Assembly (NCBI GenBank): GCA_029856145.1
Contig: JAHQWK010000025.1
Span: 1-64,000, forward strand
Direction of reading: 5' to 3'
DNA: 64,000 bases
From: Promethearchaeia archaeon
GTDB lineage: Archaea > Asgardarchaeota > Lokiarchaeia > Sigyniarchaeales > SOKP01
Every line of letters begins with the position of its first letter. Positions within the stretch are counted from its first letter, which is position 1. Positions 1-64,000 of this stretch are shown here, in pieces. Below the pieces are notes generated by a model, which saw only the letters and a program-made list of their open reading frames with translations, was not told where the DNA came from and ran no database searches. The position numbers and the translations under genes are program-made.

Positions 1-2
1 CA

Positions 3-686
3 GATCCTTCCCCAATGCATCCTCTTGGGACAACAGAATTAGGAAGAGATGTGTTAGCAAGGTTAATATTTGGAGCATATTCTTCTTTATCAGTTGCATT
101 ACCCGCGATTATGTTGAGTGTTGTCGGAGGGATATTAATTGGTGTTATCGCAGCGTATTATAGAGGATGGATTGATTCAGTTCTGATGAGAATCTGTGAT
201 ATCTTATTAGCCTTTCCAGGCCTGATTCTTGCGTTAGTAGTGATTTCAATTGTTGGGCAACAAATTCACATTATAATGATTGTCTGGGGGGTTTTAGGGA
301 TACCCTTTTATGCACGATTAATCAGAGGAAATGTACTGCAAGCTAGAGAATTACCCTATATTCACGCAGCGAAAGTGTCTGGAGCAGGAAATGGAAGAAT
401 AATGTTTCGACATATATTACCAAATGTTATTCAACCAATCATCATTTCGGTTACCTTTAATGTTGGCGCATGGATTTTAGGGTTAGCGGCTCTTTCATAT
501 TTGGGTTTTAGCGATCCCACCATGATAGAGTGGGGAAACGACATCAATTTTGCGAGAGCAAATCTCTACTCAGCACCATGGGCTTCTCTGTGGCCTGGAT
601 TTATGATATTAATTACGGTTTTGGGTTTCATGCTCCTCGGTGATGGGTTAAGAGATGCGTTAGATCCAAGATTAAAAAACCTATAA
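3..686 (+). CDS. ABC transporter permease, DppC/OppC type (5' end outside window)
   Basis: Inner subunit of a peptide or oligopeptide importer of the binding-protein-dependent permease family. The visible part starts with the family landmark HPLGTTELGRDVLARL, which in DppC/OppC follows the first membrane helix and about 80 residues. The reading frame is open back to the window edge, so the ATG at 15 is internal and the gene is cut off. About five hydrophobic helices follow. The EAA loop, which contacts the ATPase, is seen as the stretch ending HAAKVSGAGNGRIMFRHILPN. The C-terminus GDGLRDALDPRLKNL is typical and complete. The partner permease, ATPases and binding protein should lie upstream. 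Substrate cannot be told from the permease alone. Confidence 0.93.
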   Translation, partial: DPSPMHPLGTTELGRDVLARLIFGAYSSLSVALPAIMLSVVGGILIGVIAAYYRGWIDSVLMRICDILLAFPGLILALVVISIVGQQIHIIMIVWGVLGIPFYARLIRGNVLQARELPYIHAAKVSGAGNGRIMFRHILPNVIQPIIISVTFNVGAWILGLAALSYLGFSDPTMIEWGNDINFARANLYSAPWASLWPGFMILITVLGFMLLGDGLRDALDPRLKNL

Positions 687-701
687 TTTTTTTTTTTTTT
701 T
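687..701 (+). terminator. Oligo-T terminator after the permease gene
   Basis: Fifteen T residues in a row begin directly after the TAA stop of the permease gene. Archaeal RNA polymerase is known to stop at such U-tracts without a hairpin. No stable stem is visible before it, so this is called from the T-run alone. Confidence 0.6.
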
Positions 702-744
702 AATAGAAAGAAGCATTTTTTTCAAGAAGATCTTTAATTACTAA

Positions 745-900
745 GAGTTCATAATATCTTTTGCAATAATCTCTGGTAATTTTGGGACAGCTCAAAGTAA
801 AATTAAAGCTTTAATGGATGTTGGTGTTAATATTGCTGAAACCCCTTGGGATGTTCCTAAGTTAATTAAAGTAATCCAAAAAGCCAATTATATTATTTAA
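745..900 (+). pseudogene. Relic of succinyl-CoA synthetase alpha subunit (C-terminal end)
   Basis: A 51-codon open stretch with no plausible start reads GNFGTAQSKIKALMDVGVNI then AETPWDVPKLIKVIQ, and stops at 898-900. This resembles the C-terminus of SucD-type CoA ligase alpha subunits, with the GTA.SKIKAL..AGV...ETP pattern. A stop codon at 742-744 closes it upstream, and nothing resembling the CoA-binding part or the phosphohistidine is found. A second short open stretch in another frame (906-950, DLEELYNLLNEKQN) may be a shifted continuation. It sits just upstream of ATP-citrate lyase, whose large subunit carries a related CoA-ligase domain, but the relic matches SucD better. Identification is from motif memory only. 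Confidence 0.6.
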
Positions 901-1216
901 AAAAAGATCTAGAAGAATTATATAATCTATTGAATGAAAAACAGAATTAATTAAAAAATTCCAAAATTTGTTCAATCAAATAACAAAGAAATGATCATAA
1001 CTATAATAATTGTCTAGGAGTAAGATTCTTTCTCTTTCTATTGGTGTTTTATTTTCCAAATCATAATTTTGTTCAAATTATTCATTGAAAAGTTTTATAA
1101 CTGGGAAGGTTTTCCCATATTACTAAGGTGCGAAAAATTTATTAGAAAAACGATTCTACCTAAATTATCAGTTTTAATGAAATTTTTGTAAAAAAAAATA
1201 AAAGAGTTAGAAAATT
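901..1216. other. Non-coding AT-rich spacer before aclB
   Basis: About 315 bases between the SucD relic and aclB. Apart from the short open stretch at 906-950 there is no coding pattern on either strand. T-rich and A-rich runs around 1140-1210 are the likely place for the aclBA promoter, but no single TATA box stands out. Confidence 0.4.
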
Positions 1217-2512
1217 TTGGCTCAGAAAAATATTTATGAATATGACGCAAAAAAGCTTCTAGCAAGTGAATTGCCTAAATATTATCCAAATTTTAACTAT
1301 CATGATAAATTAGCCATCGCCGAAAGTGGTACTGATTTAGAGCAATTAATTAAGGAAAATCCCTGGATTGAAACAGAAAGAGTTGTTATCAAGCCCGATC
1401 AACTATTTGGAAAAAGAGGAAAAGCTAATTTACTTTTACTCGATGCTAATCTTGATAAAATGAAACAGTTTTGTATGACTAATTTAGATCGAGTTTTTGA
1501 AATTGGTAATATTAGAGGACAATTAAAACGCCTACTTATTGAACCTTTTATTCCTCATGAGAAAGAATATTATATTTCTATTACTTCTGACAGAGAAAAT
1601 GATATTATCCACTTTAGCTTCGAAGGAGGTATATTTATCGAGGAAAATTGGGACAAAGTACATCATATCCCGGTCCCTCTTGGAACTGATATTAATACGT
1701 TTGATTTAGCAAATAATTTACCGGGTTTAGGTGAACTAAAGGATGTTTTGATACCTTTTATTAAAAGCTTATTTCAAGTTTATGTTGATCAAGATTTTGC
1801 ATTTCTTGAAATCAATCCATTTGCTATCACAGAAGATAAGAAAATTGTTCCTTTAGATGTAAAAGCTCGGTTAGATGACACAGCGGCTTTTCTTCACCAA
1901 GATACGTGGGGAAATCCAGAAAATCCAATCGAATTTCCAGCAGCATTTGGACAAAAAATGTCTAGTGAAGAAGCTTATATAAGAGAATTGGATGAGAAAA
2001 CTGGCGCATCTCTAAAGTTGAAAGTTTTAAATAAAGATGGAAGAGTTTGGACAATGGTTGCTGGAGGAGGTGCATCTGTAATTTATACTGATACTATAGT
2101 AGATTTAGGTTATGGGAGCGAATTAGGGAATTATGGTGAATACTCCGGAAACCCATCAAAAGAACATACTGAAATTTATGCCCAAACTATTATTAATCTC
2201 ATTACTGAAAATCCAGATCCAGAAGGAAAACCAAAATATTTGATAATTGGAGGAGGTATTGCTAATTTTACTGATGTAAAAGCAACATTTACAGGAATTG
2301 TAAGCGCAATTAGAAATTCTGTTGATAAATTGAAGAAAGCAAATGTACAAATATATGTAAGGAGAGGGGGACCTAACGAAAAACAAGGTTTAGAACTTAT
2401 GAAACAAGTTGGAAAAGAGACAGGAGTTCCAATAGAAGTATATGATAGATATACTCATATGACTAGAGTTGTAGAATTAATAAAAAAAGCTGAAATCGTT
2501 GGAGGGAATTAA
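1217..2512 (+). CDS. aclB: ATP-citrate lyase, ATP-grasp (small) subunit
   Basis: With the next gene this forms ATP-citrate lyase, which cleaves citrate with CoA and ATP to acetyl-CoA, oxaloacetate, ADP and phosphate. The 431 residues align along their length with the N-terminal part of animal ACLY. There is an ATP-grasp region (KPDQLFGKRGK at 59-69, EINPFA at 198-203) and a citrate-binding domain with GGGASVIYTD (283-292), GNYGEYSGNPS (304-314) and IGGGIANF (344-351). The start is a TTG at 1217; no strong Shine-Dalgarno is seen, so it may be leaderless. Only two bases separate it from the large-subunit gene, so co-translation is likely. Naming follows Chlorobium, where AclB is the ATP-grasp subunit; plant naming is the reverse. 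Confidence 0.95.
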   Translation: MAQKNIYEYDAKKLLASELPKYYPNFNYHDKLAIAESGTDLEQLIKENPWIETERVVIKPDQLFGKRGKANLLLLDANLDKMKQFCMTNLDRVFEIGNIRGQLKRLLIEPFIPHEKEYYISITSDRENDIIHFSFEGGIFIEENWDKVHHIPVPLGTDINTFDLANNLPGLGELKDVLIPFIKSLFQVYVDQDFAFLEINPFAITEDKKIVPLDVKARLDDTAAFLHQDTWGNPENPIEFPAAFGQKMSSEEAYIRELDEKTGASLKLKVLNKDGRVWTMVAGGGASVIYTDTIVDLGYGSELGNYGEYSGNPSKEHTEIYAQTIINLITENPDPEGKPKYLIIGGGIANFTDVKATFTGIVSAIRNSVDKLKKANVQIYVRRGGPNEKQGLELMKQVGKETGVPIEVYDRYTHMTRVVELIKKAEIVGGN

Positions 2513-2514
2513 AA

Positions 2515-4350
2515 ATGGAAGATTATGAACTATTTAATAGAAATACTCAAGCAATTATTTATGGTTTTCAAAGAAACCCCATTCAGAGGATGCTTGATTT
2601 TGACTTTGTAAGTAGAAGAGAAAAACCCTCTGTTGCTGCAATTATTAGACCTACTCAAACAGCAGCAATTAGTTACCATAAAGTTTTTTGGGGAAATAAA
2701 GAAATTGTCATACCCATCTATAAAACACTTAGCTTGGCAATGAAAAATCATATTAATGCTGAAGTTATGATTAACTTTGCTTCTTTTAGATCGTCTTATG
2801 AAACTAGTAAAGAAGCTCTTGAATCTGATACAATACGTACAGTAGTTATTATTGCAGAAGGGATTCCTGAAAGACAAAGTCGTGAACTAATTAAAATTGC
2901 AGATGAGAGTAATAAAAACATAATTGGTCCGGCAACAGTCGGGGGAATTAGAGCCGGTGCCTTTAAGATTGGAAATACGGCAGGAACCTTAGAGAATATC
3001 AAATTATCTAAACTATACCGTCCTGGGTCAGTTGGATTTGTATCGAAATCAGGTGGTTTAAGTAATGAAATGAATTTCATGATTTCACAAACAACAGACG
3101 GAATTTTTGAAGGGATTGCGATAGGTGGAGATCGATATCCTGGATCTCGGTTAATCGATCATCTTTTACGATATGAAGCGAACCCCAAAATCAAAATGTT
3201 AGTAGTTCTAGGAGAAATTGGTGGTGTTGATGAATATGCTATTGTGGATGCTTTAAAAAGTGGGAAAATAAAGAAACCAATTGTTATTTGGGTTACAGGA
3301 ACAGCCGCAAAGATATTACCTCAAGGCCTGCAATTCGGTCACGCCGGTGCTATGGCAGATAGTGCAAAAGAAACTGCAGATGCTAAAAATCGTGCCTTAC
3401 GAGAAGCTGGTGCTATTGTCCCAGATTCATATGAAGATTTAGATAAAGAAATTAGAAAAACATTTGAAAATTTAAAAAAGGAAGGTAAAATAGATCCAAT
3501 CGAAGAATTTGAACCACCAGAGGTTCCATTAGATTATAATACTGCTATTCGTTTAGGGAAAGTACGAAGACCTACTGATGTAGTTGTCACAATATCAGAT
3601 GATAGGGGTGATGTTCCCACATTTGCGGGTATTGGATTAGATACAATAATCAGAGATAAAAAATCTATAGGGTATGTTATTGGTCTTTTATGGTTTAAAA
3701 AAGAATTACCAGAGTTTGCCCAACAATTTATTGAAATGGTAATTAAACTAACGGCAGATCATGGACCTGCTGTAAGTGGAGCTCATAATGCGATTATTAC
3801 AGCACGAGCAGGCAAAGATTTAATGTCATCGGTTGCTTCAGGTATTCTCACAATTGGTCCACGATTCGGTGGAGCAATCTCGGATGCAGCTAAATATTTT
3901 AGAGAAGCTTTGCAAAAAGGAATGAAACCTGTTGAATTTATGAATTATATGAAAACTGTCATGAAAATTAACATCCCAGGAATTGGCCATAGAATTAAAT
4001 CAGTTCAAAATCCTGACGTACGAGTCCAATTATTAAAAGAATTTGTATTTAAAAATTTTAAGAAACATCCACATCTAGATTATGCGCTCGAAGTTGAGAA
4101 ACTTACAACGTCTAAAAGAAATAATCTGATTTTGAACGTTGACGGATGTATTGGCATAACCTTCTTGGATCTCTTGGAAAATTTAGATTTCACGAAAGAA
4201 GAAATAGAAGATGTCATTTATAGTGAAGCTTTAAATGGTATATTTGTGCTTGGTCGTTCAATAGGAATGATGGGACACGTTTTTGATCAAAAACGTCAAC
4301 GAGCTGGTCTCTTTAGGCAACCTTGGGATGAAATATTATTTACAGAATAA
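2515..4350 (+). CDS. aclA: ATP-citrate lyase, large subunit (CoA-ligase plus citrate-synthase-like domains)
   Basis: The catalytic large subunit, matching the C-terminal half of animal ACLY. At 611 residues it has the length known for Chlorobium AclA and plant ACLB. Residues about 1-330 are the CoA-ligase part, with IGPATVGGIRAGAFKIG (137-153) and the phosphohistidine loop FGHAGA (His276). Residues about 350-611 are the citrate-synthase-like domain, with ADHGPAVSGAHN and GIGHRIKS. All these landmarks are intact, so the enzyme should be active. It follows aclB by two bases and precedes icd by 81 bases. Grouping with icd suggests a citrate/isocitrate/2-oxoglutarate module; whether it runs in the reductive or the citrate-splitting direction cannot be told from sequence. 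Confidence 0.96.
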   Translation: MEDYELFNRNTQAIIYGFQRNPIQRMLDFDFVSRREKPSVAAIIRPTQTAAISYHKVFWGNKEIVIPIYKTLSLAMKNHINAEVMINFASFRSSYETSKEALESDTIRTVVIIAEGIPERQSRELIKIADESNKNIIGPATVGGIRAGAFKIGNTAGTLENIKLSKLYRPGSVGFVSKSGGLSNEMNFMISQTTDGIFEGIAIGGDRYPGSRLIDHLLRYEANPKIKMLVVLGEIGGVDEYAIVDALKSGKIKKPIVIWVTGTAAKILPQGLQFGHAGAMADSAKETADAKNRALREAGAIVPDSYEDLDKEIRKTFENLKKEGKIDPIEEFEPPEVPLDYNTAIRLGKVRRPTDVVVTISDDRGDVPTFAGIGLDTIIRDKKSIGYVIGLLWFKKELPEFAQQFIEMVIKLTADHGPAVSGAHNAIITARAGKDLMSSVASGILTIGPRFGGAISDAAKYFREALQKGMKPVEFMNYMKTVMKINIPGIGHRIKSVQNPDVRVQLLKEFVFKNFKKHPHLDYALEVEKLTTSKRNNLILNVDGCIGITFLDLLENLDFTKEEIEDVIYSEALNGIFVLGRSIGMMGHVFDQKRQRAGLFRQPWDEILFTE

Positions 4351-4431
4351 AAAATTCAAAATTAAATAAAAAGTAATTAAAAATAAATAAAAAATCAATT
4401 AGAAATAATAACAAATTGGAGGCATATAAAA

Positions 4432-5622
4432 TTGAATGAAATGATTGATAAAGCAAAGGATCATTTTGCTAAACTCGTAGAAGAACAATTGGAAAGAGTA
4501 GAACGCATGAAAAAAGCGGGTGATTGGACCGATTACTCTGCACTAAAACCTATTATCATTGGATTTGTAGGTGGTGACGGTATTGGTCCTTATATTGCTA
4601 AACATGCCCAAGCAATTACGGAATTCTTATTAAAAGATGAACTTGAAAGTGGTAAAGTAGAATTTCGTGTAATTGAGGGATTAACAATAGAAAATAGAGC
4701 AAAAGTAATGAAAGCAATCCCCGATGACGTGTTAGAAGAGATTAAAAAGTGCCATGTATTATTAAAAGGTCCAACAACAACACCAAGAAAGGGAGATAAA
4801 TGGCCTAATATCGAAAGTGCAAACGTAACAATGCGTCGTGAATTGGATTTATTCGCAAATGTTCGACCTGTGAAAGTTCCCGAGAAAAATATTGATTGGA
4901 TGTTTTTCAGAGAGAACACAGAAGGGGCATATGTTTTAGGTTCGAGGGGAATAAATGTTTCAGATGATCTTGCCATTGATTTTAAAGTTATAACTACACA
5001 AGGAGCGGAGAGGATAATTAGATTAGCATTTGATTACGCAAAAAAGAACAATATTAATAGAGTCACTGTGGTCACTAAAGCTAATGTAGTAAAAGCTTCG
5101 GATGGTAAATTTTTAGCTATGGCAGAAGAAGTTGCAAAAGAATACCCTCAAGTTGAATGGGATGATTGGTATATTGATATAATGACAGCAAAATTAGTTG
5201 ATCCCGCTCGTCAAAGCCAGTTTAGAGTGTTTGTTGCTCCTAACTTATATGGAGATATTATTACAGATGAAGCTGCTCAAATCCAAGGGGGTGTTGGAAC
5301 TGCTGGAAGTGCAAATATTGGAAAACAATACTCTATGTTTGAAGCTATTCATGGATCAGCTCCGCGAATGGTTGAGGAAGGTCGTGCACAATATGCTGAT
5401 CCTTCAAGCATAATTAAAGCAGCAGCACTACTCATGAACCATATAGGTTTCACAGAAAAGGCTAATAAACTTGAAATGGCTCTTGATATTTGTGCTACTT
5501 ATGAAAAGAAGGTGGTTTTAACTGGTCGAGATACTGGGGCAACTGGAGAAGAATATGCAAAATATATAATGGAGACACTCCAAGATCCTAATCTTGAGCA
5601 AAAATGGAAAGGGTATCAATAA
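4432..5622 (+). CDS. icd: Isocitrate dehydrogenase (IDH/IPMDH family)
   Basis: Oxidative decarboxylation of isocitrate to 2-oxoglutarate, or the reverse carboxylation. The family order is clear: GGDGIGPYI, LKGPTTTP, substrate loop SANVTMRRELDLFANVRPV, FFRENTEGAYV, NLYGDIITDEAA and EAIHGSAPRM. After HGSAP the residues RMVEEGRAQYADP differ from the common NAD-type and NADP-type signatures, so the cofactor is left open. The start is the TTG at 4432, nine bases after a perfect GGAGG; the ATG at 4441 would be too far away. An isopropylmalate or homoisocitrate dehydrogenase is possible by family, but proximity to ATP-citrate lyase favours isocitrate. Its 3' end and trailing DNA are partly duplicated near 14.7-15.0 kb. 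Confidence 0.88.
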   Translation: MNEMIDKAKDHFAKLVEEQLERVERMKKAGDWTDYSALKPIIIGFVGGDGIGPYIAKHAQAITEFLLKDELESGKVEFRVIEGLTIENRAKVMKAIPDDVLEEIKKCHVLLKGPTTTPRKGDKWPNIESANVTMRRELDLFANVRPVKVPEKNIDWMFFRENTEGAYVLGSRGINVSDDLAIDFKVITTQGAERIIRLAFDYAKKNNINRVTVVTKANVVKASDGKFLAMAEEVAKEYPQVEWDDWYIDIMTAKLVDPARQSQFRVFVAPNLYGDIITDEAAQIQGGVGTAGSANIGKQYSMFEAIHGSAPRMVEEGRAQYADPSSIIKAAALLMNHIGFTEKANKLEMALDICATYEKKVVLTGRDTGATGEEYAKYIMETLQDPNLEQKWKGYQ

Positions 5623-5752
5623 ATACCTCAGAAATTTTAAAGAATTTTTTTAATTATAATTTTTTTCATTTATTTCAATATATATTCAAGATTTGATTTC
5701 TTCATATTAAAAAAACAAATTTAAATAATAAAAAAGTATTTCATATCTAGAC

Positions 5753-5769
5753 ATGTAAATATTCGACAT
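5753..5769 (+). promoter_or_regulatory. Candidate PadR operator upstream of the padR-like gene
   Basis: ATGT and ACAT arms are separated by nine bases, 31-47 bases before the start of the PadR-family gene. PadR regulators are known to bind ATGT/ACAT half-sites about eight bases apart. A TATA-like TTTAAATAAT lies just upstream at about 5721-5730. Autoregulation is inference. Confidence 0.4.
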
Positions 5770-5799
5770 ATATTGAAAAATCCTCAAACCTAGTGTATA

Positions 5800-6345
5800 A
5801 TGAGTACAGAAAAATTAGTTGAACTTATTGAACATTCAATGAAGAGTGGTTATATTAGTATGCTTATTTTATTAGCTCTTGAAAAAGAACCAGCTAATGG
5901 TTATAAACTAATGAAAAAGATTTCTGAGGAAACATTTGGAGAATGGCGACCAACTAATTCAACAATGTATCCCTATCTTTCCAATCTTACAAATAGGGGA
6001 TTAATTCAATATGAAAAGAGGAAAACAGGGCAAAGAGAAAGCAAAGAATATTACCTCACGATGAAAGGTAAAAAAGTTTTAAAGATGTTGGTAGAAAAAC
6101 AGCAAGAAATGAACTTATCTTTATTAAGTATGATTTCAACCGTCTTGGATGTCAACAGCCTCCCGAGTAATCTTCTGGATTTTTTTAGCCAATCTTATCA
6201 TGAACGTATTCTAATTGGTAAGACAAGCGAAGAAAAAATTAGCATTCTCAGCAGACGAATTGAAATTATAAATTTAATCTTAGAAATCATTGGAAAGAAT
6301 AAAATTGAAATGGAAAAAGAATTAGAAAAACTTAAAGGTAATTAA
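5800..6345 (+). CDS. PadR-family transcriptional regulator
   Basis: Winged helix-turn-helix repressor of 181 residues. Residues about 15-95 carry the PadR domain: GYISMLILLALEKEPANGYKL, then STMYPYLSNLTNRGLI for the recognition helix, and a wing ending ESKEYYLTMKGKKVL. The C-terminal 80 residues are mainly helical and charged, as expected for the dimerisation part. It stands just before a large ABC exporter operon, the arrangement in which PadR proteins usually control export of toxic or envelope-active compounds. Target and inducer are not visible. The ATG at 5800 has no clear Shine-Dalgarno, consistent with a short or leaderless transcript. Confidence 0.9.
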   Translation: MSTEKLVELIEHSMKSGYISMLILLALEKEPANGYKLMKKISEETFGEWRPTNSTMYPYLSNLTNRGLIQYEKRKTGQRESKEYYLTMKGKKVLKMLVEKQQEMNLSLLSMISTVLDVNSLPSNLLDFFSQSYHERILIGKTSEEKISILSRRIEIINLILEIIGKNKIEMEKELEKLKGN

Positions 6346-6452
6346 AATAAAGTTTCTCCAAATTGCAATTAAGATTATTATAGAAATAAATTAGAGAGGT
6401 ACAACCTCGTTTATATTAATAAAATAAAACAAAAAAATGAGTAAATAAGAAT

Positions 6453-9400
6453 ATGGGTGTAATACTAAAACTTGCTTTTCGTAATATGAAAAGACGTAAA
6501 GTTCGCTATATTTTAACAATAATAACACTTGTCATTAGTGTCGCTTTGTTTGGCGGAGTTTTAATCGTATCTGATTCATTCAATGTAATGATGTTAAAAA
6601 CTATAGATGAGCAGTTAGGTACTGCAGATATTTTAATTAGATCTGCTAATAGTACTGACGGTTGGTTTGAACCTGATGAAATTAATAGTGAATTAGAAGA
6701 TGTAAGACACGTTGAATCAATAGCTTACCGGATTTCAGGTTTCAATGTTTATATTAGTGCAACTAATAGTGGAAACCAAGTAGAAAATAGCACAAGAACA
6801 GGGATATACGGTATTGATCATCAAGATGTGGATGAACGAGAATTAGGTGGGAAACCCTTTATATTAGATTCAGTGAGTAATGAGGATACAATCGAAAAAC
6901 TTCTTGAGTATACCCACGAGGATACTGGAGATAAAGTAATAGTTATTTCAGAATCACTAAAAATTCAATTAGGAAAAAATCTTAAAGCAAATGATAGTGT
7001 TTGGGTTCTTCCAAATGACGGAGAGTTTCTGGGTTATGACCCTCTAAATACAGGAACATGGCTTGAATATTCTGTTGTTGCTATAATACGGGATATCGGT
7101 GAAGGGAAAGATTTCGATCCAGAAAACCCTTCAGAGTCTGCAATGACTATGATTGGAGTTGGTGGAGGAGGACCAGGTATTTTTGTAAATATCAATAATG
7201 CTCATGAACTAGTGGATGGTACAGAAAATCATACTGGTGAATATAATCTAGGTGTTGTAGGAGTTGATAATATATACAGTGTATCTTCCGTAGTCGAGAA
7301 TATTGAAAATAATTTAGAAGATCTTAATGATGGAAGAGATTGGAAAGTTAATGACTTAAAATCAAGTAATTTAGAAATGATAAATACTACAATGAGTATA
7401 TTAGAGACTGTCTTTCTAATTTTTGGTTTAGTCGCATTAATCCTCTCAATTATCCTAATGATGAATATTTTTAATATTATTAAAAAAGAACAAGAATATG
7501 AGACAGGTATGTTCCAAGCAATAGGAGCATCTAAATCTGAAACTTTTAAACTGTTTTTAACCCAAGGTACAGTAATGGGAATAATTGGAACAACATTAGG
7601 AACAATATCTTCCTATTTCATATCGTATGTAATTTTTTCAGTTACATTACAAACAATCCAAAGTATTACAGCACAATTTGGAGGGCTTTCAATTTCAAAT
7701 TTTGAAATTGTTTTATATCCTGCAACTCTAATTACAACATTTATAGTTGGGTTAGTTTCTAGTATTTTTGCTTCACTTTACCCTAGTTGGAAAGCAAGTC
7801 GTAAACCTATCATTGAATGCTTAAATCCAATCGAAGAAAAGTCTAAAAGGGAGAAAAAACATTATTGGAAAAGAATAATACTCTTCATTTCAGGGAGTTT
7901 ACTTATCTCTTCTGGGGTATTGCTTATGATTTTTACACCTGAAGCTACAACTGCATTTATGCCATCCGCACAATCAATGCCAGGGATGGATCAAGGAATG
8001 GTGGTTACGATGTTTGCTCCTATTTTAGTCTTATTTGGGATTATTTGGTTAATTGTACTTAGCATAAAACCGCTTAATAAAGTTTTCGTGGCTTTGTTTT
8101 CTCCATATCTACGGAAAACAAGATTATTAACTGAAAAGAATATATTAAGACATCGAAAAAGAACAAGTCTTACATTCACTATGATTGCTTTAACAACAAG
8201 TTTTCTTATAGGGATGAGTGTAATGATGGATTCAATAAGAGCAGGTATAGGTACTACCATTGATGACTTTATGGGTGCTGATATACGACTATACACTTTC
8301 AATACTCCCAGATCTTTCGAAGAAGGCCTCCTTAATCAATCAGGAGTAGATGATGTAATGGGAGTAAGTCATCAAAATGCACAAATTCAAATAAATAATG
8401 ATTGGATTGGACATAGCTTACTTGATCGAGAATATAATACTACTATTATGGTAAATGTTTTGGACACAGAAAAAGCTAAAGAACATCTGACTAAAACTAC
8501 CATAATTTCCCCTACAACAATGACTCTTATTGAAATGATGGAAGAAATTAAAATGGGTAATAATATCATAATTGATGAAAATTTTGCTGATGATTATAAT
8601 TTGAATGTTGGTAGAAATTTATCTGTAAGATTTTCACTAGGAACAACTTATGCAAATCTAACTGCAATACTTGATACAGATGATTATAATGCACATGAAG
8701 ATACTTTTATAGTAAATATGACAATTACAGCAATTATTCGAAGCATTCAGGGGTTTTCATCACTAGATCTCTTGGGAGTTCAAGGTGAAGGAAAATCTTA
8801 TAATACGTTTATCTCTTGGGAAATCTACGAAGAAATTGCTAATAAAAATCTACCTGGTGGAGGTACTGATCTGGTTTTCAGACAATTAACTCAAACTGGA
8901 AACCCTATGTTTGATCTAGTTCAACCTAATTGGTTCGCCTTTTCTACTGTGGAATCAATTCTAAATGGTATTAGTGGAATCGAATATTATACCACAAGAA
9001 TGGACTATTATACGCCAGTATCTTATAACGGTTCAGTAATAGATTATGCAAGTTCGGTTGCGGGTATTCATACAAATTCTTCTGGAAACCTTAGATCTGA
9101 TTTATACTTTGGAAATAATAATCTTGTAAGCCAAAAGCTTGGATATGTTGGATCTACAATGGAAGAACTACTCAATACGACAGAAAATATATGTGTAGTG
9201 GATGAAATTTTCATAAAAAACAATCCTACTATAGGAATTGGTGATAATATAACTATTTTTCCACATCAATTCAATTTAGAAACTATTTCTGCAGGAGGTT
9301 TTCCATATATCACTACAGCTATCCCTTATATAAATAATTATACATCAGTATCAGGAACTACTACAGATTTAATTTTTTCTGATGACGTATACTTATCATA

Positions 9401-10646
9401 TGTAAGTAATAGAGAGTGGCTTGCTTTAAATATTACAGTGAATTTACTGCCTACTAACTTATATAAAGCTATAAATGTTACCATAGAGACTTCAGTAAAC
9501 ACCACTGTCGATTCTCTAGAATTGGAAGTTCTTAATATTTATACTAACACATTTGAAAACCTAGGACCTATCAATAATATTATAGAGAATAATAACACTT
9601 TTAATTTCAATTTAAACCATTATTATGTTGATCCAATTGGAGATCTCAAACTAAGAATTATTGGTCGTAACTCCACATATAATGGTAACTATAATTTAAC
9701 TATTGATAGCCTAAAGCTTGGAGTAGCTAAGTCAATTTATTCAACAATAACTCCAGATTTTTGGCCAAAATTTGAAATTATAGGAATTATTGAGGCACCT
9801 ACTTTGTATAATACCGAAAAATACAATTGGTATGCTGGTTTTGAATTGGGTTATGATATTAGTGGAAATTCAATATTTATAAATTACGAAAAAGCAAGAA
9901 ATGTTATATATTCTGACTATAGAGGATCTGATTATTCTAATGATATGGTAACTTCAGTGTTAGTTCACTGTGATCACCCAGAAAATATAACAACTTATAA
10001 AAATTTGTTGTTACAAAATCTACATTTCATAGCAGGGGGTTATTGGTCAATAATTGACCTTAAAAGTTTGACTCTTTCAATTAGGACCAATGTTTATGAC
10101 TGGTTTACGTGGGTGGAAGTCGGAGTGCACGATGAAGATGTTTTAGAAGAACAAATTAATTACATAGAAGATCGAGGTTATCTTATAATATTTGCTTTTA
10201 CAAAATCATTTATGAGTTCTACTTTTAGGACGATGATTAATTTAATCGTTTTCATTACGAATGGTCTACTTATCTTTGCTATAATAATTGCAATGATTGG
10301 GTTAACTCTTCATAGTCTTCTTACAACCATGGCACGTAGAAGGGAAATAGGTATGCTTAGATCAATAGGATTAAGTAAAAAAGGGGTAATTCGTTCAATA
10401 TCAGGAGAGACATTAATTTTAGCACTTTTGGGTGTATTTACGGGTATATTTGCAGGTATAATTCAAGGATCTTTGATGGTGGAAGCTATGCCCTCCGGTG
10501 GATTTCTCGCAGTTACTTGGACAATTCCTTGGTTAACTATTGGCATTTTGGTATTGACTGTTTTAATAACTGTAATTTTGAGTTCAAGATATCCTGCAAA
10601 ATGGGCAGCAAACTTGAATATCATAGACGCGGTGAGAACAAGATGA
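6453..10646 (+). CDS. Giant FtsX/MacB-type ABC transporter permease with two modules
   Basis: A 1397-residue membrane protein that looks like two MacB-type permeases in one chain. The first module has a helix at about 18-40, an extracellular MacB-type domain, and an FtsX core with helices near 317-340, 377-400 and 422-445. Two more helices lie near 472-492 and 516-540. The second module starts with a helix at about 565-592 after RKRTSLTF. It is followed by about 650 extracellular residues rich in Asn and Thr, and the final FtsX core (about 1258-1290, 1317-1345, 1355-1385). The coupling motif before the cores (ETGMFQAIGAS, EIGMLRSIGLS) is present twice. Two ATPase genes follow. Such systems usually move lipids, lipoproteins or peptides, or pass force to the cell surface; the substrate is unknown. 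Confidence 0.9.
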   Translation: MGVILKLAFRNMKRRKVRYILTIITLVISVALFGGVLIVSDSFNVMMLKTIDEQLGTADILIRSANSTDGWFEPDEINSELEDVRHVESIAYRISGFNVYISATNSGNQVENSTRTGIYGIDHQDVDERELGGKPFILDSVSNEDTIEKLLEYTHEDTGDKVIVISESLKIQLGKNLKANDSVWVLPNDGEFLGYDPLNTGTWLEYSVVAIIRDIGEGKDFDPENPSESAMTMIGVGGGGPGIFVNINNAHELVDGTENHTGEYNLGVVGVDNIYSVSSVVENIENNLEDLNDGRDWKVNDLKSSNLEMINTTMSILETVFLIFGLVALILSIILMMNIFNIIKKEQEYETGMFQAIGASKSETFKLFLTQGTVMGIIGTTLGTISSYFISYVIFSVTLQTIQSITAQFGGLSISNFEIVLYPATLITTFIVGLVSSIFASLYPSWKASRKPIIECLNPIEEKSKREKKHYWKRIILFISGSLLISSGVLLMIFTPEATTAFMPSAQSMPGMDQGMVVTMFAPILVLFGIIWLIVLSIKPLNKVFVALFSPYLRKTRLLTEKNILRHRKRTSLTFTMIALTTSFLIGMSVMMDSIRAGIGTTIDDFMGADIRLYTFNTPRSFEEGLLNQSGVDDVMGVSHQNAQIQINNDWIGHSLLDREYNTTIMVNVLDTEKAKEHLTKTTIISPTTMTLIEMMEEIKMGNNIIIDENFADDYNLNVGRNLSVRFSLGTTYANLTAILDTDDYNAHEDTFIVNMTITAIIRSIQGFSSLDLLGVQGEGKSYNTFISWEIYEEIANKNLPGGGTDLVFRQLTQTGNPMFDLVQPNWFAFSTVESILNGISGIEYYTTRMDYYTPVSYNGSVIDYASSVAGIHTNSSGNLRSDLYFGNNNLVSQKLGYVGSTMEELLNTTENICVVDEIFIKNNPTIGIGDNITIFPHQFNLETISAGGFPYITTAIPYINNYTSVSGTTTDLIFSDDVYLSYVSNREWLALNITVNLLPTNLYKAINVTIETSVNTTVDSLELEVLNIYTNTFENLGPINNIIENNNTFNFNLNHYYVDPIGDLKLRIIGRNSTYNGNYNLTIDSLKLGVAKSIYSTITPDFWPKFEIIGIIEAPTLYNTEKYNWYAGFELGYDISGNSIFINYEKARNVIYSDYRGSDYSNDMVTSVLVHCDHPENITTYKNLLLQNLHFIAGGYWSIIDLKSLTLSIRTNVYDWFTWVEVGVHDEDVLEEQINYIEDRGYLIIFAFTKSFMSSTFRTMINLIVFITNGLLIFAIIIAMIGLTLHSLLTTMARRREIGMLRSIGLSKKGVIRSISGETLILALLGVFTGIFAGIIQGSLMVEAMPSGGFLAVTWTIPWLTIGILVLTVLITVILSSRYPAKWAANLNIIDAVRTR

Positions 10647-10713
10647 TTGATTGAAACAAATTAAAAAAATGAGGTTTAGAAAATGTCAATTAAAAAGAAA
10701 AAAGTGAGGAAAA

Positions 10714-11496
10714 GTGAGGATGAATAAAGAAAGAAGAGCAACGGCAAAAATGATTAAAATTGATCCAAGCATAGTTCTTACTGTACAAGATCTCACTAAA
10801 ACGTACACTATAGGTAATTCCACAATCACAGCTTTGAACAAAGTTAATCTAACAATTAGAAAAGGTGAATTTATTGCTATCGTAGGTCCATCTGGTTCAG
10901 GGAAAACAACTTTGATAAATTGCCTAGGTGCTCTTGATTTCCCAGATTCAGGTAAGATTATTTATAATGTTGATGCTAAAGGAATGGGACTTGATATAAT
11001 GCTAATGACCAATAAACAACACAAAAAAATGCGATTGAGAAAGATTGGCTTAATTTTCCAATTTTACAATCTTTTTCCTATCCTTACAGCTTACGAGAAT
11101 GTAGAGCTTCCGATGGTAATTGATAAGAAAGATCCAAAATTACGAAAAGAAAAGGTTAAAAATCTGTTAAAAAGGATTGGATTAGAGGAACGAATGGAGC
11201 ATCTACCTACTCAGCTGTCTGGTGGGGAACAACAAAGAGTCACGATAGCTAGGGCTTTGGTTAACGATCCTCTTATTATTCTTGCTGATGAACCTACAGG
11301 TGAGCTCGATACGGAGACAACTACAAATATTATGAAAATTTTCCTTGATTTAAAGAACGCTGGAGAATCAATTTTAATGGTTACCCATAATAGAAGAATA
11401 GCAGAAGTAGCAGATAGGATTATAACTCTTACTGATGGAGAATTTATTAGTGAAAAAAATGGAGGAAAACCAATTAAAGAAATCTATAAATTCTGA
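10714..11496 (+). CDS. ABC transporter ATPase, LolD/MacB type (first)
   Basis: ATPase expected to drive the giant permease. It has Walker A GPSGSGKTT (58-66), a Q-loop in LIFQFYNLFPILTAYENVELP, signature LSGGEQQRV near 167, Walker B LIILADEPTGELD and the switch His in MVTHN. QFYNL.P.LTA.ENVELP is typical of the LolD/MacB/FtsE-like branch. The start may be GTG 10714 or ATG 10720; repeated AAGTGAGG before both makes the choice unsafe. It lies 67 bases after the permease gene and 16 bases before the second ATPase, so one operon is likely. Confidence 0.93.
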   Translation: MRMNKERRATAKMIKIDPSIVLTVQDLTKTYTIGNSTITALNKVNLTIRKGEFIAIVGPSGSGKTTLINCLGALDFPDSGKIIYNVDAKGMGLDIMLMTNKQHKKMRLRKIGLIFQFYNLFPILTAYENVELPMVIDKKDPKLRKEKVKNLLKRIGLEERMEHLPTQLSGGEQQRVTIARALVNDPLIILADEPTGELDTETTTNIMKIFLDLKNAGESILMVTHNRRIAEVADRIITLTDGEFISEKNGGKPIKEIYKF

Positions 11497-11512
11497 ATTG
11501 GAGGTATAAAAA

Positions 11513-12292
11513 ATGAAGAAAGCTAAAAAGAAGAGGGAAATTCAGTTTATAAAATCAGTACTTCATGATGTTAAAGATTACGAATTAATAAGCCCTGCTA
11601 CAATGATCCAAACTTTTAATTTAACTAAAGTTTATAATATTACGGAAGGAATTGAAATTAGAGCATTGAATGGTGTTAGCATAGATATTAAGAAAGGTGA
11701 ATTTGTTTCAGTTATGGGACCGTCAGGTTCTGGAAAAACTACCCTTTTAAATATGATTGGTGCTCTTGATAATCCTACAAGTGGGGTTGTATACATCAAT
11801 AGAACAAATATAGCTCATATGAATGATATACAACGCACAAATTTAAGACTTAAAGAAATTGGCTTCATTTTTCAGTTTTATAATCTAGTACCAGTTCTTT
11901 CAGCTTATGAAAATGTGGAACTTCCGATGCTTTTTGCAGGTAGAACCAAACGAGAAATTGAAAGAAATGTTAATAAATTTCTTGATCTTGTAGGCCTAAG
12001 TGAGAAGAAAGATCATCTCCCTTCAGAGCTTTCAGGTGGAGAGCAACAAAGAGTTGCAATTGCACGAGCATTGTGTAATGAACCTTCCATCTTAATAGCT
12101 GATGAGCCTACAGGTGAACTTGATAGTAAAATGGGTATGGAAATAATTAAATTACTACGAGAGCTTAATTTAGAGCTTAATCAAACTATCTTAATGGTCA
12201 CTCACGATCCTATGGTTGGTGCTCTTGCTGAAAGAATGTTAAAAATGCGAGATGGAAAAATTATCGAAACTGTAATTACTAATAATAAATAA
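11513..12292 (+). CDS. ABC transporter ATPase, LolD/MacB type (second)
   Basis: A second ATPase, similar to the preceding one but clearly diverged, with an extra 35-residue basic N-terminus. Walker A GPSGSGKTT (about 67-75), LSGGEQQRV (about 171), LIADEPTGELD and MVTHD are intact, so both ATPases look active. The ATG is preceded by GGAGG at the right distance. Two different ATPases beside a permease with two fused FtsX modules suggest a heterodimeric motor; this is inference. Transcription ends before the convergent propeller gene 49 bases away. Confidence 0.93.
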   Translation: MKKAKKKREIQFIKSVLHDVKDYELISPATMIQTFNLTKVYNITEGIEIRALNGVSIDIKKGEFVSVMGPSGSGKTTLLNMIGALDNPTSGVVYINRTNIAHMNDIQRTNLRLKEIGFIFQFYNLVPVLSAYENVELPMLFAGRTKREIERNVNKFLDLVGLSEKKDHLPSELSGGEQQRVAIARALCNEPSILIADEPTGELDSKMGMEIIKLLRELNLELNQTILMVTHDPMVGALAERMLKMRDGKIIETVITNNK

Positions 12293-12341
12293 TTTTTTAA
12301 TTTAGTTTTATCCAAACTTAAAAATGACTGGTCGAGATACT

Positions 12342-13475
12342 TTAAAAGGATTTTTTTACTTTCTTATTTCTCATCATTCTATATAAAAGAAATATATATA
12401 CAATAGTCAAGCTACAACAAATCAATAAAGGATGAATAGGGATTGCATTAGTAATTATTCCTGTAGTTAAAATTCGTACTCCGCCTTCAAGAGTAGCTAA
12501 ATAGACTCTATCATCTTTCACAGCAACTCTCAGAGTTCTCCATTGGTGATGGTAAAATCCAATCTTGATAGGATTTTTGGGATCAAGACAATTAATGACT
12601 TTAAGACCTTCACCGTCATCTGCTATAAATGCTATTTCATTATCAATAAGTTTAACATCATTTATTGATCCTCCATCAAAATATGTCCCTAAAACGTTTA
12701 TGTTCAAGGGATCAGAGAAATTCAATATTTTCAATCCATTAGTATAATCATTAAAATAAACTAAATCTTGATAATGAGCTTTGGGTGCACCACCATCATA
12801 TCCTTCACCAGTATCAACAGTGCTTAGATGTGTGATATTTTTTGGATCACTAATATCTAATAATTTTAAATCAATAGCAGTAGGAGGGCCAATAATATTG
12901 GGAATTCTTGTACCAACAAAAGCAAAATCATCTAAAACATAAACAGGACCCACATGACCAACGCCATCAACCCAATTATCTATCATAATTGGATTATTTG
13001 GATCAGTTACATTGACAATTTGTAGACCATGATTCTCAGCACCAACAAATAATAATTCTCCTTTCAGTTGAATGTATGTTGAAGTTGTATAATTTAGGTA
13101 GACTGAAAGCAATTCTAATTGGTTTGGATTACTAAAATTAAATATGTTTACGCCTGTTGAAGCAGTAATAAATACTAATTTTCTTTCAAGATCAAGTTCA
13201 ATATCATGCACAATGGGTAGAGAATAATAATCTAATTCAAAACAATTAGTAGGATCTGTTATATTGTAAATTGTTAAGCCTCGATTAATTTCCGCAAGGA
13301 AAGCCAAATCATTCTCGATAAATCGCATATTAATAATGCCAGTCCCAGGTGCTATCGAGCCAATTTCGGTAAAAGTGGAAGTATATTCTATGCCCCTTAT
13401 TGAGATAGGATTAATAAATAATGAACAAAAAATAATAAAGACAAACAACTTGATTATTTTCTTTTGCATAAACAT
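12342..13475 (-). CDS. LVIVD-repeat beta-propeller protein, secreted and membrane-anchored
   Basis: A 377-residue surface protein. A signal peptide is seen at about 4-25 (IIKLFVFIIFCSLFINPIS) and a C-terminal helix at about 345-365, followed by the basic tail RMMRNKKVKKSF. The body is made of roughly 40-45-residue LVIVD-type repeats: GLTIYNITDP, GVNIFNFSNP, GLQIVNVTDPNNP, DLKLLDISDPKNI, GLKILNFSDP, GLKVINCLDPKNP. Such repeats form extracellular beta-propellers. It is convergent with the ABC transporter operon, so shared regulation is not implied. Start: ATG at 13475, or ATG at 13469 in the same frame. Function is unknown; adhesion or scaffolding is a guess. Confidence 0.82.
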   Translation of the reverse strand: MFMQKKIIKLFVFIIFCSLFINPISIRGIEYTSTFTEIGSIAPGTGIINMRFIENDLAFLAEINRGLTIYNITDPTNCFELDYYSLPIVHDIELDLERKLVFITASTGVNIFNFSNPNQLELLSVYLNYTTSTYIQLKGELLFVGAENHGLQIVNVTDPNNPIMIDNWVDGVGHVGPVYVLDDFAFVGTRIPNIIGPPTAIDLKLLDISDPKNITHLSTVDTGEGYDGGAPKAHYQDLVYFNDYTNGLKILNFSDPLNINVLGTYFDGGSINDVKLIDNEIAFIADDGEGLKVINCLDPKNPIKIGFYHHQWRTLRVAVKDDRVYLATLEGGVRILTTGIITNAIPIHPLLICCSLTIVYIFLLYRMMRNKKVKKSF

Positions 13476-13613
13476 AACTCTCTCTTAATTAAAATGTATT
13501 ATATAAAATATACATAAAAAAGATCTTATTAAAAAACACTTGATTCAGAATATCTTAAGAAGTTAAGTTGAGAGAGTTAAGCTTAATGATAGGAAAACTT
13601 TATAATAAGAAAA

Positions 13614-13724
13614 ATGAAAATACTTACAATAATAGGAAGCCCACGGAAACGTAATACTTATAAAGTTACCCAACAAATTGAAGAAAGAATGAAAGAGTTA
13701 GGAAACATAGAGTTTTGTCAATAG
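13614..13724 (+). pseudogene. Relic of an NADPH-dependent FMN reductase / iron-sulfur flavoprotein N-terminus
   Basis: An ATG-started 36-codon stretch reads MKILTIIGSPRKRNTYKVTQ and goes on with an amphipathic helix, then stops. This is the first strand, phosphate-binding loop (GSPRK..NT) and first helix of the flavodoxin-like FMN reductase family, which normally has about 180-250 residues. The rest is missing. A different frame further on (about 13755-13824) is open and could be more debris. The 346-base gap between the propeller gene and the PH-like gene holds nothing else I can see. Confidence 0.6.
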
Positions 13725-13821
13725 ATCAATAAGAAATCATGAATTAAAAATTTATTAATCAAATAGAATTTGCAGCTATTAAACTTGAACAAGAGAAAAA
13801 AAAAATGGAATTTACTAGTTT

Positions 13822-14595
13822 TTAACCTTTTGAATTTTTTTTGAGAAGTTCTGCTACCTTGGCTATATCTTCATCCATGTTAGGACCTTTCTTGACTATC
13901 ACGGTAACATTCATATTAGAAACTTGTGGTTTCCCTTTTTTACCCGTGAAAGGAACGTCTACCTTGTACTTGATCACACCTTTTTTTATCTTCTTCTCTA
14001 CTATGTCATAATTGTCCTTAAATGGATATATATGACCATAATTCAAGATACTGGAAGCCTCCATGTCAGTCGCTATAGATTTTGCTATGGAATCTGATAC
14101 AGACTTGTGGACGGCATATGATCCGAGCCGGATGAATTCCAGCCCCATTCCACTTAGTCTCGCTTGCTTGATTTCCTTCTTTCCAGAAGCAATAATTCTG
14201 TAATTCGATACATAAAGCATCCCAGTGATTTCGGAATTGTCATCTTGGAGCCATCCCTCGGCAACTACTATGAATTCCTCGCCAGGAAGCTTGCAAAAGT
14301 TCTCAATGAAATGTTTTTCGAAATCTACCAGTTTAGCGCCATATCTAGCAGATGCCATGAACATAAAGCCTTTATAGATCTTTTCATTGAATTGTTCCAA
14401 ATCTGCTTGGATGATAGCCTTAAAGATTTCACCCATAGCATCGTAATCGGATGGTTCTAGCTTCTTGAATCCCCCTAGTAGCTTCTTTACAACATTTCCG
14501 TGCTTTTTATTAGCAATAAGATCTAAAATTTCACCTTTAAGTGCTGTAAAATCAGTTGGTGCCATTATATTCGCCTTACTTAAATTAGTTTTCAT
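13822..14595 (-). CDS. PH/GRAM-like domain protein of unknown function
   Basis: A soluble protein of 257 residues. The N-terminal 100 residues are helical. A segment near 105-140 (EEFIVVAEGWLQDD then GMLYVSNYRIIASGKKE) reads like the first strands of a bacterial-type PH or GRAM domain, in which phrases of the kind 'L.VSNYRI' are common. No signal peptide or catalytic motif is seen. The gene is visibly richer in G and C than its neighbours, which may mean recent transfer. Stop and start are clear; ATG at 14595 is used, with another Met at residue 11. The PH-like call rests on pattern memory. Confidence 0.45.
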   Translation of the reverse strand: MKTNLSKANIMAPTDFTALKGEILDLIANKKHGNVVKKLLGGFKKLEPSDYDAMGEIFKAIIQADLEQFNEKIYKGFMFMASARYGAKLVDFEKHFIENFCKLPGEEFIVVAEGWLQDDNSEITGMLYVSNYRIIASGKKEIKQARLSGMGLEFIRLGSYAVHKSVSDSIAKSIATDMEASSILNYGHIYPFKDNYDIVEKKIKKGVIKYKVDVPFTGKKGKPQVSNMNVTVIVKKGPNMDEDIAKVAELLKKNSKG

Positions 14596-14626
14596 AAGAA
14601 AGTGAAAAATCCTTGAAAGAATCTTC

Positions 14627-14650
14627 TATCGTGAATTCATATCCACGATA
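14627..14650. promoter_or_regulatory. Inverted repeat upstream of the PH-like gene
   Basis: Perfect arms TATCGTG and CACGATA with ten bases between, centred about 43 bases upstream of the start of the minus-strand PH-like gene. The place suits a repressor site or an mRNA leader hairpin. No regulator can be assigned. Confidence 0.35.
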
Positions 14651-14740
14651 AGAGTATGATCCATCTCTTCGCTTTTTTCACTCTTATTTTTTTTAGTTTT
14701 TAATTACTAATACCATGATAACTTTTATGTTTAAATGTTT

Positions 14741-14939
14741 GCTTTAATCATATCATATTGGATTTGTAGAGAAAGCTAAAAAACTAGAGATGGCTTTTTT
14801 GGAGATATGTGCAATTTATGAGAGAAAATTAAAAGTAACAGGAAGAGATAATAGTACTACTATAGATAGTTTTGCAAACTACATTATGTAAACAATTCAA
14901 AATCCTAATCTTGAGCAAAAATGGAAAGTGTATCAGTAA
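14741..14939 (+). pseudogene. Relic of isocitrate dehydrogenase 3' end
   Basis: Reads HIGFVEKAKKLEMAFLEICA, then IYERKLKVTGRD and, after an in-frame TAA at 14889-14891, TIQNPNLEQKWKVYQ and a stop. The intact icd at 4432-5622 ends GFTEKANKLEMALDICATYE through NLEQKWKGYQ. A two-base deletion near 14753 breaks the frame further upstream. Similarity goes on past the stop: both copies continue with TACCTCAG, then T-rich DNA of the same pattern to about 15,000. So this is a decayed duplicate of the last 60-65 codons plus trailing DNA. The rest of the 463-base gap (14596-15058) holds only the inverted repeat at 14627-14650. Confidence 0.88.
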
Positions 14940-15058
14940 ATACCTCAGTAAATTTAAATAATTTTTTTAATTCATAATTTTTTTTATTTAATTCAATTCT
15001 GTACTAAAACAGTTCCCTAGATAGATTTTAAGTAGCCAGATTTACCGCTAACTTAATT

Positions 15059-15802
15059 TTATTTAAAATAACATACTAATCCTCCAAATTGGTCTACAAT
15101 AGCACCTGCCTCGGATGCTTGGCTAACGATTTTAGTTTTAATCCCAAGATTTTTTGCGATTTGTAAAATTCGATGTGCTTTATTTCTATTTTTTGGATTT
15201 TTTAGAAATTCTTCAGTTAGGATAATATAATTTGGCTTAGGTAAATTAGGATTTTGTTTTACAAGTCTTAGTTCATGATCAATTTCTCTCCAAGTATAAA
15301 GAATCTTTGAGAACTTTTCATTTTTGTTAATTGTTTCTGTCAGTTCTTCTAATATCAACAACCCCTCTTGATTTGAGGTTTCATCAACGATATCTTTAAA
15401 AGATTCTTGTGTTTTTAGGTAATATACATCCTTTTGAGTTTTCGCCTGATTACCTATGATCTTAGAAAAAACGACTTGTTTATCACCTTTTTTTAATAGC
15501 CATGAATGATGTTTATTAACGTGATTAAGAAACTCATCTGAATATTCTTCTTTCGGTGGTGAGAGCAGTATTACACTTCTAATACCTTCTTTAATTATAG
15601 GTCTTAATGTATTAATGATTTCCTCATGAAAATGATATAATTGCTTTTTATTTTGATTTCTTCTCTTCCTTCCACGATTTATTTTGAAGTGTAGCCTAAT
15701 GGTCTCACTAAATATTCTCCAAAATACAGCATCATTATTATGCAGACCAATAAGAATTGCTATTGGATGACCACGTTTTACACGTTTTTTTCTTTTAGCC
15801 AT
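15059..15802 (-). CDS. eRF1/Pelota-like protein lacking the N-terminal domain
   Basis: A 247-residue protein with a basic N-terminus (MAKRKKRVKRGHP). The C-terminal end, HRILQIAKNLGIKTKIVSQA then SEAGAIVDQFGGLVCYFK, matches the end of the eRF1/Pelota C-terminal (L7Ae-like) domain, where a GA.....GG.. motif closes the protein. The first 100 residues (IAILIGLHNNDAVFWRIFSE) fit the central RNase-H-like domain. The stop-codon-reading NIKS domain of eRF1 and the Sm-fold domain of Pelota are missing; no GGQ is seen. This looks like a ribosome-rescue or tRNA-cleaving paralogue such as the Vms1/baeRF-type groups. A TATTTAAAT box lies 34-42 bases upstream of the start. Confidence 0.6.
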   Translation of the reverse strand: MAKRKKRVKRGHPIAILIGLHNNDAVFWRIFSETIRLHFKINRGRKRRNQNKKQLYHFHEEIINTLRPIIKEGIRSVILLSPPKEEYSDEFLNHVNKHHSWLLKKGDKQVVFSKIIGNQAKTQKDVYYLKTQESFKDIVDETSNQEGLLILEELTETINKNEKFSKILYTWREIDHELRLVKQNPNLPKPNYIILTEEFLKNPKNRNKAHRILQIAKNLGIKTKIVSQASEAGAIVDQFGGLVCYFK

Positions 15803-15868
15803 GATAAAATAGAAAATTTAAAAAGATAAAATGAAATTTAAATACGTTTCAATTAATGACGGAAGAGA

Positions 15869-15958
15869 TTATAATTCTAAGAAATTTTTCAAGATTTGCA
15901 TTCCATGGAGCTTCATTTTGATGGATTCGGGATGGAACTGAATACTCCTATTATAAAG
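15869..15958 (-). pseudogene. Relic of a TrpG/PabA-type glutamine amidotransferase C-terminus (copy 1)
   Basis: On the minus strand a 29-codon stretch reads IQFHPESIKMKLHGMQILKN then FLEL and stop. QFHPES is the catalytic His-Glu motif of class I glutamine amidotransferases, and the distance to ILKNFLEL is right for anthranilate synthase component II. It has no start and opens just after a stop, so only the tail is left. It lies directly after vapC on the same strand. Confidence 0.65.
15910..15936. repeat. 27-bp direct repeat flanking vapBC, copy A
   Basis: Shares 25 of 27 bases with 16670-16696, beginning GCTTCATTTTGATGGA. The two copies bracket vapBC. On the minus strand this copy encodes FHPESIKMK of the amidotransferase tail. 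Confidence 0.75.
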
Positions 15959-15961
15959 TTA

Positions 15962-16369
15962 CTAATATTTTATGATATCTATACCTTCAATTCTTTCAAA
16001 GTGGTTTACATTTCTGGTGATTATTTCCTTAATCCCATTTGTTAACATGATACCCGCAATAAGAATGTCATTATCAGCAATTCTTTCACCTTGAGATTCT
16101 AGGAAATCATAAATCTTGGCTGCCCTTTCAGCTTCTTTATATCCTAAAGGAAAGATCTCCATACTATTTATAAATTCTAGCCAAGGTTTGTAAAGTTGCT
16201 TATATCTTTTCTCAGAAATTTTACGTCTGGTCCTTTCAAACCCTATATTCATTTCATAGACGGTTATAGAAGTAATGTGGATCAGATCTTCGTGATCTTC
16301 AATTGCTTTTTTGAGTTCTTTATTTCCAATTAAATAATCGACGCATGCAGAAGTATCTAGAAGAATCAT
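15962..16369 (-). CDS. vapC: VapC toxin, PIN-domain ribonuclease
   Basis: A 135-residue PIN-domain protein. Acidic active-site residues are in place: MILLDTSACVDYL (Asp5), an E in ITVYEMNIGF, and ADNDILIAG, followed by ITRNVNHFERIEGI near the end. VapC toxins are Mg-dependent RNases that cut tRNA or rRNA. It overlaps the antitoxin gene by four bases (ATGA), the usual VapBC coupling. The pair is bracketed by copies of an amidotransferase tail, which suggests insertion as a unit. Confidence 0.92.
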   Translation of the reverse strand: MILLDTSACVDYLIGNKELKKAIEDHEDLIHITSITVYEMNIGFERTRRKISEKRYKQLYKPWLEFINSMEIFPLGYKEAERAAKIYDFLESQGERIADNDILIAGIMLTNGIKEIITRNVNHFERIEGIDIIKY

Positions 16370-16605
16370 TTTAAATCCTCTAAAGTTGATTTATTCCAAT
16401 TTCTTTCATTACGAGTTGATATTCCTACCCAAATCTCTTTCTTTTCCTCCTCTGAAAGGTCCCATGCTCCAAAAGATTTTTCAAGTGTATTTTTCTGTAT
16501 TTTTAAGAGCCTTAAGAATAGCTCTGAAAAACTTTCATTGTCGTGCTTAATTTTAAGTAGTTTATTATAAACATCCTCAGTAATACTAATATTCTTAGAA
16601 GTCAT
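16366..16605 (-). CDS. vapB: VapB-type antitoxin
   Basis: The 79-residue product starts MTSKNISITEDVYNKLLKIK, a ribbon-helix-helix DNA-binding pattern of the archaeal VapB (DUF217-like) kind. The C-terminal half, GAWDLSEEEKKEIW, would bind the toxin. An in-frame ATG at 16623 would add six residues (MYMCIH). The nearer ATG at 16605 is chosen because a TATA box lies 24-32 bases upstream of it, which fits a leaderless transcript, and because the putative operator then lies wholly upstream. VapB usually represses its own promoter. Confidence 0.85.
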   Translation of the reverse strand: MTSKNISITEDVYNKLLKIKHDNESFSELFLRLLKIQKNTLEKSFGAWDLSEEEKKEIWVGISTRNERNWNKSTLEDLK

Positions 16606-16637
16606 ATGTATACACATATACATACATATATTTATAA
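16605..16637 (-). promoter_or_regulatory. vapBC promoter and operator palindrome
   Basis: A perfect inverted repeat, TATGTATA (16605-16612), four bases, TATACATA (16617-16624), abuts the vapB start. On the minus strand a TATA box, TTATAAATA, covers about 16629-16637. A factor bound to the palindrome would cover the transcription start, as expected for VapB autoregulation. Confidence 0.6.
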
Positions 16638-16669
16638 CTATCTTTGATTTTTAGGATATTCAATTCTCG

Positions 16670-16696
16670 GCTTCATTTTGATGGAATCTGGATGGA
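16670..16696. repeat. 27-bp direct repeat flanking vapBC, copy B
   Basis: Second copy of the repeat at 15910-15936, two mismatches. On the minus strand the equivalent frame gives LHPDSIKMK, with the Gln and Phe before it changed to a stop and Leu; homology to the amidotransferase ends at the repeat edge. Confidence 0.7.
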
Positions 16697-16796
16697 GTTA
16701 AATTAACAAGGACAAGAAGTAAAATAAATTTCGAGGAAGCGAGGAATAAATTTAAGGACCAAAAGAATGTTTAATTAAAAAGAAATGTATAATTTG

Positions 16797-17426
16797 TCAT
16801 TCATCCTTTAATTGCTTGAAAAAATCATCTGGATCATCTACTCCAGATTTTAATAATGCATATTCTCGTTGTATTTCAAGTTCCTTGCTAGTTAATCCTA
16901 AATATTCCTTGTCTAGTTCATCTTGATAACGTAACCAACAACCCAATGCATCAGTATAATCTTGCCAACCTCCAAATACAAGTTTACTTAAAATATAGTC
17001 CTCTTTCGAGGCAACCCAACACTCTAATCCTCCAAAATTGATTCTGACCCTTCGCTTTAGACCAAGTGGTCCAATTTTTTTATATTTACTATAACTTTTT
17101 CGATAAATGATATAATTATCAAATTTAATCACTTGTTGCTTATCTAAAAACTGTAACAACTGGAGTTCTTTAGCTGTTTTTGATGTTGAAATCCAGTCTT
17201 GTATTGGATAAAATTCATTTTTTTTTAACAGTTCAATATATGTATCAATATTATGATTAACTGAATAAATATCAACAACAAAATCAATATCTTGGGTTGA
17301 TCTCGTCTCAGAATAAATACTAACTAAAATTCCCCCAACTAAATAATATTTAATACCAAATTCTCTCTCAATTTTTTCTAAAAAAGTAATTATTTGGAAA
17401 AATGCTTTTTCATACCTGACTTCCAT
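16797..17426 (-). CDS. Nucleotidyltransferase-fold protein (MNT/AbiEii-like)
   Basis: Contains the nucleotidyltransferase pattern YYLVGGILVSIYSETRSTQD followed by IDFVVDI near residues 25-52: the GG motif, then R.T.DIDF with the two acidic metal ligands. The rest (about 210 residues in all) is helical with a C-terminal Asp/Glu-rich tail. Such stand-alone enzymes occur in MNT/HEPN and AbiE toxin systems, or as tRNA-modifying toxins. It follows the 76-residue gene directly. The ATG at 17426 is chosen (AAGGA 10 bases upstream); a TTG at 17432 would add two residues. Substrate is unknown. Confidence 0.7.
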   Translation of the reverse strand: MEVRYEKAFFQIITFLEKIEREFGIKYYLVGGILVSIYSETRSTQDIDFVVDIYSVNHNIDTYIELLKKNEFYPIQDWISTSKTAKELQLLQFLDKQQVIKFDNYIIYRKSYSKYKKIGPLGLKRRVRINFGGLECWVASKEDYILSKLVFGGWQDYTDALGCWLRYQDELDKEYLGLTSKELEIQREYALLKSGVDDPDDFFKQLKDE

Positions 17427-17432
17427 AATCAA

Positions 17433-17663
17433 TTACATCCTTTTTATTTTTTTATTGAACTTATACATACTCATCATGATTTCTTTAATGGATTTACTCG
17501 GATATCTCTGTTTTTCAGTTTTAATGTAATTATTTAAATTAAAATTGCATAGTTCGAAAAATAGAGATATTGAAGTTTCAATTGGTATTTTTTTCATTAA
17601 TTCTATTCTTCCTTTAAAATCTCTTGCCAGTTTCCTAAAATTAATATTTAATTCGCTTTCCAT
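17433..17663 (-). CDS. Small protein paired with the nucleotidyltransferase
   Basis: A helical, basic protein of 76 residues with no recognised domain. It stands immediately upstream of the nucleotidyltransferase gene on the same strand with almost no gap, so the two are probably co-translated. Size and order resemble the small partner of a toxin-antitoxin pair, but no HEPN motif (R-x4-6-H) is present, so this role is only a suggestion. Confidence 0.5.
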   Translation of the reverse strand: MESELNINFRKLARDFKGRIELMKKIPIETSISLFFELCNFNLNNYIKTEKQRYPSKSIKEIMMSMYKFNKKIKRM

Positions 17664-17902
17664 TTAAATTCTTAAATTAATAATATTGGCCCCTTTAAAT
17701 ATAATAATAGGAAAACGGTTTAATAATATTTTAGAATCAATCATATTCAAAAAATAATTAAACATAATATATGTAATTCTTATTAATCCATTCTTTAGGT
17801 ATGTGGGTTGTCATTCCCATATTATTATCAATAACTATTATTACAAATCCCAAATTAATTATTATAATAAATTAAAGAAAGTAAGAAGAATGGTCAATTT
17901 CT

Positions 17903-19243
17903 ATGAAGAAAAAAAAAGTCGTTATTATCGGAGCACTTGGAAATGACTACCATGTGTTCAATCTCGTATTTCGAGATAATGAAGAGTATGATGTAGTTGC
18001 ATTTACAATCGCTGGAGAGCAAAACGTAGGGACGATTGAAGGCGCTGAAAGATTTTATCCTGCAGAACTTGCAGGAAAACTCTATCCAAATGGAATTCCT
18101 ATGATTTCCGAGGAACAATTGGAAGAAATAATAAAAGAGAAGAATATAGATGAAGTTGTTTTTTCATATTCAGATGTCTCTCATGAAGAGGTTATGCATA
18201 AAGCTTCAAGAGTTCTTGCTGCTGGAGCAAATTATCGTTTAATTTCAGGAAAATTTACACAAATAAAAGCTAATAAACCTGTAGTTGCTATATGTGCAGT
18301 AAGAACTGGTTGCGGAAAAAGCCAAGTTTCTCGAGCCACATATAGATATTTAAAAAGTAAGGGATATCGCGTTGTAGCTATACGAGAACCAATGCCCTAT
18401 GGTGATTTAATTAAACAGAATGTCATGCGTTTCGAAAAGTATGAAGATTTAGATAAATATGATTGCACTATTGAGGAACGTGAAGAATATGAACCTTATA
18501 TTGAACAAGGGTTAGTTATTTATTCTGGAGTAGATTATGAGAAAATTATTAGAGAAGCAGAAAAAGAAGCAGATGTGATAATTTTCGATGGCGGAAATAA
18601 TGAAATATCTTTTTATATTACAGATTTATTGTTCATAGTCGTCGATCCATTAAGACCCGGTCATGAATTACGATATCATCCCGGAGAAGTGAATGCTAGA
18701 TCCGCTGATGCCTTTGTCATTAATAAAATGAATAGTGCGAAACCAGAAGATGTTAAGATAGTCGAAGATAATTTAAATAAATTAAATCCTAAAGCAATTC
18801 GAATCTATACTAATTCTGTTGTATCTATCGAAGGAAATCAGGATATAAGCGGAAAGCGAGCTCTAATTGTCGAGGATGGTCCAACACTTACACACGGAAA
18901 TATGGCATACGGAGCAGGGTATATTGCTGCTAAAAATAATGGAGCAATAATTGTTGATCCTCGGCCTTACCTTACAGGAACAATGAAGAATGTATTTGAA
19001 GAGTTTCCTCAAATAACTGACATCGTACCAGCAATGGGTTATAATGACCAACAAATTAAGGATATGGAAGAAACACTGAATAATGCGGAAGCGGAAATTA
19101 TCATTGATGGAAGTCCAATAGATCTTGAAAAATTAATAAATAGTAATAAACCGATTGTCAGAGTTAGCTACGATATCGAAGCTATAAAAAGTCCAACAAT
19201 AGAAGAAGTACTGGATAAATTTATTGAGAAAAATCTGAAGTAA
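17903..19243 (+). CDS. Cyclic 2,3-diphosphoglycerate synthetase-like GTPase/ligase
   Basis: A 446-residue protein with the architecture of archaeal cyclic-2,3-diphosphoglycerate synthetase homologues. An N-terminal Rossmann-like domain has GALGNDYHVFNLVFRDN and the phrase RFYPAELAGKLYPNGIPM. A P-loop follows (VRTGCGKSQVSR, about 132-143) in a nucleotide-binding domain. The later AYGAGYIAAKNNGAIIVDPR is also family-typical. In methanogens the enzyme makes the thermoprotectant cDPG, but homologues occur widely in archaea that may not make it, so the substrate should be treated as open. No operon partner; the gene stands alone on the plus strand after a 240-base gap that shows no coding pattern. 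Confidence 0.7.
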   Translation: MKKKKVVIIGALGNDYHVFNLVFRDNEEYDVVAFTIAGEQNVGTIEGAERFYPAELAGKLYPNGIPMISEEQLEEIIKEKNIDEVVFSYSDVSHEEVMHKASRVLAAGANYRLISGKFTQIKANKPVVAICAVRTGCGKSQVSRATYRYLKSKGYRVVAIREPMPYGDLIKQNVMRFEKYEDLDKYDCTIEEREEYEPYIEQGLVIYSGVDYEKIIREAEKEADVIIFDGGNNEISFYITDLLFIVVDPLRPGHELRYHPGEVNARSADAFVINKMNSAKPEDVKIVEDNLNKLNPKAIRIYTNSVVSIEGNQDISGKRALIVEDGPTLTHGNMAYGAGYIAAKNNGAIIVDPRPYLTGTMKNVFEEFPQITDIVPAMGYNDQQIKDMEETLNNAEAEIIIDGSPIDLEKLINSNKPIVRVSYDIEAIKSPTIEEVLDKFIEKNLK

Positions 19244-19379
19244 TAATTTATTATATTAATTTAAAAGGCAATTCAATGTCATTAAATGTGCCTCTTCATT
19301 ATTATTTGATCATCATTTATTTCTTTTCACATAATTTATGGGTATGAAAAACATTTTATTCCTAGGAATCATGTATATC

Positions 19380-19502
19380 TTAATCCTTTGTAACTAATTG
19401 GTTGTTCTCCCAATAGTAATTTGTAAGTCCTGCTTTTCCATAAGCAAATAAAGTTAACTTTCTGAAAAGAAATGTTGAAATAATTTTTCTAATTTGATCC
19501 AA
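19380..19502 (-). pseudogene. Possible gene debris in the spacer before the TetR gene
   Basis: On the minus strand 40 codons are open, reading KLTLFAYGKAGLTNYYWENN and ending QLVTKD with a stop. Just upstream in another frame is WIKLEKLFQHFFSES with a stop. The composition is coding-like, and the two pieces would join with a frameshift. I do not recognise the family. The 472-base gap 19244-19715 otherwise holds only the TetR promoter and operators. Confidence 0.25.
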
Positions 19503-19591
19503 GAATCTCTATCAGATAACTTGGATTTCTCTCCGTCTTGTTTGAATAAATTGAATTTTAAATTTAATATCTATTTCTCTGACCATAAGAT

Positions 19592-19656
19592 TTATATAGT
19601 AAAACTTACTGATAGTAAGTGACTTACTGACGGTAAGATAATTACTATTAGTAAAC
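19592..19656 (+). promoter_or_regulatory. TATA box and three evenly spaced operators before the TetR-flavodoxin-AOR genes
   Basis: Three copies of a 15-bp palindrome follow each other with an exact 18-bp period. They are CTTACTGATAGTAAG (19606-19620), CTTACTGACGGTAAG (19624-19638) and the weaker ATTACTATTAGTAAA (19642-19656). A TATA-like TTTATATA lies at 19592-19599, so the expected transcription start falls on the operators. The TetR regulator encoded next is the obvious candidate to bind. Confidence 0.75.
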
Positions 19657-19715
19657 TTAATAAATGACTTGTACTAACATGAAAGGAATAATTAAGTTGA
19701 AAGTGGTGAATAAAG

Positions 19716-20387
19716 ATTTCCAAATTATCTAGAAGAGAACGCGAAAAATTACAGCGTCATAACGATATACTCAAAGCCGCTGAAAATAGATTCTTTAAAA
19801 AAGGCTATGATGAGGTTTCCATGGATGATATCGCTGGGGATTTAGAGCTTTCTAAAACGACGCTCTATTTGTATTTTAAAAATAAACCATCATTGTTTTT
19901 TGCTGTAGTAATAAAAGGCGTGGTTATGCTAAGGGATACATTTAAAAATGCTGAAAAAAGTGAGACTACTGGATTAGGAAAATTAATGAGTATAATTCGA
20001 GCTTACTTTAATTATTCACAAATTCACTCAGATTATTATCGTCTTAACCTTTCAACTAGAGCCCCTCGTTTTATGAAAATGCTTCAAAACGACGAGGATC
20101 ATGATGCAGAAATTGAAAATGCCGAAGAATATATCCAACTAAAAGAAGAATTACTTAGTATGTTAACGGACGCTGTCAATTTGGGAATTAAGGATGGTAC
20201 AATAAGAAAGGACTTAGATCCAATACAGACAGTAATGTTCTTGGGTTCTGCCATTGAGGCTATAGTACATCTATCTCCCGTAAATCAATTACTCTTAGAG
20301 ACGTATGGTATCACCGCTGAGGGATATCTTCAATACTCGATTGACGTGTTATTACAAGGTATTGCTGGAGAAAAAAAAAATTTGTAA
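19716..20387 (+). CDS. TetR-family transcriptional regulator
   Basis: The N-terminal helix-turn-helix is intact: KLQRHNDILKAAENRFFKKG, YDEVSMDDIAGDLELSKTTL, then YLYFKNK, the standard TetR_N pattern. The C-terminal 140 residues form the helical ligand domain. The first ATG in frame (19821) lies inside the DNA-binding domain and cannot be the start. The frame is open back to 19710 and contains no ATG, GTG or TTG before the domain. An ATT at 19716 sits six bases after a good GGTGA, so AUU initiation is proposed. The alternative is GTG 19706 with a one-base frameshift. It heads a likely operon with a flavodoxin and an AOR and probably represses them. Confidence 0.82.
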   Translation: MSKLSRREREKLQRHNDILKAAENRFFKKGYDEVSMDDIAGDLELSKTTLYLYFKNKPSLFFAVVIKGVVMLRDTFKNAEKSETTGLGKLMSIIRAYFNYSQIHSDYYRLNLSTRAPRFMKMLQNDEDHDAEIENAEEYIQLKEELLSMLTDAVNLGIKDGTIRKDLDPIQTVMFLGSAIEAIVHLSPVNQLLLETYGITAEGYLQYSIDVLLQGIAGEKKNL

Positions 20388-20402
20388 AAAGATGGAAAAA
20401 AT

Positions 20403-20996
20403 ATGGAAAAAATACAAGTATTAATTGCTTATGGTACTCGTTATGGAGCAACGACGAGTACCGCTGAAGAAATTGCTAAAGTTCTTCAAGATGAAGGACT
20501 TGAGGTAAGAGTTGTCAATCTCAAAAAAGAGAAGATCAAAGATATAACAAACTATGAACTTGTTATAATTGGGAGTGGAATGAAAATGGAAATGTGGACG
20601 AGTAAAGCTAAAGCATTTTTAAACAAGTTTAGCAGTGAGCTCAAGAAAAAGAAAGTGGCAATCTTCGTGTCTTCAGGAGCGCGAGCACTCATGGAATATA
20701 AAGGAGAACATGATGAAATTATTAGAATTACTAAAAAATATCTTGAAGATAAAGCTTCTAAATATAATTTGAATCCAATCTCTATGACCATGTTTGGAGG
20801 TATCTGGGATTATAATCAGATGGGTAAAATTTATAGAAAATTTTTAGACGCAGAAAAAGAAAATTTCATCCCGGCGGGAATTAAAGAAACAGAGCCAGGA
20901 GTTTACGATTCAAGAAATTGGGATGAGATTCGTAAATGGGCTAACGAGTTAGCTAGAATGATTTATGACAACTCTATTAAGATTAAAGCAACTTAA
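20403..20996 (+). CDS. Flavodoxin-domain protein
   Basis: A 197-residue flavoprotein of the flavodoxin_5 / HemG-like group. The FMN phosphate loop is YGTRYGATTSTAEEIA (10-25). The later VIIGSGMKMEMWTSKAKAFL and IFVSSGARALMEYKGEH match the family pattern in which the second loop contacts the isoalloxazine ring. It lies 15 bases after the TetR gene and 137 bases before the AOR gene. A role as electron carrier or as partner of the tungsten enzyme is inference. A protoporphyrinogen oxidase role is unlikely, as no haem genes are nearby. Confidence 0.82.
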   Translation: MEKIQVLIAYGTRYGATTSTAEEIAKVLQDEGLEVRVVNLKKEKIKDITNYELVIIGSGMKMEMWTSKAKAFLNKFSSELKKKKVAIFVSSGARALMEYKGEHDEIIRITKKYLEDKASKYNLNPISMTMFGGIWDYNQMGKIYRKFLDAEKENFIPAGIKETEPGVYDSRNWDEIRKWANELARMIYDNSIKIKAT

Positions 20997-21133
20997 GAAC
21001 ATTTTAAATTTTTTTTTAAATTTCTATTTTAAATCCATTTAAATAATATTTAATTCTAAAGTCTCATTAAATCATCCATAGTTCGAAATAATGATTTTAA
21101 TTTAATAATCAGAACTTAATAGAGTGAAAATCT

Positions 21134-23170
21134 ATGATTTTAGCGGAAAAGAAATATGAAATCCAAGACGTCCAAAAAGGCTATGCAAATCGGACTTTAT
21201 ACATCAATCTTTCTATAAATGAGATTACTATTAGGTCTGTCTCTGATGAGATGAAAGAGAAATTTATTGGGGGAAAGGGTTTTGATTTAAAGTTAATGTG
21301 GGATTCTATCCCAAAAGATCGCATAGTTAAATGGGATGATCCTGAGAATGAAATTTGCATTTCTTCAGGGCCATTAGGTGGGAGTATATTTTATCCTGGC
21401 TCTGGAAAATCAATTGTTACCTCGATATCGCCTTTAACAGGAATTATTATGGATTCTAATGTCGGAGGTTATTTCGGACCATACCTTAAATTTTCGGGAT
21501 TTGATGCATTAGAAATACAAGGAAAAGCAAAAAATGACGTAATTATTTATATTGATGGTATAGAAGGATTAGTTCAAATTAAAGAAGTAGAAGATTCTGA
21601 AGGATTGTCTGAATATTCCCATGAACTCACTCAACAATTGACAGAAAAATATGCTAAAGATGATGCTGAAAAACCACGTGTTTCAGTAGTAAGTTCTGGA
21701 CCTGCGGCAAAGCATTCTAATTGGGGCATGTTAAACTTCTCTTGGTTTATTCCTGGGCGGAAATGGGCGTCGTACAAACAAGCTGGGAGGGGTGGAATTG
21801 GTACTGTTTTTGCAGATAAGAAAATAAAGGCTTTAGTGTGTCATTCTCCAAAGGTTACTGTCAAATCAAATAACCCGGCAGATTTAGAAGAGGCTAGAAA
21901 AATTGGAAGAATGTATAACCAAGAAATAATTAAACTTGACCCAATACAAAACGAAATGCGTAGAGTTGGAACAGGGCATCTTCCCGACATCATGAATGTT
22001 ACTGACCTTTTACCAACAGAAAATTATCGCTTCGGAAGACACAAAGAAATTAGTGGAAAAGATATCCCGTATAGTAGAGAGATAATGAGAGAGATATATT
22101 CTGGAAAAGAAGGAGGGGATGGATGTTGGATTGGATGCACAGTTAGCTGTTCTCATTACTCAGAAGGCCACGAAGTTTTAACCGGTCCATTCAAAGGTCA
22201 AAAATTGATTGTTGACGGCCCAGAATACGAAACAATAGCTGGATGTGGGTCAAATTGGGGCGTTTGGGACCCAAAATGGGTTCTAGAAGTAAATTTTTAC
22301 TGCGATACATACGGTTTAGATACAATTTCGGTAGGGACAGGAATAGCTTTTGTAATGGAATGTTTCGAAGCGGGTATCTTAAATAAAGAAAGGACTGGAG
22401 GATTGGAATTAAATTTCGGAGATGTAGAAGCTGCAGTTGAGTTAATTCACCACATGGCTAAAGGTAAAGGATTTGGAGTTATAGTTGGAAAGGGTATTAA
22501 ATATATGAAAAAATATTTTGTTGAAAACTTTGGAGCGAACCCTCAATTTGTACAAGATATTGGTATGGAACATAAAGGTTTAGAGTTTTCTGAGTATGTC
22601 ACTAAAGAATCCTTGGCGCAACAAGGTGGATATGGATTAACAAATAAAGGACCGCAACATGATGAAGCTTGGCTTATTTTTGATGATGCGATTAGAAATT
22701 CAATTCCGACTTTCGAAGATAAAGCTAAAGCTCTGCGTTACTTCCCTTATTGGAGGACCTGGTTTTCGCTAAATGGACTCTGTAAGCTCCCCTGGAACGA
22801 TATCCAACCATTAAGCCAAAGAGAATACCCAATTAAAGATCCTAAAACGGGAGAGTTAGTTCGCGCGAAAATTCCTGATCATGTGAAATTGTATGCTAAA
22901 TATTTCTCAGCTGTTATAGGAAGGAATTCTACTCCAGATGATCTGATTACCATGTCAGAAAGAGTTTACAACTTCCAAAGAATTTTTAATATACGACTAG
23001 GACAAGGATTACGTGAGGGAGATTCTAATCTACCTTATAGAGCAATGGGACCTGTGACACCATTAGAATATGAAAGCCGTCTAGAAAGATATGATAATCA
23101 ACTTAAAGAATTAGGATTTGATATCTCTGATAAAACTACAGAGGATAAGATAAAAATTCTAAGAAAGTAA
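21134..23170 (+). CDS. Aldehyde:ferredoxin oxidoreductase family, tungsten enzyme (C-terminus cut by a stop)
   Basis: Tungstopterin enzyme family that oxidises aldehydes to acids with ferredoxin. The N-terminal domain has IGGKGFDLKLMWD, SGPLGG and the pterin-binding NVGGYFGPYLKFSGFDAL. [4Fe-4S] ligands are in GGDGCWIGCTVSCSHYS (Cys about 330, 334, 338), with a fourth Cys near 550 in NGLCKLPW. The sequence runs to ...DKIKILRK and then TAA. The usual final segment follows in the same frame beyond this stop (see 23171-23314), so the product lacks about 47 residues. ATG 21134 has GAGTGA six bases upstream. Substrate class is open. Confidence 0.9.
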   Translation: MILAEKKYEIQDVQKGYANRTLYINLSINEITIRSVSDEMKEKFIGGKGFDLKLMWDSIPKDRIVKWDDPENEICISSGPLGGSIFYPGSGKSIVTSISPLTGIIMDSNVGGYFGPYLKFSGFDALEIQGKAKNDVIIYIDGIEGLVQIKEVEDSEGLSEYSHELTQQLTEKYAKDDAEKPRVSVVSSGPAAKHSNWGMLNFSWFIPGRKWASYKQAGRGGIGTVFADKKIKALVCHSPKVTVKSNNPADLEEARKIGRMYNQEIIKLDPIQNEMRRVGTGHLPDIMNVTDLLPTENYRFGRHKEISGKDIPYSREIMREIYSGKEGGDGCWIGCTVSCSHYSEGHEVLTGPFKGQKLIVDGPEYETIAGCGSNWGVWDPKWVLEVNFYCDTYGLDTISVGTGIAFVMECFEAGILNKERTGGLELNFGDVEAAVELIHHMAKGKGFGVIVGKGIKYMKKYFVENFGANPQFVQDIGMEHKGLEFSEYVTKESLAQQGGYGLTNKGPQHDEAWLIFDDAIRNSIPTFEDKAKALRYFPYWRTWFSLNGLCKLPWNDIQPLSQREYPIKDPKTGELVRAKIPDHVKLYAKYFSAVIGRNSTPDDLITMSERVYNFQRIFNIRLGQGLREGDSNLPYRAMGPVTPLEYESRLERYDNQLKELGFDISDKTTEDKIKILRK

Positions 23171-23314
23171 CGTGAGGAACAATATTCAAAACTTCAAGAT
23201 GCTGTATATAAAGAAAGGGGATGGAATCAAAATGGTTGTCCTACAATAGAAAAAGTGAGAGAATTAAGAATTGACTTTGATGATCTTATTAAAATTATAC
23301 AACCCCACCAGTAA
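23171..23314 (+). pseudogene. In-frame C-terminal continuation of the AOR after its TAA
   Basis: Directly after the TAA at 23168-23170, without any frameshift, 47 codons read REEQYSKLQDAVYKERGWNQ and NGCPTIEKVRELRIDFDDLI, and end at a second TAA (23312-23314). The pattern YY..RGW...G.PT..KL.ELG is the known end of AOR-family enzymes; the second AOR in this window ends in the same style (YYKQREWDWETGKPSEKKLK). So a single nonsense change, or an assembly error, separates it from its gene. Confidence 0.85.
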
Positions 23315-23466
23315 TTTCAATACACTAATTTTCTAAATTAATTTTCAAATCTTAATCTTATATCCAATTTTCTTTAAAACGAATTATAAGCCAAATTAAT
23401 AAAGGTTTAATTAATTTTACTTTTTTATTCAATTAATAAGAAATTTAATATTTTGCTTGAAAGAAT

Positions 23467-24738
23467 ATGACTATTTTAGAGGATGCTTTAAAAAAAAAAG
23501 TCACAGATGATTTTAGACAGATTGCCAAGGACGAAAAAGTAAATATAAATACAATTTTAAAAGCAGTTTCAAAAGGTCAAGCTGTAATCATAAAAAGAAT
23601 AAATAACAAACCAGTGGGTATTGGTTTTCCTTTTAGGACAAAGATTAATGTTAATATAGGTACATCCACATCATTGGTTAATGTCGATACAGAATTAGAA
23701 AAAGTTAAAGTTGCTGAGAAATTTGGAACAGATACATTATCAGACTTATCGATGGGAGGTAAAATTGATTTAATTAGGAAAAAGATTTTAAATATCTCAA
23801 CTGTTCCAATAACTACTGTACCGATATATCAAGTTCTTACAGAAGCAAACTCAATTGAAGGTATAACTGACGATTTAATCTTTAAGGTTATTGAAAATCA
23901 TTTAAAGGATGGGATAAGTTCTTTAGTTATCCATTCTGGCTTTAGTCTTGAAGATTTAAATCGAATGAAAGGAAAGAGGTTAATGGGAATGGTCTCTAAA
24001 GGTGGCTCATATACAGCAGCTTATATGGTCAATAATTCAGTTGAAAACCCATTTCTAAAAAATTTTGACAAGCTCCTCGAAATTCTAAATGAATATGATG
24101 CGATATTAAATTTAGGAAATGCTATGAGAAGTGGATGTATACATGATAAAATAGATGAATTTCAATTTTCAGAAATAAAACTCAATTCAAAACTTGCGAA
24201 AAAAGCAAATAAAAAGGGAGTACAAGTAATTATTGAAAGTTTAGGAGGTCATATAATGGCTAAGGATTTAATAAAATATTTAAAACTATATAAAAAAATT
24301 ACAAATAATAGACCTTTGTTTGTATCAGGACCAATTCCAACAGATTTTGCTCCTGGTTACGATCATATTGCAGCTGCTATTGGAGGAGCCTTTGCCTCAG
24401 GTTTTGGCGCAGATTATTTATGTGCCATTACCCCCGCGGAACATCTTTGTTTACCTACCGTCGAAGATATTAAAAAGGGATTAATATCTTGTCGTATTGC
24501 TGCTCATGTTGGGGATTCTTTTAAATTTGGATTAAATTATTTATTTAATGATGACCTTCATCTTTCTAAATACCGATTTCAAAAAAATTGGAAAAAACAA
24601 TTTGAACATAGCGTTGATCCTACGGAACCTCAAAAAAAGCATCCCATTAGTGAAGATGTCTGTTCGATGTGTGGAAAATATTGTGCGTTATCAATTTCAC
24701 AAAAGCTTTTTAATAATAAGCCATCAACAAAATTTTAA
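23467..24738 (+). CDS. thiC: ThiC-family protein (phosphomethylpyrimidine synthase or relative)
   Basis: ThiC is a radical SAM enzyme turning aminoimidazole ribotide into the thiamine pyrimidine. Family marks here are STSLVNVDTELEKVKVAEKFGTD-like text near the N-terminus, SDLSMGG, GTAGSY-region equivalents (KGGSYTAAYM), LGNAMRSGCIHD, ESLGGH, GPIPTDFAPGYDHI, and the C-terminal cluster motif CSMCGKYC (399-406). Length (423) is normal. The cysteine spacing is C-x2-C-x3-C, one residue shorter than the C-x2-C-x4-C of bacterial ThiC; I believe some archaeal paralogues share this. A benzimidazole-forming BzaF-like role cannot be ruled out. The gene stands alone, 70 bases before a dehydrogenase operon. 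Confidence 0.82.
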   Translation: MTILEDALKKKVTDDFRQIAKDEKVNINTILKAVSKGQAVIIKRINNKPVGIGFPFRTKINVNIGTSTSLVNVDTELEKVKVAEKFGTDTLSDLSMGGKIDLIRKKILNISTVPITTVPIYQVLTEANSIEGITDDLIFKVIENHLKDGISSLVIHSGFSLEDLNRMKGKRLMGMVSKGGSYTAAYMVNNSVENPFLKNFDKLLEILNEYDAILNLGNAMRSGCIHDKIDEFQFSEIKLNSKLAKKANKKGVQVIIESLGGHIMAKDLIKYLKLYKKITNNRPLFVSGPIPTDFAPGYDHIAAAIGGAFASGFGADYLCAITPAEHLCLPTVEDIKKGLISCRIAAHVGDSFKFGLNYLFNDDLHLSKYRFQKNWKKQFEHSVDPTEPQKKHPISEDVCSMCGKYCALSISQKLFNNKPSTKF

Positions 24739-24808
24739 TATATTACAAATCTTTAATTTAAAGCTATTGTAGTAAAAAATAAATTTATAATTAAAAAGAA
24801 GAATCTAA

Positions 24809-26893
24809 ATGGAAGATATAACAAAACATCCTATTTTAGAGATACCAGACAGAAAAAAGATTAATTTTACATTTGATGGGGAACAATTAACTGGATTTGA
24901 AGGAATGGTTATATCTTCAGCACTCTTTTTAAATAAAATTAAGATTTTTGGCCATCATGTTAAAGATAACAGTCCGCAGGGCATATTTTGTGCTAATGGT
25001 CAATGTGCTCAATGTAATGTTATTGTGAATGGAATACCCGTAAAAGCATGCATGACACCTCTTAAAGAGGGAATGTTAATAGAAAGTTGTAATGGATTAC
25101 CAGAGCTACCCCCTGAGGATAATGTTGTAACTGTAGGAGATTCTGATATTGTTGATATTGAAGTACTCGTAATTGGTGCGGGTCCAGCAGGATTATCAGC
25201 TACTAAAAGCTTGGGAGAAAATAATGTTAAAGTGATCTTAATAGATGATAAAGCTGAACTTGGAGGTAAATTAGTTCTTCAAACTCATAAATTTTTCGGC
25301 TCACAAGAAGATGTTTATGCTGGTAAACGAGGTATAGATATAGCAAAAATTTTGGGAGAATCTGTTGAAGCTTTATCGAATGTTAAAGTCTGGCTTAATA
25401 GTATTTGTTTAGCAGTATTTAGCGATGGGTTAACCGGTATTTTGAAAAATAATGATACATATGTACTAGTCAAACCTAAATACCTCTTGATTGCTACTGG
25501 CGCTCGAGAGAAAATGCTTGTATTTCCTGGAAATACATTACCAGGAGTTTATGGTGCTGGAGCTTTTCAAACTCTAGTTAACCGTGATTTAATAAAAGCG
25601 GCAGATAAGATATTCATTGTTGGAGGAGGTAATGTAGGTTTAATTGCTGGCTATCATGCAATTCAAGCAGGTATAGACGTTGTAGGTCTAATTGAAGCTT
25701 TACCCAATTGTGGAGGATATAAAGTTCATGAAGACAAACTTCGAAGGTTAGGTGTTCCAATTTATACAAGCCATACAATTGTTTCAGCTAATGGGGAAAA
25801 AGGTGTAGAATCCATAACAATTGCAGAAATCGATAAAAATTTCAATGTTATATCAGGAACTGAAAGAACATTTGCCTGTGATACCATTTTAATTGCTGTA
25901 GGACTGAATCCTGTTGATGAATTTTATTATAAAGCAAAAGAATTTGGATTTAAGTTTTGGGTAGCTGGTGATGCTCAAGAAATAGCAGAAGCTTCTGCTG
26001 CAATATTTACCGGAAAAATTGAAGCTTTAAAAATCCTTAAAGAAATTGGAATCAAAATTTCTGAAGATATTAATCAATTAGATAAATTTGCAGAAGTTAT
26101 GAAAGCCAAACCTCCTCATCCTATCGACATAGAAATTAAATTTAAAGAAGAAGGAATATATCCAGTATTCTATTGTAATCAAGAAATTCCTTGTAATCCA
26201 TGTACGACTGTATGTGATCAACAGCAAATTGAAACTATTGATAATGTAATAACGCAATTACCATATTTTAAGGGAGAGCAAGATTGTGTTGGATGTGGTA
26301 AGTGTGTTGCTGTTTGTCCAGGATTAGCAGTTGTTCTATTAGATTATCGAAAAGATAAGGATTTTCCGTTAGTAACATTTCCTTTTGAGCTTACTGAGGC
26401 GAAATTAGAAAAAGGGGAAAAAGTTATTGTTGTAAGTAATGAAAAGGAATTAGGAGCATTTGAAATTCATAGATCCCGAATATTAAAAGAATTTCCTAAA
26501 ACCCAACTAATCACTATTAGGCTACCTTCAGAAATAGCAAAACAAGCTGTAGCAATTAAGAATTATGAAACTAAATATATTGAACCAATAGATATATATC
26601 AAAAATCATTGACAGATGATGAAACAATAGTTTGCAGGTGCGAACGTGTATCAGTAGGTGAAATTCGAAACTGGATACGTTCAGGAGTCAGAGATTTCAA
26701 TGAATTGAAAGCCTTAACAAAAGTAGGGATGGGGGCTTGTGGCGGTAAAACTTGTACTCCTCTAATTGAGAGAATATTTCGAGAAGAAGGGGTATCTATT
26801 GATGATATTACTCCTGGTAAAAAACGTCCATTGTTTATAGAAATTCCAATGGGAATATTCGCCAATGCTAAAGATAAAAAGGAGGAGCTGTAG
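24809..26893 (+). CDS. Multi-domain FAD/Fe-S subunit of an amino-acid dehydrogenase
   Basis: Large subunit of the group that includes D-proline/sarcosine/opine dehydrogenases and HcnB. Domains in order: a 2Fe-2S domain (Cys61, 66, 69, 81), an FAD/NAD-binding pyridine-nucleotide-oxidoreductase domain (IGAGPAGLSA near 120, second Rossmann motif IVGGGNVGLIAG), and a Cys group CNQEIPCNPCTTVC. Then come a ferredoxin motif CVGCGKCVAVC (about 493-503) and a BFD-like [2Fe-2S] end with CRCERVSVGEI and GACGGKTCTPLI. The extra ferredoxin module suggests electrons leave through ferredoxin-type carriers. It ends exactly where the next gene starts, so the two subunits are made together. Substrate is unproven; D-proline, sarcosine or hydroxyproline are likely classes. 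Confidence 0.85.
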   Translation: MEDITKHPILEIPDRKKINFTFDGEQLTGFEGMVISSALFLNKIKIFGHHVKDNSPQGIFCANGQCAQCNVIVNGIPVKACMTPLKEGMLIESCNGLPELPPEDNVVTVGDSDIVDIEVLVIGAGPAGLSATKSLGENNVKVILIDDKAELGGKLVLQTHKFFGSQEDVYAGKRGIDIAKILGESVEALSNVKVWLNSICLAVFSDGLTGILKNNDTYVLVKPKYLLIATGAREKMLVFPGNTLPGVYGAGAFQTLVNRDLIKAADKIFIVGGGNVGLIAGYHAIQAGIDVVGLIEALPNCGGYKVHEDKLRRLGVPIYTSHTIVSANGEKGVESITIAEIDKNFNVISGTERTFACDTILIAVGLNPVDEFYYKAKEFGFKFWVAGDAQEIAEASAAIFTGKIEALKILKEIGIKISEDINQLDKFAEVMKAKPPHPIDIEIKFKEEGIYPVFYCNQEIPCNPCTTVCDQQQIETIDNVITQLPYFKGEQDCVGCGKCVAVCPGLAVVLLDYRKDKDFPLVTFPFELTEAKLEKGEKVIVVSNEKELGAFEIHRSRILKEFPKTQLITIRLPSEIAKQAVAIKNYETKYIEPIDIYQKSLTDDETIVCRCERVSVGEIRNWIRSGVRDFNELKALTKVGMGACGGKTCTPLIERIFREEGVSIDDITPGKKRPLFIEIPMGIFANAKDKKEEL

Positions 26894-28060
26894 ATGGTTG
26901 AATATGATGTAATTATTATTGGTGCTGGCAGTGTTGGTGTTCCTACGGCTTTAGCAACAGCAAATGATGGACTTAAAACGCTAGTCATTGATTCTCTGCC
27001 TTCAGTTGCTCAAGCAGATAATAAACATGCTATTGGAGGTATTAGAGCTACTCATTCTCATAAAGGAAAAATCTGGTTGTGTCAAAGATCAATAGAAATT
27101 TTTTCTAGTTGGGAAGAAAAATATGGAGATGATATTTGGTGGGATCAAGGAGGTTATACTTTTCTAGCATATTCCGAAGAACATGAACAATTACTAAAAG
27201 AAACAGTAAAACTTCAAAGAAGTTATAATTTGAATATTAATTATGTTGATAAGGAAAAGATAAAGGAAATAATTCCCGGTATTAATGAAGATGGATTATT
27301 AGGAGGAACTTATAGCCTTGAAGACGGGAATGCATCACCTTTGTTATCACTACATTCCTTTTATAGATATTCCAAAAATTTGGGAACAGAATATCACTTT
27401 GATGAAAATGTTATTGATATTCTTACCAAAAATAATAAAATAATTGGTGTTAAGACCACAAAAGGAAAATACCAAACTAAATCAATTATTAATAGTGCTG
27501 GAGCTCAAGCAAAAGATATTGGTAAATTAATTGGAATCGACATTCCTGTAGAACCAGATTCACATGAAGCAGGAATAACAGAACCAGTAAAAAAATTCTT
27601 TTCACCAATGGTTGTAGATATTAGACCATGCTCTGATCCAAAATGTGGAGACTCAAAAAATTATTATTTCTACCAAAATAAAGAAGGTAAAATTATTTTT
27701 TGTTTAACTCCTAGTCCAAGCATTCTAGGTATGGATCGTAGGGAAACAAGCTCATTCTTACCACAAATCTCAAAGAGAATGATAAAACTTCTCCCACGTT
27801 TAAGGAACATAAAAATAAGGCGGACTTGGCGTGGCTTATACCCTATGACACTAGATGGAAACCCTATTGTCGGAAAAATTAGTGAAATTGAAGGATATAT
27901 TAATGCTGTTGGAATGTGTGGGCAGGGATTTATGTTGGGCCCTGGATTAGGAGAACTTCTAAGTCGTGTCTTAACAGAAAAAACTACTTCAAGAGATAAT
28001 GAGATCTTAGATACTCTTTCTTATAAACGCGATTTTGGTGTGGAAGAAGAATTAAAATAA
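26894..28060 (+). CDS. FAD-dependent oxidoreductase, DAO family (catalytic subunit)
   Basis: A 388-residue D-amino-acid-oxidase fold protein, the usual catalytic partner of the preceding gene. It has DVIIIGAGSVGVPTALATAN (FAD motif), the GGIRATHSHKGKIWL segment, a second motif SIINSAGAQAKDI, and the FAD tail DGNPIVGKISEIEGYINAVGM followed by GQGFMLGPGLGELL. The layout resembles proline dehydrogenase beta, sarcosine oxidase beta and HcnC. GGAG lies shortly before its ATG, inside the end of the upstream gene. Together the pair would oxidise a secondary or D-amino acid, in keeping with the neighbouring ornithine and lysine genes. Confidence 0.86.
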   Translation: MVEYDVIIIGAGSVGVPTALATANDGLKTLVIDSLPSVAQADNKHAIGGIRATHSHKGKIWLCQRSIEIFSSWEEKYGDDIWWDQGGYTFLAYSEEHEQLLKETVKLQRSYNLNINYVDKEKIKEIIPGINEDGLLGGTYSLEDGNASPLLSLHSFYRYSKNLGTEYHFDENVIDILTKNNKIIGVKTTKGKYQTKSIINSAGAQAKDIGKLIGIDIPVEPDSHEAGITEPVKKFFSPMVVDIRPCSDPKCGDSKNYYFYQNKEGKIIFCLTPSPSILGMDRRETSSFLPQISKRMIKLLPRLRNIKIRRTWRGLYPMTLDGNPIVGKISEIEGYINAVGMCGQGFMLGPGLGELLSRVLTEKTTSRDNEILDTLSYKRDFGVEEELK

Positions 28061-28143
28061 AATCGAATAAGCACATATCTTGATTTAAATCTAATCTTTC
28101 TTTTTTATACTCAATTGGAATTAAAAATTTTAAAATACTAAAA

Positions 28144-29076
28144 ATGGTTCGACATCTTTTAAAAGTATCAGATTTTTCAAAAGAAGAATGTGAGAAGGTT
28201 ATTGATAAATCAATTGAGATCAAGAAAAATACTGAAAAATATAGTTCTGCTTTAGAAGGGGAAACCTTACTGATGCTGTTTGAAAAACCTTCCTTAAGAA
28301 CTCGAATATCTTTTGAGACAGGCATGCAACAATTAGGAGGACATGCTATTTTTTACTCAATAAAAGATTCTCCTTTAGGTAAAAAGGAAAATATTTCCGA
28401 TACAGCAAAAGTCGCTTCTCGATTTGTTAATATAATAGCTGCTCGTGTTTTCAAAAGACAAGATATTTGGGATTTAGCTAAATATGCTGATGTACCGGTT
28501 ATTAATATGCTTGATGATTTTGCGCATCCCTGTCAAATTCTTGGTGATTTTCAAACCATTAAAGAGAAAAAAACTCATTTAGAGAAAATGAAATTATCCT
28601 ACTTTGGTGATGCTTATAATAATGTTACTTATGATTTAATGCGAATGTGTGCATTATTCGGCTGGAGAATGGATGTAGCTTGCCCTAATTCTCCAGAATA
28701 TTCACCCGAACAAACTGTACTAGATGAAGTTTCTCAGATCTCTAAAGAAACCGGCGCTGAGGTAAAAGTTGTTCATGATACTATAGAAGCTGCTCGAGAT
28801 TCTGATGTTATATATACTGACAGCTGGATGAGTTATGGAATACCACAGGAACAAGAAGAAAAGCGGAAAAAAGCTTTTATGCATTATCAAGTTACATTAT
28901 CAGTTATGGAAGTAGCAAAAACAGATGCAATTTTTATGAATTGTTTACCCGCTATGAGGGAATATGAACAAACAACTGATGTAATTGATGGTCCTCAATC
29001 TATTGTTTTTGATCAGGCAGAAAATAGATTACATATTCAAAAAGCAATAATGCTCTTTCTACGAGATAAATTTTAG
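28144..29076 (+). CDS. argF: Ornithine carbamoyltransferase-like enzyme
   Basis: Transfers carbamoyl groups between carbamoyl phosphate and ornithine. Motifs: carbamoyl-phosphate loop FEKPSLRTRISFE (usual form STRTR), FAHPCQILGD, and the C-terminal NCLPAMREYEQT. In ornithine enzymes the last motif is usually HCLPA, and the SMG loop reads MSYG here, so a related acceptor such as putrescine is possible. At 310 residues it is full length. A broken carbamate kinase follows after one LRR gene, and an intact one lies at 33211, so a catabolic role (citrulline to ornithine plus ATP) is favoured. No arginine deiminase is in view. Confidence 0.85.
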   Translation: MVRHLLKVSDFSKEECEKVIDKSIEIKKNTEKYSSALEGETLLMLFEKPSLRTRISFETGMQQLGGHAIFYSIKDSPLGKKENISDTAKVASRFVNIIAARVFKRQDIWDLAKYADVPVINMLDDFAHPCQILGDFQTIKEKKTHLEKMKLSYFGDAYNNVTYDLMRMCALFGWRMDVACPNSPEYSPEQTVLDEVSQISKETGAEVKVVHDTIEAARDSDVIYTDSWMSYGIPQEQEEKRKKAFMHYQVTLSVMEVAKTDAIFMNCLPAMREYEQTTDVIDGPQSIVFDQAENRLHIQKAIMLFLRDKF

Positions 29077-29196
29077 CTTTAAATTCAATTTAAAAGATTT
29101 ATATAGATCAATATTTTAAGTATTTTGAAATAATTGAAGGTATTGAAATTATTCAATATTAATTTAAGGTACATAATAAAAAAATAGGTGAACCAA

Positions 29197-30018
29197 TTGA
29201 GCTTCATAATAACTAAAGGAATCAAAAATAAAGTTAAAAGAGGAAAATTGTCTTTAAAGAATATGGGCATCACCAATATGTTTGAGATTCAGGGGCTTGG
29301 TAATCTTACAAATCTAAGGAAATTAGATCTAAAAAAAAATGCTATAACAAAAATTGAAAACTTAGATTGGTTGATAAGTCTAGAGAAGTTAAAACTTAAA
29401 AAGAATAATATTCTAGAGATTGAAGGACTTGATAAATTACAGAATTTAATTAATTTAAATTTAAGTTGTAATCAAATACGAGAAATTAAAGGTCTTGAAA
29501 ACTTGACTAATTTAAAGCGTCTAAATTTAAGAGAAAACCAAATTACAGACATAAAGGGGCTTGAGAGTCTTAAGAACCTAAAATATTTAAGTCTAGGTTT
29601 AAATCAAATAACAAAAGTAAGCGGTCTTGATACACTTGAAAATTTAGAAGGCTTAGATCTTTCAAATAATCAAATCTCTAAAATTGAAGGGCTTGAAAAC
29701 TTAACTAATTTAAAAACTTTATATCTTACAAAAAATAATTTCACTGTTATAGAAGGTTTACAAAACTTACGAAATCTAAGACAAATTACTATTGGATTTA
29801 AAAGAGTAATCGGGGGGGTAGAGCTTAATGGAAAAAAATTCCCTACAAATGAAAGAAAAAAAATGGGTGTTAAATTTGAACCAGAATATGGTATGCGAAT
29901 AAATGCAAGAAAAATAGTTCTATACTGTCAATTTCCAAGAGAGACGGAAATTTTTGATATCCCTACTTCTGGTATATCTGATTCACAAAAAGATTGGAAG
30001 AAAAGAATAAAAAAGTGA
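29197..30018 (+). CDS. SDS22-type leucine-rich repeat protein
   Basis: An intracellular LRR protein of about 273 residues without signal peptide. From about residue 30 on there are roughly seven to eight 22-residue repeats of the form L..L..L.L..N.I..I.GL..L (for example LNLRENQITDIKGLESLKNL), the SDS22-like class common in eukaryotes and Asgard archaea. The C-terminal 60 residues leave the repeat pattern (KPxEYG-like cap, then RKIVLYCQFPRETEIFDIPT). The start is taken as TTG 29197, five bases after GGTGA; the GTG at 29188 lies within that Shine-Dalgarno. Likely a protein-binding scaffold; its partner is unknown. Confidence 0.85.
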   Translation: MSFIITKGIKNKVKRGKLSLKNMGITNMFEIQGLGNLTNLRKLDLKKNAITKIENLDWLISLEKLKLKKNNILEIEGLDKLQNLINLNLSCNQIREIKGLENLTNLKRLNLRENQITDIKGLESLKNLKYLSLGLNQITKVSGLDTLENLEGLDLSNNQISKIEGLENLTNLKTLYLTKNNFTVIEGLQNLRNLRQITIGFKRVIGGVELNGKKFPTNERKKMGVKFEPEYGMRINARKIVLYCQFPRETEIFDIPTSGISDSQKDWKKRIKK

Positions 30019-30126
30019 ATAGCATCTTTGAATCCACTATTCGAGAATAATCTTGGTGTATGAAAAAAATTTTAAATAAAAAGCAAGATAATCTTATTTT
30101 TCTATTAAATGTGTGATTGATTTTCT

Positions 30127-30261
30127 ATGAAAACTCTGATTGTTGCACTTGGTGGGAATGCATTAATTAAATTTGGAGAAGAAGGTACCACAGAAGAGCA
30201 ATTTCGAAATTTGAGAGTTCCTATAAGTCAAATTGCGAAATTAGCAAGAGACTATAAATAA
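30127..30261 (+). pseudogene. Relic of carbamate kinase N-terminus
   Basis: Forty-four codons read MKTLIVALGGNALIKFGEEG, then TTEEQFRNLRVPISQIAKLA and RDYK before a stop. The intact carbamate kinase at 33211 begins MKTLIIALGGNALIRPGEEG and then follows the same pattern up to SRDYQIIITHGNGP. The relic breaks exactly before the conserved THGNGP loop, so it cannot be active. It lies downstream of the carbamoyltransferase, the natural place for this gene in a catabolic operon. Confidence 0.88.
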
Positions 30262-30286
30262 AGGAGAAATCTCTGTCTCATACAAA

Positions 30287-30553
30287 TTGCGTTTTGCAGA
30301 TATTGATGAATTTGTCGAGGAATACGTGGAAAATATTGAAGTAGCAACGCTTTTAGGTAATGGGAATGCAAAGATTAGCAAATTAGATGAAAAAGTAGAG
30401 AAGTTAGAACAGCAAAACGATGCACTAAACAAGGTTCTTGAAGAATTTATTGAAGATAAAAAGAAAATGGAAAAGCAATTGAGCAAAGAAATTAAGAAAA
30501 ACACAGAATTGATTACTAAACTTGCTGAAAAAATCAAAAATCAAGATAAATAA
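30287..30553 (+). CDS. Small coiled-coil protein
   Basis: An 88-residue product. The first 30 residues read FADIDEFVEEYVENIEVATL; the rest is an unbroken charged coiled coil with heptad-like Leu/Ile spacing (KLDEKVEKLEQQNDALNKVL and on to KLAEKIKNQDK). The start is uncertain: the only usual codon is TTG 30287, while AAGGAG lies 20 bases earlier. The frame is open for 14 more codons upstream, so it could be the tail of a broken gene. It begins just after the carbamate kinase relic. No function can be assigned. Confidence 0.5.
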   Translation: MRFADIDEFVEEYVENIEVATLLGNGNAKISKLDEKVEKLEQQNDALNKVLEEFIEDKKKMEKQLSKEIKKNTELITKLAEKIKNQDK

Positions 30554-30662
30554 AAATTTTTTAAACTCCTTTTTTTTCAAATCTAATCAAAGAGATTTAT
30601 AAATCTTGGTATTAAATTAAAACATGAACTATTTTAACAATAAAAATGTGATTGATTAAAAA

Positions 30663-32183
30663 ATGGTTAAAAAAAAAATAATTTTATTTTTATTAGTACC
30701 CCTCATAATTGTAAGTTCTATTGTTGCTGTTTTTTTATTTTTCCCAAAAGGAACTTCAGATAATCCAATTGAGTACAATTTTAGAACAAAATGGGACACG
30801 TCACGAATAAGTTTGGGTTCGAGTACTCCCAATCAAATCAAATTACCATTGGAATCAGGAGGAACCTATGATTTTACGGTCAATTGGGGTGATGAAACTA
30901 ACGACACGATAACGAGCTGGAACCAAGCAGAAAAAACGCATACATATTCTTCAGAAGGTGTTTACACGATTAGAATAAACGGAACAATTACTGGTTGGAG
31001 TTTTAATAATGGTGGAGATAGATTAAAACTACTTGAAATTCAAGAATGGCATGTTTTACGACTTGGAAATGCAGGATCCTATTTTTATGGATGTTCTAAT
31101 CTGAAGATTACAGCCAGTGATGTTTTAAATTTAACAGGAACATCTAATTTTTATAGTGCTTTTAGAGGTTGCAGTTCTATTAATAAAGTAAAAAGAATGA
31201 ATGAATGGGACACATCAAAGGTTATAAATATGAGCTACATGTTCTATAGTGCTAATCACTTCATCCAAGATATTGGCAACTGGAATGTTTCAAGCGTTAC
31301 AGACATGAGCTCTATGTTCCGAAATATTTTTTACTTCAACCAAGACATTAGTTCCTGGAATGTTTCAAGGGTTACAAATATGCAATATATGTTCTATGAG
31401 GTTTTTTCCTTTAACCAAGACATTGGCAACTGGAATGTTTCTAGGGTTACAAATATGCAGTTCATGTTCAGGGATGCTACTTCCTTCAACCAAGACATTG
31501 GTTCCTGGAATGTTTCTAGGGTTACAAATATGCAGTACATGTTCGCTAGTGCTACTTCCTTCAACCAAGACATTGGTTCCTGGAATGTTTCAAGCGTTAC
31601 AAATATGCAGTCAATGTTCGCTAGTGCTACTTCCTTCAACCAAGACATTGGTTCCTGGAATGTTTCAAGCGTTACAAATATGCAGTACATGTTCGCTAGT
31701 GCTACTTCCTTCAACCAAGACATTGGTTCCTGGAATGTTTCTAGGGTTACAAATATGCAGTACATGTTCGCTGCTACTTCCTTCAACCAAGACATTGGTT
31801 CCTGGAATGTTTCTAGGGTTACAAATATGCAGTTAATGTTCGCTAGTGCTATTTTCTTCAACCAAGACATTGGTTCCTGGAATGTTTCAAGCGTTACAAA
31901 TATGCAGTTAATGTTCGCTAGTGCTACTTCCTTCAACCAAGACATTGGTTCCTGGAATGTTTCAAGCGTTACAGAAATGGATTCAATGTTCCAAGGTGTA
32001 ACATTATCGACACTTAATTATGATAATTTATTGATTGGATGGTCGGCGTTAACCTTGCAAAATGGAGTCTCATTTAATGGAGGTAATTCTCAATATAGTA
32101 AGAGTCCAAGTCTCGCTGCTACAGCAAGAGCGAATATTATTAGTAGTTTTAATTGGTCGATTATAGATGGTGGACCGGTCTAG
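30663..32183 (+). CDS. BspA/DUF285-repeat surface protein
   Basis: A 506-residue extracytoplasmic protein. A hydrophobic N-terminal anchor or signal lies at about 5-27 ([20 protein letters not shown]). A PKD-like segment with [14 protein letters not shown] and [13 protein letters not shown] covers about 60-105. The rest is DUF285 repeats with the core [18 protein letters not shown], 25 residues each, ten in a row from residue 190. The end, with [11 protein letters not shown] and [17 protein letters not shown], is the family's normal C-terminal part. Such proteins bind other cells or surfaces in anaerobes. The start ATG 30663 is not preceded by a good Shine-Dalgarno. Confidence 0.9.
31230..31976 (+). 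repeat. Ten tandem 75-bp repeats inside the DUF285 gene
   Basis: Nine units of 75 bp and one of 72 bp (the eighth, where MFASATSF has become MFAATSF). Units four to ten are nearly identical in DNA, including third codon positions, while units one to three have diverged. This points to recent expansion by unequal exchange. Open frames seen on both strands here are by-products of the repeat. Confidence 0.92.
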
Positions 32184-32321
32184 AAAAACTAAAACATTTT
32201 TCTTTTAATAATCCAACCACATTTTTCGAATATTTTTGATTAAATTAGTGTTATGATTAAAAAAAAAGCTTAATCCTCCCTACGTTTTCCATTGCAACCA
32301 GCTTTATCAATAGTGATTAAA

Positions 32322-33086
32322 TTACACAATTTTTATATATTTAATTAATCTTAAATTACATAAAATTAGGTTGGAATTATCATCTAAATATAATTTTTCT
32401 AGATCTCTAAATTGTGAAATTAACGATGGGAATTCTTTTAAGTTATTAAATCTTAAATCAAGTCCTGATAATGTTTTCTTTTTAAAAACTAATGAATACT
32501 GAGGTGATAACGGTTGATCAAAAAATCTACTTCCTTCCACGATTCTTGGTTCTCTATTAATAAGTTTTCCTATTCCTTTTAGAGCGTCAATTTCATTCAT
32601 ACTTAGAAATGAATCTAATAATTCTTCTTTTAAATATTCTTTTATATACCCTTCACTTATTAGATACTTAATAACAGATGGATGTCCACTTTCAAACCGT
32701 TTTATTATTTCCTCTTTTAGAGTAATTTCAGCATAGGAATCTCCTAATTCCACTAATTTTTTAAGTAATGGAAAAGCAATTGTTCTATGAAGCAATCGAG
32801 TATCGTAATCATTCTCTGCCCATGCTTGCAAGTTGGAGCAGTGAGCCCAGAATTCTTGGTCTGGAGTAATATTAAATGATGATAGTGAACTCTCTTTAAG
32901 TGAAATATCTAAGATTTCTTCTGCTTCATCTATCGAATTTAAACTCTTGATATAACCAAGGTTTTCTTTGGGGATATGTATTAATAAATATTTGCATTGT
33001 CGGAATAATTCATTATTAACATAAATATTTGTCTTTCCATCTTCCAACCTTAATTTGATATACTTATTAAGTATAAACTCTCGCAT
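32322..33086 (-). CDS. Asgard-type LRR-associated protein with a short LRR tail
   Basis: A 254-residue soluble protein. The N-terminal part has KYIKLRLEDGKTNIYVNNEL, a block SIDEAEEILD, then ITPDQEFWAHCSNLQAWAEN followed by DYDTRLLHRTIAFPLLKKL. I associate this text with LRR proteins common in Lokiarchaeia. Two leucine-rich repeats follow at the end (LSGLDLRFNNLKEFPSLISQ and FRDLEKLYLDDNSNL). Relatives usually carry more repeats, so this copy looks short. It is convergent with the DUF285 gene. Function unknown; protein-protein binding is likely. Confidence 0.7.
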   Translation of the reverse strand: MREFILNKYIKLRLEDGKTNIYVNNELFRQCKYLLIHIPKENLGYIKSLNSIDEAEEILDISLKESSLSSFNITPDQEFWAHCSNLQAWAENDYDTRLLHRTIAFPLLKKLVELGDSYAEITLKEEIIKRFESGHPSVIKYLISEGYIKEYLKEELLDSFLSMNEIDALKGIGKLINREPRIVEGSRFFDQPLSPQYSLVFKKKTLSGLDLRFNNLKEFPSLISQFRDLEKLYLDDNSNLILCNLRLIKYIKIV

Positions 33087-33210
33087 AAATCAAGTAAAGA
33101 TTTTAAGATTTGAATCTAATCATGAAAATAATCGTTAATAAAATTTTTAAATGTTTACTGTCTAAAAGATTTATTAAATTATAAAATTTATATCTTGAGA
33201 CACAATCTTT

Positions 33211-34128
33211 ATGAAGACTCTAATTATAGCTCTTGGTGGGAATGCCCTTATCAGACCAGGTGAAGAGGGAACTGTCAAGCAAATGCTGAATAATCTAAGA
33301 GCTCCAATTGGGCAGATTGCGGAGCTCTCTCGAGATTATCAGATCATCATCACACATGGTAATGGGCCCATGGTGGGCTCACTCCTCCTACAACAAGAAG
33401 CCGCTCTCCATGTTATTAAGATGCCTTTACAAATATTAGTAGCAGAAACTCAAGGCCAGATTGGTTTCATGATTGAGAGTACATTGGATGAAGAGCTTAT
33501 GAAAATAGAACTCGATGAAGAAAAGCTTTTCATCACAGTTTTAACTTATGTAAAAGTTGATTCTAAAGATCCTGCTTTTAAGAATCCTACTAAACCAATT
33601 GGTCCTGCGTACCCTGTTCGTACAAAACAAGGTCAAGTGAAGACAGCTAAAGGATGGCGTCAGGTTGTTCCTTCCCCTAAACCAATAAAAATTTATCAAT
33701 GGCGTGAAATAAAGAAGTTAATGGAATTAGGAAGTTGGATTGTAATAGCGTGTGGTGGAGGAGGTATACCTGTAATAAAAGAAGCAAAAAGGTTGTATGG
33801 TGTCGAAGCAGTAATAGATAAAGACCTTGCTAGTTCAAAATTAGCTGAACAAGTAGGCGCAGAGATTCTTCTTATTGCTACTGATGTTGAGAAAGTTGCT
33901 CTTAATTATGGAACTCCTAATCAGAAAGATCTAGAAAAACTGTCTGTATCTGAAGCTAAAAAATATTTGGAAGAAAATCAATTCCCTGCTGGAAGTATGG
34001 GCCCAAAAATTCAAGCAGTAATTAATTTTATGGAAGCAGGGGGAGAAAAAGCAATTATTACTTCAATAGATAAAATTAAAGATGCTTTAGAAGGAAAAGC
34101 TGGAACTCATATTCTTTTAGATAATTAA
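33211..34128 (+). CDS. arcC: Carbamate kinase
   Basis: Makes ATP from carbamoyl phosphate and ADP. The 305-residue protein has all family marks: ALGGNALIRPGEEGT at the start, ITHGNGPMVGSLLLQ, the substrate region GPAYP, VIACGGGGIPV, LLIATDVEKV, and FPAGSMGPKIQAVINFMEAG near the end. It belongs functionally with the carbamoyltransferase at 28144, although 4.1 kb of surface and LRR genes separate them; a broken copy sits near the expected operon position. It is convergent with rocD, with only three bases between. Confidence 0.95.
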   Translation: MKTLIIALGGNALIRPGEEGTVKQMLNNLRAPIGQIAELSRDYQIIITHGNGPMVGSLLLQQEAALHVIKMPLQILVAETQGQIGFMIESTLDEELMKIELDEEKLFITVLTYVKVDSKDPAFKNPTKPIGPAYPVRTKQGQVKTAKGWRQVVPSPKPIKIYQWREIKKLMELGSWIVIACGGGGIPVIKEAKRLYGVEAVIDKDLASSKLAEQVGAEILLIATDVEKVALNYGTPNQKDLEKLSVSEAKKYLEENQFPAGSMGPKIQAVINFMEAGGEKAIITSIDKIKDALEGKAGTHILLDN

Positions 34129-34131
34129 TTT

Positions 34132-35394
34132 TTATTGCTTTACAAATACTTTTTCAATAATACCAATTGCCCAATCAATATCATCTTTTGTAATAACCAG
34201 GGGAGGGGCAAATCGAATTGTTGTTGAATGTGTATCTTTTGCTAAAATTCCATTATCCTTAAGTTCTTCGACAATTTGTCTAGCATCTTCGGTAAATTCA
34301 ACAGCGATTAATAAACCTTTTCCTCTTATTTCTTTAATTGGAATTTTAGTTTGTTTTTCAGCAACTTCTTTTAATCTTTTTATAAAATAAGCCCCCATTT
34401 CTTTAGCTCGTTCAGCAAGATTCTCGCGTAAGTGGATATCTATTGATTTCATTCCAATAGCGGCAGCTAAAGGATTTCCACCAAAGGTGCTACCATGAGT
34501 ACCTGGAGTTATAACATCTGGACCGATAATTTCTTTTGTACTAACACACGCAGACACAGGATATACCCCACCTCCTAGAGCTTTTCCTAGCAATAACATG
34601 TCTGGTTTCACATCTTCATGATCACAAGCAAAAAATTCTCCAGTTCTGCCAAATCCGGTTTGAATTTCATCTAAAACCATCAATACATTGTATTTTGTAC
34701 AAATTTCTCTTACCTTTCTTAGATATCCTTCTGGAGGAATTTTTACGCCAGCTTCTCCTTGAATTGGTTCAACTAAAAAAGCAGCTACTTTTTCAGGTCC
34801 CGTTTCTAATATTATATTTTCTAATTCTTCAGCATCTCCATAAGGTATAATAATAAAACCCGGTGTATAAGGCCCAAAATTACCATAGTAACGTGATGCA
34901 GAAATATCAGAACTAAAACCTACAATTGTAATAGTTCTCCCATGAAAGTTATCTCTACAGACAATTATTTTGGCTTCATTTTTAGGGATTTTTTTCTTTA
35001 TATACCCCCACGCTCTTGCCACTTTCAAACCGGTTGAGACCGCTTCTGTTCCAGTATTCATAGGAAGAGACATTATCCCCGAATTTGTAGGATCATTAAT
35101 GTGTGGTCCAATAACATCGGCTAACATCTTTAAAAATGGCCCCATCATGTTATTATGAAACGCACGAGAAGTTAATGTAACTATACTTGCTTGCTCCTTT
35201 AGAGTTGCTACAATTTCTGGATGACAGTGACCCGCATTATGACTTGAATATGCTGATAAACAATCCAAATACTTTTTACCTTCTGGATCGTAAACCCAAA
35301 CTCCTTCAGCTCTAGAAATTACCACTGGAATCGGGTGGTAATTATGAGCCGCATATTTGTTATCCATTTCAATGAATTCTTTTGAAGTTGGCAT
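34132..35394 (-). CDS. rocD: Ornithine aminotransferase (class III)
   Basis: PLP enzyme moving the delta-amino group of ornithine to 2-oxoglutarate, giving glutamate semialdehyde. The 420-residue sequence opens with YAAHNYHPIPVVISRAEGVW, characteristic of ornithine aminotransferase rather than acetylornithine enzymes. It then has SAYSSHNAGHCHPEI, NTGTEAVSTGLKVAR, FHGRTI, VLDEIQTGFGRTG and the PLP lysine in LLGKALGGGVYPVSA. Together with the carbamoyltransferase and carbamate kinase it makes an ornithine/citrulline use pathway. Promoter lies in the 350-base gap shared with the EamA-RAM gene. Confidence 0.92.
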   Translation of the reverse strand: MPTSKEFIEMDNKYAAHNYHPIPVVISRAEGVWVYDPEGKKYLDCLSAYSSHNAGHCHPEIVATLKEQASIVTLTSRAFHNNMMGPFLKMLADVIGPHINDPTNSGIMSLPMNTGTEAVSTGLKVARAWGYIKKKIPKNEAKIIVCRDNFHGRTITIVGFSSDISASRYYGNFGPYTPGFIIIPYGDAEELENIILETGPEKVAAFLVEPIQGEAGVKIPPEGYLRKVREICTKYNVLMVLDEIQTGFGRTGEFFACDHEDVKPDMLLLGKALGGGVYPVSACVSTKEIIGPDVITPGTHGSTFGGNPLAAAIGMKSIDIHLRENLAERAKEMGAYFIKRLKEVAEKQTKIPIKEIRGKGLLIAVEFTEDARQIVEELKDNGILAKDTHSTTIRFAPPLVITKDDIDWAIGIIEKVFVKQ

Positions 35395-35510
35395 ATAATT
35401 TCACATTTCTTTCTTTACTTTAATTACTACTTAATTATATGAACATATTAATTAAAAGTTTAGAGGTTCTCTTTCTAAATTTGGGAAGAAAATGGGAAAT
35501 CTACCATTAA

Positions 35511-35657
35511 CCTAGCATTCAAAGAAAATTAACAAGGACTAAAAATTTTGGGGCAGTAGTACTAAGTTCTTTCATTATAATACAAATATTTTTTTCAGCG
35601 GTTATTTTCAATGCATTAGGACTTGGTTCTGCCATATTTTCATTTGTTAAACTATAA
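35511..35657 (+). pseudogene. Possible relic of a membrane protein
   Basis: The frame is open from 35511 to a stop at 35655 and contains FGAVVLSSFIIIQIFFSAVI followed by FNALGLGSAIFSFVKL, a clear hydrophobic helix without a start codon. It precedes the EamA-type transporter gene on the same strand and may be the remains of a related transporter. Apart from this the 350-base gap contains only AT-rich DNA with likely divergent promoters. Confidence 0.35.
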
Positions 35658-35744
35658 TTAGATAATCAAATTTAAAATAGATTGCTTTCTATGATACATA
35701 TTCATTAAAAGTAAATTGCTTATTCAAAAACACTAACTGAAATT

Positions 35745-37064
35745 ATGAAAAACAAAATGATTATTAACATAATTTTGGCAAATTTACTTTGGGGTTTTAT
35801 TCCCGTTATTGTAGAAGATTTATTTTTGGAAGTATCAATAATTATGGTAATTTTTTTAAGGTTTTTGATTTCTGGATTTGTATTGTTAATTATAGCTGTC
35901 ATTCTTGTATTAATTAATAATAGATTAACTCATAATGAATCCATATCACTTAGATTTCTATTTAAAAATCTATTACATAAAAATAGGAGATTTTTCAATA
36001 TGAAAAATATCTCATATTACCTATATTTGGGTTTTTTTGGTATAATACTTAATATTATTTTTTTCTTTTTAACGTTAAAAACTACATCAATAACATTTAC
36101 AATGGTTGGGTTTCTTTTAAGTGTAATTTTTATTGCTTTTTATGAAAAGGGTGTGAATTTTGAGAAATTTGATATTTTTAAGGTACTTTATATTATACTT
36201 TTATTTTTTACAATCATAATTTTGATATTTGTAGGAAGTACAGGAGCAGCATTAGAGGGTAGACCTGTAATGCTAAATGGGATAATCTATTTGTTAATTT
36301 TTAGCATAGCAATTTCATTTCTGTATATAGTTATCAACAGAGATGCATATTCATCTGAAGAAATGAAAATTGTTAACCAAAATAGGAATTATAAAATACC
36401 TCGATTTCTCATTAAAATGTCATTTTCTTTTTTAATAGGGATAGTTTGTATGATTCCACTTATCTTAATCATTTACATCTTACCAGTGGAAACTGATTTA
36501 ACCTATGAGATATCAACTTTTTTTGCTCAGTTTAGTAGTATTTTTTTGATTTTAGGGAGATGGGAGATGATTTTTTTAATGATTTTTTCAACAATTATCC
36601 CATATCTCTTAATTTTTATAGCAAATGTTAATTGGAAATCCGAGAATTTAACTTATAGTCAATGGAGTAGTATTTTAAATTTAATCGATCCTATGGGTTC
36701 GATTATTTTTTCAGTGATTTTTGTAAATGAGTATTTTCCTTACGAATTATTAATTATTATTATCTTTTTACTAGTCTTTACCTTCGTGATTCGATATTCT
36801 CATGAAGTAAAGAATTTAGTTCATGCAGTCCTTCTATTAAAATTGAAAAAAGGTTCAATTAATAGAATTTCTTTACGTATTTTTAAATATCATGGGATAA
36901 CTTCTACATATGCGTTAGTTGGAACTCATGATTTGTTGTTAAATGTAAAAATAAGTTCTATAAAAGATTTTTATAATCTCATAAATATAAGATTAAAACC
37001 TTTAAATGAAATTGAAGATATTGAAATTTTATTTATTAATAAAATTGTTAAAACACCAATTTAA
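35745..37064 (+). CDS. EamA/DMT-type transporter fused to a Lrp/AsnC ligand-binding (RAM) domain
   Basis: A 439-residue membrane protein. Residues 1 to about 350 have some ten hydrophobic helices in two halves, and start IILANLLWGFIPVIVEDLFL, the way EamA (drug/metabolite) transporters start. The second half contains ANVNWKSENLTYSQWSSILN and PMGSIIFSVIFVNEYFP, which suit the EamA end. Residues about 358-439 are a different, soluble domain: VHAVLLLKLKKGSINRISLR, YALVGTHDLLLNVKISSIKD, then RLKPLNEIEDIEILFI. This is the betaalphabetabetaalphabeta pattern of the amino-acid-binding domain of Lrp/AsnC regulators. The next gene encodes another such domain alone. A transporter gated by bound amino acid is a reasonable guess. 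Confidence 0.75.
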   Translation: MKNKMIINIILANLLWGFIPVIVEDLFLEVSIIMVIFLRFLISGFVLLIIAVILVLINNRLTHNESISLRFLFKNLLHKNRRFFNMKNISYYLYLGFFGIILNIIFFFLTLKTTSITFTMVGFLLSVIFIAFYEKGVNFEKFDIFKVLYIILLFFTIIILIFVGSTGAALEGRPVMLNGIIYLLIFSIAISFLYIVINRDAYSSEEMKIVNQNRNYKIPRFLIKMSFSFLIGIVCMIPLILIIYILPVETDLTYEISTFFAQFSSIFLILGRWEMIFLMIFSTIIPYLLIFIANVNWKSENLTYSQWSSILNLIDPMGSIIFSVIFVNEYFPYELLIIIIFLLVFTFVIRYSHEVKNLVHAVLLLKLKKGSINRISLRIFKYHGITSTYALVGTHDLLLNVKISSIKDFYNLINIRLKPLNEIEDIEILFINKIVKTPI

Positions 37065-37086
37065 TAAATGGGAGATGGTATAATAT

Positions 37087-37332
37087 ATGACAATCAAAGC
37101 AGTTATTTTATGTAAATTAGGGATTAGTGTAATAAAACCTGTAATTGAAGAATTGAAAAAAATTCCCCAAATAACAAAAGTGATGTCTTTAACAGGGGTT
37201 TATGATGCTTTAGCGGAAGTTATAGTAGAAACACCTGAGGAATTATATGAAATATTTGCAAATAAAATAGATATGATTGATGGAATCACAGCGTCTAATA
37301 CTCATATGGTAATGAAAGAATTTACTAAATAA
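37087..37332 (+). CDS. Stand-alone Lrp/AsnC ligand-binding (RAM) domain protein
   Basis: An 81-residue protein: TIKAVILCKLGISVIKPVIE, EELKKIPQITKVMSLTGVYD, ALAEVIVETPEELYEIF, then IDGITASNTHMVMKEF. This is the full Lrp/AsnC effector domain without the helix-turn-helix; such proteins form rings and bind amino acids. It lies 22 bases after the EamA-RAM gene with GGGAG before its ATG, so both are co-transcribed. It may form mixed oligomers with the transporter's own RAM domain. Convergent to kamE. Confidence 0.9.
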   Translation: MTIKAVILCKLGISVIKPVIEELKKIPQITKVMSLTGVYDALAEVIVETPEELYEIFANKIDMIDGITASNTHMVMKEFTK

Positions 37333-37379
37333 TTTTTAATTAAGCAATATCTTTAATATATCTCTGAAAAATTGATTAA

Positions 37380-38168
37380 TTATACAAGCTTTCTGTTTAC
37401 GATTTCCCTTATAAAAAAGGAGGCTACAATTTCAGCATAGGTACCAGGCCCAAATCCGGCATCAAATCCTAATTCTTTCGCCAATTCATTACTTATTCTA
37501 GCACCACCACAAATTAAAATAACTCGATCTCTAATTCCTTCAGCTTCCAATAGGTCAACTAATTCTGTTAAGTTTTTCACATGAATGTCTTTCTGAGTGA
37601 CTGTCTGTGAAACAAGTAGAATATCAGCTTTAAGTTCTATTGCCTTTTTAACAAATTCTTCATTAGAAACTTGGCTACCTAAGTTATATGCGTTTATCAT
37701 TTCATATTGTTCAAGGCCATAATGGCCAGCAAAGCCTTTCATATTTATAATTGCATCAATGCCAACTGTATGTGCATCTGTTCCTGTAGATGCTCCAAGT
37801 ATGACTATCTTACGCCTTATCTTTTCTTTTATATAATCATTTATTTCTTCTTTAGACATAACATCTATTTCTACAGTTTCTACTTGAATTTCAGTATAAT
37901 TAATTGTGTGAATCAGTTGTCCATAGAGTACAAAAAAAGTGAATCCTTTATCTAATCCAGTATGATAAGCAACCTCTGGGTCCTTTAAACCCATTTTTTT
38001 TGCAAGTTCTTTAGCAGCTTCAATTGCTTTTTCATCATGCTCTACCGGAAGTGTAAAACTCAATTGTACCTTCCCATCATTCATTGTATCTCCATATGGT
38101 TTAATCCTTGTTAAATCAAGTGTTTTATCAAAATCCTCTTTTGTAGTAGAATATAATCCTCCTCCCAT
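37380..38168 (-). CDS. kamE: Lysine 5,6-aminomutase beta subunit
   Basis: B12- and PLP-dependent mutase subunit converting beta-lysine to 3,5-diaminohexanoate. The 262 residues begin MGGGLYSTTKEDFDKTLDLT and include YGDTMNDGKVQLSFTLPVEH. The base-off B12 motif D-x-H-x-x-G is seen in GTDAHTVGID (about 130-136), followed by GFAGHYGLEQYEMINAYNLG and the GGARISNELAKELGFDAGFG end. It follows kamD on the same strand with one base between, so the two subunits are made together. Confidence 0.95.
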   Translation of the reverse strand: MGGGLYSTTKEDFDKTLDLTRIKPYGDTMNDGKVQLSFTLPVEHDEKAIEAAKELAKKMGLKDPEVAYHTGLDKGFTFFVLYGQLIHTINYTEIQVETVEIDVMSKEEINDYIKEKIRRKIVILGASTGTDAHTVGIDAIINMKGFAGHYGLEQYEMINAYNLGSQVSNEEFVKKAIELKADILLVSQTVTQKDIHVKNLTELVDLLEAEGIRDRVILICGGARISNELAKELGFDAGFGPGTYAEIVASFFIREIVNRKLV

Positions 38169-38169
38169 T

Positions 38170-39756
38170 TTAATTTCCTCCTTTAGTTAATTCTTTAATC
38201 ATAAGTTCTATAAATGGATTAAAATATTCTTTTTCTTTCATAATCACTCCTTCTAATCCCTTTCCCCCATCTATTGGTCTTTTAATGCTTGCAAAGATTC
38301 CTTTCTCAATTGTTTTAAACAATCCTTCCTTATCAATTTCTTTTAATAAATCGTAAGCTTTATTGAGTACTCCATTCACTCTCTTTTCCATTATTCCTCC
38401 TTCTTTAAAACTTATCTCATCACTAAAAGCTCTCATATTCTTGAAAATATAGCGTGCATTTTCTATTGATAAAGCTCTATCTGACATGAATGGAGTATGA
38501 ATTGCTTCTGTTAACATACCAAGTAGATGGATTCTTTGATTAGTCATTATTGTAATAATATTAAATAAAGCATCCTGAATATGCCCTTTGAATATATTTC
38601 CAGTCATATACTTTGTAGGCGGCATATATTTAAGAGGCGCATCAGGAAATATCTCTCGTGCCATTTGAGCTTGAGCAAGTTCATATAAAAATCCATTTTC
38701 TAAGTTGGGATCCATTTCAAACGCATGTCCTAAGCCCATTTGCTCTTCTCTAAGGCCTGCAACTAGAGCAAATTGTTCATTAATAAATTGTGATGCTAGT
38801 ACTGTATGGGCAGCTTTATAAGCTTCAGCAGTAGTTAGATAATTATCCTCTCCAGTATTAATTATCACACCTGCATAAGCGTTTATCATTCTTGAAAAAT
38901 ACTGATCAATAATAGTCCTTTTCATATTGATATCCCGAAATAAAATACCATAAAGGGCATCATTGAGCATTACATCAAGTCTTTCAAAAGCCCCCATAGC
39001 AGCAATTTCGGGCATACATAAACCAGAACAATAATTTGTTAATCGTATGTATCGTCCTAATTCTTCACTTACTTTATCTAAAGCCTTTCTCATAAGACGA
39101 AAATTTTCTTGAGTAGCATAAGTCCCCCCATATCCTTCAGTTGTTGCACCATATGGTACATAATCAAGCAAGCTTTGTACAGTGGATCTTATAACTGCAA
39201 TTATATCGGCACCTTGTCGAGCAGCTGCTTGAGCTTGAATAATATCTTCATAAATATTACCTGTAGCGACGATAACATAAATTAAAGGTCCTTCTTTGTC
39301 ACCATATTTATTAAGAAATTCACCTCTCTTCTTTTTATTTTGAGAGATTTTTACTAAGCTTTCTTGAGCAATGATATTTACTGTTGCTTTAATTTCAGAA
39401 AGATCTTTTAAGGGCAATTCTGTTAAATTTAATTCATCTTTAGCGACTTTTTCTGCGATTTCTTGAGGTGAAAGACTAGTGTGTAATATAGCATTGCCAA
39501 TATAAATAGCAGCTCCAATTCCAAGCCCATTACCCTTATTTATATTATCTATAACAATGTTAGGTAATGGAACTTCAAATTCATTCACTCCATCTATCCC
39601 TAATAATCTACAAACAGTTCTTTCAATTGTAGTTGTTGTATTTTTATCAATAAAATTTTGAGTCTCTATTGCAATATTCTTTGCTGTTTTCCTAGCCTTC
39701 TCTACTAGAGAAAAATCTATATTTAATTTACTTTTTAATTTTTTTTCGCTTGTCAT
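38170..39756 (-). CDS. kamD: Lysine 5,6-aminomutase alpha subunit
   Basis: TIM-barrel subunit of the same mutase. Family text includes GNIYEDIIQAQAAARQGADI, IRSTVQSLLDYVPYGATTEG, RLTNYCSGLCMPEIAAMGA, EMDPNLENGFLYELAQAQMA, REIFPDAPLKYMPPTKYMTG and FKEGGIMEKRVNG. At about 528 residues it is normal length. The start is taken as the ATG at 39756 (MTSEKKLKSK); a GTG at 39768 would add four residues. It lies between kamB and kamE. Confidence 0.95.
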   Translation of the reverse strand: MTSEKKLKSKLNIDFSLVEKARKTAKNIAIETQNFIDKNTTTTIERTVCRLLGIDGVNEFEVPLPNIVIDNINKGNGLGIGAAIYIGNAILHTSLSPQEIAEKVAKDELNLTELPLKDLSEIKATVNIIAQESLVKISQNKKKRGEFLNKYGDKEGPLIYVIVATGNIYEDIIQAQAAARQGADIIAVIRSTVQSLLDYVPYGATTEGYGGTYATQENFRLMRKALDKVSEELGRYIRLTNYCSGLCMPEIAAMGAFERLDVMLNDALYGILFRDINMKRTIIDQYFSRMINAYAGVIINTGEDNYLTTAEAYKAAHTVLASQFINEQFALVAGLREEQMGLGHAFEMDPNLENGFLYELAQAQMAREIFPDAPLKYMPPTKYMTGNIFKGHIQDALFNIITIMTNQRIHLLGMLTEAIHTPFMSDRALSIENARYIFKNMRAFSDEISFKEGGIMEKRVNGVLNKAYDLLKEIDKEGLFKTIEKGIFASIKRPIDGGKGLEGVIMKEKEYFNPFIELMIKELTKGGN

Positions 39757-39803
39757 CAAAATATTCACTTAGCTTATTAAAAATTTGAACGATTTTAATT
39801 TTT

Positions 39804-40829
39804 TTAGTTATTAACTCCAAGATCATAAATTGGAATCTTGATTTCTTGTTTTAATAAATTTAGAAATTTATCCTTATTAAATTCATATCCATAAGGCGAT
39901 GTTGGATTTATTGATACAGCAATTATTTTGATGGGGTTTATTACCTTTAAAATTCCTCCTTTTTTCTGGAATTTCTTCATAATCATCTCGCTTAGAAATA
40001 GTTTTGTTCCATCTTCAACCAAAAATATAATTCCTCTATATTTATCAGTGGTTCTCATTAAATCAGTTAAAAATTTATCTGTCAATGCTCCATTTATTAC
40101 AACGTATTTAGTTTCGTGATCTAACGCTTGGGCAATTTCTTCAGCGGAATCCAACGATGTTAATACATCTAATGTTTTAACAGAATTATCTGAATTGATT
40201 ATTCCTACTTTTGCTTTTTTTAATATTTTTTTAATTATCGTTAAAATTTCGTTATTTTCTTCATTTTCTAACGTCATTAAATTAATTGTATGACGTGTCA
40301 AATCGACCACTTCTTTTATATTTCTTGATACAGAAGCACCAGTCGAAAGTATAGTTGCTTCTGATATTAAAGGAGTGGCATATGCACGTCTATCAAACGC
40401 ACCGTCTATTAATATAATCTTGCATCCTAGTTGTTTCAAATCTAAACAGATTTGATACAAATATGTATTAATAGAGGGTCCAGCCAATTCAATTAATCCA
40501 TTGCCTAAAGCTTCTAAGATTAAAACTTCTCCTAAAGGTGTGTTTATTCCTGTATTTTTAATAATTTGCATTGGAATTGTGCTTTTTTTATAACATTCTT
40601 CGGCAGTTGCAATAATTGTTCCTTTTTCTATAAATATCCTTGGTTTTGGTAATTCAGTTATGACATCATATTTCTCTCCATCTCGCCCTATGGAGGTAAG
40701 ACCAAGTTTAACTTTCCCTTTTAAATTTTTAATTAAATAATTTAAGGTAGTAGTTTTGCTAACATTTTTAGCTAAACCAATAATTGTGATTATCTTAAAA
40801 TTAAGAATATTATTTATGATATCAGACAT
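39804..40829 (-). CDS. kamB: KamB, lysine 5,6-aminomutase reactivase subunit (P-loop)
   Basis: A 341-residue P-loop protein in the position that kamB takes in clostridial lysine clusters. KamB with KamC is known to reactivate the B12 mutase. The nucleotide loop reads IIGLAKNVSKTTTLNYLI (about 16-33): the usual Gly before Lys in the Walker A loop is Ser here. ILEALGNGLIELAGPSINT and ILIDGAFDRRAYATP are also family-like. The partner KamC, a MutS-like ATPase, is not found in this window. It is 30 bases downstream of kamA. Confidence 0.82.
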   Translation of the reverse strand: MSDIINNILNFKIITIIGLAKNVSKTTTLNYLIKNLKGKVKLGLTSIGRDGEKYDVITELPKPRIFIEKGTIIATAEECYKKSTIPMQIIKNTGINTPLGEVLILEALGNGLIELAGPSINTYLYQICLDLKQLGCKIILIDGAFDRRAYATPLISEATILSTGASVSRNIKEVVDLTRHTINLMTLENEENNEILTIIKKILKKAKVGIINSDNSVKTLDVLTSLDSAEEIAQALDHETKYVVINGALTDKFLTDLMRTTDKYRGIIFLVEDGTKLFLSEMIMKKFQKKGGILKVINPIKIIAVSINPTSPYGYEFNKDKFLNLLKQEIKIPIYDLGVNN

Positions 40830-40859
40830 AACTCGTATTAAAAATGAATCTTTGAGTTC

Positions 40860-42098
40860 TTATTTGCTGAGTTTATGTTTCCTCTGATTTCTTTCTAAAT
40901 CTCCTGGTTCTATAGTAACTTTTTGTCCTGCTAAGAGACTTGCTACTCCAATCAATTTATCTTCTTCCTTGCAGTGGCATTCTGGAATGTAATCTACTGG
41001 TTCTTCATATGTCGTTATAACCCCCTCATAATTTCTAAGTACTACTCGGTGGTGTCCTTGAGAGATTGTGTAATCAGGCATAACAGGAATTTTCCCTCCC
41101 CCTCCTGGTGCATCAACGACATAGATAGGAACACATAATCCTGATGTATGCCCTCTTAATCCTTCTATAATCTGAATTCCTTGAGCTATGGTTGTTCTAA
41201 AGTGTTCTAGACCTAATGAAAGATCACATTGATAGATATAATAAGGTCTAACCCTTATTTTGACAAGTTCTTGAACTAGATTTTTCATTATATGAATACA
41301 GTCATTTACACCACGTAATAGAACAGATTGATTACCAAGGGGGATTCCCGCATCAGCTAACATTTCACAAGCTCTTTTTGAATCCTCTGTAATTTCATTT
41401 GGGTGATTAAATTGTGTGTTAAACCATATTGGATGATATTTCTTAAGCATGTCACACAACTCTGGAGTTATTCTTTGAGGCATTACGCATGGAGTTCTTG
41501 ACCCTATCCGAATAATTTCTACATGAGGTATTTCTCTAATTTTTTTTATGATGTATTCTAGTTTTTCATTTGACATTAACAAAGCATCTCCTCCAGAGAG
41601 TAGAACATCTCTTATTGCTGGTGTATTCGCTATGTAATTTATTGCTGTATCAATATGATCTTGCGGAGGAGCTTTATCATGATGACCTGCGAATCGCCTT
41701 CTTGTACAATGCCTGCAATACATCGAACATTTCTCAGTTATTAAGAATAATACGCGATCGGGGTATCTATGGGTTAAACCTGGAACTGGAGAATCAACAT
41801 CTTCATGAAGTGGATCAATTAAATCTGAAGTAGCTCTATGTAACTCATAATAAGTAGGTATTGCTTGCTTCCGAATCCCATCATAAGGATCATCTGGATC
41901 AATTAGAGATAAATAATAAGGAGTAATTGCCATACGATATTCCTTTAGGATTCTTGAATCATCTTCTTTTTCAGTTAAATCAATATATTTTTTAAGTTCC
42001 TCTAATGTTGTTATCCTATTTCTAACTTGCCAACGCCAATCATTCCAATCAATATCTTTTATATGACCAAATAATTCGTTTCGCCTATTGACTTTCAT
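40860..42098 (-). CDS. kamA: Lysine 2,3-aminomutase (radical SAM, PLP)
   Basis: Starts the pathway by turning L-lysine into L-beta-lysine. The sequence begins MKVNRRNELFGHIKDIDWND WRWQVRNRI in family style. The radical SAM motif C-x3-C-x2-C is in EKCSMYCRHCTRRRF (about 124-131 from this start), and DVLLSGGDALL, RIGSRTPCVMPQRIT and the GGGGKIPVMPDY end are intact; the last includes the PLP lysine. ATG 42098 is used because it matches the start of clostridial KamA; a TTG at 42110 would add four residues. It is first of the minus-strand run kamA-kamB-kamD-kamE. Confidence 0.96.
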   Translation of the reverse strand: MKVNRRNELFGHIKDIDWNDWRWQVRNRITTLEELKKYIDLTEKEDDSRILKEYRMAITPYYLSLIDPDDPYDGIRKQAIPTYYELHRATSDLIDPLHEDVDSPVPGLTHRYPDRVLFLITEKCSMYCRHCTRRRFAGHHDKAPPQDHIDTAINYIANTPAIRDVLLSGGDALLMSNEKLEYIIKKIREIPHVEIIRIGSRTPCVMPQRITPELCDMLKKYHPIWFNTQFNHPNEITEDSKRACEMLADAGIPLGNQSVLLRGVNDCIHIMKNLVQELVKIRVRPYYIYQCDLSLGLEHFRTTIAQGIQIIEGLRGHTSGLCVPIYVVDAPGGGGKIPVMPDYTISQGHHRVVLRNYEGVITTYEEPVDYIPECHCKEEDKLIGVASLLAGQKVTIEPGDLERNQRKHKLSK

Positions 42099-42337
42099 AC
42101 TTAAACTCAATGTTATTTATAATTTTTACTTTAACTCAACAATTGATTAAAAATGCGTTTCTTCAAATATTTTATGTAATTTTTCAGACTTTTATAATTA
42201 TCAAAGCAGAGAAGAACATTAGAAAAGGATCATAGAAAATTAATCTTCTTAATTATTGTCTATTTTTAAAAATTGGAAGGAATTAAAATATCATATCATC
42301 TAAATTTTAAATAACTTTAACTTAAATTAAGCAAAAG

Positions 42338-42391
42338 TTTAAATAATATAATTTACGATTATTCGTAAATAATTTTCGATCATTCGTAAAT
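42338..42391 (+). promoter_or_regulatory. TATA box and two tandem operators before the ZIP-DtxR genes
   Basis: A perfect palindrome TTTACGATTATTCGTAAA (42352-42369) is followed by a near copy TTTTCGATCATTCGTAAA (42373-42390), 21 bp or two helical turns apart. A TATA-like TTTAAATA lies at about 42338-42345, so the sites cover the expected start of transcription. The DtxR-type regulator encoded in the operon is the likely binder. The 326-base gap to kamA must also hold the kamA promoter; no clear site for it is seen. Confidence 0.75.
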
Positions 42392-42424
42392 CTTAAGAAA
42401 ATAATCATAGAGGTATATATTTGA

Positions 42425-43183
42425 ATGTTATTTTGGGTTATCTTATTTAGTATTTTAGGAAGTGTAGGTGCAATATTAGCTGCTTCAATTTTTATTCTAA
42501 TAGGTGAAAGGATTCAAAAAAAATTAGTTACAGCATTACTTTCTTTTGCAACAGGAACTTTACTGACAGCTGCATTGATGGGATTGATTCCTGAAGCTAT
42601 TGAGTATGCTGGAGAACCTCATCTAGTAACTATAGTAATTTTAGGAGGGTTAATCTTTTTCTTCTTCTTAGAAAAGTTTCTAATATGGAGAAACTGTCAA
42701 GTCAATGATTGTGAAGTCCATGCTCATGCCCCGGGACCTTTAATATTAGTCGGAGATGCTTTTCATAATTTTACTGATGGAATTGTAATAGCAGCAGCTT
42801 TTCTTACTAATAATTTTGGTATTGGTTTAGCAGTAGGGATTACAATAATCATGCACGAGATTCCTCAGGAAACAGGAGATTTTGCAATATTACTGCATGA
42901 TGGGATGTCAAAGAAAAGAGCACTTCTATATAATTTATTATCAAGTTCAACAACAATCCCCGCTGCCATCATTAGTTATTTTGTTTTGGATGTTTTTGAA
43001 ACAACAATTCCGATATTTTTAGCAATTTCAGCAGCAAGCTTTCTTTATATTGCATTATCAGATCTAACACCTCAACTTCATGAGAAAACAGAAACAAAAG
43101 AAATAATTAAACAATTAGTTTTAGTTGTTATTGGAATACTCGTAATGGTTATTGTTCTATCTATAGGAGGCCATAGTCATTAA
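42425..43183 (+). CDS. ZIP-family divalent metal transporter
   Basis: A 252-residue importer of zinc, iron or manganese with about eight helices. The ZIP metal-path motifs are GDAFHNFTDGIVIAAAF (helix 4, His and Asp ligands) and IIMHEIPQETGDFAILL (helix 5, HEIPQE). A His/Cys-containing loop (CQVNDCEVHAHAPG) lies before helix 4, where ZIP proteins usually have a variable metal-sensing loop. It is 19 bases before the DtxR-type regulator. AGAGGT stands ten bases before the ATG. Confidence 0.93.
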   Translation: MLFWVILFSILGSVGAILAASIFILIGERIQKKLVTALLSFATGTLLTAALMGLIPEAIEYAGEPHLVTIVILGGLIFFFFLEKFLIWRNCQVNDCEVHAHAPGPLILVGDAFHNFTDGIVIAAAFLTNNFGIGLAVGITIIMHEIPQETGDFAILLHDGMSKKRALLYNLLSSSTTIPAAIISYFVLDVFETTIPIFLAISAASFLYIALSDLTPQLHEKTETKEIIKQLVLVVIGILVMVIVLSIGGHSH

Positions 43184-43202
43184 TAATTAACTGCTCTTAA
43201 TC

Positions 43203-43634
43203 ATGTTGGATATAGATTATCAAATTTTGAAGATTATTTATAGAACTAATGGTAAAGCAAGGTTAAAACATATTCAAGAAGAGATTAAAGCAACTAAGGG
43301 TATTAAAATTCCATTATCAACGATTAATAGTTGTATTGAGAGACTTGAGAAAAAAGAATTTGTTGAGTGGGTTAGATATTCTCCCCTCAAATTGACAGAA
43401 CAGGGTTCGGATTTAGCAAAAGAATTAATACGCCATGCGCAATTGCTTGAAGTATTACTATATAATGAATTAGAATTAAGCGCTGAGGAAGCTCACGTAG
43501 AAAGTGAAAAATTTAACTTACTATTCTCCTGTAATACTATCAATAAAATTTGTGAAAAATATAAACACCCATCAGAATGCCCATGTGGAGACACAATCTT
43601 AAGCTCTAACAACTGTTATTGTGAAAATGAGTAA
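43203..43634 (+). CDS. DtxR/MntR-type metal-dependent regulator
   Basis: A 143-residue protein. An N-terminal winged helix (ILKIIYRTNGKARLKHIQEE, PLSTINSCIERLEKKEFVEW, then PLKLTEQGSDLAKELIRHAQ) is joined to a short dimerisation domain with ELSAEEAHVESEKFN, where Glu and His residues form the metal site in DtxR/MntR. HPSECPCGDTI is the typical end. There is no SH3-like domain, as in MntR. A Cys-rich tail (CPCG, NNCYCENE) is unusual. It probably represses the ZIP gene through the double operator upstream. Confidence 0.85.
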   Translation: MLDIDYQILKIIYRTNGKARLKHIQEEIKATKGIKIPLSTINSCIERLEKKEFVEWVRYSPLKLTEQGSDLAKELIRHAQLLEVLLYNELELSAEEAHVESEKFNLLFSCNTINKICEKYKHPSECPCGDTILSSNNCYCENE

Positions 43635-43659
43635 AAAAAACCCTAATAGATATTCATTT

Positions 43660-44700
43660 TTATTTGAGATATTTTTCATTGAATATGTTCCGCAATGTTT
43701 CTGATTCTCTTACTAAATCTAAGGCAATTTGAGCATGGTTCTTAGCATACCCACAACCAATTAACATTTTAACATCTTTCCCTATTCCTTCTGCTCCTAA
43801 GGCTGCTTTTGTAAAACTAGTTGCCATAGAAAAGAAATACACGATCCCTTCATTTTTAACTGGAAGTATACTGGACATTTCTGTGCTAGGAATACTCAAA
43901 CAATTTATTGAAATATCCACTTCCTTTCCATCATTCACCATATATACTTTATCTAAAACTTCTACAGGGTTTAATACATTAGTAATAATTATTTCATCAC
44001 AAAATTGAGTACTTTTAAGGAATTTTGCTCGTTTTTCATTTCTTGCTTGTCCGATAACTTTTCCATCCTTTCCAGCCATTTTTTTAGCCATTAATGAACA
44101 CATCAATCCTGATTTTCCTGTAGCCCCTAAAATTAATACACTATTTCCTGGTTTTACTAAATTCTTTACTTGAGCTGGAGCACCTGCTACATCAAGAATG
44201 GCCAATGCCAGAGTGTCCTCCATATCTTCAGGAAGTTTAGCATAAATTCCACTTTCAAAAAGAATTGCTTTTCCCGCAATTTCAACCCTATCAATATCAG
44301 GTTGAATTTTTAGAATTTTATCTATTCTAAGTGGTGTGAGGGAAAGTGAAACAAGTGTTGCGATTTTATCACCAACGGTTAAGTCAATTTTACCTTTTAA
44401 TGCATCACCAATTTCTTCTACATTTCCTATTAGCATTCCACCAGAGCCAGTCACCGGATTTTGCATTTTACCTTTTTCATTAACAATTTGCAGTATTTTT
44501 TCTTTAATTTTTTCAATATCGCCTTTAGCCTCTTCTTTTAGTTGTGTAAAACTGGCTGAATCAATATTTAAATAATCTACATCAATCAAGATTTCATTAT
44601 CATAAAGAGTCATATCGTTTGAAATCTTTATTGCAGGTTGAGGTAAAGCTCCCTTTGGTTCAATAACTCTATGTGTTCCATATCTATTTCCTTTCTTCAT
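43660..44700 (-). CDS. kdd: L-erythro-3,5-diaminohexanoate dehydrogenase
   Basis: Oxidatively deaminates 3,5-diaminohexanoate to 5-amino-3-oxohexanoate with NAD(P). The 346-residue sequence starts GNRYGTHRVIEPKGALPQPA, a known Kdd opening, and has the medium-chain-like dinucleotide motif SVLILGATGKSGLMCSLMAK. MQNPVTGSGGMLIG and the FFSMATSFTKAALGAEGIGK segment also fit. It follows kce by eight bases. It is convergent with the DtxR gene, 25 bases away. Confidence 0.93.
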   Translation of the reverse strand: MKKGNRYGTHRVIEPKGALPQPAIKISNDMTLYDNEILIDVDYLNIDSASFTQLKEEAKGDIEKIKEKILQIVNEKGKMQNPVTGSGGMLIGNVEEIGDALKGKIDLTVGDKIATLVSLSLTPLRIDKILKIQPDIDRVEIAGKAILFESGIYAKLPEDMEDTLALAILDVAGAPAQVKNLVKPGNSVLILGATGKSGLMCSLMAKKMAGKDGKVIGQARNEKRAKFLKSTQFCDEIIITNVLNPVEVLDKVYMVNDGKEVDISINCLSIPSTEMSSILPVKNEGIVYFFSMATSFTKAALGAEGIGKDVKMLIGCGYAKNHAQIALDLVRESETLRNIFNEKYLK

Positions 44701-44708
44701 ATTACATC

Positions 44709-45542
44709 TTATTCATTAATTTTTAGTCCTAGTATATTTCTTGCTTCATGAGGAGAAGCAATTTCTCTTCCTAATTCTTTAGCAATTCTAACTGCTTTTT
44801 CCACTAATTCTCCATTAGATTTTGCTAACACTCCTTTTGATAGATACACGTTATCTTCAAACCCTACTCTCGCATGCCCCCCCATTATAATAGCTAATGT
44901 AACCATTGGAAATTCATACTTTCCAATCGCACCAACACAAAATGTCGAATTTTCAGGAATACTGTTCACTAAAAAATTTAAATCTCTTGTTGAAGCATTT
45001 ATACCACCAATTACTCCTAACATAAAATTAAAGTGCATTGGATCCTTGATATACGCCATATTCCGTAATTTTAAAGCCATATCAACCATTCCCTTATCAA
45101 AACATTCTAACTCATATTTAATTCCACGTTTATTCATTTCCTCAGCAAAATAAATTATTGTATTTTCTGTATTTACAAAAATATCATTACCTCCAAAATT
45201 CATAGTTCCACAATCAAGTGTTGCCATTTCTGGAGGTGGATCTAAATAAATGGGCTGGAGTCTTTCTTCATTAGTCATTCCTACAGCTCCACCAGTTGAA
45301 GGTAATATAATTACATCAGGACATCTTTTTCTAATTTCCCCAATGCAAACTTGAAATCTTTCTTTGTTTTGAGTAGGGGTTCCATCATCTTCTCGGACAT
45401 GTAAATGGATTATGCTAGCTCCCGATTTATAAGCTGATTCTGCTTCTCTTCCTATTTCCTCCACTGTATAAGGAATATTTGGGTTACTTTCTTTTGTAAC
45501 TTCTGCCCCACATATAGCAGCAGTAATAATCAATTTTTCCAT
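44709..45542 (-). CDS. kce: 3-keto-5-aminohexanoate cleavage enzyme
   Basis: BKACE-family zinc enzyme that combines 5-amino-3-oxohexanoate with acetyl-CoA to give acetoacetate and 3-aminobutyryl-CoA. Zn-binding IIHLHVRED is at about 45-53; LPSTGGAVGMTNEERLQP, ATLDCGTMNFG, ELECFDKGM, GGHARVGFEDNVYLSKG and the C-terminal NILGL are family-typical. Starting at ATG 45542 gives 277 residues; a GTG at 45551 would add three. The BKACE family has many substrates, but the neighbours kdd and kamDE fix the assignment. Confidence 0.94.
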   Translation of the reverse strand: MEKLIITAAICGAEVTKESNPNIPYTVEEIGREAESAYKSGASIIHLHVREDDGTPTQNKERFQVCIGEIRKRCPDVIILPSTGGAVGMTNEERLQPIYLDPPPEMATLDCGTMNFGGNDIFVNTENTIIYFAEEMNKRGIKYELECFDKGMVDMALKLRNMAYIKDPMHFNFMLGVIGGINASTRDLNFLVNSIPENSTFCVGAIGKYEFPMVTLAIIMGGHARVGFEDNVYLSKGVLAKSNGELVEKAVRIAKELGREIASPHEARNILGLKINE

Positions 45543-45585
45543 TAATTTCACACAGTATTGTTTATAAAAATAAAACGTGAAAAAA

Positions 45586-46839
45586 TTATAATAACTTCTT
45601 AGCTTTTTTTAAAGCCTCATTTATCATATTTGCTGCAAAATCTAAATCTTCTTCTGAGTGACGATAACAAATATAACCATGATGGTAAGGTTGAAGGAAT
45701 ATTTTTCTTCGAATCAGTTGTCTATAGAATTCGTCTCTAAGTTTCCTATATAGAAAGTCTTTATCCGGAATAAAGGTTATATATGGCATCCAAGGTTCTC
45801 CAGAATAAATACATGGGACACCACTATCTTCAATATACTCTTTAATTCGCTTTGCAAATTGCTTCCCTTTTTGATGTATATTATCTAAAACTTTTTCGCG
45901 TTCTAGTATTTCAATCGTTTTAAGAGATGCGATCTGAGTCAGACTATTAGGGAAAAAGGTTGAACTTAAAAAGACTTTTTCTAATAAAACATCCATAAAT
46001 TCTGCTTTACCAACAAGAGTGCTTATCGGGTATCCATTTCCCATAGCCTTACCAAACGCTGCAAGATCAGGAACAACACCAAACATTTTTTGTGCTCCAC
46101 CCATATCTACTCTAAAACCTGTTCTTATCTCATCATATATTAATAAAGCATTATTATCACTTGCTAATTCACGAAGACCTTCTAGATATCCTGGTTTTGG
46201 CATCTCAACCTCTCGACCGCCAGGAGTATGTATAGGATTTACAATAATAGCAGCAATTTCATCCTTATTTTTTTTAAATAAGATTTCAACTTCTTCTAGA
46301 TTATTAAACTCAAATTCATAAAAATCCTCATATAATTTCTTAGGTATTCCCGCTTCGATTCCATGAACCTCACTGAAGGCGTCATACCAACCATGGTATC
46401 CACAACTAAGAATCTTTATTTTTTTTGTGTATGCTCTAGCAACTCTTATTGCTGCTGTTGTTGCATCCGTTCCCATCTTCATTAATACCATCTTTTCACA
46501 GCAAGGTATCAAATCTCTTATTTTTTTTGCTAGTTTATTTTGAACTTGTTGAGTTAGAGACATACAGAACCCCTTATTACGTATTTGCTCAATAACAGCG
46601 TTATCTATTTCTTCTTCCCTGTGACCAATGATAATTGGGCCGTAAGCGCACAACATATCAATATATTCATTACCATCTACATCAATTACTTTTCCACCTT
46701 TTGCAGATTCAAAGAATATAGGATATTCTCCCTCAACAAAATTATATGGACGTCTTATACCTAAAATTGCTCCTGGAATTACATTCAATGCCTCTTCATA
46801 TAATTTGAACGTATTATTAAGATTTAATTTATCAGACAA
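45586..46839 (-). CDS. kat: Class III aminotransferase, probably 3-aminobutyryl-CoA transaminase (Kat-like)
   Basis: A 417-residue PLP enzyme of the class III / glutamate-semialdehyde-aminomutase branch: GGKVIDVDGNEYIDMLCAYG, KMGTDATTAAIRVARAYT, YHGWYD, LIYDEIRTGFR, and the PLP lysine in AAFGKAMGNGYPIS. It heads the run kat-kce-kdd. In some lysine fermenters (known from Cloacamonas acidaminovorans) an acyl-CoA beta-transaminase of this family replaces the ammonia lyase Kal, turning 3-aminobutyryl-CoA into acetoacetyl-CoA. No Kal gene is seen here, so this role is preferred. Glutamate-1-semialdehyde aminomutase is unlikely without haem genes. Confidence 0.75.
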   Translation of the reverse strand: MSDKLNLNNTFKLYEEALNVIPGAILGIRRPYNFVEGEYPIFFESAKGGKVIDVDGNEYIDMLCAYGPIIIGHREEEIDNAVIEQIRNKGFCMSLTQQVQNKLAKKIRDLIPCCEKMVLMKMGTDATTAAIRVARAYTKKIKILSCGYHGWYDAFSEVHGIEAGIPKKLYEDFYEFEFNNLEEVEILFKKNKDEIAAIIVNPIHTPGGREVEMPKPGYLEGLRELASDNNALLIYDEIRTGFRVDMGGAQKMFGVVPDLAAFGKAMGNGYPISTLVGKAEFMDVLLEKVFLSSTFFPNSLTQIASLKTIEILEREKVLDNIHQKGKQFAKRIKEYIEDSGVPCIYSGEPWMPYITFIPDKDFLYRKLRDEFYRQLIRRKIFLQPYHHGYICYRHSEEDLDFAANMINEALKKAKKLL

Positions 46840-47070
46840 TTTCTCTCTCCATTTTTTCTAATATTATAGCAATTAATTATTAAACATAATTATTGAAGAT
46901 TACTAAACAAAATTTTGTCTTAATTTAATATTCCACAAGATTAAAGTTAGTTTTACTTTTTCTATGAAAACAGATATATTACTCTAATTATAATCCATAA
47001 GAGATTCATTTTTGTTTTAATAATATTTTGGTGTCAATAAGAAAAGTAAATCGTAAAGTGTTGGAAAAAA

Positions 47071-47244
47071 ATGTCAAATAAACTAGTATGTAGTATATGT
47101 GGCTCTGAAAAAGAGGTTCCCGTTTGTTGTGAGAAATCAATGATGGTGAATGATGGATATTTACTTTGCTGCTGTTCAAAAGAATGCGGATACCAACCTA
47201 TTCCTGAATGTTGTGGAAAAAAAATGGAATATATGAAATATTAG
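47071..47244 (+). CDS. Small cysteine-rich (zinc-ribbon-like) protein
   Basis: Fifty-seven residues with eleven cysteines: VCSICG near the start, PVCCEKSM, LCCCSKECG and PECCGKKMEYM at the end. The pattern of C-x2-C plus 'P.CCGK.M' is seen in small metal-binding proteins of archaea and anaerobes. The ATG is preceded by a TTGGAAAAAA tract. It lies alone between the kat gene and a coiled-coil gene. Too short for most gene finders, but the conserved pattern argues that it is real. Function: metal or redox, unknown. Confidence 0.65.
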   Translation: MSNKLVCSICGSEKEVPVCCEKSMMVNDGYLLCCCSKECGYQPIPECCGKKMEYMKY

Positions 47245-47284
47245 ATAAATAATAAAAAAGAAATAAGGATAAAAATAAGTGATT

Positions 47285-48865
47285 CTACCAAACTAAGTTC
47301 GATATAATATCTTTTGCCGTATCAGCTTGTTTCTTACTTAAAATTTTACGAATCCTTAGATCATTAATAGCATCTTCAAGACGTGTATCTAAGTTTTTTG
47401 TTTCCATCAAATTATTTTTATCGGATTGTGTTTCAACTAATTCAATCATTGCATTGTCTTTATTCATTAAATCTCGTAATTTTTGTCTGAATCCCGCTTT
47501 AACTTTCGTTTCTACTTTTTTCCCTTTGTCAATTAATATGGGTAGTACAGGAGCTCTTTCAGTGGTTCTCTTTGTATTAAGATCGGTAAAGAAGAATATA
47601 TATATCGGGATACCTACAATGACATTTTGAGTCTTGATCTCAAGAGTGTAGTTATTAAAGAAGTTTTGAACATCAGTCATCTCTCTATCTTTAATAGATT
47701 CAATATTGTCCAAACTAGATTGTTTTTCTGTTTTTATTTGAGCAATTGTACCTTCAGCAGAAGTTAAATCTTTACTAAGTCCACTATGCTTTGCTTCAAT
47801 TTGTTTTTCAACCTCTGCTTTTTTCCGTTCTAACTCTCTTAACTTCTGTTGTTTTGTTTTTTCGAGATCAGAGATTTCACGTTGAACATTTTTTCTTAGT
47901 TGAGCAATTTCATTATTATATCTACTGATAGAATTTCCTAATTCTCTATATTTTACATTAATATCCTTTAAACCTTCTTCTACTAAGAATAGATCACGGT
48001 TATTAATTGCATTTTTCAAGCCATCAACACTATTTTTAATTGAGCTAAGATTATTATTCAATTCTCCTGTTTTATCATTTATTTTATATTTTCCTAGTTT
48101 TACTAATTCTTCTGGAGATTTTTCAATTTCTCGTTCTTTTTCTGCTTGTATTTCCTTATTTAATATTGCGAGTTGTTTCTCTTCTTCACCTGTATCTACC
48201 TTAGTATCTCTAATTTTGTCTACTTCTTGCCCTCCTTTTTGTATCCATCTCTCACATAATTTTATAATAGCATCTCCAAACGTATCAAGCATTTTAACAT
48301 CTTTCTGTGAAACATATACTGGGATTTCTGTTGCTATTTTTGTCTGATTAACACTTTTAGTAATAGGTCCTCCTTCTAGTATAAAATAAGGAGTAGAATG
48401 AGAACTTAAACCATATTGGTTAAGGAAAAAATTCTGAAAAAAACCTACTTCATTGGTATTAAATAAAGCCTCTTGTATAACAGTGCCCCTTTTAAAGTTT
48501 TTTGAACGTCTTAGATATGTATTATTATAAGTCTGTAATGAATTTAAAAAAGATACAGGATCTGCTCCTTTAATAACATTTTCAGGTCTAGGTGGCATTT
48601 GAGCAAACTCTCCTACACTTAACTTCTCTTGTTTATTTAAGAGATAACTACAGACACAAGCTCTTGTATCACTTAATGGTATTAAACGAACTGGCCAGAA
48701 TGCTGTTGAAATTTTTGATATTTTTCCTAATTTTTTAAGACTTTTACCATATATACTAATACAATCAATTAAACCCATCGCTAATTCATTTAATAGAGCC
48801 GCTTGGCTACGTGCAGGATTCACTTCGCCCATATTAATTAAATAAGGTACTACTTTATCAACCAT
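47285..48865 (-). CDS. Large coiled-coil protein of unknown function
   Basis: A soluble protein of about 526 residues. The N-terminal 190 residues form a globular part (MVDKVVPYLINMGEVNPARS, then STAFWPVRLIPLSDTRACVC and YFILEGGPITKSVNQTKIAT). Long coiled coils follow at about 225-270 and 300-400, and there is a small beta-rich block near 420-450 (NVIVGIPIYIFFFTDLNTKR). The start is ATG 48865, seven bases after AGTGA; a TTG at 48907 would add 14 residues. I do not recognise the family. The design, a globular head with a long coil, could be structural or chromosome- or membrane-associated. Confidence 0.6.
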   Translation of the reverse strand: MVDKVVPYLINMGEVNPARSQAALLNELAMGLIDCISIYGKSLKKLGKISKISTAFWPVRLIPLSDTRACVCSYLLNKQEKLSVGEFAQMPPRPENVIKGADPVSFLNSLQTYNNTYLRRSKNFKRGTVIQEALFNTNEVGFFQNFFLNQYGLSSHSTPYFILEGGPITKSVNQTKIATEIPVYVSQKDVKMLDTFGDAIIKLCERWIQKGGQEVDKIRDTKVDTGEEEKQLAILNKEIQAEKEREIEKSPEELVKLGKYKINDKTGELNNNLSSIKNSVDGLKNAINNRDLFLVEEGLKDINVKYRELGNSISRYNNEIAQLRKNVQREISDLEKTKQQKLRELERKKAEVEKQIEAKHSGLSKDLTSAEGTIAQIKTEKQSSLDNIESIKDREMTDVQNFFNNYTLEIKTQNVIVGIPIYIFFFTDLNTKRTTERAPVLPILIDKGKKVETKVKAGFRQKLRDLMNKDNAMIELVETQSDKNNLMETKNLDTRLEDAINDLRIRKILSKKQADTAKDIISNLVW

Positions 48866-49032
48866 ATTTGATTCACTTGATATTTCTATATTTATTTTTA
48901 ATATCAAGATAATAATTAAAGTTATGCTTTTGAGTTAATTAAATAACATCTCAATTAAAATTTTAAATAATGTAAGAGAAAATTAATATCATGGAATAAA
49001 GATAATTTCTGAAAATCATAAGTGTTGAAATA

Positions 49033-49842
49033 ATGATAGATAAATTTCTGGACGGAAAGGGTGCTCTAATCACAGGAGGAGCTTCTGGTTTTGGTAGAGG
49101 TTTTGCGTTCGCTTATGCACAAAGAGGAGCAGATTTAGTATTAGTAGATATTAATGGAGAATTATTAGAAGAAACTGCTAAAAAAGTCAAGCAAGAAACA
49201 GGTCAAAACGTAATTCCAATTGTATGCGACGTAACAAAATCAGATCATGTTCAAAATATGGCAAAACAAGCTTTCAATGAATTGGATAACATCTATATTT
49301 TAAATAACAATGTAGGTGGAGGATTTGGTTTTTTTGATTTATTAAGAGTTAGAGAAGATATTTTTGACAAAACTATAGCTCTTAATCTAAAGGGACAATG
49401 GTTAATCGCAAAAGAAGTATGTAAAAGAATGAAGAAACAAAAATTTGAACCACTGGCGGGAAAAGTTATTCATACCGCTTCAATAGCAGGTGTTAAAGTA
49501 GATGGAGGAACTCCCGTATATTCTATAAGTAAAGCGGGTATTATTGCAATGATGCAATTGCTTGCTCAAAGCTTAGCTCCAAAAATAACTGTTAATGCTA
49601 TCTCTCCTGGATACCATTTAACAGGAGCATATAAAGACAAATTAGATGTAATGAAAATGACAATGGATGAGGGTCATGTAAAGACTCCCTTAAATAGATA
49701 TGGTACAGTTGAAGATGTTGTCAATGTTTCTGTTTTCTTAGCTTCTCCAGATTCAAATTTCATCACAGGGCATAACTTCATCGTAGATGGAGGAATCGCA
49801 GAAGTTGGTGTTCAAGCATATTATTTTAAATCAGAAATTTAA
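49033..49842 (+). CDS. Short-chain dehydrogenase/reductase (SDR)
   Basis: A classical SDR of 269 residues. The NAD(P) motif is GALITGGASGFGRGFAFAYA, followed by DLVLVDINGE, where the acidic Asp after the second strand suggests NAD. NNNVGGG equals the NNAG motif, and the active site is Ser in HTASIAG and Y-x3-K in YSISKAG. NAISPGYHLTGAY and the end FITGHNFIVDGGI are standard. It begins a three-gene run with a membrane protein and a second SDR. Substrate unknown. Confidence 0.9.
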   Translation: MIDKFLDGKGALITGGASGFGRGFAFAYAQRGADLVLVDINGELLEETAKKVKQETGQNVIPIVCDVTKSDHVQNMAKQAFNELDNIYILNNNVGGGFGFFDLLRVREDIFDKTIALNLKGQWLIAKEVCKRMKKQKFEPLAGKVIHTASIAGVKVDGGTPVYSISKAGIIAMMQLLAQSLAPKITVNAISPGYHLTGAYKDKLDVMKMTMDEGHVKTPLNRYGTVEDVVNVSVFLASPDSNFITGHNFIVDGGIAEVGVQAYYFKSEI

Positions 49843-49865
49843 ATTTTTAAATAGAGGTGAAAAAT

Positions 49866-50276
49866 TTGTTAAATATAATAATAGCAATATTTCAGATAAT
49901 ATGGATATTGCTCTTTGTAGGTTTTTGGGTTGTTTTTTATTTTACAGAGTATAAAAAAGGTAAGATGTCAGAGGTTTTATACAAGCATGAAATTTCCTTC
50001 CCATTTCCAGAGCTAGTATGGATTGTGCCAAATCTTATTGTAGCTGCTATAGGTATACTAATAGAACAAAGTTTTGGGTTTTTTTTTTCTGCTTTAGCAG
50101 GTAGTGGGATGGTCTTCATAGGAATTATAGATATAGCGTTTGATATACAAAATAAGCTATTTAATAGAGAAAAATATGGTTTTGATGCACTTGTGAGTAT
50201 AGGGATCATCGTTCTAACCTTAATATTTGGTCCAATTTTTATTATATATGGAGCATTTGGTCTTGGTATTATCTAA
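49866..50276 (+). CDS. Small integral membrane protein, four helices
   Basis: About 136 residues with hydrophobic helices near 2-25, 48-65, 68-85 and 110-135, and no known domain. Start: TTG 49866, five bases after GAGGTGA; the GTG at 49857 is part of that Shine-Dalgarno. It lies between two SDR genes with short spacers (23 and 20 bases), so it is probably part of the same membrane-lipid or polyol-related operon. Function unknown. Confidence 0.65.
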   Translation: MLNIIIAIFQIIWILLFVGFWVVFYFTEYKKGKMSEVLYKHEISFPFPELVWIVPNLIVAAIGILIEQSFGFFFSALAGSGMVFIGIIDIAFDIQNKLFNREKYGFDALVSIGIIVLTLIFGPIFIIYGAFGLGII

Positions 50277-50296
50277 TTGGAAATAGGGGAAAAATT

Positions 50297-51148
50297 ATGG
50301 CAAAAGAAAAGTTGATAAAAAAACAACCTTTTAAAGGTAAAGTCGCATTTCTTATTGGTGCTTCAACTGGAATGGGAAGAGCTATTGCAAAAGATTTTGT
50401 ACAACTAGGTGGTAGTGTACTAATAATTGCTAGACGTCAGAATGTCTTAGAAGAAACTGCTAAAGAGATCCAGCAAAAAATTTCAGATAAATCTCAATTT
50501 GTAGAATCTATATCGTGCGATGCTACAGACATGGAGAAATTGAAACCATTGCTAGAAGATTTTATTAAAAATCATGGATTACCAGATTATTTATTCAATC
50601 TAGTAGGCCGTGCTATCCCTGGTTATATTGAACAATACACTCTTGAAGATTTTAAAGAAAACATGAATATGAATTATTTTGGTCAATTAATACCTACTCT
50701 TATTCTTCTCCCATATTTTATGAGAGAGAAGAAAGGACATCTAATCTACTTTTCATCTATTTTAGGGTATTTGGGAATGATGGGATTTTGTGCATATGTC
50801 CCTACCAAATTTGCTATTGTAGGATTGGCAGAAGCTCTACGCAATGAATTAAGACCATATAACATTAAATGTTCAATAGTATATCCTCCCGATACAAATA
50901 CACCAGGACTTAAAACAGAAAATGAGGGTAAAACACCAGAATGTGTGATGATGTCGGAAACTGGAGGTCTACTAGAGCCCAAGGAAGTCGCAGAATATGT
51001 TATCGAAAAAACTTTGAAAAATAAATTCCATATTTCTCCGGGTATGGCAAAAACGTTTCGTTACCTTCATAGAATTTTTCCTAAAGTTGTTAGATGGTAT
51101 TTAGATCGAGACTACAAAAAAGCACGAAAAAAGTTGGGTAAAATATAG
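50297..51148 (+). CDS. SDR similar to 3-ketodihydrosphingosine reductase
   Basis: A 283-residue SDR with GKVAFLIGASTGMGRAIAKD, an Arg pair after strand two (IIARRQN) that suggests NADPH, the active site SSILGYLGMMGFCAYVPTKF with Ser, Tyr and Lys, and GLAEALRNELRPYNIKCSIV leading into YPPDTNTPGL. The phrase YPPDT.TPG and the C-terminal basic/hydrophobic extension (FRYLHRIFPKVVRWYLDR) recall eukaryotic 3-ketodihydrosphingosine reductase (Tsc10/KDSR). The bacterial or archaeal version could act on other long-chain ketones. GGGGA precedes the ATG. It follows the membrane protein gene closely. Confidence 0.8.
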   Translation: MAKEKLIKKQPFKGKVAFLIGASTGMGRAIAKDFVQLGGSVLIIARRQNVLEETAKEIQQKISDKSQFVESISCDATDMEKLKPLLEDFIKNHGLPDYLFNLVGRAIPGYIEQYTLEDFKENMNMNYFGQLIPTLILLPYFMREKKGHLIYFSSILGYLGMMGFCAYVPTKFAIVGLAEALRNELRPYNIKCSIVYPPDTNTPGLKTENEGKTPECVMMSETGGLLEPKEVAEYVIEKTLKNKFHISPGMAKTFRYLHRIFPKVVRWYLDRDYKKARKKLGKI

Positions 51149-51166
51149 TTAAATCTAGTTTTTTTA

Positions 51167-51790
51167 TTATTTTTTTGCAAAGATATATCTAAATTTGTGA
51201 GTATGTAGACCAAGATCACCATGATTCTCTTTCTCTTCAATAATATTTGTTTCAATCACAGAAAATGCATTGAAATGTTTCAATATATCTTCTTTTGTAA
51301 AATAATGTGTAGGTCGATATGGCTTACTTTCGAAAGTGTTCTCTTCAATTTTAGTGCCTTTTCCAAAACGTTCTTCTTGTTCAGAAAATACTGAGAAAAA
51401 TATAAAACCATTATCTCTTAGTTGGCTATAACATTTTTCTATAAACAAGGCTCGTTCATTTTTTAGTAATAAGTGTAATAGGTTATAGCAAAATATAGCA
51501 TCATACATTTCATCATTGAAGGGCATATCTAACACAGAACCTAACATTAGTTTAGATTTTGAATCTAATTCTTTGGCTATATTTAAGCCTATTTCAGAAA
51601 TTTCAATACCTGTCACTTCATAATTATTTAATGAAAAGAATTTTGTGTGTCTTCCGTAACCACTCCCGGGAATTAAAATTTTTTTAATATCATAGTTTTT
51701 GAATAATTTAAGGGCATAAATTGCAGTTTTACTAGGTTCAATTCCCCAAATTTTTCCTTTACCTGAGAACCTCTTGTTCCAATATTCCAT
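51167..51790 (-). CDS. SAM-dependent methyltransferase, class I
   Basis: A 207-residue methyltransferase. It starts MEYWNKRFSGKGKIWGIEPS like TehB/thiopurine-type enzymes. SAM motif I is ILIPGSGYGRHTKFFSLNNY (about 38-57), motif II VTGIEISEIGL, and DAIFCYNLLHLL equals motif IV. HYFTKEDILKHFNAF is typical for the C-terminal part. Substrate unknown. It is convergent with the KDSR-like gene. Confidence 0.85.
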   Translation of the reverse strand: MEYWNKRFSGKGKIWGIEPSKTAIYALKLFKNYDIKKILIPGSGYGRHTKFFSLNNYEVTGIEISEIGLNIAKELDSKSKLMLGSVLDMPFNDEMYDAIFCYNLLHLLLKNERALFIEKCYSQLRDNGFIFFSVFSEQEERFGKGTKIEENTFESKPYRPTHYFTKEDILKHFNAFSVIETNIIEEKENHGDLGLHTHKFRYIFAKK

Positions 51791-51909
51791 AGATGCTTAA
51801 AAGTTATTAAATTAGAAGATTTATTTATTCAAAATAAAAATATATTAATAAATATTAAAATTTCTATTTAATTGATTCAATGTTAAAATATAAGGAATGA
51901 AACCAGAAA

Positions 51910-53037
51910 TTGAAAAACATCCATAACAAAGTAAAAAAAATCGGTTTAATTGTAAATCCTATTTCCGGAATGGGTGGCAGTGTAGGACTTAAAGGCACTG
52001 ATGGTGATATTTACAAAAAAGCTATAGAAATGGGTGCTACTCCTATTGCACCAGACAGAGTAAGTGAATTATTATCTCAAATTAAACGAAAAAATGAAAT
52101 TTTTTTTCTTGTAGCACCGGGCATAATGGGGGCAGATTATATCAAGGATCAAGGATATAATTTCGATATCATAGGAGAAATTAGTGATCCTTCAGGTCCA
52201 CAAGATACTAAAAGGATAGCAAAAAAAATGATCGATTCTACAATTGAATTATTAGTATTTTGCGGAGGAGATGGAACCGCAAGAGATATTTATGACGCTA
52301 TTGGATTACAAAAGCCTGTGGTTGCAATCCCTGCGGGAGTAAAAATGTTTAGCTCTGTTTTTGCGCTTAATCCTAAAGCTGCGGCTCAAATTATAGATAA
52401 ATTTATAGAAGAGTTTGTTGAGACACAAGAAAAAGAAGTATTAGATATTAATGAAGAACTTGTACGGAAGGATAAATTGGAATCAAAATTATATGGATAT
52501 TTGAAAGTGCCAAAAATCTTGAGTTTAATACAATCCAGTAAAGTTGGTTCAAAATTTGGAAAAACAGTGGAGCAAAATAAACAAGAAATCGCGCAATTCA
52601 TAGTTGAGAATATGACAAGTGATGTTTTATATTTATTAGGTCCAGGAACAACAGTAAAAACAATTGCAGATTATTTAAAATCGCCAAAAACTCTCCTCGG
52701 AATTGATGCGATATACAATAAAAAGATAATCGGAAATGACTTAAATGAAATAGGTATACTTGAATTGCTAAAAGAGCATAAAATAGCCCAGATTATTATA
52801 TCGCCCATAGGAGGTCAAGGTTTTATCTTTGGAAGAGGAAATAAGCAAATTACTCCACAAATTCTTAGAATAATAGGGAAAAATAACGTAAAAATTATAG
52901 CAACAGAAGAAAAACTGAAAGAACTCGAATGTTTAAGAATTGATACAGGTGATAATGAAGTTGACGATATATTTAAAGGCTTTACTAAAGTGATTATTGG
53001 ATATAAAGAAGAATTAATAATAGAAATAAAATGTTAG
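51910..53037 (+). CDS. ATP-NAD/AcoX kinase family protein
   Basis: NAD-kinase-fold protein of 375 residues, the longer ATP-NAD/AcoX type. It has IGLIVNPISGMGGSVGLKGT, the catalytic GGDGTARDI (about 118-126), PAGVKMFSSVFALNP, GPGTTVKTIADYL and LLGIDAI. Typical roles are NAD phosphorylation or an unknown kinase in acetoin clusters. The start is TTG 51910; an AAGGA lies about 13 bases earlier. It stands alone, convergent with the AOR gene. Confidence 0.85.
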   Translation: MKNIHNKVKKIGLIVNPISGMGGSVGLKGTDGDIYKKAIEMGATPIAPDRVSELLSQIKRKNEIFFLVAPGIMGADYIKDQGYNFDIIGEISDPSGPQDTKRIAKKMIDSTIELLVFCGGDGTARDIYDAIGLQKPVVAIPAGVKMFSSVFALNPKAAAQIIDKFIEEFVETQEKEVLDINEELVRKDKLESKLYGYLKVPKILSLIQSSKVGSKFGKTVEQNKQEIAQFIVENMTSDVLYLLGPGTTVKTIADYLKSPKTLLGIDAIYNKKIIGNDLNEIGILELLKEHKIAQIIISPIGGQGFIFGRGNKQITPQILRIIGKNNVKIIATEEKLKELECLRIDTGDNEVDDIFKGFTKVIIGYKEELIIEIKC

Positions 53038-53050
53038 TAAAATATTAATT

Positions 53051-54931
53051 TTAAATGATGTTAAGTTCCTTTAATTTTTTTTCAGAGGGTTTTCCGGTTT
53101 CCCAGTCCCATTCTCGCTGTTTATAATAGGTTCTTAAATTTTCTTCTAATTCTAATTTTACATGAACAGTTTTACCAGTTTTTAATTCTTGTTTTAGTAT
53201 ATTTGGTAATTTGTCGTCTTCCCTTGTAGTTCCTAGGCTACAATTTAATAATCTTTTTAAGTTATTTATTCGTTCTCCAACTTTTAAAATTGATTTTTTG
53301 TCATAATTAAAACCAGTTGCAGAGTTTATGTGTCCTATAATATGATCTAAACTGAGACTGACAAAACTACAATTAATAGCAGAATCATCTATGGCTCTGA
53401 TATCTTGTAAAGCAATAACTCCTTTTTCTCTCCCTTTGATTGACGATCTACTTTTGCCAATTTTTACACGTAATTCTGGATAAGAAGCAGTTGTTATTTC
53501 TACGCTATACCAATCACACTTTTGATGATTTGCTCCCACACAACTTGTAATATAACTTAAAGCTTGCCCCGCAAACGCTCTTGGATCATGCATAGGCATT
53601 TCTAAGCCTTTCACATGAGCAGCTAATTCTGGATCAATTCCTAGTTCTTCAGCAATTAATCGGACACCTTCAGCTAGCAAGTTTCCTATCCCTTCCCGAC
53701 GTGAAATCTTTTTAACCAAGTTTAATATTAATTTTCCATTGCCCCATTTTATCTCTTCGAGTTTGATATCATCTAAGAGTTTTTTTATTTCTACAATATT
53801 AAGATTATTTTCAACTAAATATATCAGAAAGGCAATACAGACCCCAGTTGATATTGTATCAATTCCATATAAGTTACATAAATGGTTAGCTAAAATTACA
53901 TCTTTAGAGTCAAATACACCACATAAAGGCCCAAATGCGGCTACGGTTTCATATTCAGGACCATCAACTTTTATTTCTTCACCATTGTCTACAATAATCG
54001 TTTGCTTGCCACATTTCATAGTGCAACCAGCACACCCATAGTCTAATACGGGATATTCCTCTCTCAAAGTTTTTCCTGTTAACTTTTCAGCCGGAAATTC
54101 TGTTTCTGTAAAATAATATGCAGGAGTATCTCCAAGAGCCATTCCAATATCGAGATAACAGTTTGTTCCATATAAAGTATATAAAAGCGGTGTTGTCGAC
54201 TGAAGAAGATTACCTATTTTTGCTTTCTCTGCTTTTTTTATTAATTCTTTACCTATATTTGGATCACTAATTTTGATTTTTACAGTTCCATGAATAGCAA
54301 TTGCTTTCAATTTCTTTGAACCCATTATTGTTCCCAACCCACATCTTCCAATAGCTCTCCCTTCATCATTTATAATCCCTGCGTATTTTACCAGATTTTC
54401 TCCAGCAATTCCTATAGTAGCAATCCTAACTTTATCATTTTTTAGCTCATTTTTAATTATTGATTGAGTTTCATAAGTATCTTTACCCCATAATTTACTT
54501 GCATCTTTAAATTCAATTTTTTCATCATGAATATATAAATAGATAGGATCTTTAGATTTTCCAACAATAACTAGAGCATCAAACCCACTATTCCTTAGTG
54601 AGATACAAAAAAATCCCCCCGATGTTCCTTCTCCCCAAATTCTTGTGAGGGGGGATATGCCAGTTACAGAATATCTCCCTGAAGAAGGTCTTATTGTTCC
54701 TGTTACAGGTCCAGTAGCGAAGATAAGTGGATTTTTTTCTGAAATGGGGTTATTTTTTAAAATTTCATAATCTTCATCTTTTAACCAATCATATGTTAAT
54801 TTAGCACTTAACCCGGTACCACCTAGATAAGCTTTTGCTATTTGAGTATTTAAGTCTTTAAGCTCAACCTTTTGATTATTTAAATTAATATATGCAATTT
54901 TCCCATTATAACCAAACAATTGTTTGCTCAT
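53051..54931 (-). CDS. Aldehyde:ferredoxin oxidoreductase (second copy)
   Basis: A complete 626-residue AOR-family tungsten enzyme. The N-terminal half has YLGGTGLSAKLTYDWL, FATGPVTGTIRPSSGRY, WGEGTSGGFFCISLRNSGFD and GRCGLGTIMGSKKLKAIA. [4Fe-4S] ligands are DYGCAGCTMKCG (about 297-307), with a later Cys near 520. The end, TYYKQREWDWETGKPSEKKL, shows the C-terminal segment that the first AOR loses behind its stop. It is the downstream gene of a pair with the iron alcohol dehydrogenase, 21 bases apart, suggesting an aldehyde made from an alcohol and oxidised, or the reverse. Confidence 0.94.
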   Translation of the reverse strand: MSKQLFGYNGKIAYINLNNQKVELKDLNTQIAKAYLGGTGLSAKLTYDWLKDEDYEILKNNPISEKNPLIFATGPVTGTIRPSSGRYSVTGISPLTRIWGEGTSGGFFCISLRNSGFDALVIVGKSKDPIYLYIHDEKIEFKDASKLWGKDTYETQSIIKNELKNDKVRIATIGIAGENLVKYAGIINDEGRAIGRCGLGTIMGSKKLKAIAIHGTVKIKISDPNIGKELIKKAEKAKIGNLLQSTTPLLYTLYGTNCYLDIGMALGDTPAYYFTETEFPAEKLTGKTLREEYPVLDYGCAGCTMKCGKQTIIVDNGEEIKVDGPEYETVAAFGPLCGVFDSKDVILANHLCNLYGIDTISTGVCIAFLIYLVENNLNIVEIKKLLDDIKLEEIKWGNGKLILNLVKKISRREGIGNLLAEGVRLIAEELGIDPELAAHVKGLEMPMHDPRAFAGQALSYITSCVGANHQKCDWYSVEITTASYPELRVKIGKSRSSIKGREKGVIALQDIRAIDDSAINCSFVSLSLDHIIGHINSATGFNYDKKSILKVGERINNLKRLLNCSLGTTREDDKLPNILKQELKTGKTVHVKLELEENLRTYYKQREWDWETGKPSEKKLKELNII

Positions 54932-54952
54932 TTTTTAACCTCTGGTTTTTAA

Positions 54953-56239
54953 TTAAAAATCAATGATTCTTCCATCCCACGCAAATTCGAAAATTTTTCT
55001 GTATAGGTCTTCATTAATAGGACGATATGTTGTTAAAGTTACAGCATCATTAAGAGCGTAATCAGCTAACTTATCAATTTTTCCAAAATATTGTTCTTTT
55101 TGTATTTTTGGATCTTTAATGTCCTTAACACAAGTAGACCCATCAACTGAATGTATAAAATCTTTAATTGATTGAATAAGCTCATTTAATAAACTTTCTC
55201 TCTTTTTATTTTCAGTTTCGATACCGAAAATAGGACATAATTGGATCCATTTATCAGTAATTTTCGCCTTAAAAGCAATTCCATATGGTAAAAACATACT
55301 AACAGCAATACCATGATGAACCCCAAATATCTTACCAAAGCTATGACCTAAAGCATGATTTATTCCAGGAGCTTGGTTTCCATATGAACCAAATGCAGCT
55401 AATGTTGAAGCAATTTGCATATGGCTTCGCGCTTCTATATCTCTTCCACCATACTTATAAGACCGAGGGAGATATTTTATAATTTCTTCAATAGTTGTTT
55501 TATTTGTTGCATCAAAGTAGGGGTTACCCCAATTTGTTGTAAAAGACCCCATAGCATGTGCTAATGCATCTAAACCAGTAGCCATTGTTAAAAAAGGTGG
55601 CAAATCTTTTACAAATTCTGGATCTAATATAGTAATATCTGCTAATAATTCATCATGGACAACTTCTATTTTTTTTGGAGGATCTCTGGTGGTATCAGTA
55701 ATTAAAGCTGCCGTGGCAATTTCAGATCCAGTTCCTGCTGTAGTAGGTATAGCAATCAGATATTTAATCTTCTTACGTAATCCAAGGGCTGCGCCAATGC
55801 TAGGCAAAATCATGAAAAGATTTTGTTTAGGTTTTTCATACTTTACTAAAACCATTTTAGCAGTATCGATAACACTCCCACCCCCAATTGCAATGAGAAT
55901 TTTGGGATGATATTGTTCGCAAATTTTAGCTCCTTCATCTATAGTTAATACTGGAACTTCTGGTAAAACACCAGACCATACTTTATAATCCATATCAATT
56001 AATTTAAGGTAATCCTCTATATTTTTAACAAATTTTTGAGTAAATGAATCTGTAATGATTAAAGCTTTTCTTTCCTCCTTTTCAATAACTGCTTCTAAAT
56101 ATCTTGCTACTCTGAGTAGTGATGATTTACCTGTATATATTCTTGACAAGAAAAAATTTGTTTCTAATCCTCTTACCGCTCTAGCACCCAATATTGGCAT
56201 CAGATCTTTAATTATTTTAGATTCATACCAAGTAGGCAT
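54953..56239 (-). CDS. Iron-containing alcohol dehydrogenase (4-hydroxybutyrate dehydrogenase-like)
   Basis: A 428-residue group III alcohol dehydrogenase. The NAD(P) loop is IAIGGGSVIDTAKMVLVKYE; the middle reads AIPTTAGTGSEIATAALITD and ATGLDALAHAMGSF. The metal ligands are in GINHALGHSFGKIFGVHHGI, with further His. Family members act on butanol, lactaldehyde, 4-hydroxybutyrate or 1,3-propanediol. It is first of a pair with the AOR, so an alcohol/aldehyde/acid interconversion is likely. Confidence 0.92.
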   Translation of the reverse strand: MPTWYESKIIKDLMPILGARAVRGLETNFFLSRIYTGKSSLLRVARYLEAVIEKEERKALIITDSFTQKFVKNIEDYLKLIDMDYKVWSGVLPEVPVLTIDEGAKICEQYHPKILIAIGGGSVIDTAKMVLVKYEKPKQNLFMILPSIGAALGLRKKIKYLIAIPTTAGTGSEIATAALITDTTRDPPKKIEVVHDELLADITILDPEFVKDLPPFLTMATGLDALAHAMGSFTTNWGNPYFDATNKTTIEEIIKYLPRSYKYGGRDIEARSHMQIASTLAAFGSYGNQAPGINHALGHSFGKIFGVHHGIAVSMFLPYGIAFKAKITDKWIQLCPIFGIETENKKRESLLNELIQSIKDFIHSVDGSTCVKDIKDPKIQKEQYFGKIDKLADYALNDAVTLTTYRPINEDLYRKIFEFAWDGRIIDF

Positions 56240-56395
56240 CTTAACATATCCCCTTTATTATCTTAACAAAATTTTTTTTTGAGTAATAGATATTAAAGAC
56301 AGATTCAATAAAAAAACATTTTTAATTCAAGCTGCGATACTATCTTAATTAGAAAAAGATGATTAGTTTAATTTACAAATTTTTGGTTTCGAAAT

Positions 56396-57379
56396 ATGAA
56401 GATTAGATTAAATATGAATGAAATGTACAAACTTCCTCCAAAAGAGGTAATAAATCCTGTAAAAGATTCTATCAATGAAATCAATAGATATACTCCTCAA
56501 AAGGAAGTAGATATTTTAATTGAAAGCTTATCCCGTTATGTAAATATCCCACAAGAATCAATTTTTTTAAGTTCAGGCTCAGACTTGATCATAAAAGAAT
56601 TCATTTTTCTATTTTCGAATAAGAGACAAATAGTAATTGCCGAACCAACCTTTGTTATTATCAATAATTCAGCTCAGAATGCTGAAAGCTCTTTGATAAA
56701 AATCAGGTTAAAAGAACCAGATTTTAAAGTGTCTTTAGAACCTCTACTTGAAGAATTTAAAAAACCATCATTAGTAGTTTTTGATAACCCAAATAATCCA
56801 ACCGGAAGCTTACTACTTACTCAAAGTGATGTTGAGACTATTTTGCAGTATGAAAATGTTATTTTATTAATTGATGAGGCATATTTTGAATTCTCAAAAG
56901 TAAGCTTTGTTGAATTAATAAATGATTACCCCAATCTCGCGATCTTAAGAACATTAAGTAAATCTTTTGGATTAGCAGGATCAGGAATTGGATATCTGAT
57001 TGCGGGAGATCTGATACGAAAAAAATTCCAAGGATTAGAGATAATGTTACCTTACCCAAGTGTAATTGCTGGGAGTAAAGCTCTAGAAAACCAGACTTAC
57101 ATGTTTGATTATACTAAGGAAGTAGAGAATGAAAAAAGAAGAATAATGAATTTTGCTGTAAAGTTAGGGATAACGGTTTATCCAAGTTATACCAATTTTC
57201 TACTAATGAAAACGAACTTACATAACATCTCAGAAAAATTAGTAGAACGAGGAGTTTTAGTACATGATGCATCGAATCAATTAGGATCAGAATTTTTCAG
57301 AGTCACCATAGGTTCTAAAAAAGAAAATGATTACTTTTTAGATTCTCTCAAAAATATTATTATCTACAACAAGGATTGA
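56396..57379 (+). CDS. HisC-like aminotransferase (class I/II)
   Basis: PLP enzyme of 327 residues: LNMNEMYKLPP at the start, YVNIPQESIFLSSGSDLIIK, FDNPNNPTGSLL, LLIDEAYFEF, and the PLP lysine in RTLSKSFGLAGSGIGYLIAG. The end RVTIGSKKENDYFL matches histidinol-phosphate aminotransferases. It is slightly shorter than usual HisC (about 350). No other histidine genes are near, so aromatic or other amino acids, or the decarboxylase CobD, are possible. Confidence 0.85.
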   Translation: MKIRLNMNEMYKLPPKEVINPVKDSINEINRYTPQKEVDILIESLSRYVNIPQESIFLSSGSDLIIKEFIFLFSNKRQIVIAEPTFVIINNSAQNAESSLIKIRLKEPDFKVSLEPLLEEFKKPSLVVFDNPNNPTGSLLLTQSDVETILQYENVILLIDEAYFEFSKVSFVELINDYPNLAILRTLSKSFGLAGSGIGYLIAGDLIRKKFQGLEIMLPYPSVIAGSKALENQTYMFDYTKEVENEKRRIMNFAVKLGITVYPSYTNFLLMKTNLHNISEKLVERGVLVHDASNQLGSEFFRVTIGSKKENDYFLDSLKNIIIYNKD

Positions 57380-57466
57380 TTAAAAATGTATTAAATTTAA
57401 CAATATATCTTTTCTAATGTAATAATTAAATTATAAATAATTAAAATTTGAGTTAAACGTGATTAT

Positions 57467-58309
57467 ATGAGCGAAAAAATTACTACTATTTCTGTAATTG
57501 GAGCAGGATATATGGGTCGACAAATTATTGAGAAATCTGCCTTATACGGATATAATATACATGTATTTGATGTAAGTCCTGAAGGATTAGAGGAATTTAT
57601 TAGTGAAGTTAAAAAGAAAACTGAACGGAAAAAGATCAAAATTGATATAAAACTCTTTACTAGTATTTCTGAGGCAGTGAGAAATACAGATTTAATCATT
57701 GAGACAATTCCAGAGAAAATAGATTTAAAAAGAGAAATTTTTTCTCAGATTGATAAATTAGCTCCAACCAATGCTATAATAGCAACTAATAGTTCTTCCA
57801 TTCCGATTTCAAAATTAGAAGAGGTTGTTGAACGGAAAGATAAAGTATTAAATATTCACTTCTACAACCTATTCACCATGCCGATGGCAGATATCATGCG
57901 GGGAACTAAAACTAGTCATGAGACTTTCCAGAAAGGGAAAGCTTGGTTAGAGAGTATTGAAATCCTTCCTCTTGAAGTAAAAAAAGAGTGTTATGGGTTT
58001 GTTCTTAATAGAATATGGAGAGCAATTAAAAAGGATTGTCTAAAGATTTGGGCAGGTGGATATGCTGACATTGAAACCGTAGATAAAGCGTGGAGTATCT
58101 TTTGTCAATATTTTATTAAAAATGATTATGGTCCATTTCAATTTATGGATCGAATTGGATTGGATGTAATTTATGATATAGAAATGTCTTATTTCAAAAA
58201 TAGTGGATTCCCAGATGATAAACCACCGGATGCGCTTAAAGAAATGGTTGAAAGAGGGGAATTGGGGATTAAAACGGAGAAGGGATTCTATAATTATAAG
58301 ACCAAATAA
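57467..58309 (+). CDS. 3-hydroxyacyl-CoA dehydrogenase family protein
   Basis: A 280-residue NAD enzyme with SVIGAGYMGRQIIEKSALYG, the Glu in LIIETIPEKIDLKREIFSQI, TNSSSIPISKLE and the catalytic His in VLNIHFYNLFTMPMADIMRG. KECYGFVLNRIWRAIKKDCL, DKAWSIF and the end GIKTEKGFYNYKTK are standard. After the His the text differs from the usual HFFNP, so the substrate may not be 3-hydroxybutyryl-CoA. Such an enzyme could reduce acetoacetyl-CoA from the lysine pathway. HypB-like gene follows 65 bases later. Confidence 0.85.
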   Translation: MSEKITTISVIGAGYMGRQIIEKSALYGYNIHVFDVSPEGLEEFISEVKKKTERKKIKIDIKLFTSISEAVRNTDLIIETIPEKIDLKREIFSQIDKLAPTNAIIATNSSSIPISKLEEVVERKDKVLNIHFYNLFTMPMADIMRGTKTSHETFQKGKAWLESIEILPLEVKKECYGFVLNRIWRAIKKDCLKIWAGGYADIETVDKAWSIFCQYFIKNDYGPFQFMDRIGLDVIYDIEMSYFKNSGFPDDKPPDALKEMVERGELGIKTEKGFYNYKTK

Positions 58310-58374
58310 TTTTTTTTGAAATTTTAATTTAAAAAAGTAATTCTTATAGTCTTAATTTTTATTTAATATTAGAT

Positions 58375-59091
58375 ATGTCAGAAAAGAGAAAACAAGAAAT
58401 TCATAGGATTAAAGAACTTGAAAGTATCAATTTGGCTACAGAAGATATTAGAGAATTTGTGATAGAGACCAAAAAAGAAGTTGAAAAAGATAATGAGCTA
58501 TTAGCAAATCAGATAAACAATAAGCTCAAAAATAATGGTATAAAATCTATTGATATAGTTGGAGCGATAGGTGCTGGAAAAACAGCAATTTTAGAAAAAA
58601 TAGCGGAAAAAATATCAGAAAAATATAGAATCTTAGTCATCTGTGGTGATATTACTACTAGAGTTGATGCCGACAGAATAGAGAAACACAATGTCGATAC
58701 AGTTCAAATAAATACTGGTCGAGAATGTGCTTTGAACGCATATCACATTCATCAAGTTCTTAAGAGTAAAGACTTAAACGATTATGATTTAATTTTTGTG
58801 GAAAATGTTGGCAATCTCATTTGTCCTTCAGAGTTTAAACTAGGAACAGATAAAAGAATCACGGTTGTTTCGATTACTGAAGGTGAGTGGGTTATTGAGA
58901 AACATCCAATGCTCTTTAAAATGTCTGATATCGCTGTTATTAATAAAATTGATCTTTTAGAGAGATTGGGAACAAATCTTGATAAAATGGTAAAGGATGC
59001 TAAGAATTTTAACCCAAACATAGAAGTAATAACAATAAGTGCTAAAACTGGCAAAAATATTGATTTGTTAATTGAAGCCTTAGAGCTATAG
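58375..59091 (+). CDS. HypB-like metal-chaperone GTPase with altered metal site
   Basis: HypB inserts nickel into NiFe hydrogenase. The 238-residue protein has P-loop VGAIGAGKTAIL (about 61-72), VICGDITTRVDADRI, FVENVGNLICPSEFKLGTDK, VINKIDLL and the final ISAKTGKNIDLL, all HypB marks. Where HypB has CHLDA with Cys and His metal ligands, this protein reads CALNA (Cys118, Ala119). It has no His-rich N-terminus, and no hypA or hydrogenase gene is in view. So it is HypB by family, but metal and client are uncertain. A hexapeptide-repeat gene follows 20 bases later. Confidence 0.82.
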   Translation: MSEKRKQEIHRIKELESINLATEDIREFVIETKKEVEKDNELLANQINNKLKNNGIKSIDIVGAIGAGKTAILEKIAEKISEKYRILVICGDITTRVDADRIEKHNVDTVQINTGRECALNAYHIHQVLKSKDLNDYDLIFVENVGNLICPSEFKLGTDKRITVVSITEGEWVIEKHPMLFKMSDIAVINKIDLLERLGTNLDKMVKDAKNFNPNIEVITISAKTGKNIDLLIEALEL

Positions 59092-59111
59092 AAATTTATT
59101 AGTGAGGAAAA

Positions 59112-59546
59112 ATGAAAAAAGAACTAAAAGAAATTGAGAAAACAATTAGTAGTTTAGAGCTAAATTCTCAAACTCAGATTCAAGAATTATTGAATATATT
59201 CTTAAAAACGCATCTTAAACGAAGTAAAATTGACAACTTTATAGGTGATTATCCAACATTTATAGAACCTGTGCATCTTGAAGAGAATGTTAAAATTGGA
59301 GATGACGTACTTCTAGGACCAAATGTATTTATTGGAAAGAATTCAGAAATAAAAAATTACGTAGAAATATCAAACTCAATTATTTTTGATAATGCTATTA
59401 TTGGTGAAAACATAAAGATGGATAATTGTATTATTGGAAAAAATAGTTCACTGAGTTGTAAAAATACTCCGATAGATAATTGTGTTGTAGTCGGAAATGT
59501 GAAAACTAAAGAAGACCTTTACAAGATTATGTATAAATTTAAGTAA
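59112..59546 (+). CDS. Left-handed beta-helix (hexapeptide-repeat) protein
   Basis: A 144-residue protein. The first 35 residues are helical; from about 50 on, hexapeptide repeats follow ([LIV]-G-x4): VKIGDDVLLGPNVFIGKNSE, IKNYVEISNSIIFDNAIIGE, then IIGKNSSL. This resembles the C-terminal part of sugar-nucleotidyltransferases or a small acyltransferase/gamma-carbonic anhydrase. No His ligands of carbonic anhydrase are seen. GTGAGG precedes the ATG. Probably co-transcribed with the HypB-like gene. Function unknown. Confidence 0.75.
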   Translation: MKKELKEIEKTISSLELNSQTQIQELLNIFLKTHLKRSKIDNFIGDYPTFIEPVHLEENVKIGDDVLLGPNVFIGKNSEIKNYVEISNSIIFDNAIIGENIKMDNCIIGKNSSLSCKNTPIDNCVVVGNVKTKEDLYKIMYKFK

Positions 59547-59587
59547 TGTAATTTATTCTTGAATTTCTATTTTAAATTAAAATTAAT

Positions 59588-60412
59588 TTGGTTATAATTT
59601 TGAATGGGGATAAATATTTTGAGACAAATTTAAGAAGATGGAATGAACTTGTAGATATTAATGCTAAAGCCAAGTCATATGATTTAGAAGGATTTAAATC
59701 TGGAAATATATCCTTATTTCCCATAGAGCTTGAAGAATTAGGAGATGTCAAGGGGAAATCGTTATTACATCTACAATGTCATTTTGGAATGGATACACTC
59801 TCCTGGGCGAAATTGGGCGCTAAAGCAACAGGTATAGACTTTTCAGAGAAGGCGATTAACTTAGCAAAAAGTTTAAGTAGAGAACTTAATATTCCTGTGA
59901 GATTTATCAATGCAAATTTATACGATATTCCGAGTATATTAAATGAACAATTTGATATTGTATTTACTTCATATGGTACTATTTGTTGGTTACCAGATAT
60001 AGTTAAATGGGCTCAAATTATTAGCAATTGCTTAAAGACCGATGGAATTTTCTATATAATTGATGGACATCCTTTTGGTTTTATAATTGATGAAAATCAG
60101 GAGCCTTTTAAAGTAGGATTCAACTATTTTTCTGAGGGAACACCAGTATTTTTCGATGAGGGCGGTGCTTATGCAGATCCTTCGGCAGATCTAAAAAATC
60201 AAGCTTCATATCAATGGGACCATCCTATGAGCGATATAATAAATGCTATATTAAATGCAGATTTAGAGATAGATTTTCTTCATGAATTTCCATTTACATT
60301 TTTTAATATACACCCTGATATGAAAATAAGAGAAGATGGATATTGGGAATTCCAAAACTTAAAATTCTCTGTTCCAATGATGTTCTCAATCAAGGCACAT
60401 AAAAAAATTTAG
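59588..60412 (+). CDS. SAM-dependent methyltransferase, class I
   Basis: About 270 residues. SAM motif I is LLHLQCHFGMDTLSWAKLGA, motif II ATGIDFSEKAINLAKSLSRE; IVFTSYGTICWLPDIVKWAQ equals motif IV. The opening region WNELVDINAKAKSYDLEGFK and the long C-terminal part with GTPVFFDEGGAYADPSADLK are typical of a bacterial/archaeal group of unknown substrate. The start is uncertain: TTG 59588 or TTG 59600, neither with a good Shine-Dalgarno. Confidence 0.82.
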   Translation: MVIILNGDKYFETNLRRWNELVDINAKAKSYDLEGFKSGNISLFPIELEELGDVKGKSLLHLQCHFGMDTLSWAKLGAKATGIDFSEKAINLAKSLSRELNIPVRFINANLYDIPSILNEQFDIVFTSYGTICWLPDIVKWAQIISNCLKTDGIFYIIDGHPFGFIIDENQEPFKVGFNYFSEGTPVFFDEGGAYADPSADLKNQASYQWDHPMSDIINAILNADLEIDFLHEFPFTFFNIHPDMKIREDGYWEFQNLKFSVPMMFSIKAHKKI

Positions 60413-60458
60413 CAGAGAGCAAAATAAAAAAAGAAAAGGTGTAAAATTAATTATAGAT

Positions 60459-61421
60459 TTAAGGCCAAGAAATTGGCAGCGAAACAGTTAAATTGATGAA
60501 AATTAATGCGTATAACGTAGAAAAGGTAATTCTAAATAATAAATTAGCAGTTTCGGTCAATAATCCTTCTATATAAGCTGTATCAATACTTACGTTAATT
60601 TCTTGATTTAAAGTTTGTGTGAATGAATGAAATGTGTTTTGATATGGAACTGGAGAACCACCTATTTTCGTATCAAAAGGAAGTAAAACAGGATCACTTG
60701 ATGTTACTGTAACAATTTCAGCATTTAAAATTACATTATGAATAGCATATAATCCGTTGTTGGTTACATCAAAAGGTATCGTAATAATAAAGGAATCATC
60801 TCCATAGACTCCTGGAGTTCCTCCGTCATCATGGACAGGAGGGGGAAAAGTATCATGAAGATTTACTCTAAGATTTAACCCACTAAAAATTATACTTCCA
60901 AAATATCCTACGATTATTAGGCTAGCAATTATTCCTAGTACTTTAAAGATTGTGCTGACTTTAAACTCTTTTTTGACCGTAACTCGGTATTCTTTCTTTT
61001 TACGTAATTCAATAGCCTCTACTAAATACCGTATTCCTCTAATTATAGTTGCCCCTAAAAGTAACCACGCTATAACTTTTAAACCTAATAGAACCTGAAT
61101 ATAAGACATGTCAATATAGTACGTTCCTAAACTCGTTCCAGGATCAAAACCTCCAAATATGTAGAAAAGGAATATTCCAGAATATACAGTTATTCCAAAT
61201 AAAATAAGACGATTCGCAGGTGTATCTTCAGGGAATGCATGTCTTAACATTGAGATAACGATCCCAATAATTCCAAAAATAATAATGGCTATTCTATATG
61301 CGTCAGTAAAAGTCATTATACCGTACAGTTCAAGAAAATAAAACAAGACAAGAGGAACAACGAGATAAAAGATAGCAGAAAGAATTCCATGTAAAATTAT
61401 TTTTCCGTATTGAATTTCCAT
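60459..61421 (-). CDS. Integral membrane protein with extracellular C-terminal domain
   Basis: A 320-residue protein with helices near 8-30, 38-58, 70-90, 107-130 and 160-182, then a 135-residue beta-rich extracellular part (FIITIPFDVTNNGLYAIHNV, NVSIDTAYIEGLL) that ends with a hydrophobic stretch. I do not recognise the family. A basic cytoplasmic loop (ELRKKKEYRVTVKKEFK) lies between helices four and five. It is convergent with the methyltransferase gene. Confidence 0.65.
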   Translation of the reverse strand: MEIQYGKIILHGILSAIFYLVVPLVLFYFLELYGIMTFTDAYRIAIIIFGIIGIVISMLRHAFPEDTPANRLILFGITVYSGIFLFYIFGGFDPGTSLGTYYIDMSYIQVLLGLKVIAWLLLGATIIRGIRYLVEAIELRKKKEYRVTVKKEFKVSTIFKVLGIIASLIIVGYFGSIIFSGLNLRVNLHDTFPPPVHDDGGTPGVYGDDSFIITIPFDVTNNGLYAIHNVILNAEIVTVTSSDPVLLPFDTKIGGSPVPYQNTFHSFTQTLNQEINVSIDTAYIEGLLTETANLLFRITFSTLYALIFINLTVSLPISWP

Positions 61422-61545
61422 AACTCTTTAACCCATTTAAAATTTGTATATTATAATTTAGATGAAATATTATCCTAAATATCTCCTAAGTCGTATATAA
61501 ATTTTCACACGATAGAGTTATTTTTTGTTAATTATTGTATTCTTA

Positions 61546-62094
61546 TCAATAATCTAAAAGATTAGTTTCAATATTCTCCCATCCGTAAGCTTTTTCAATA
61601 TATCTATTTCCTCCAATTTCAATAGATTGTTCACCGATATAATGTCCTCCCAATTTTTCATAAAATCTACAGTAGGGATTTTCTTTTAATACCCAAATAA
61701 TCATACTTCTTACATTATTCCTCATAAAATATATAACTACTAATTTTACTAATTCTGTCCCTATCTTTTTGCCTTGAAAGTCTTTTAAAACATAAATGGC
61801 ACATAGTTCTCCAACATATCTTTCTGGTTTGATTGAAGTTATGAATGGATTATATTTTTCTAGAGTTGCTAAAGAGAATCCTACAATTTCATGGAGATCA
61901 GTCATAGCAACATAAATTTTAGCGCCATGGGTTGGATTTTCTAATCTTTGTCTCCAATTTTCTTCTTTGTCTTTATAAGATAATGTTTGAAGATATTCTT
62001 CTGATATTATCCCTCTATATGTTGTTTTCCAAGTATCTACTTTGACTTTAACGATTCCGCTTAAATCTGAAAAAGTAGCTTCTCTATAGTTCAT
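61546..62094 (-). CDS. GNAT-family N-acetyltransferase
   Basis: A 182-residue GNAT protein. It starts NYREATFSDLSGIVKVKVDT W in the usual way; motif A is AIYVLKDFQGKKIGTELVKL (acetyl-CoA loop Q-x-x-G-x-G/K), and motif B includes NPYCRFYEKLGGHYIGE. Substrate unknown. The next gene upstream is divergent; the roughly 290 bases between (62095-62383) show AT-rich DNA and no coding pattern. Confidence 0.88.
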   Translation of the reverse strand: MNYREATFSDLSGIVKVKVDTWKTTYRGIISEEYLQTLSYKDKEENWRQRLENPTHGAKIYVAMTDLHEIVGFSLATLEKYNPFITSIKPERYVGELCAIYVLKDFQGKKIGTELVKLVVIYFMRNNVRSMIIWVLKENPYCRFYEKLGGHYIGEQSIEIGGNRYIEKAYGWENIETNLLDY

Positions 62095-62383
62095 TTATTC
62101 TACTCTAGATTATCTATGTTAATGAGTTAATATAAATTCGAAATATAATTTTGAGATGCTTGAAATCAGATCTCTGTTCCATTATCATTGTAAAAAAGGG
62201 GTATTAATTACTCAAACCACATTAATCATCATTTTCGAACATCTAATTAATATAAATATTTTGAATAAAGATAAAACTTTCATTAAAATTATATTTAAAA
62301 ATTAAAAAACAAAAAGCCTATTTGAATTAATAATACCTTATTTACATCCAAAAACAATAATAAAATTTGATAGGTGAAATATA

Positions 62384-62935
62384 ATATTCGTCAAAATAGT
62401 GAAGCTATTTGAAATGAAGGTCGTATCTTTCCATTCTTGGGGTGAATTCATCGGGGATCCTGAGATTAAAACACTTCAAAAATTAGAAGAATGGATAATA
62501 AAAAGGAGTCTATCGATTGATCCTTCAAGACATCAAATATTTGGATTTGATAATCCAGTTCCACAAGGTAATGAGAAAGGAGAACAATTTGCTTCCAAAG
62601 AAAATCCTTATGGATATGAAGTATGGATTACTATCCCAGAAGATTATAAGATCGAAGAAGATCTAAAAATAAAGAAGGTTGAGTCAGGATTATATGCAGT
62701 TGTTTCTGTAAAAAGCGTTATGGATATAGGCTATGGTTGGAAAAACATATTCGATTGGATAAAGAACTGTGAAAAATATGATTTCCATCCAAAATGGAAA
62801 GGAATAACAAAATATTATGAAAAAGAAACGATTGAACATGGTAAAATTGGACTTGAACACCATATCAATTATCCTGAGAAAGAAATAGATAAAATGCTTA
62901 TGGAAATATATGCCCCAATAATTGAAAAAAAATAA
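62384..62935 (+). CDS. GyrI-like/AraC effector-binding domain protein
   Basis: A stand-alone GyrI-like small-molecule-binding protein of about 183 residues: KIVKLFEMKVVSFHSWGEFI at the start, HQIFGFDNPVPQGNEKGEQF, YGYEVWITIPEDY, VESGLYAVVSVKSV, then CEKYDFHPKWKGI and the acidic end. The only usual start codon is GTG 62399, but a good GGTGA lies 21 bases before it. AUA at 62384 is six bases after that GGTGA and in frame, and would give FVKIVKLFEMKV, the fuller start seen in this family. So AUA initiation is proposed; GTG is the fallback. Ligand unknown. Confidence 0.75.
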   Translation: MFVKIVKLFEMKVVSFHSWGEFIGDPEIKTLQKLEEWIIKRSLSIDPSRHQIFGFDNPVPQGNEKGEQFASKENPYGYEVWITIPEDYKIEEDLKIKKVESGLYAVVSVKSVMDIGYGWKNIFDWIKNCEKYDFHPKWKGITKYYEKETIEHGKIGLEHHINYPEKEIDKMLMEIYAPIIEKK

Positions 62936-62959
62936 AGCTAAATATTGTGAAATGCTTGA

Positions 62960-62982
62960 AGATAGTCTTAGGATTACTATCT
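62960..62982 (+). terminator. Hairpin downstream of the GyrI-like gene
   Basis: Arms AGATAGT and ACTATCT pair perfectly around a nine-base loop, 25 bases after the stop of the GyrI-like gene. It may end or protect that transcript. No long T-run follows, so the role is tentative. Confidence 0.35.
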
Positions 62983-63000
62983 CCAAAATTAATTATTTCT

Positions 63001-63022
63001 TCGTGAAACCCGTCTTTCACGA
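63001..63022. promoter_or_regulatory. Inverted repeat upstream of the ferric-reductase-like gene
   Basis: Perfect eight-base arms TCGTGAAA and TTTCACGA flank CCCGTC. It is 125 bases before the start of the membrane-reductase gene and 66 bases after the GyrI-like gene. It could be a regulator site or a second terminator hairpin. Confidence 0.35.
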
Positions 63023-63146
63023 TTAATCATATCATGGAATTATTCTCACCATAAGATGTAGTGTTACCGAATTAAATCAAAATTTTTAAAAAGAACCTTT
63101 AAATTATAAAACTAAATATTAATTAAACATAAAGAAATCATAAAAT

Positions 63147-63752
63147 ATGCCACCATCTAAAAAAAAAGCAATATACATTATTGTACCAACCGTATGTTTA
63201 TATATCCTTGTTTTGGTTTTATTCCTCTTAACCCCATTTGGAACTGCCTATGACTTTTTTATAAGATTTGGTGCGTTATTTGGATTTACATCTATGTTTG
63301 TAGCAACTATGATGACTCCTTTTGCTGTTCAATTATACAAAATTTTTGGGAAACCATTTGTTAAAATACATCACATTTATTCAATTACAGGTTTATTATT
63401 AATTACTCTCCATCCAGTAGTTTTTGCAATTTCAGTGTTTGATATTACTGTTTTTATACCAGATTTTACTTCATGGATCGATTTTTGGCGGTTAGGGGGT
63501 CGTTTAGCCCTCATTTTGATCTATCTTGCAGTGATCGGAGCACTTTTAAGAAAGAAATTAACAAAATATTGGAGAATTCTTCACATTTTAAATTATGCTG
63601 CACTATTCTTAGCTTACGTTCATGGAGTGCTTATAGGAACAGATTTCCAAAATATAGGGATTTTAATTATCTTTTCATGCATGATAATCGTTAGTTTTGG
63701 CATTCTAGCATTCAAAAGATATATCAGTTTTAAAAGGAAGAAAAAGGATTAA
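63147..63752 (+). CDS. Ferric reductase-like / YedZ-type haem membrane protein
   Basis: A 201-residue protein with six helices. Paired His residues lie in KIHHIYSITGLLLITLHPVV (about 74-93) and in YWRILHILNYAALFLAYVHG (about 140-160), the haem-ligand layout of the ferric-reductase-like transmembrane domain (MsrQ/YedZ, FRD). No FAD/NAD domain is attached, so electrons must come from a partner. No such partner is visible in the window. The C-terminus is basic. Confidence 0.8.
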   Translation: MPPSKKKAIYIIVPTVCLYILVLVLFLLTPFGTAYDFFIRFGALFGFTSMFVATMMTPFAVQLYKIFGKPFVKIHHIYSITGLLLITLHPVVFAISVFDITVFIPDFTSWIDFWRLGGRLALILIYLAVIGALLRKKLTKYWRILHILNYAALFLAYVHGVLIGTDFQNIGILIIFSCMIIVSFGILAFKRYISFKRKKKD

Positions 63753-63791
63753 AGATTTTGAAATTTATTTTTTTTTTAAGTTGATGAGAAA

Positions 63792-64000
63792 TTATTCACC
63801 CGTAGTTACTTTTCCTTGAAAAGAGGAAAACTGATTAAATATGGATTTAGCATCGCCTTCAATTTTAGCAAAAACGTTCACGGGACTTGCAGCAACAGGT
63901 TTATTGCCAGAACTCGCGGGAGTTGGACCCCATAAAATACAGAATCCTTGACCACTAATCCAATAACCGACATCTCCACTATCGCATTCCGTCTGAGAGT
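63792..64000 (-). CDS. Cyclophilin-like (TM1367-type) protein, C-terminal part only
   Basis: The last 68 residues of a minus-strand gene that begins beyond the window. They read GDVGYWISGQGFCILWGPTP, then NKPVAASPVNVFAKIEGDAK and end GKVTTGE. The string GD..YW..G...C..FGPTP followed by ASPVNV.G.I is characteristic of the TM1367/DUF3830-type cyclophilin-like family, whose function is unknown. The frame is open to the window edge. Confidence 0.75.
   Translation of the reverse strand, partial: SQTECDSGDVGYWISGQGFCILWGPTPASSGNKPVAASPVNVFAKIEGDAKSIFNQFSSFQGKVTTGE

What the first reader, a model, noticed from the sequence alone, without database searches (positions are those of the whole stretch)
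35745..37332. EamA transporter fused to an amino-acid-sensing RAM domain, next to a lone RAM protein and the lysine pathway
Seen: about 350 residues of membrane helices joined to an 80-residue Lrp/AsnC effector domain, then after 22 bases an 81-residue protein made only of that domain. Known: RAM domains bind amino acids and oligomerise; EamA proteins often export amino acids and metabolites. Inference: a transporter that opens or closes when lysine or ornithine is bound, with the lone RAM protein as a shared or antagonist subunit. The flanking genes are ornithine aminotransferase and the kam cluster. I do not recall a described system of this design.
Basis: partly seen in the sequence, partly recalled or inferred. 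Interest (0 to 1): 0.72.

Follow-up and report, generated by a model that had tools for sequence, protein, structure and literature searches.

The report
Asgard transporter with amino-acid-sensor pair
Across the Asgard archaea, a membrane transporter carries a built-in amino-acid-sensing domain and almost always has, in the next gene, a second free copy of that domain, which suggests a transporter switched directly by amino acids and a possible job for free-standing sensor proteins whose role is unclear.

Summary
Window 35745-37064 encodes a 439-aa EamA/DMT transporter whose last helix runs straight into a C-terminal Lrp/AsnC effector (RAM) domain; 22 bases later an 81-aa protein is a RAM domain alone. 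It is not local. Profile searches of all 228 held Asgard genomes find the fusion in 134: a Loki-type form A (49) and a divergent form B in other families (85). A stand-alone RAM gene lies beside it, same strand, in 81 of 82 informative form-B loci and 46 of 50 form-A loci, downstream in some lineages and upstream in others. The partner RAMs form one clade, split exactly as A and B are. Fused RAMs are basic (mean net charge +4 to +5), partners acidic (-3 to -5), in 64 of 65 pairs. Both are under purifying selection. I read this as a two-subunit DMT transporter gated by a hetero-oligomeric cytosolic RAM amino-acid sensor. The lysine/ornithine link is weaker: those genes flank it only in some Lokiarchaeal genera. 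Transport direction, ligand and physical association are inferred, not shown. No published description was found in the library searched. Non-Asgard genomes could not be searched.

The parts
35745..37064 (+). EamA/DMT transporter with C-terminal RAM domain (439 aa), form A
   Evidence: Pfam EamA 2.9e-8 and AsnC_trans_reg 5e-5; AlphaFold pLDDT 87.9; Foldseek; homologues
35745..36815 (+). membrane domain, residues 1-357: 10 TM helices plus one short helix (251-270) between TM7 and TM8; the last helix 333-357 is continuous with the RAM domain and carries R350 (nearly invariant) and E354 (invariant)
   Evidence: model secondary structure, loops and charges, conserved columns
36816..37061 (+). fused RAM domain, residues 358-439; G393 invariant and D396 nearly invariant in the GxYD-type loop
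37070..37078 (+). Shine-Dalgarno-like GGGAGATGG, 8 nt before the lone-RAM start codon
   Evidence: read directly from the sequence
37087..37332 (+). stand-alone RAM protein, 81 aa (partner); G37 invariant, D40 nearly invariant
   Evidence: Pfam 3.3e-14; model pLDDT 96; conserved columns; Foldseek to DM1, STS042, FL11
34132..35394 (-). ornithine aminotransferase, divergent neighbour (context)
   Evidence: NCBIfam TIGR01885, 525.8 bits
37380..42110 (-). lysine fermentation genes: lysine 5,6-aminomutase beta and alpha, KamB reactivase, lysine 2,3-aminomutase (context)
   Evidence: NCBIfam equivalogs
33211..34128 (+). carbamate kinase (context)
   Evidence: TIGR00746, 368.1 bits
28144..29076 (+). 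aspartate/ornithine carbamoyltransferase family (context)
   Evidence: Pfam

Best explanation
The pair is a two-subunit, amino-acid-gated DMT-superfamily transporter. Shown by sequence and model: a 10-helix EamA-type carrier whose last helix continues directly into a RAM domain, with a separately encoded RAM protein conserved beside it. Inferred: the RAM domain is cytosolic; the basic tethered RAM and the acidic free RAM assemble into the dimers or rings usual for this fold; a cytosolic amino acid binds at the interface between them and changes the assembly; the change is passed through helix 10 to open or close the carrier. The most likely use is a relief exporter that opens when an amino acid piles up during amino-acid fermentation. 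In the genus of the window the ligand may be lysine, ornithine or a relative; elsewhere it is probably another amino acid.
For: Domain matches and models. Fusion in 49 form-A and 85 form-B Asgard genomes out of 228. Partner RAM adjacent on the same strand in 75 of 85 form-B loci by coordinates, gap no more than 60 bp, 36 downstream and 39 upstream, plus 6 more on inspection, 3 cut by contig ends and 1 apparent exception; 46 of 50 form-A loci. Tree of RAM domains: partner RAMs of A (47) and of B (29) are each one clade and sister to each other (0.76); fused form-B RAMs form one clade and most fused form-A RAMs another. Net charge: fused +4.95 (A) and +3.88 (B), partner -3.38 and -4.69; fused above partner in 64 of 65 pairs. 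dN/dS about 0.1 for the membrane part, 0.23-0.33 for the fused RAM, 0.07-0.19 for the partner. RAM proteins bind amino acids at dimer-dimer interfaces and can form hetero-octamers, as FL11 with stand-alone DM1 (PMC2995911). An EamA protein exports lysine (MglE, PMC9048822). Fused regulatory domains are a known way to gate transporters (PMC10710835). Six K/R in loop 62-87 fit a cytosolic C-terminus.
Against: No ligand, transport or physical complex is shown. The opposite charges could reflect membrane proximity of the fused RAM rather than pairing. The fused RAM evolves faster than the rest and its Pfam score is marginal. Most sequenced members of the window's own genus (13 of 19) lack the fused gene, so it is dispensable there. 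In family f4 the lone RAM is 2-5 kb away in three genomes and on another contig in a fourth. The neighbourhood does not point to one substrate.
Confidence: 0.55

Rival explanations
1. Membrane signal relay: the transporter (or a non-transporting relative) holds the lone RAM at the membrane and releases it when amino acid is bound or translocated; the freed RAM then joins Lrp/AsnC transcription factors and changes gene expression, as stand-alone DM1 joins FL11 in vitro.
For: Stand-alone RAM proteins hetero-oligomerise with full-length Lrp-type regulators (PMC2995911). The genome holds about a dozen other RAM proteins, mostly with HTH domains.
Against: The partner clade is tied to the transporter, not to any Lrp gene. 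Opposite charges fit pairing with the fused RAM, though other partners are not excluded.
Confidence: 0.17
2. Structural role only: the RAM pair fixes the oligomeric state or stability of the transporter and binds no ligand.
For: RAM is an oligomerisation fold; the fused RAM is less constrained (dN/dS 0.23-0.33); some Lrp-type proteins show no amino-acid response (PMC2995911).
Against: The glycine and aspartate of the GxYD-type loop are conserved in both fused and lone RAMs.
Confidence: 0.12
3. Transinhibited importer (a variant of the best explanation): the same sensor, but the carrier takes an amino acid or related solute up and RAM binding shuts it off, as the methionine-binding C2 domain does in MetNI.
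For: Closest solved relatives include the choline importer LicB; transinhibition through cytosolic domains is established (PMC10710835).
Against: Most 10-TM DME-type proteins are thought to be exporters (general knowledge of the family); neighbours in the window are catabolic, which fits either direction.
Confidence: 0.2
4. Chance: an ordinary EamA gene read together with or beside unrelated RAM genes, or a mis-assembly.
For: None found beyond the marginal Pfam score of the fused RAM.
Against: Conserved in independent assemblies across many Asgard families with both gene orders; purifying selection.
Confidence: 0.01

Closest known systems
Lrp/AsnC RAM (effector) domain; stand-alone RAM proteins DM1 and STS042
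   Same: Same fold and GxYD-type loop; best solved matches by sequence and structure.
   Different: Here one RAM is fused to a membrane carrier and the other is its neighbour gene; no DNA-binding domain in either.
EamA / 10-TM DME family of the DMT superfamily (YddG, LicB, lysine exporter MglE)
   Same: Pfam EamA match and fold match to YddG and LicB.
   Different: About 80 extra residues forming a RAM domain; form B matches EamA only weakly or not at all in Pfam.
MetNI methionine transporter with C2 regulatory domain; ModABC
   Same: Works alike in principle: a cytosolic C-terminal domain binds the ligand at a domain interface and changes transport (PMC10710835).
   Different: ABC transporters with sensors made of two identical domains; here a secondary carrier with a sensor probably made of two different subunits.
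PA2577-PA2576 of Pseudomonas (Lrp/AsnC regulator controlling an EamA gene; PMC8707732, listed)
   Same: Same two protein families functionally linked.
   Different: There the link is transcriptional, by a DNA-binding Lrp protein; here the sensor is on the transporter itself.

Membership tests
EamA / DMT superfamily | EamA Pfam match above cut-off | tested here: met
   34.5 bits against cut-off 28.2 for the window protein; form B weak, 5 of 12 members
EamA / DMT superfamily | 10-TM DMT fold | tested here: met
   model with 10 TM helices; Foldseek to LicB, Vrg4, YddG, probability 1.00, TM-score by target about 0.6-0.7
EamA / DMT superfamily | transport of a small solute | not testable with these tools
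   needs vesicles or cells
Lrp/AsnC effector (RAM) domain | sequence profile match | tested here: met
   lone RAM 3.3e-14; fused RAM 5e-5, just under cut-off in the protein scan, over it in the genome scan; 20 of 22 form-A members match at E 0.01
Lrp/AsnC effector (RAM) domain | RAM fold | tested here: met
   DM1 superposes at 0.8 A on both models
Lrp/AsnC effector (RAM) domain | amino-acid binding at dimer-dimer interface | not testable with these tools
   loop residues conserved, binding not measured
Lrp/AsnC transcription factors | N-terminal HTH domain | tested here: not met
   absent in both proteins: neither is an Lrp transcription factor
Transporter gated by fused ligand-binding domain (MetNI-like in working) | ligand-dependent change of transport | not tested
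   analogy of layout only

The most novel reading that the evidence does not exclude
An ancestral Asgard two-subunit transporter in which a basic RAM domain on the last helix and an acidic stand-alone RAM protein build a shared amino-acid site that gates a DMT carrier: a DMT transporter gated by a RAM sensor, and a membrane function for stand-alone RAM proteins.
Probability: 0.4. Interest if true: 0.77.

Novelty: new variant of a known kind. Interest (0 to 1): 0.64.

Why it matters
The 2010 review of archaeal Lrp proteins says the physiological significance of stand-alone RAM proteins is unclear (PMC2995911). Here a large clade of them is tied, across the Asgard archaea, to one transporter. 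It would show a transcriptional amino-acid sensor moved onto a transporter, a fast post-translational form of feast/famine control, in the archaea closest to eukaryotes. It makes a precise binding and gating hypothesis testable with two small genes.

Tried and rejected
Lysine-specific reading for the whole family: rejected, because only the window's genus and some sister genera have the ornithine/lysine genes alongside. Assembly artefact: rejected. Pooling all lone RAMs: rejected, because a separate 77-aa stand-alone RAM class is not beside transporters (L187, L192, L194, L199). Plasmids and viral contigs: no relative of the fusion; weak single-RAM hits only for the lone protein. One ancestral fusion versus two for forms A and B: unresolved, since the profile match (E 5.4e-12) leans on the RAM part, form A against the f8 form B aligns in the RAM domain only, and fused A and B clades are not joined in the RAM tree. 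In-frame stops flagged in some lone-RAM hits of family f20 appear to be terminal stops, judged from one locus (L173).

Full report
Observation. The window lies in a Lokiarchaeal genome (closest named relatives are Lokiarchaeota MAGs). ORF 35745-37064 is 439 aa; ORF 37087-37332 is 81 aa, 22 bases downstream on the same strand, with GGGAGATGG 8 nt before its start. Pfam gives EamA on residues 4-161 and AsnC_trans_reg on 365-431 of the first and on 16-78 of the second. The pair is bounded by genes of the other strand: the ornithine aminotransferase gene diverges from it upstream and the kam genes converge on it downstream.

Structure. With a 22-sequence family alignment the fusion is modelled at mean pLDDT 87.9 and pTM 0.85. 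Its membrane part resembles LicB, Vrg4, YddG and SLC35B1, and its C-terminal part the stand-alone RAM protein DM1 at 0.8 A. Helix 333-357 ends one residue before the first RAM strand, so movement in the RAM domain could be passed on directly. R350 and E354 at this joint are nearly invariant and invariant. The basic loop 62-87 (6 K/R) supports a cytosolic C-terminus. The lone RAM is modelled at pLDDT 96 and matches DM1, STS042 and FL11.

Distribution. A profile of the Loki-type fusion (form A) finds it, whole or in part, in 49 of 228 Asgard genomes; a 50th match, in G201, covers only the RAM part and belongs to form B. A lone-RAM profile then led to a second, divergent fusion (form B) in other Asgard families, present in 85 genomes. 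No genome is in both lists, and together they make 134 of 228, a lower bound because only the first few candidates per genome are scored. Form A sits in the Lokiarchaeal class plus two genomes outside it; form B in many other families. Within the window's genus 6 of 19 genomes have the fusion, and the other 13 have no strong partner RAM either.

The partner gene. For form B, 75 of 85 fusions have a lone RAM on the same strand with a gap of at most 60 bp (median 30), 36 downstream and 39 upstream. Inspecting the other ten adds six (one of them 218 bp away), three end at contig ends, and one is an apparent exception. For form A, by my count over the fetched loci, 46 of 50 have the partner adjacent; in the four exceptions, all family f4, a lone RAM lies 2-5 kb away in three and on another contig in one. 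Some genomes have two partner genes (L057, L058, L062, L067) or RAM genes on both sides (L068, L170, L184, L190). Keeping the association while changing the order is a strong sign of joint function.

Evolution. In a tree of RAM domains the partner RAMs of form A (47) and form B (29) are each monophyletic (0.86, 0.98) and sister (0.76). Fused form-B RAMs are one clade (0.94), most fused form-A RAMs another (0.87), and the 77-aa stand-alone RAMs are separate (0.9). With only 79 columns, deep nodes are weak, and the lone RAMs were found with a profile built from form-A partner RAMs, which favours similar sequences. Pairwise dN/dS within the genus is about 0.1 for the membrane part, 0.23-0.33 for the fused RAM and 0.07-0.19 for the lone RAM. 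Fused RAMs are basic and partner RAMs acidic, in both forms: the fused one is the more positive in 64 of 65 pairs.

Mechanism. RAM proteins form dimers and higher rings, bind amino acids between dimers, and can mix: FL11 and stand-alone DM1 form hetero-octamers (PMC2995911). A membrane-tethered RAM with a regularly co-encoded free RAM therefore most likely builds a mixed sensor. Transporters gated by fused cytosolic domains are known, MetNI being the closest parallel, and the review read here does not mention Lrp, AsnC or EamA (PMC10710835). A survey of Asgard transporters counts many DMT proteins; the passages found by a term search do not mention this fusion (PMC7997004). I favour an exporter opened by a cytosolic amino acid; an importer closed by it is the nearest rival, and a membrane relay to Lrp regulators the next.

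Substrate. In the window's genus and some sister genera (L044, L050, L114-L122) the pair sits among ornithine aminotransferase, carbamate kinase, a carbamoyltransferase and lysine aminomutase genes, in varying combinations, which makes lysine, ornithine or beta-lysine reasonable first guesses there. Elsewhere the neighbours differ, so the general statement should be 'an amino acid', itself inferred from the RAM family.

Limits. Genomes outside the Asgard phylum could not be searched with distant profiles. No complex prediction was possible. Literature was limited to an open library.

Noticed in passing
window 47285-48907: A 540-aa protein without any Pfam match at 1e-5 whose homologue recurs a few kb from the transporter pair in other Lokiarchaeal genera (for example L045-L049, L051, L054, L112, L113).
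   Followed up: partly
window 30663-32183: 506-aa secreted-looking protein of near-identical repeats ([25 protein letters not shown]), probably DUF285/BspA-like (from memory, not searched).
   Followed up: no
L081 919-1767 (own genome, contig C30): Protein that looks like receiver domain, HTH and RAM in one chain, i.e. an Lrp-type response regulator.
   Followed up: no
L073, L187, L192, L194, L199: A second class of stand-alone RAM proteins (about 77 aa), not beside a transporter, present in the window's genome too.
   Followed up: partly
L176, L178, L183, L193, L196, L197: In family f8 the form-B pair is followed by an ABC ATPase and ABC-2 permease pair in many genera (identified by Pfam in L176, by size and TM count elsewhere); a possible functional partner.
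   Followed up: partly
L170 1935-2186, L184 5401-5652, L190 3-224: A third RAM gene on the other side of form B in three genomes groups apart from the normal partners (with divergent fused RAMs, support 0.8).
   Followed up: partly
window 43660-46839: Beta-keto acid cleavage enzyme, class-III aminotransferase and an unassigned 346-aa protein continue the lysine fermentation cluster.
   Followed up: no
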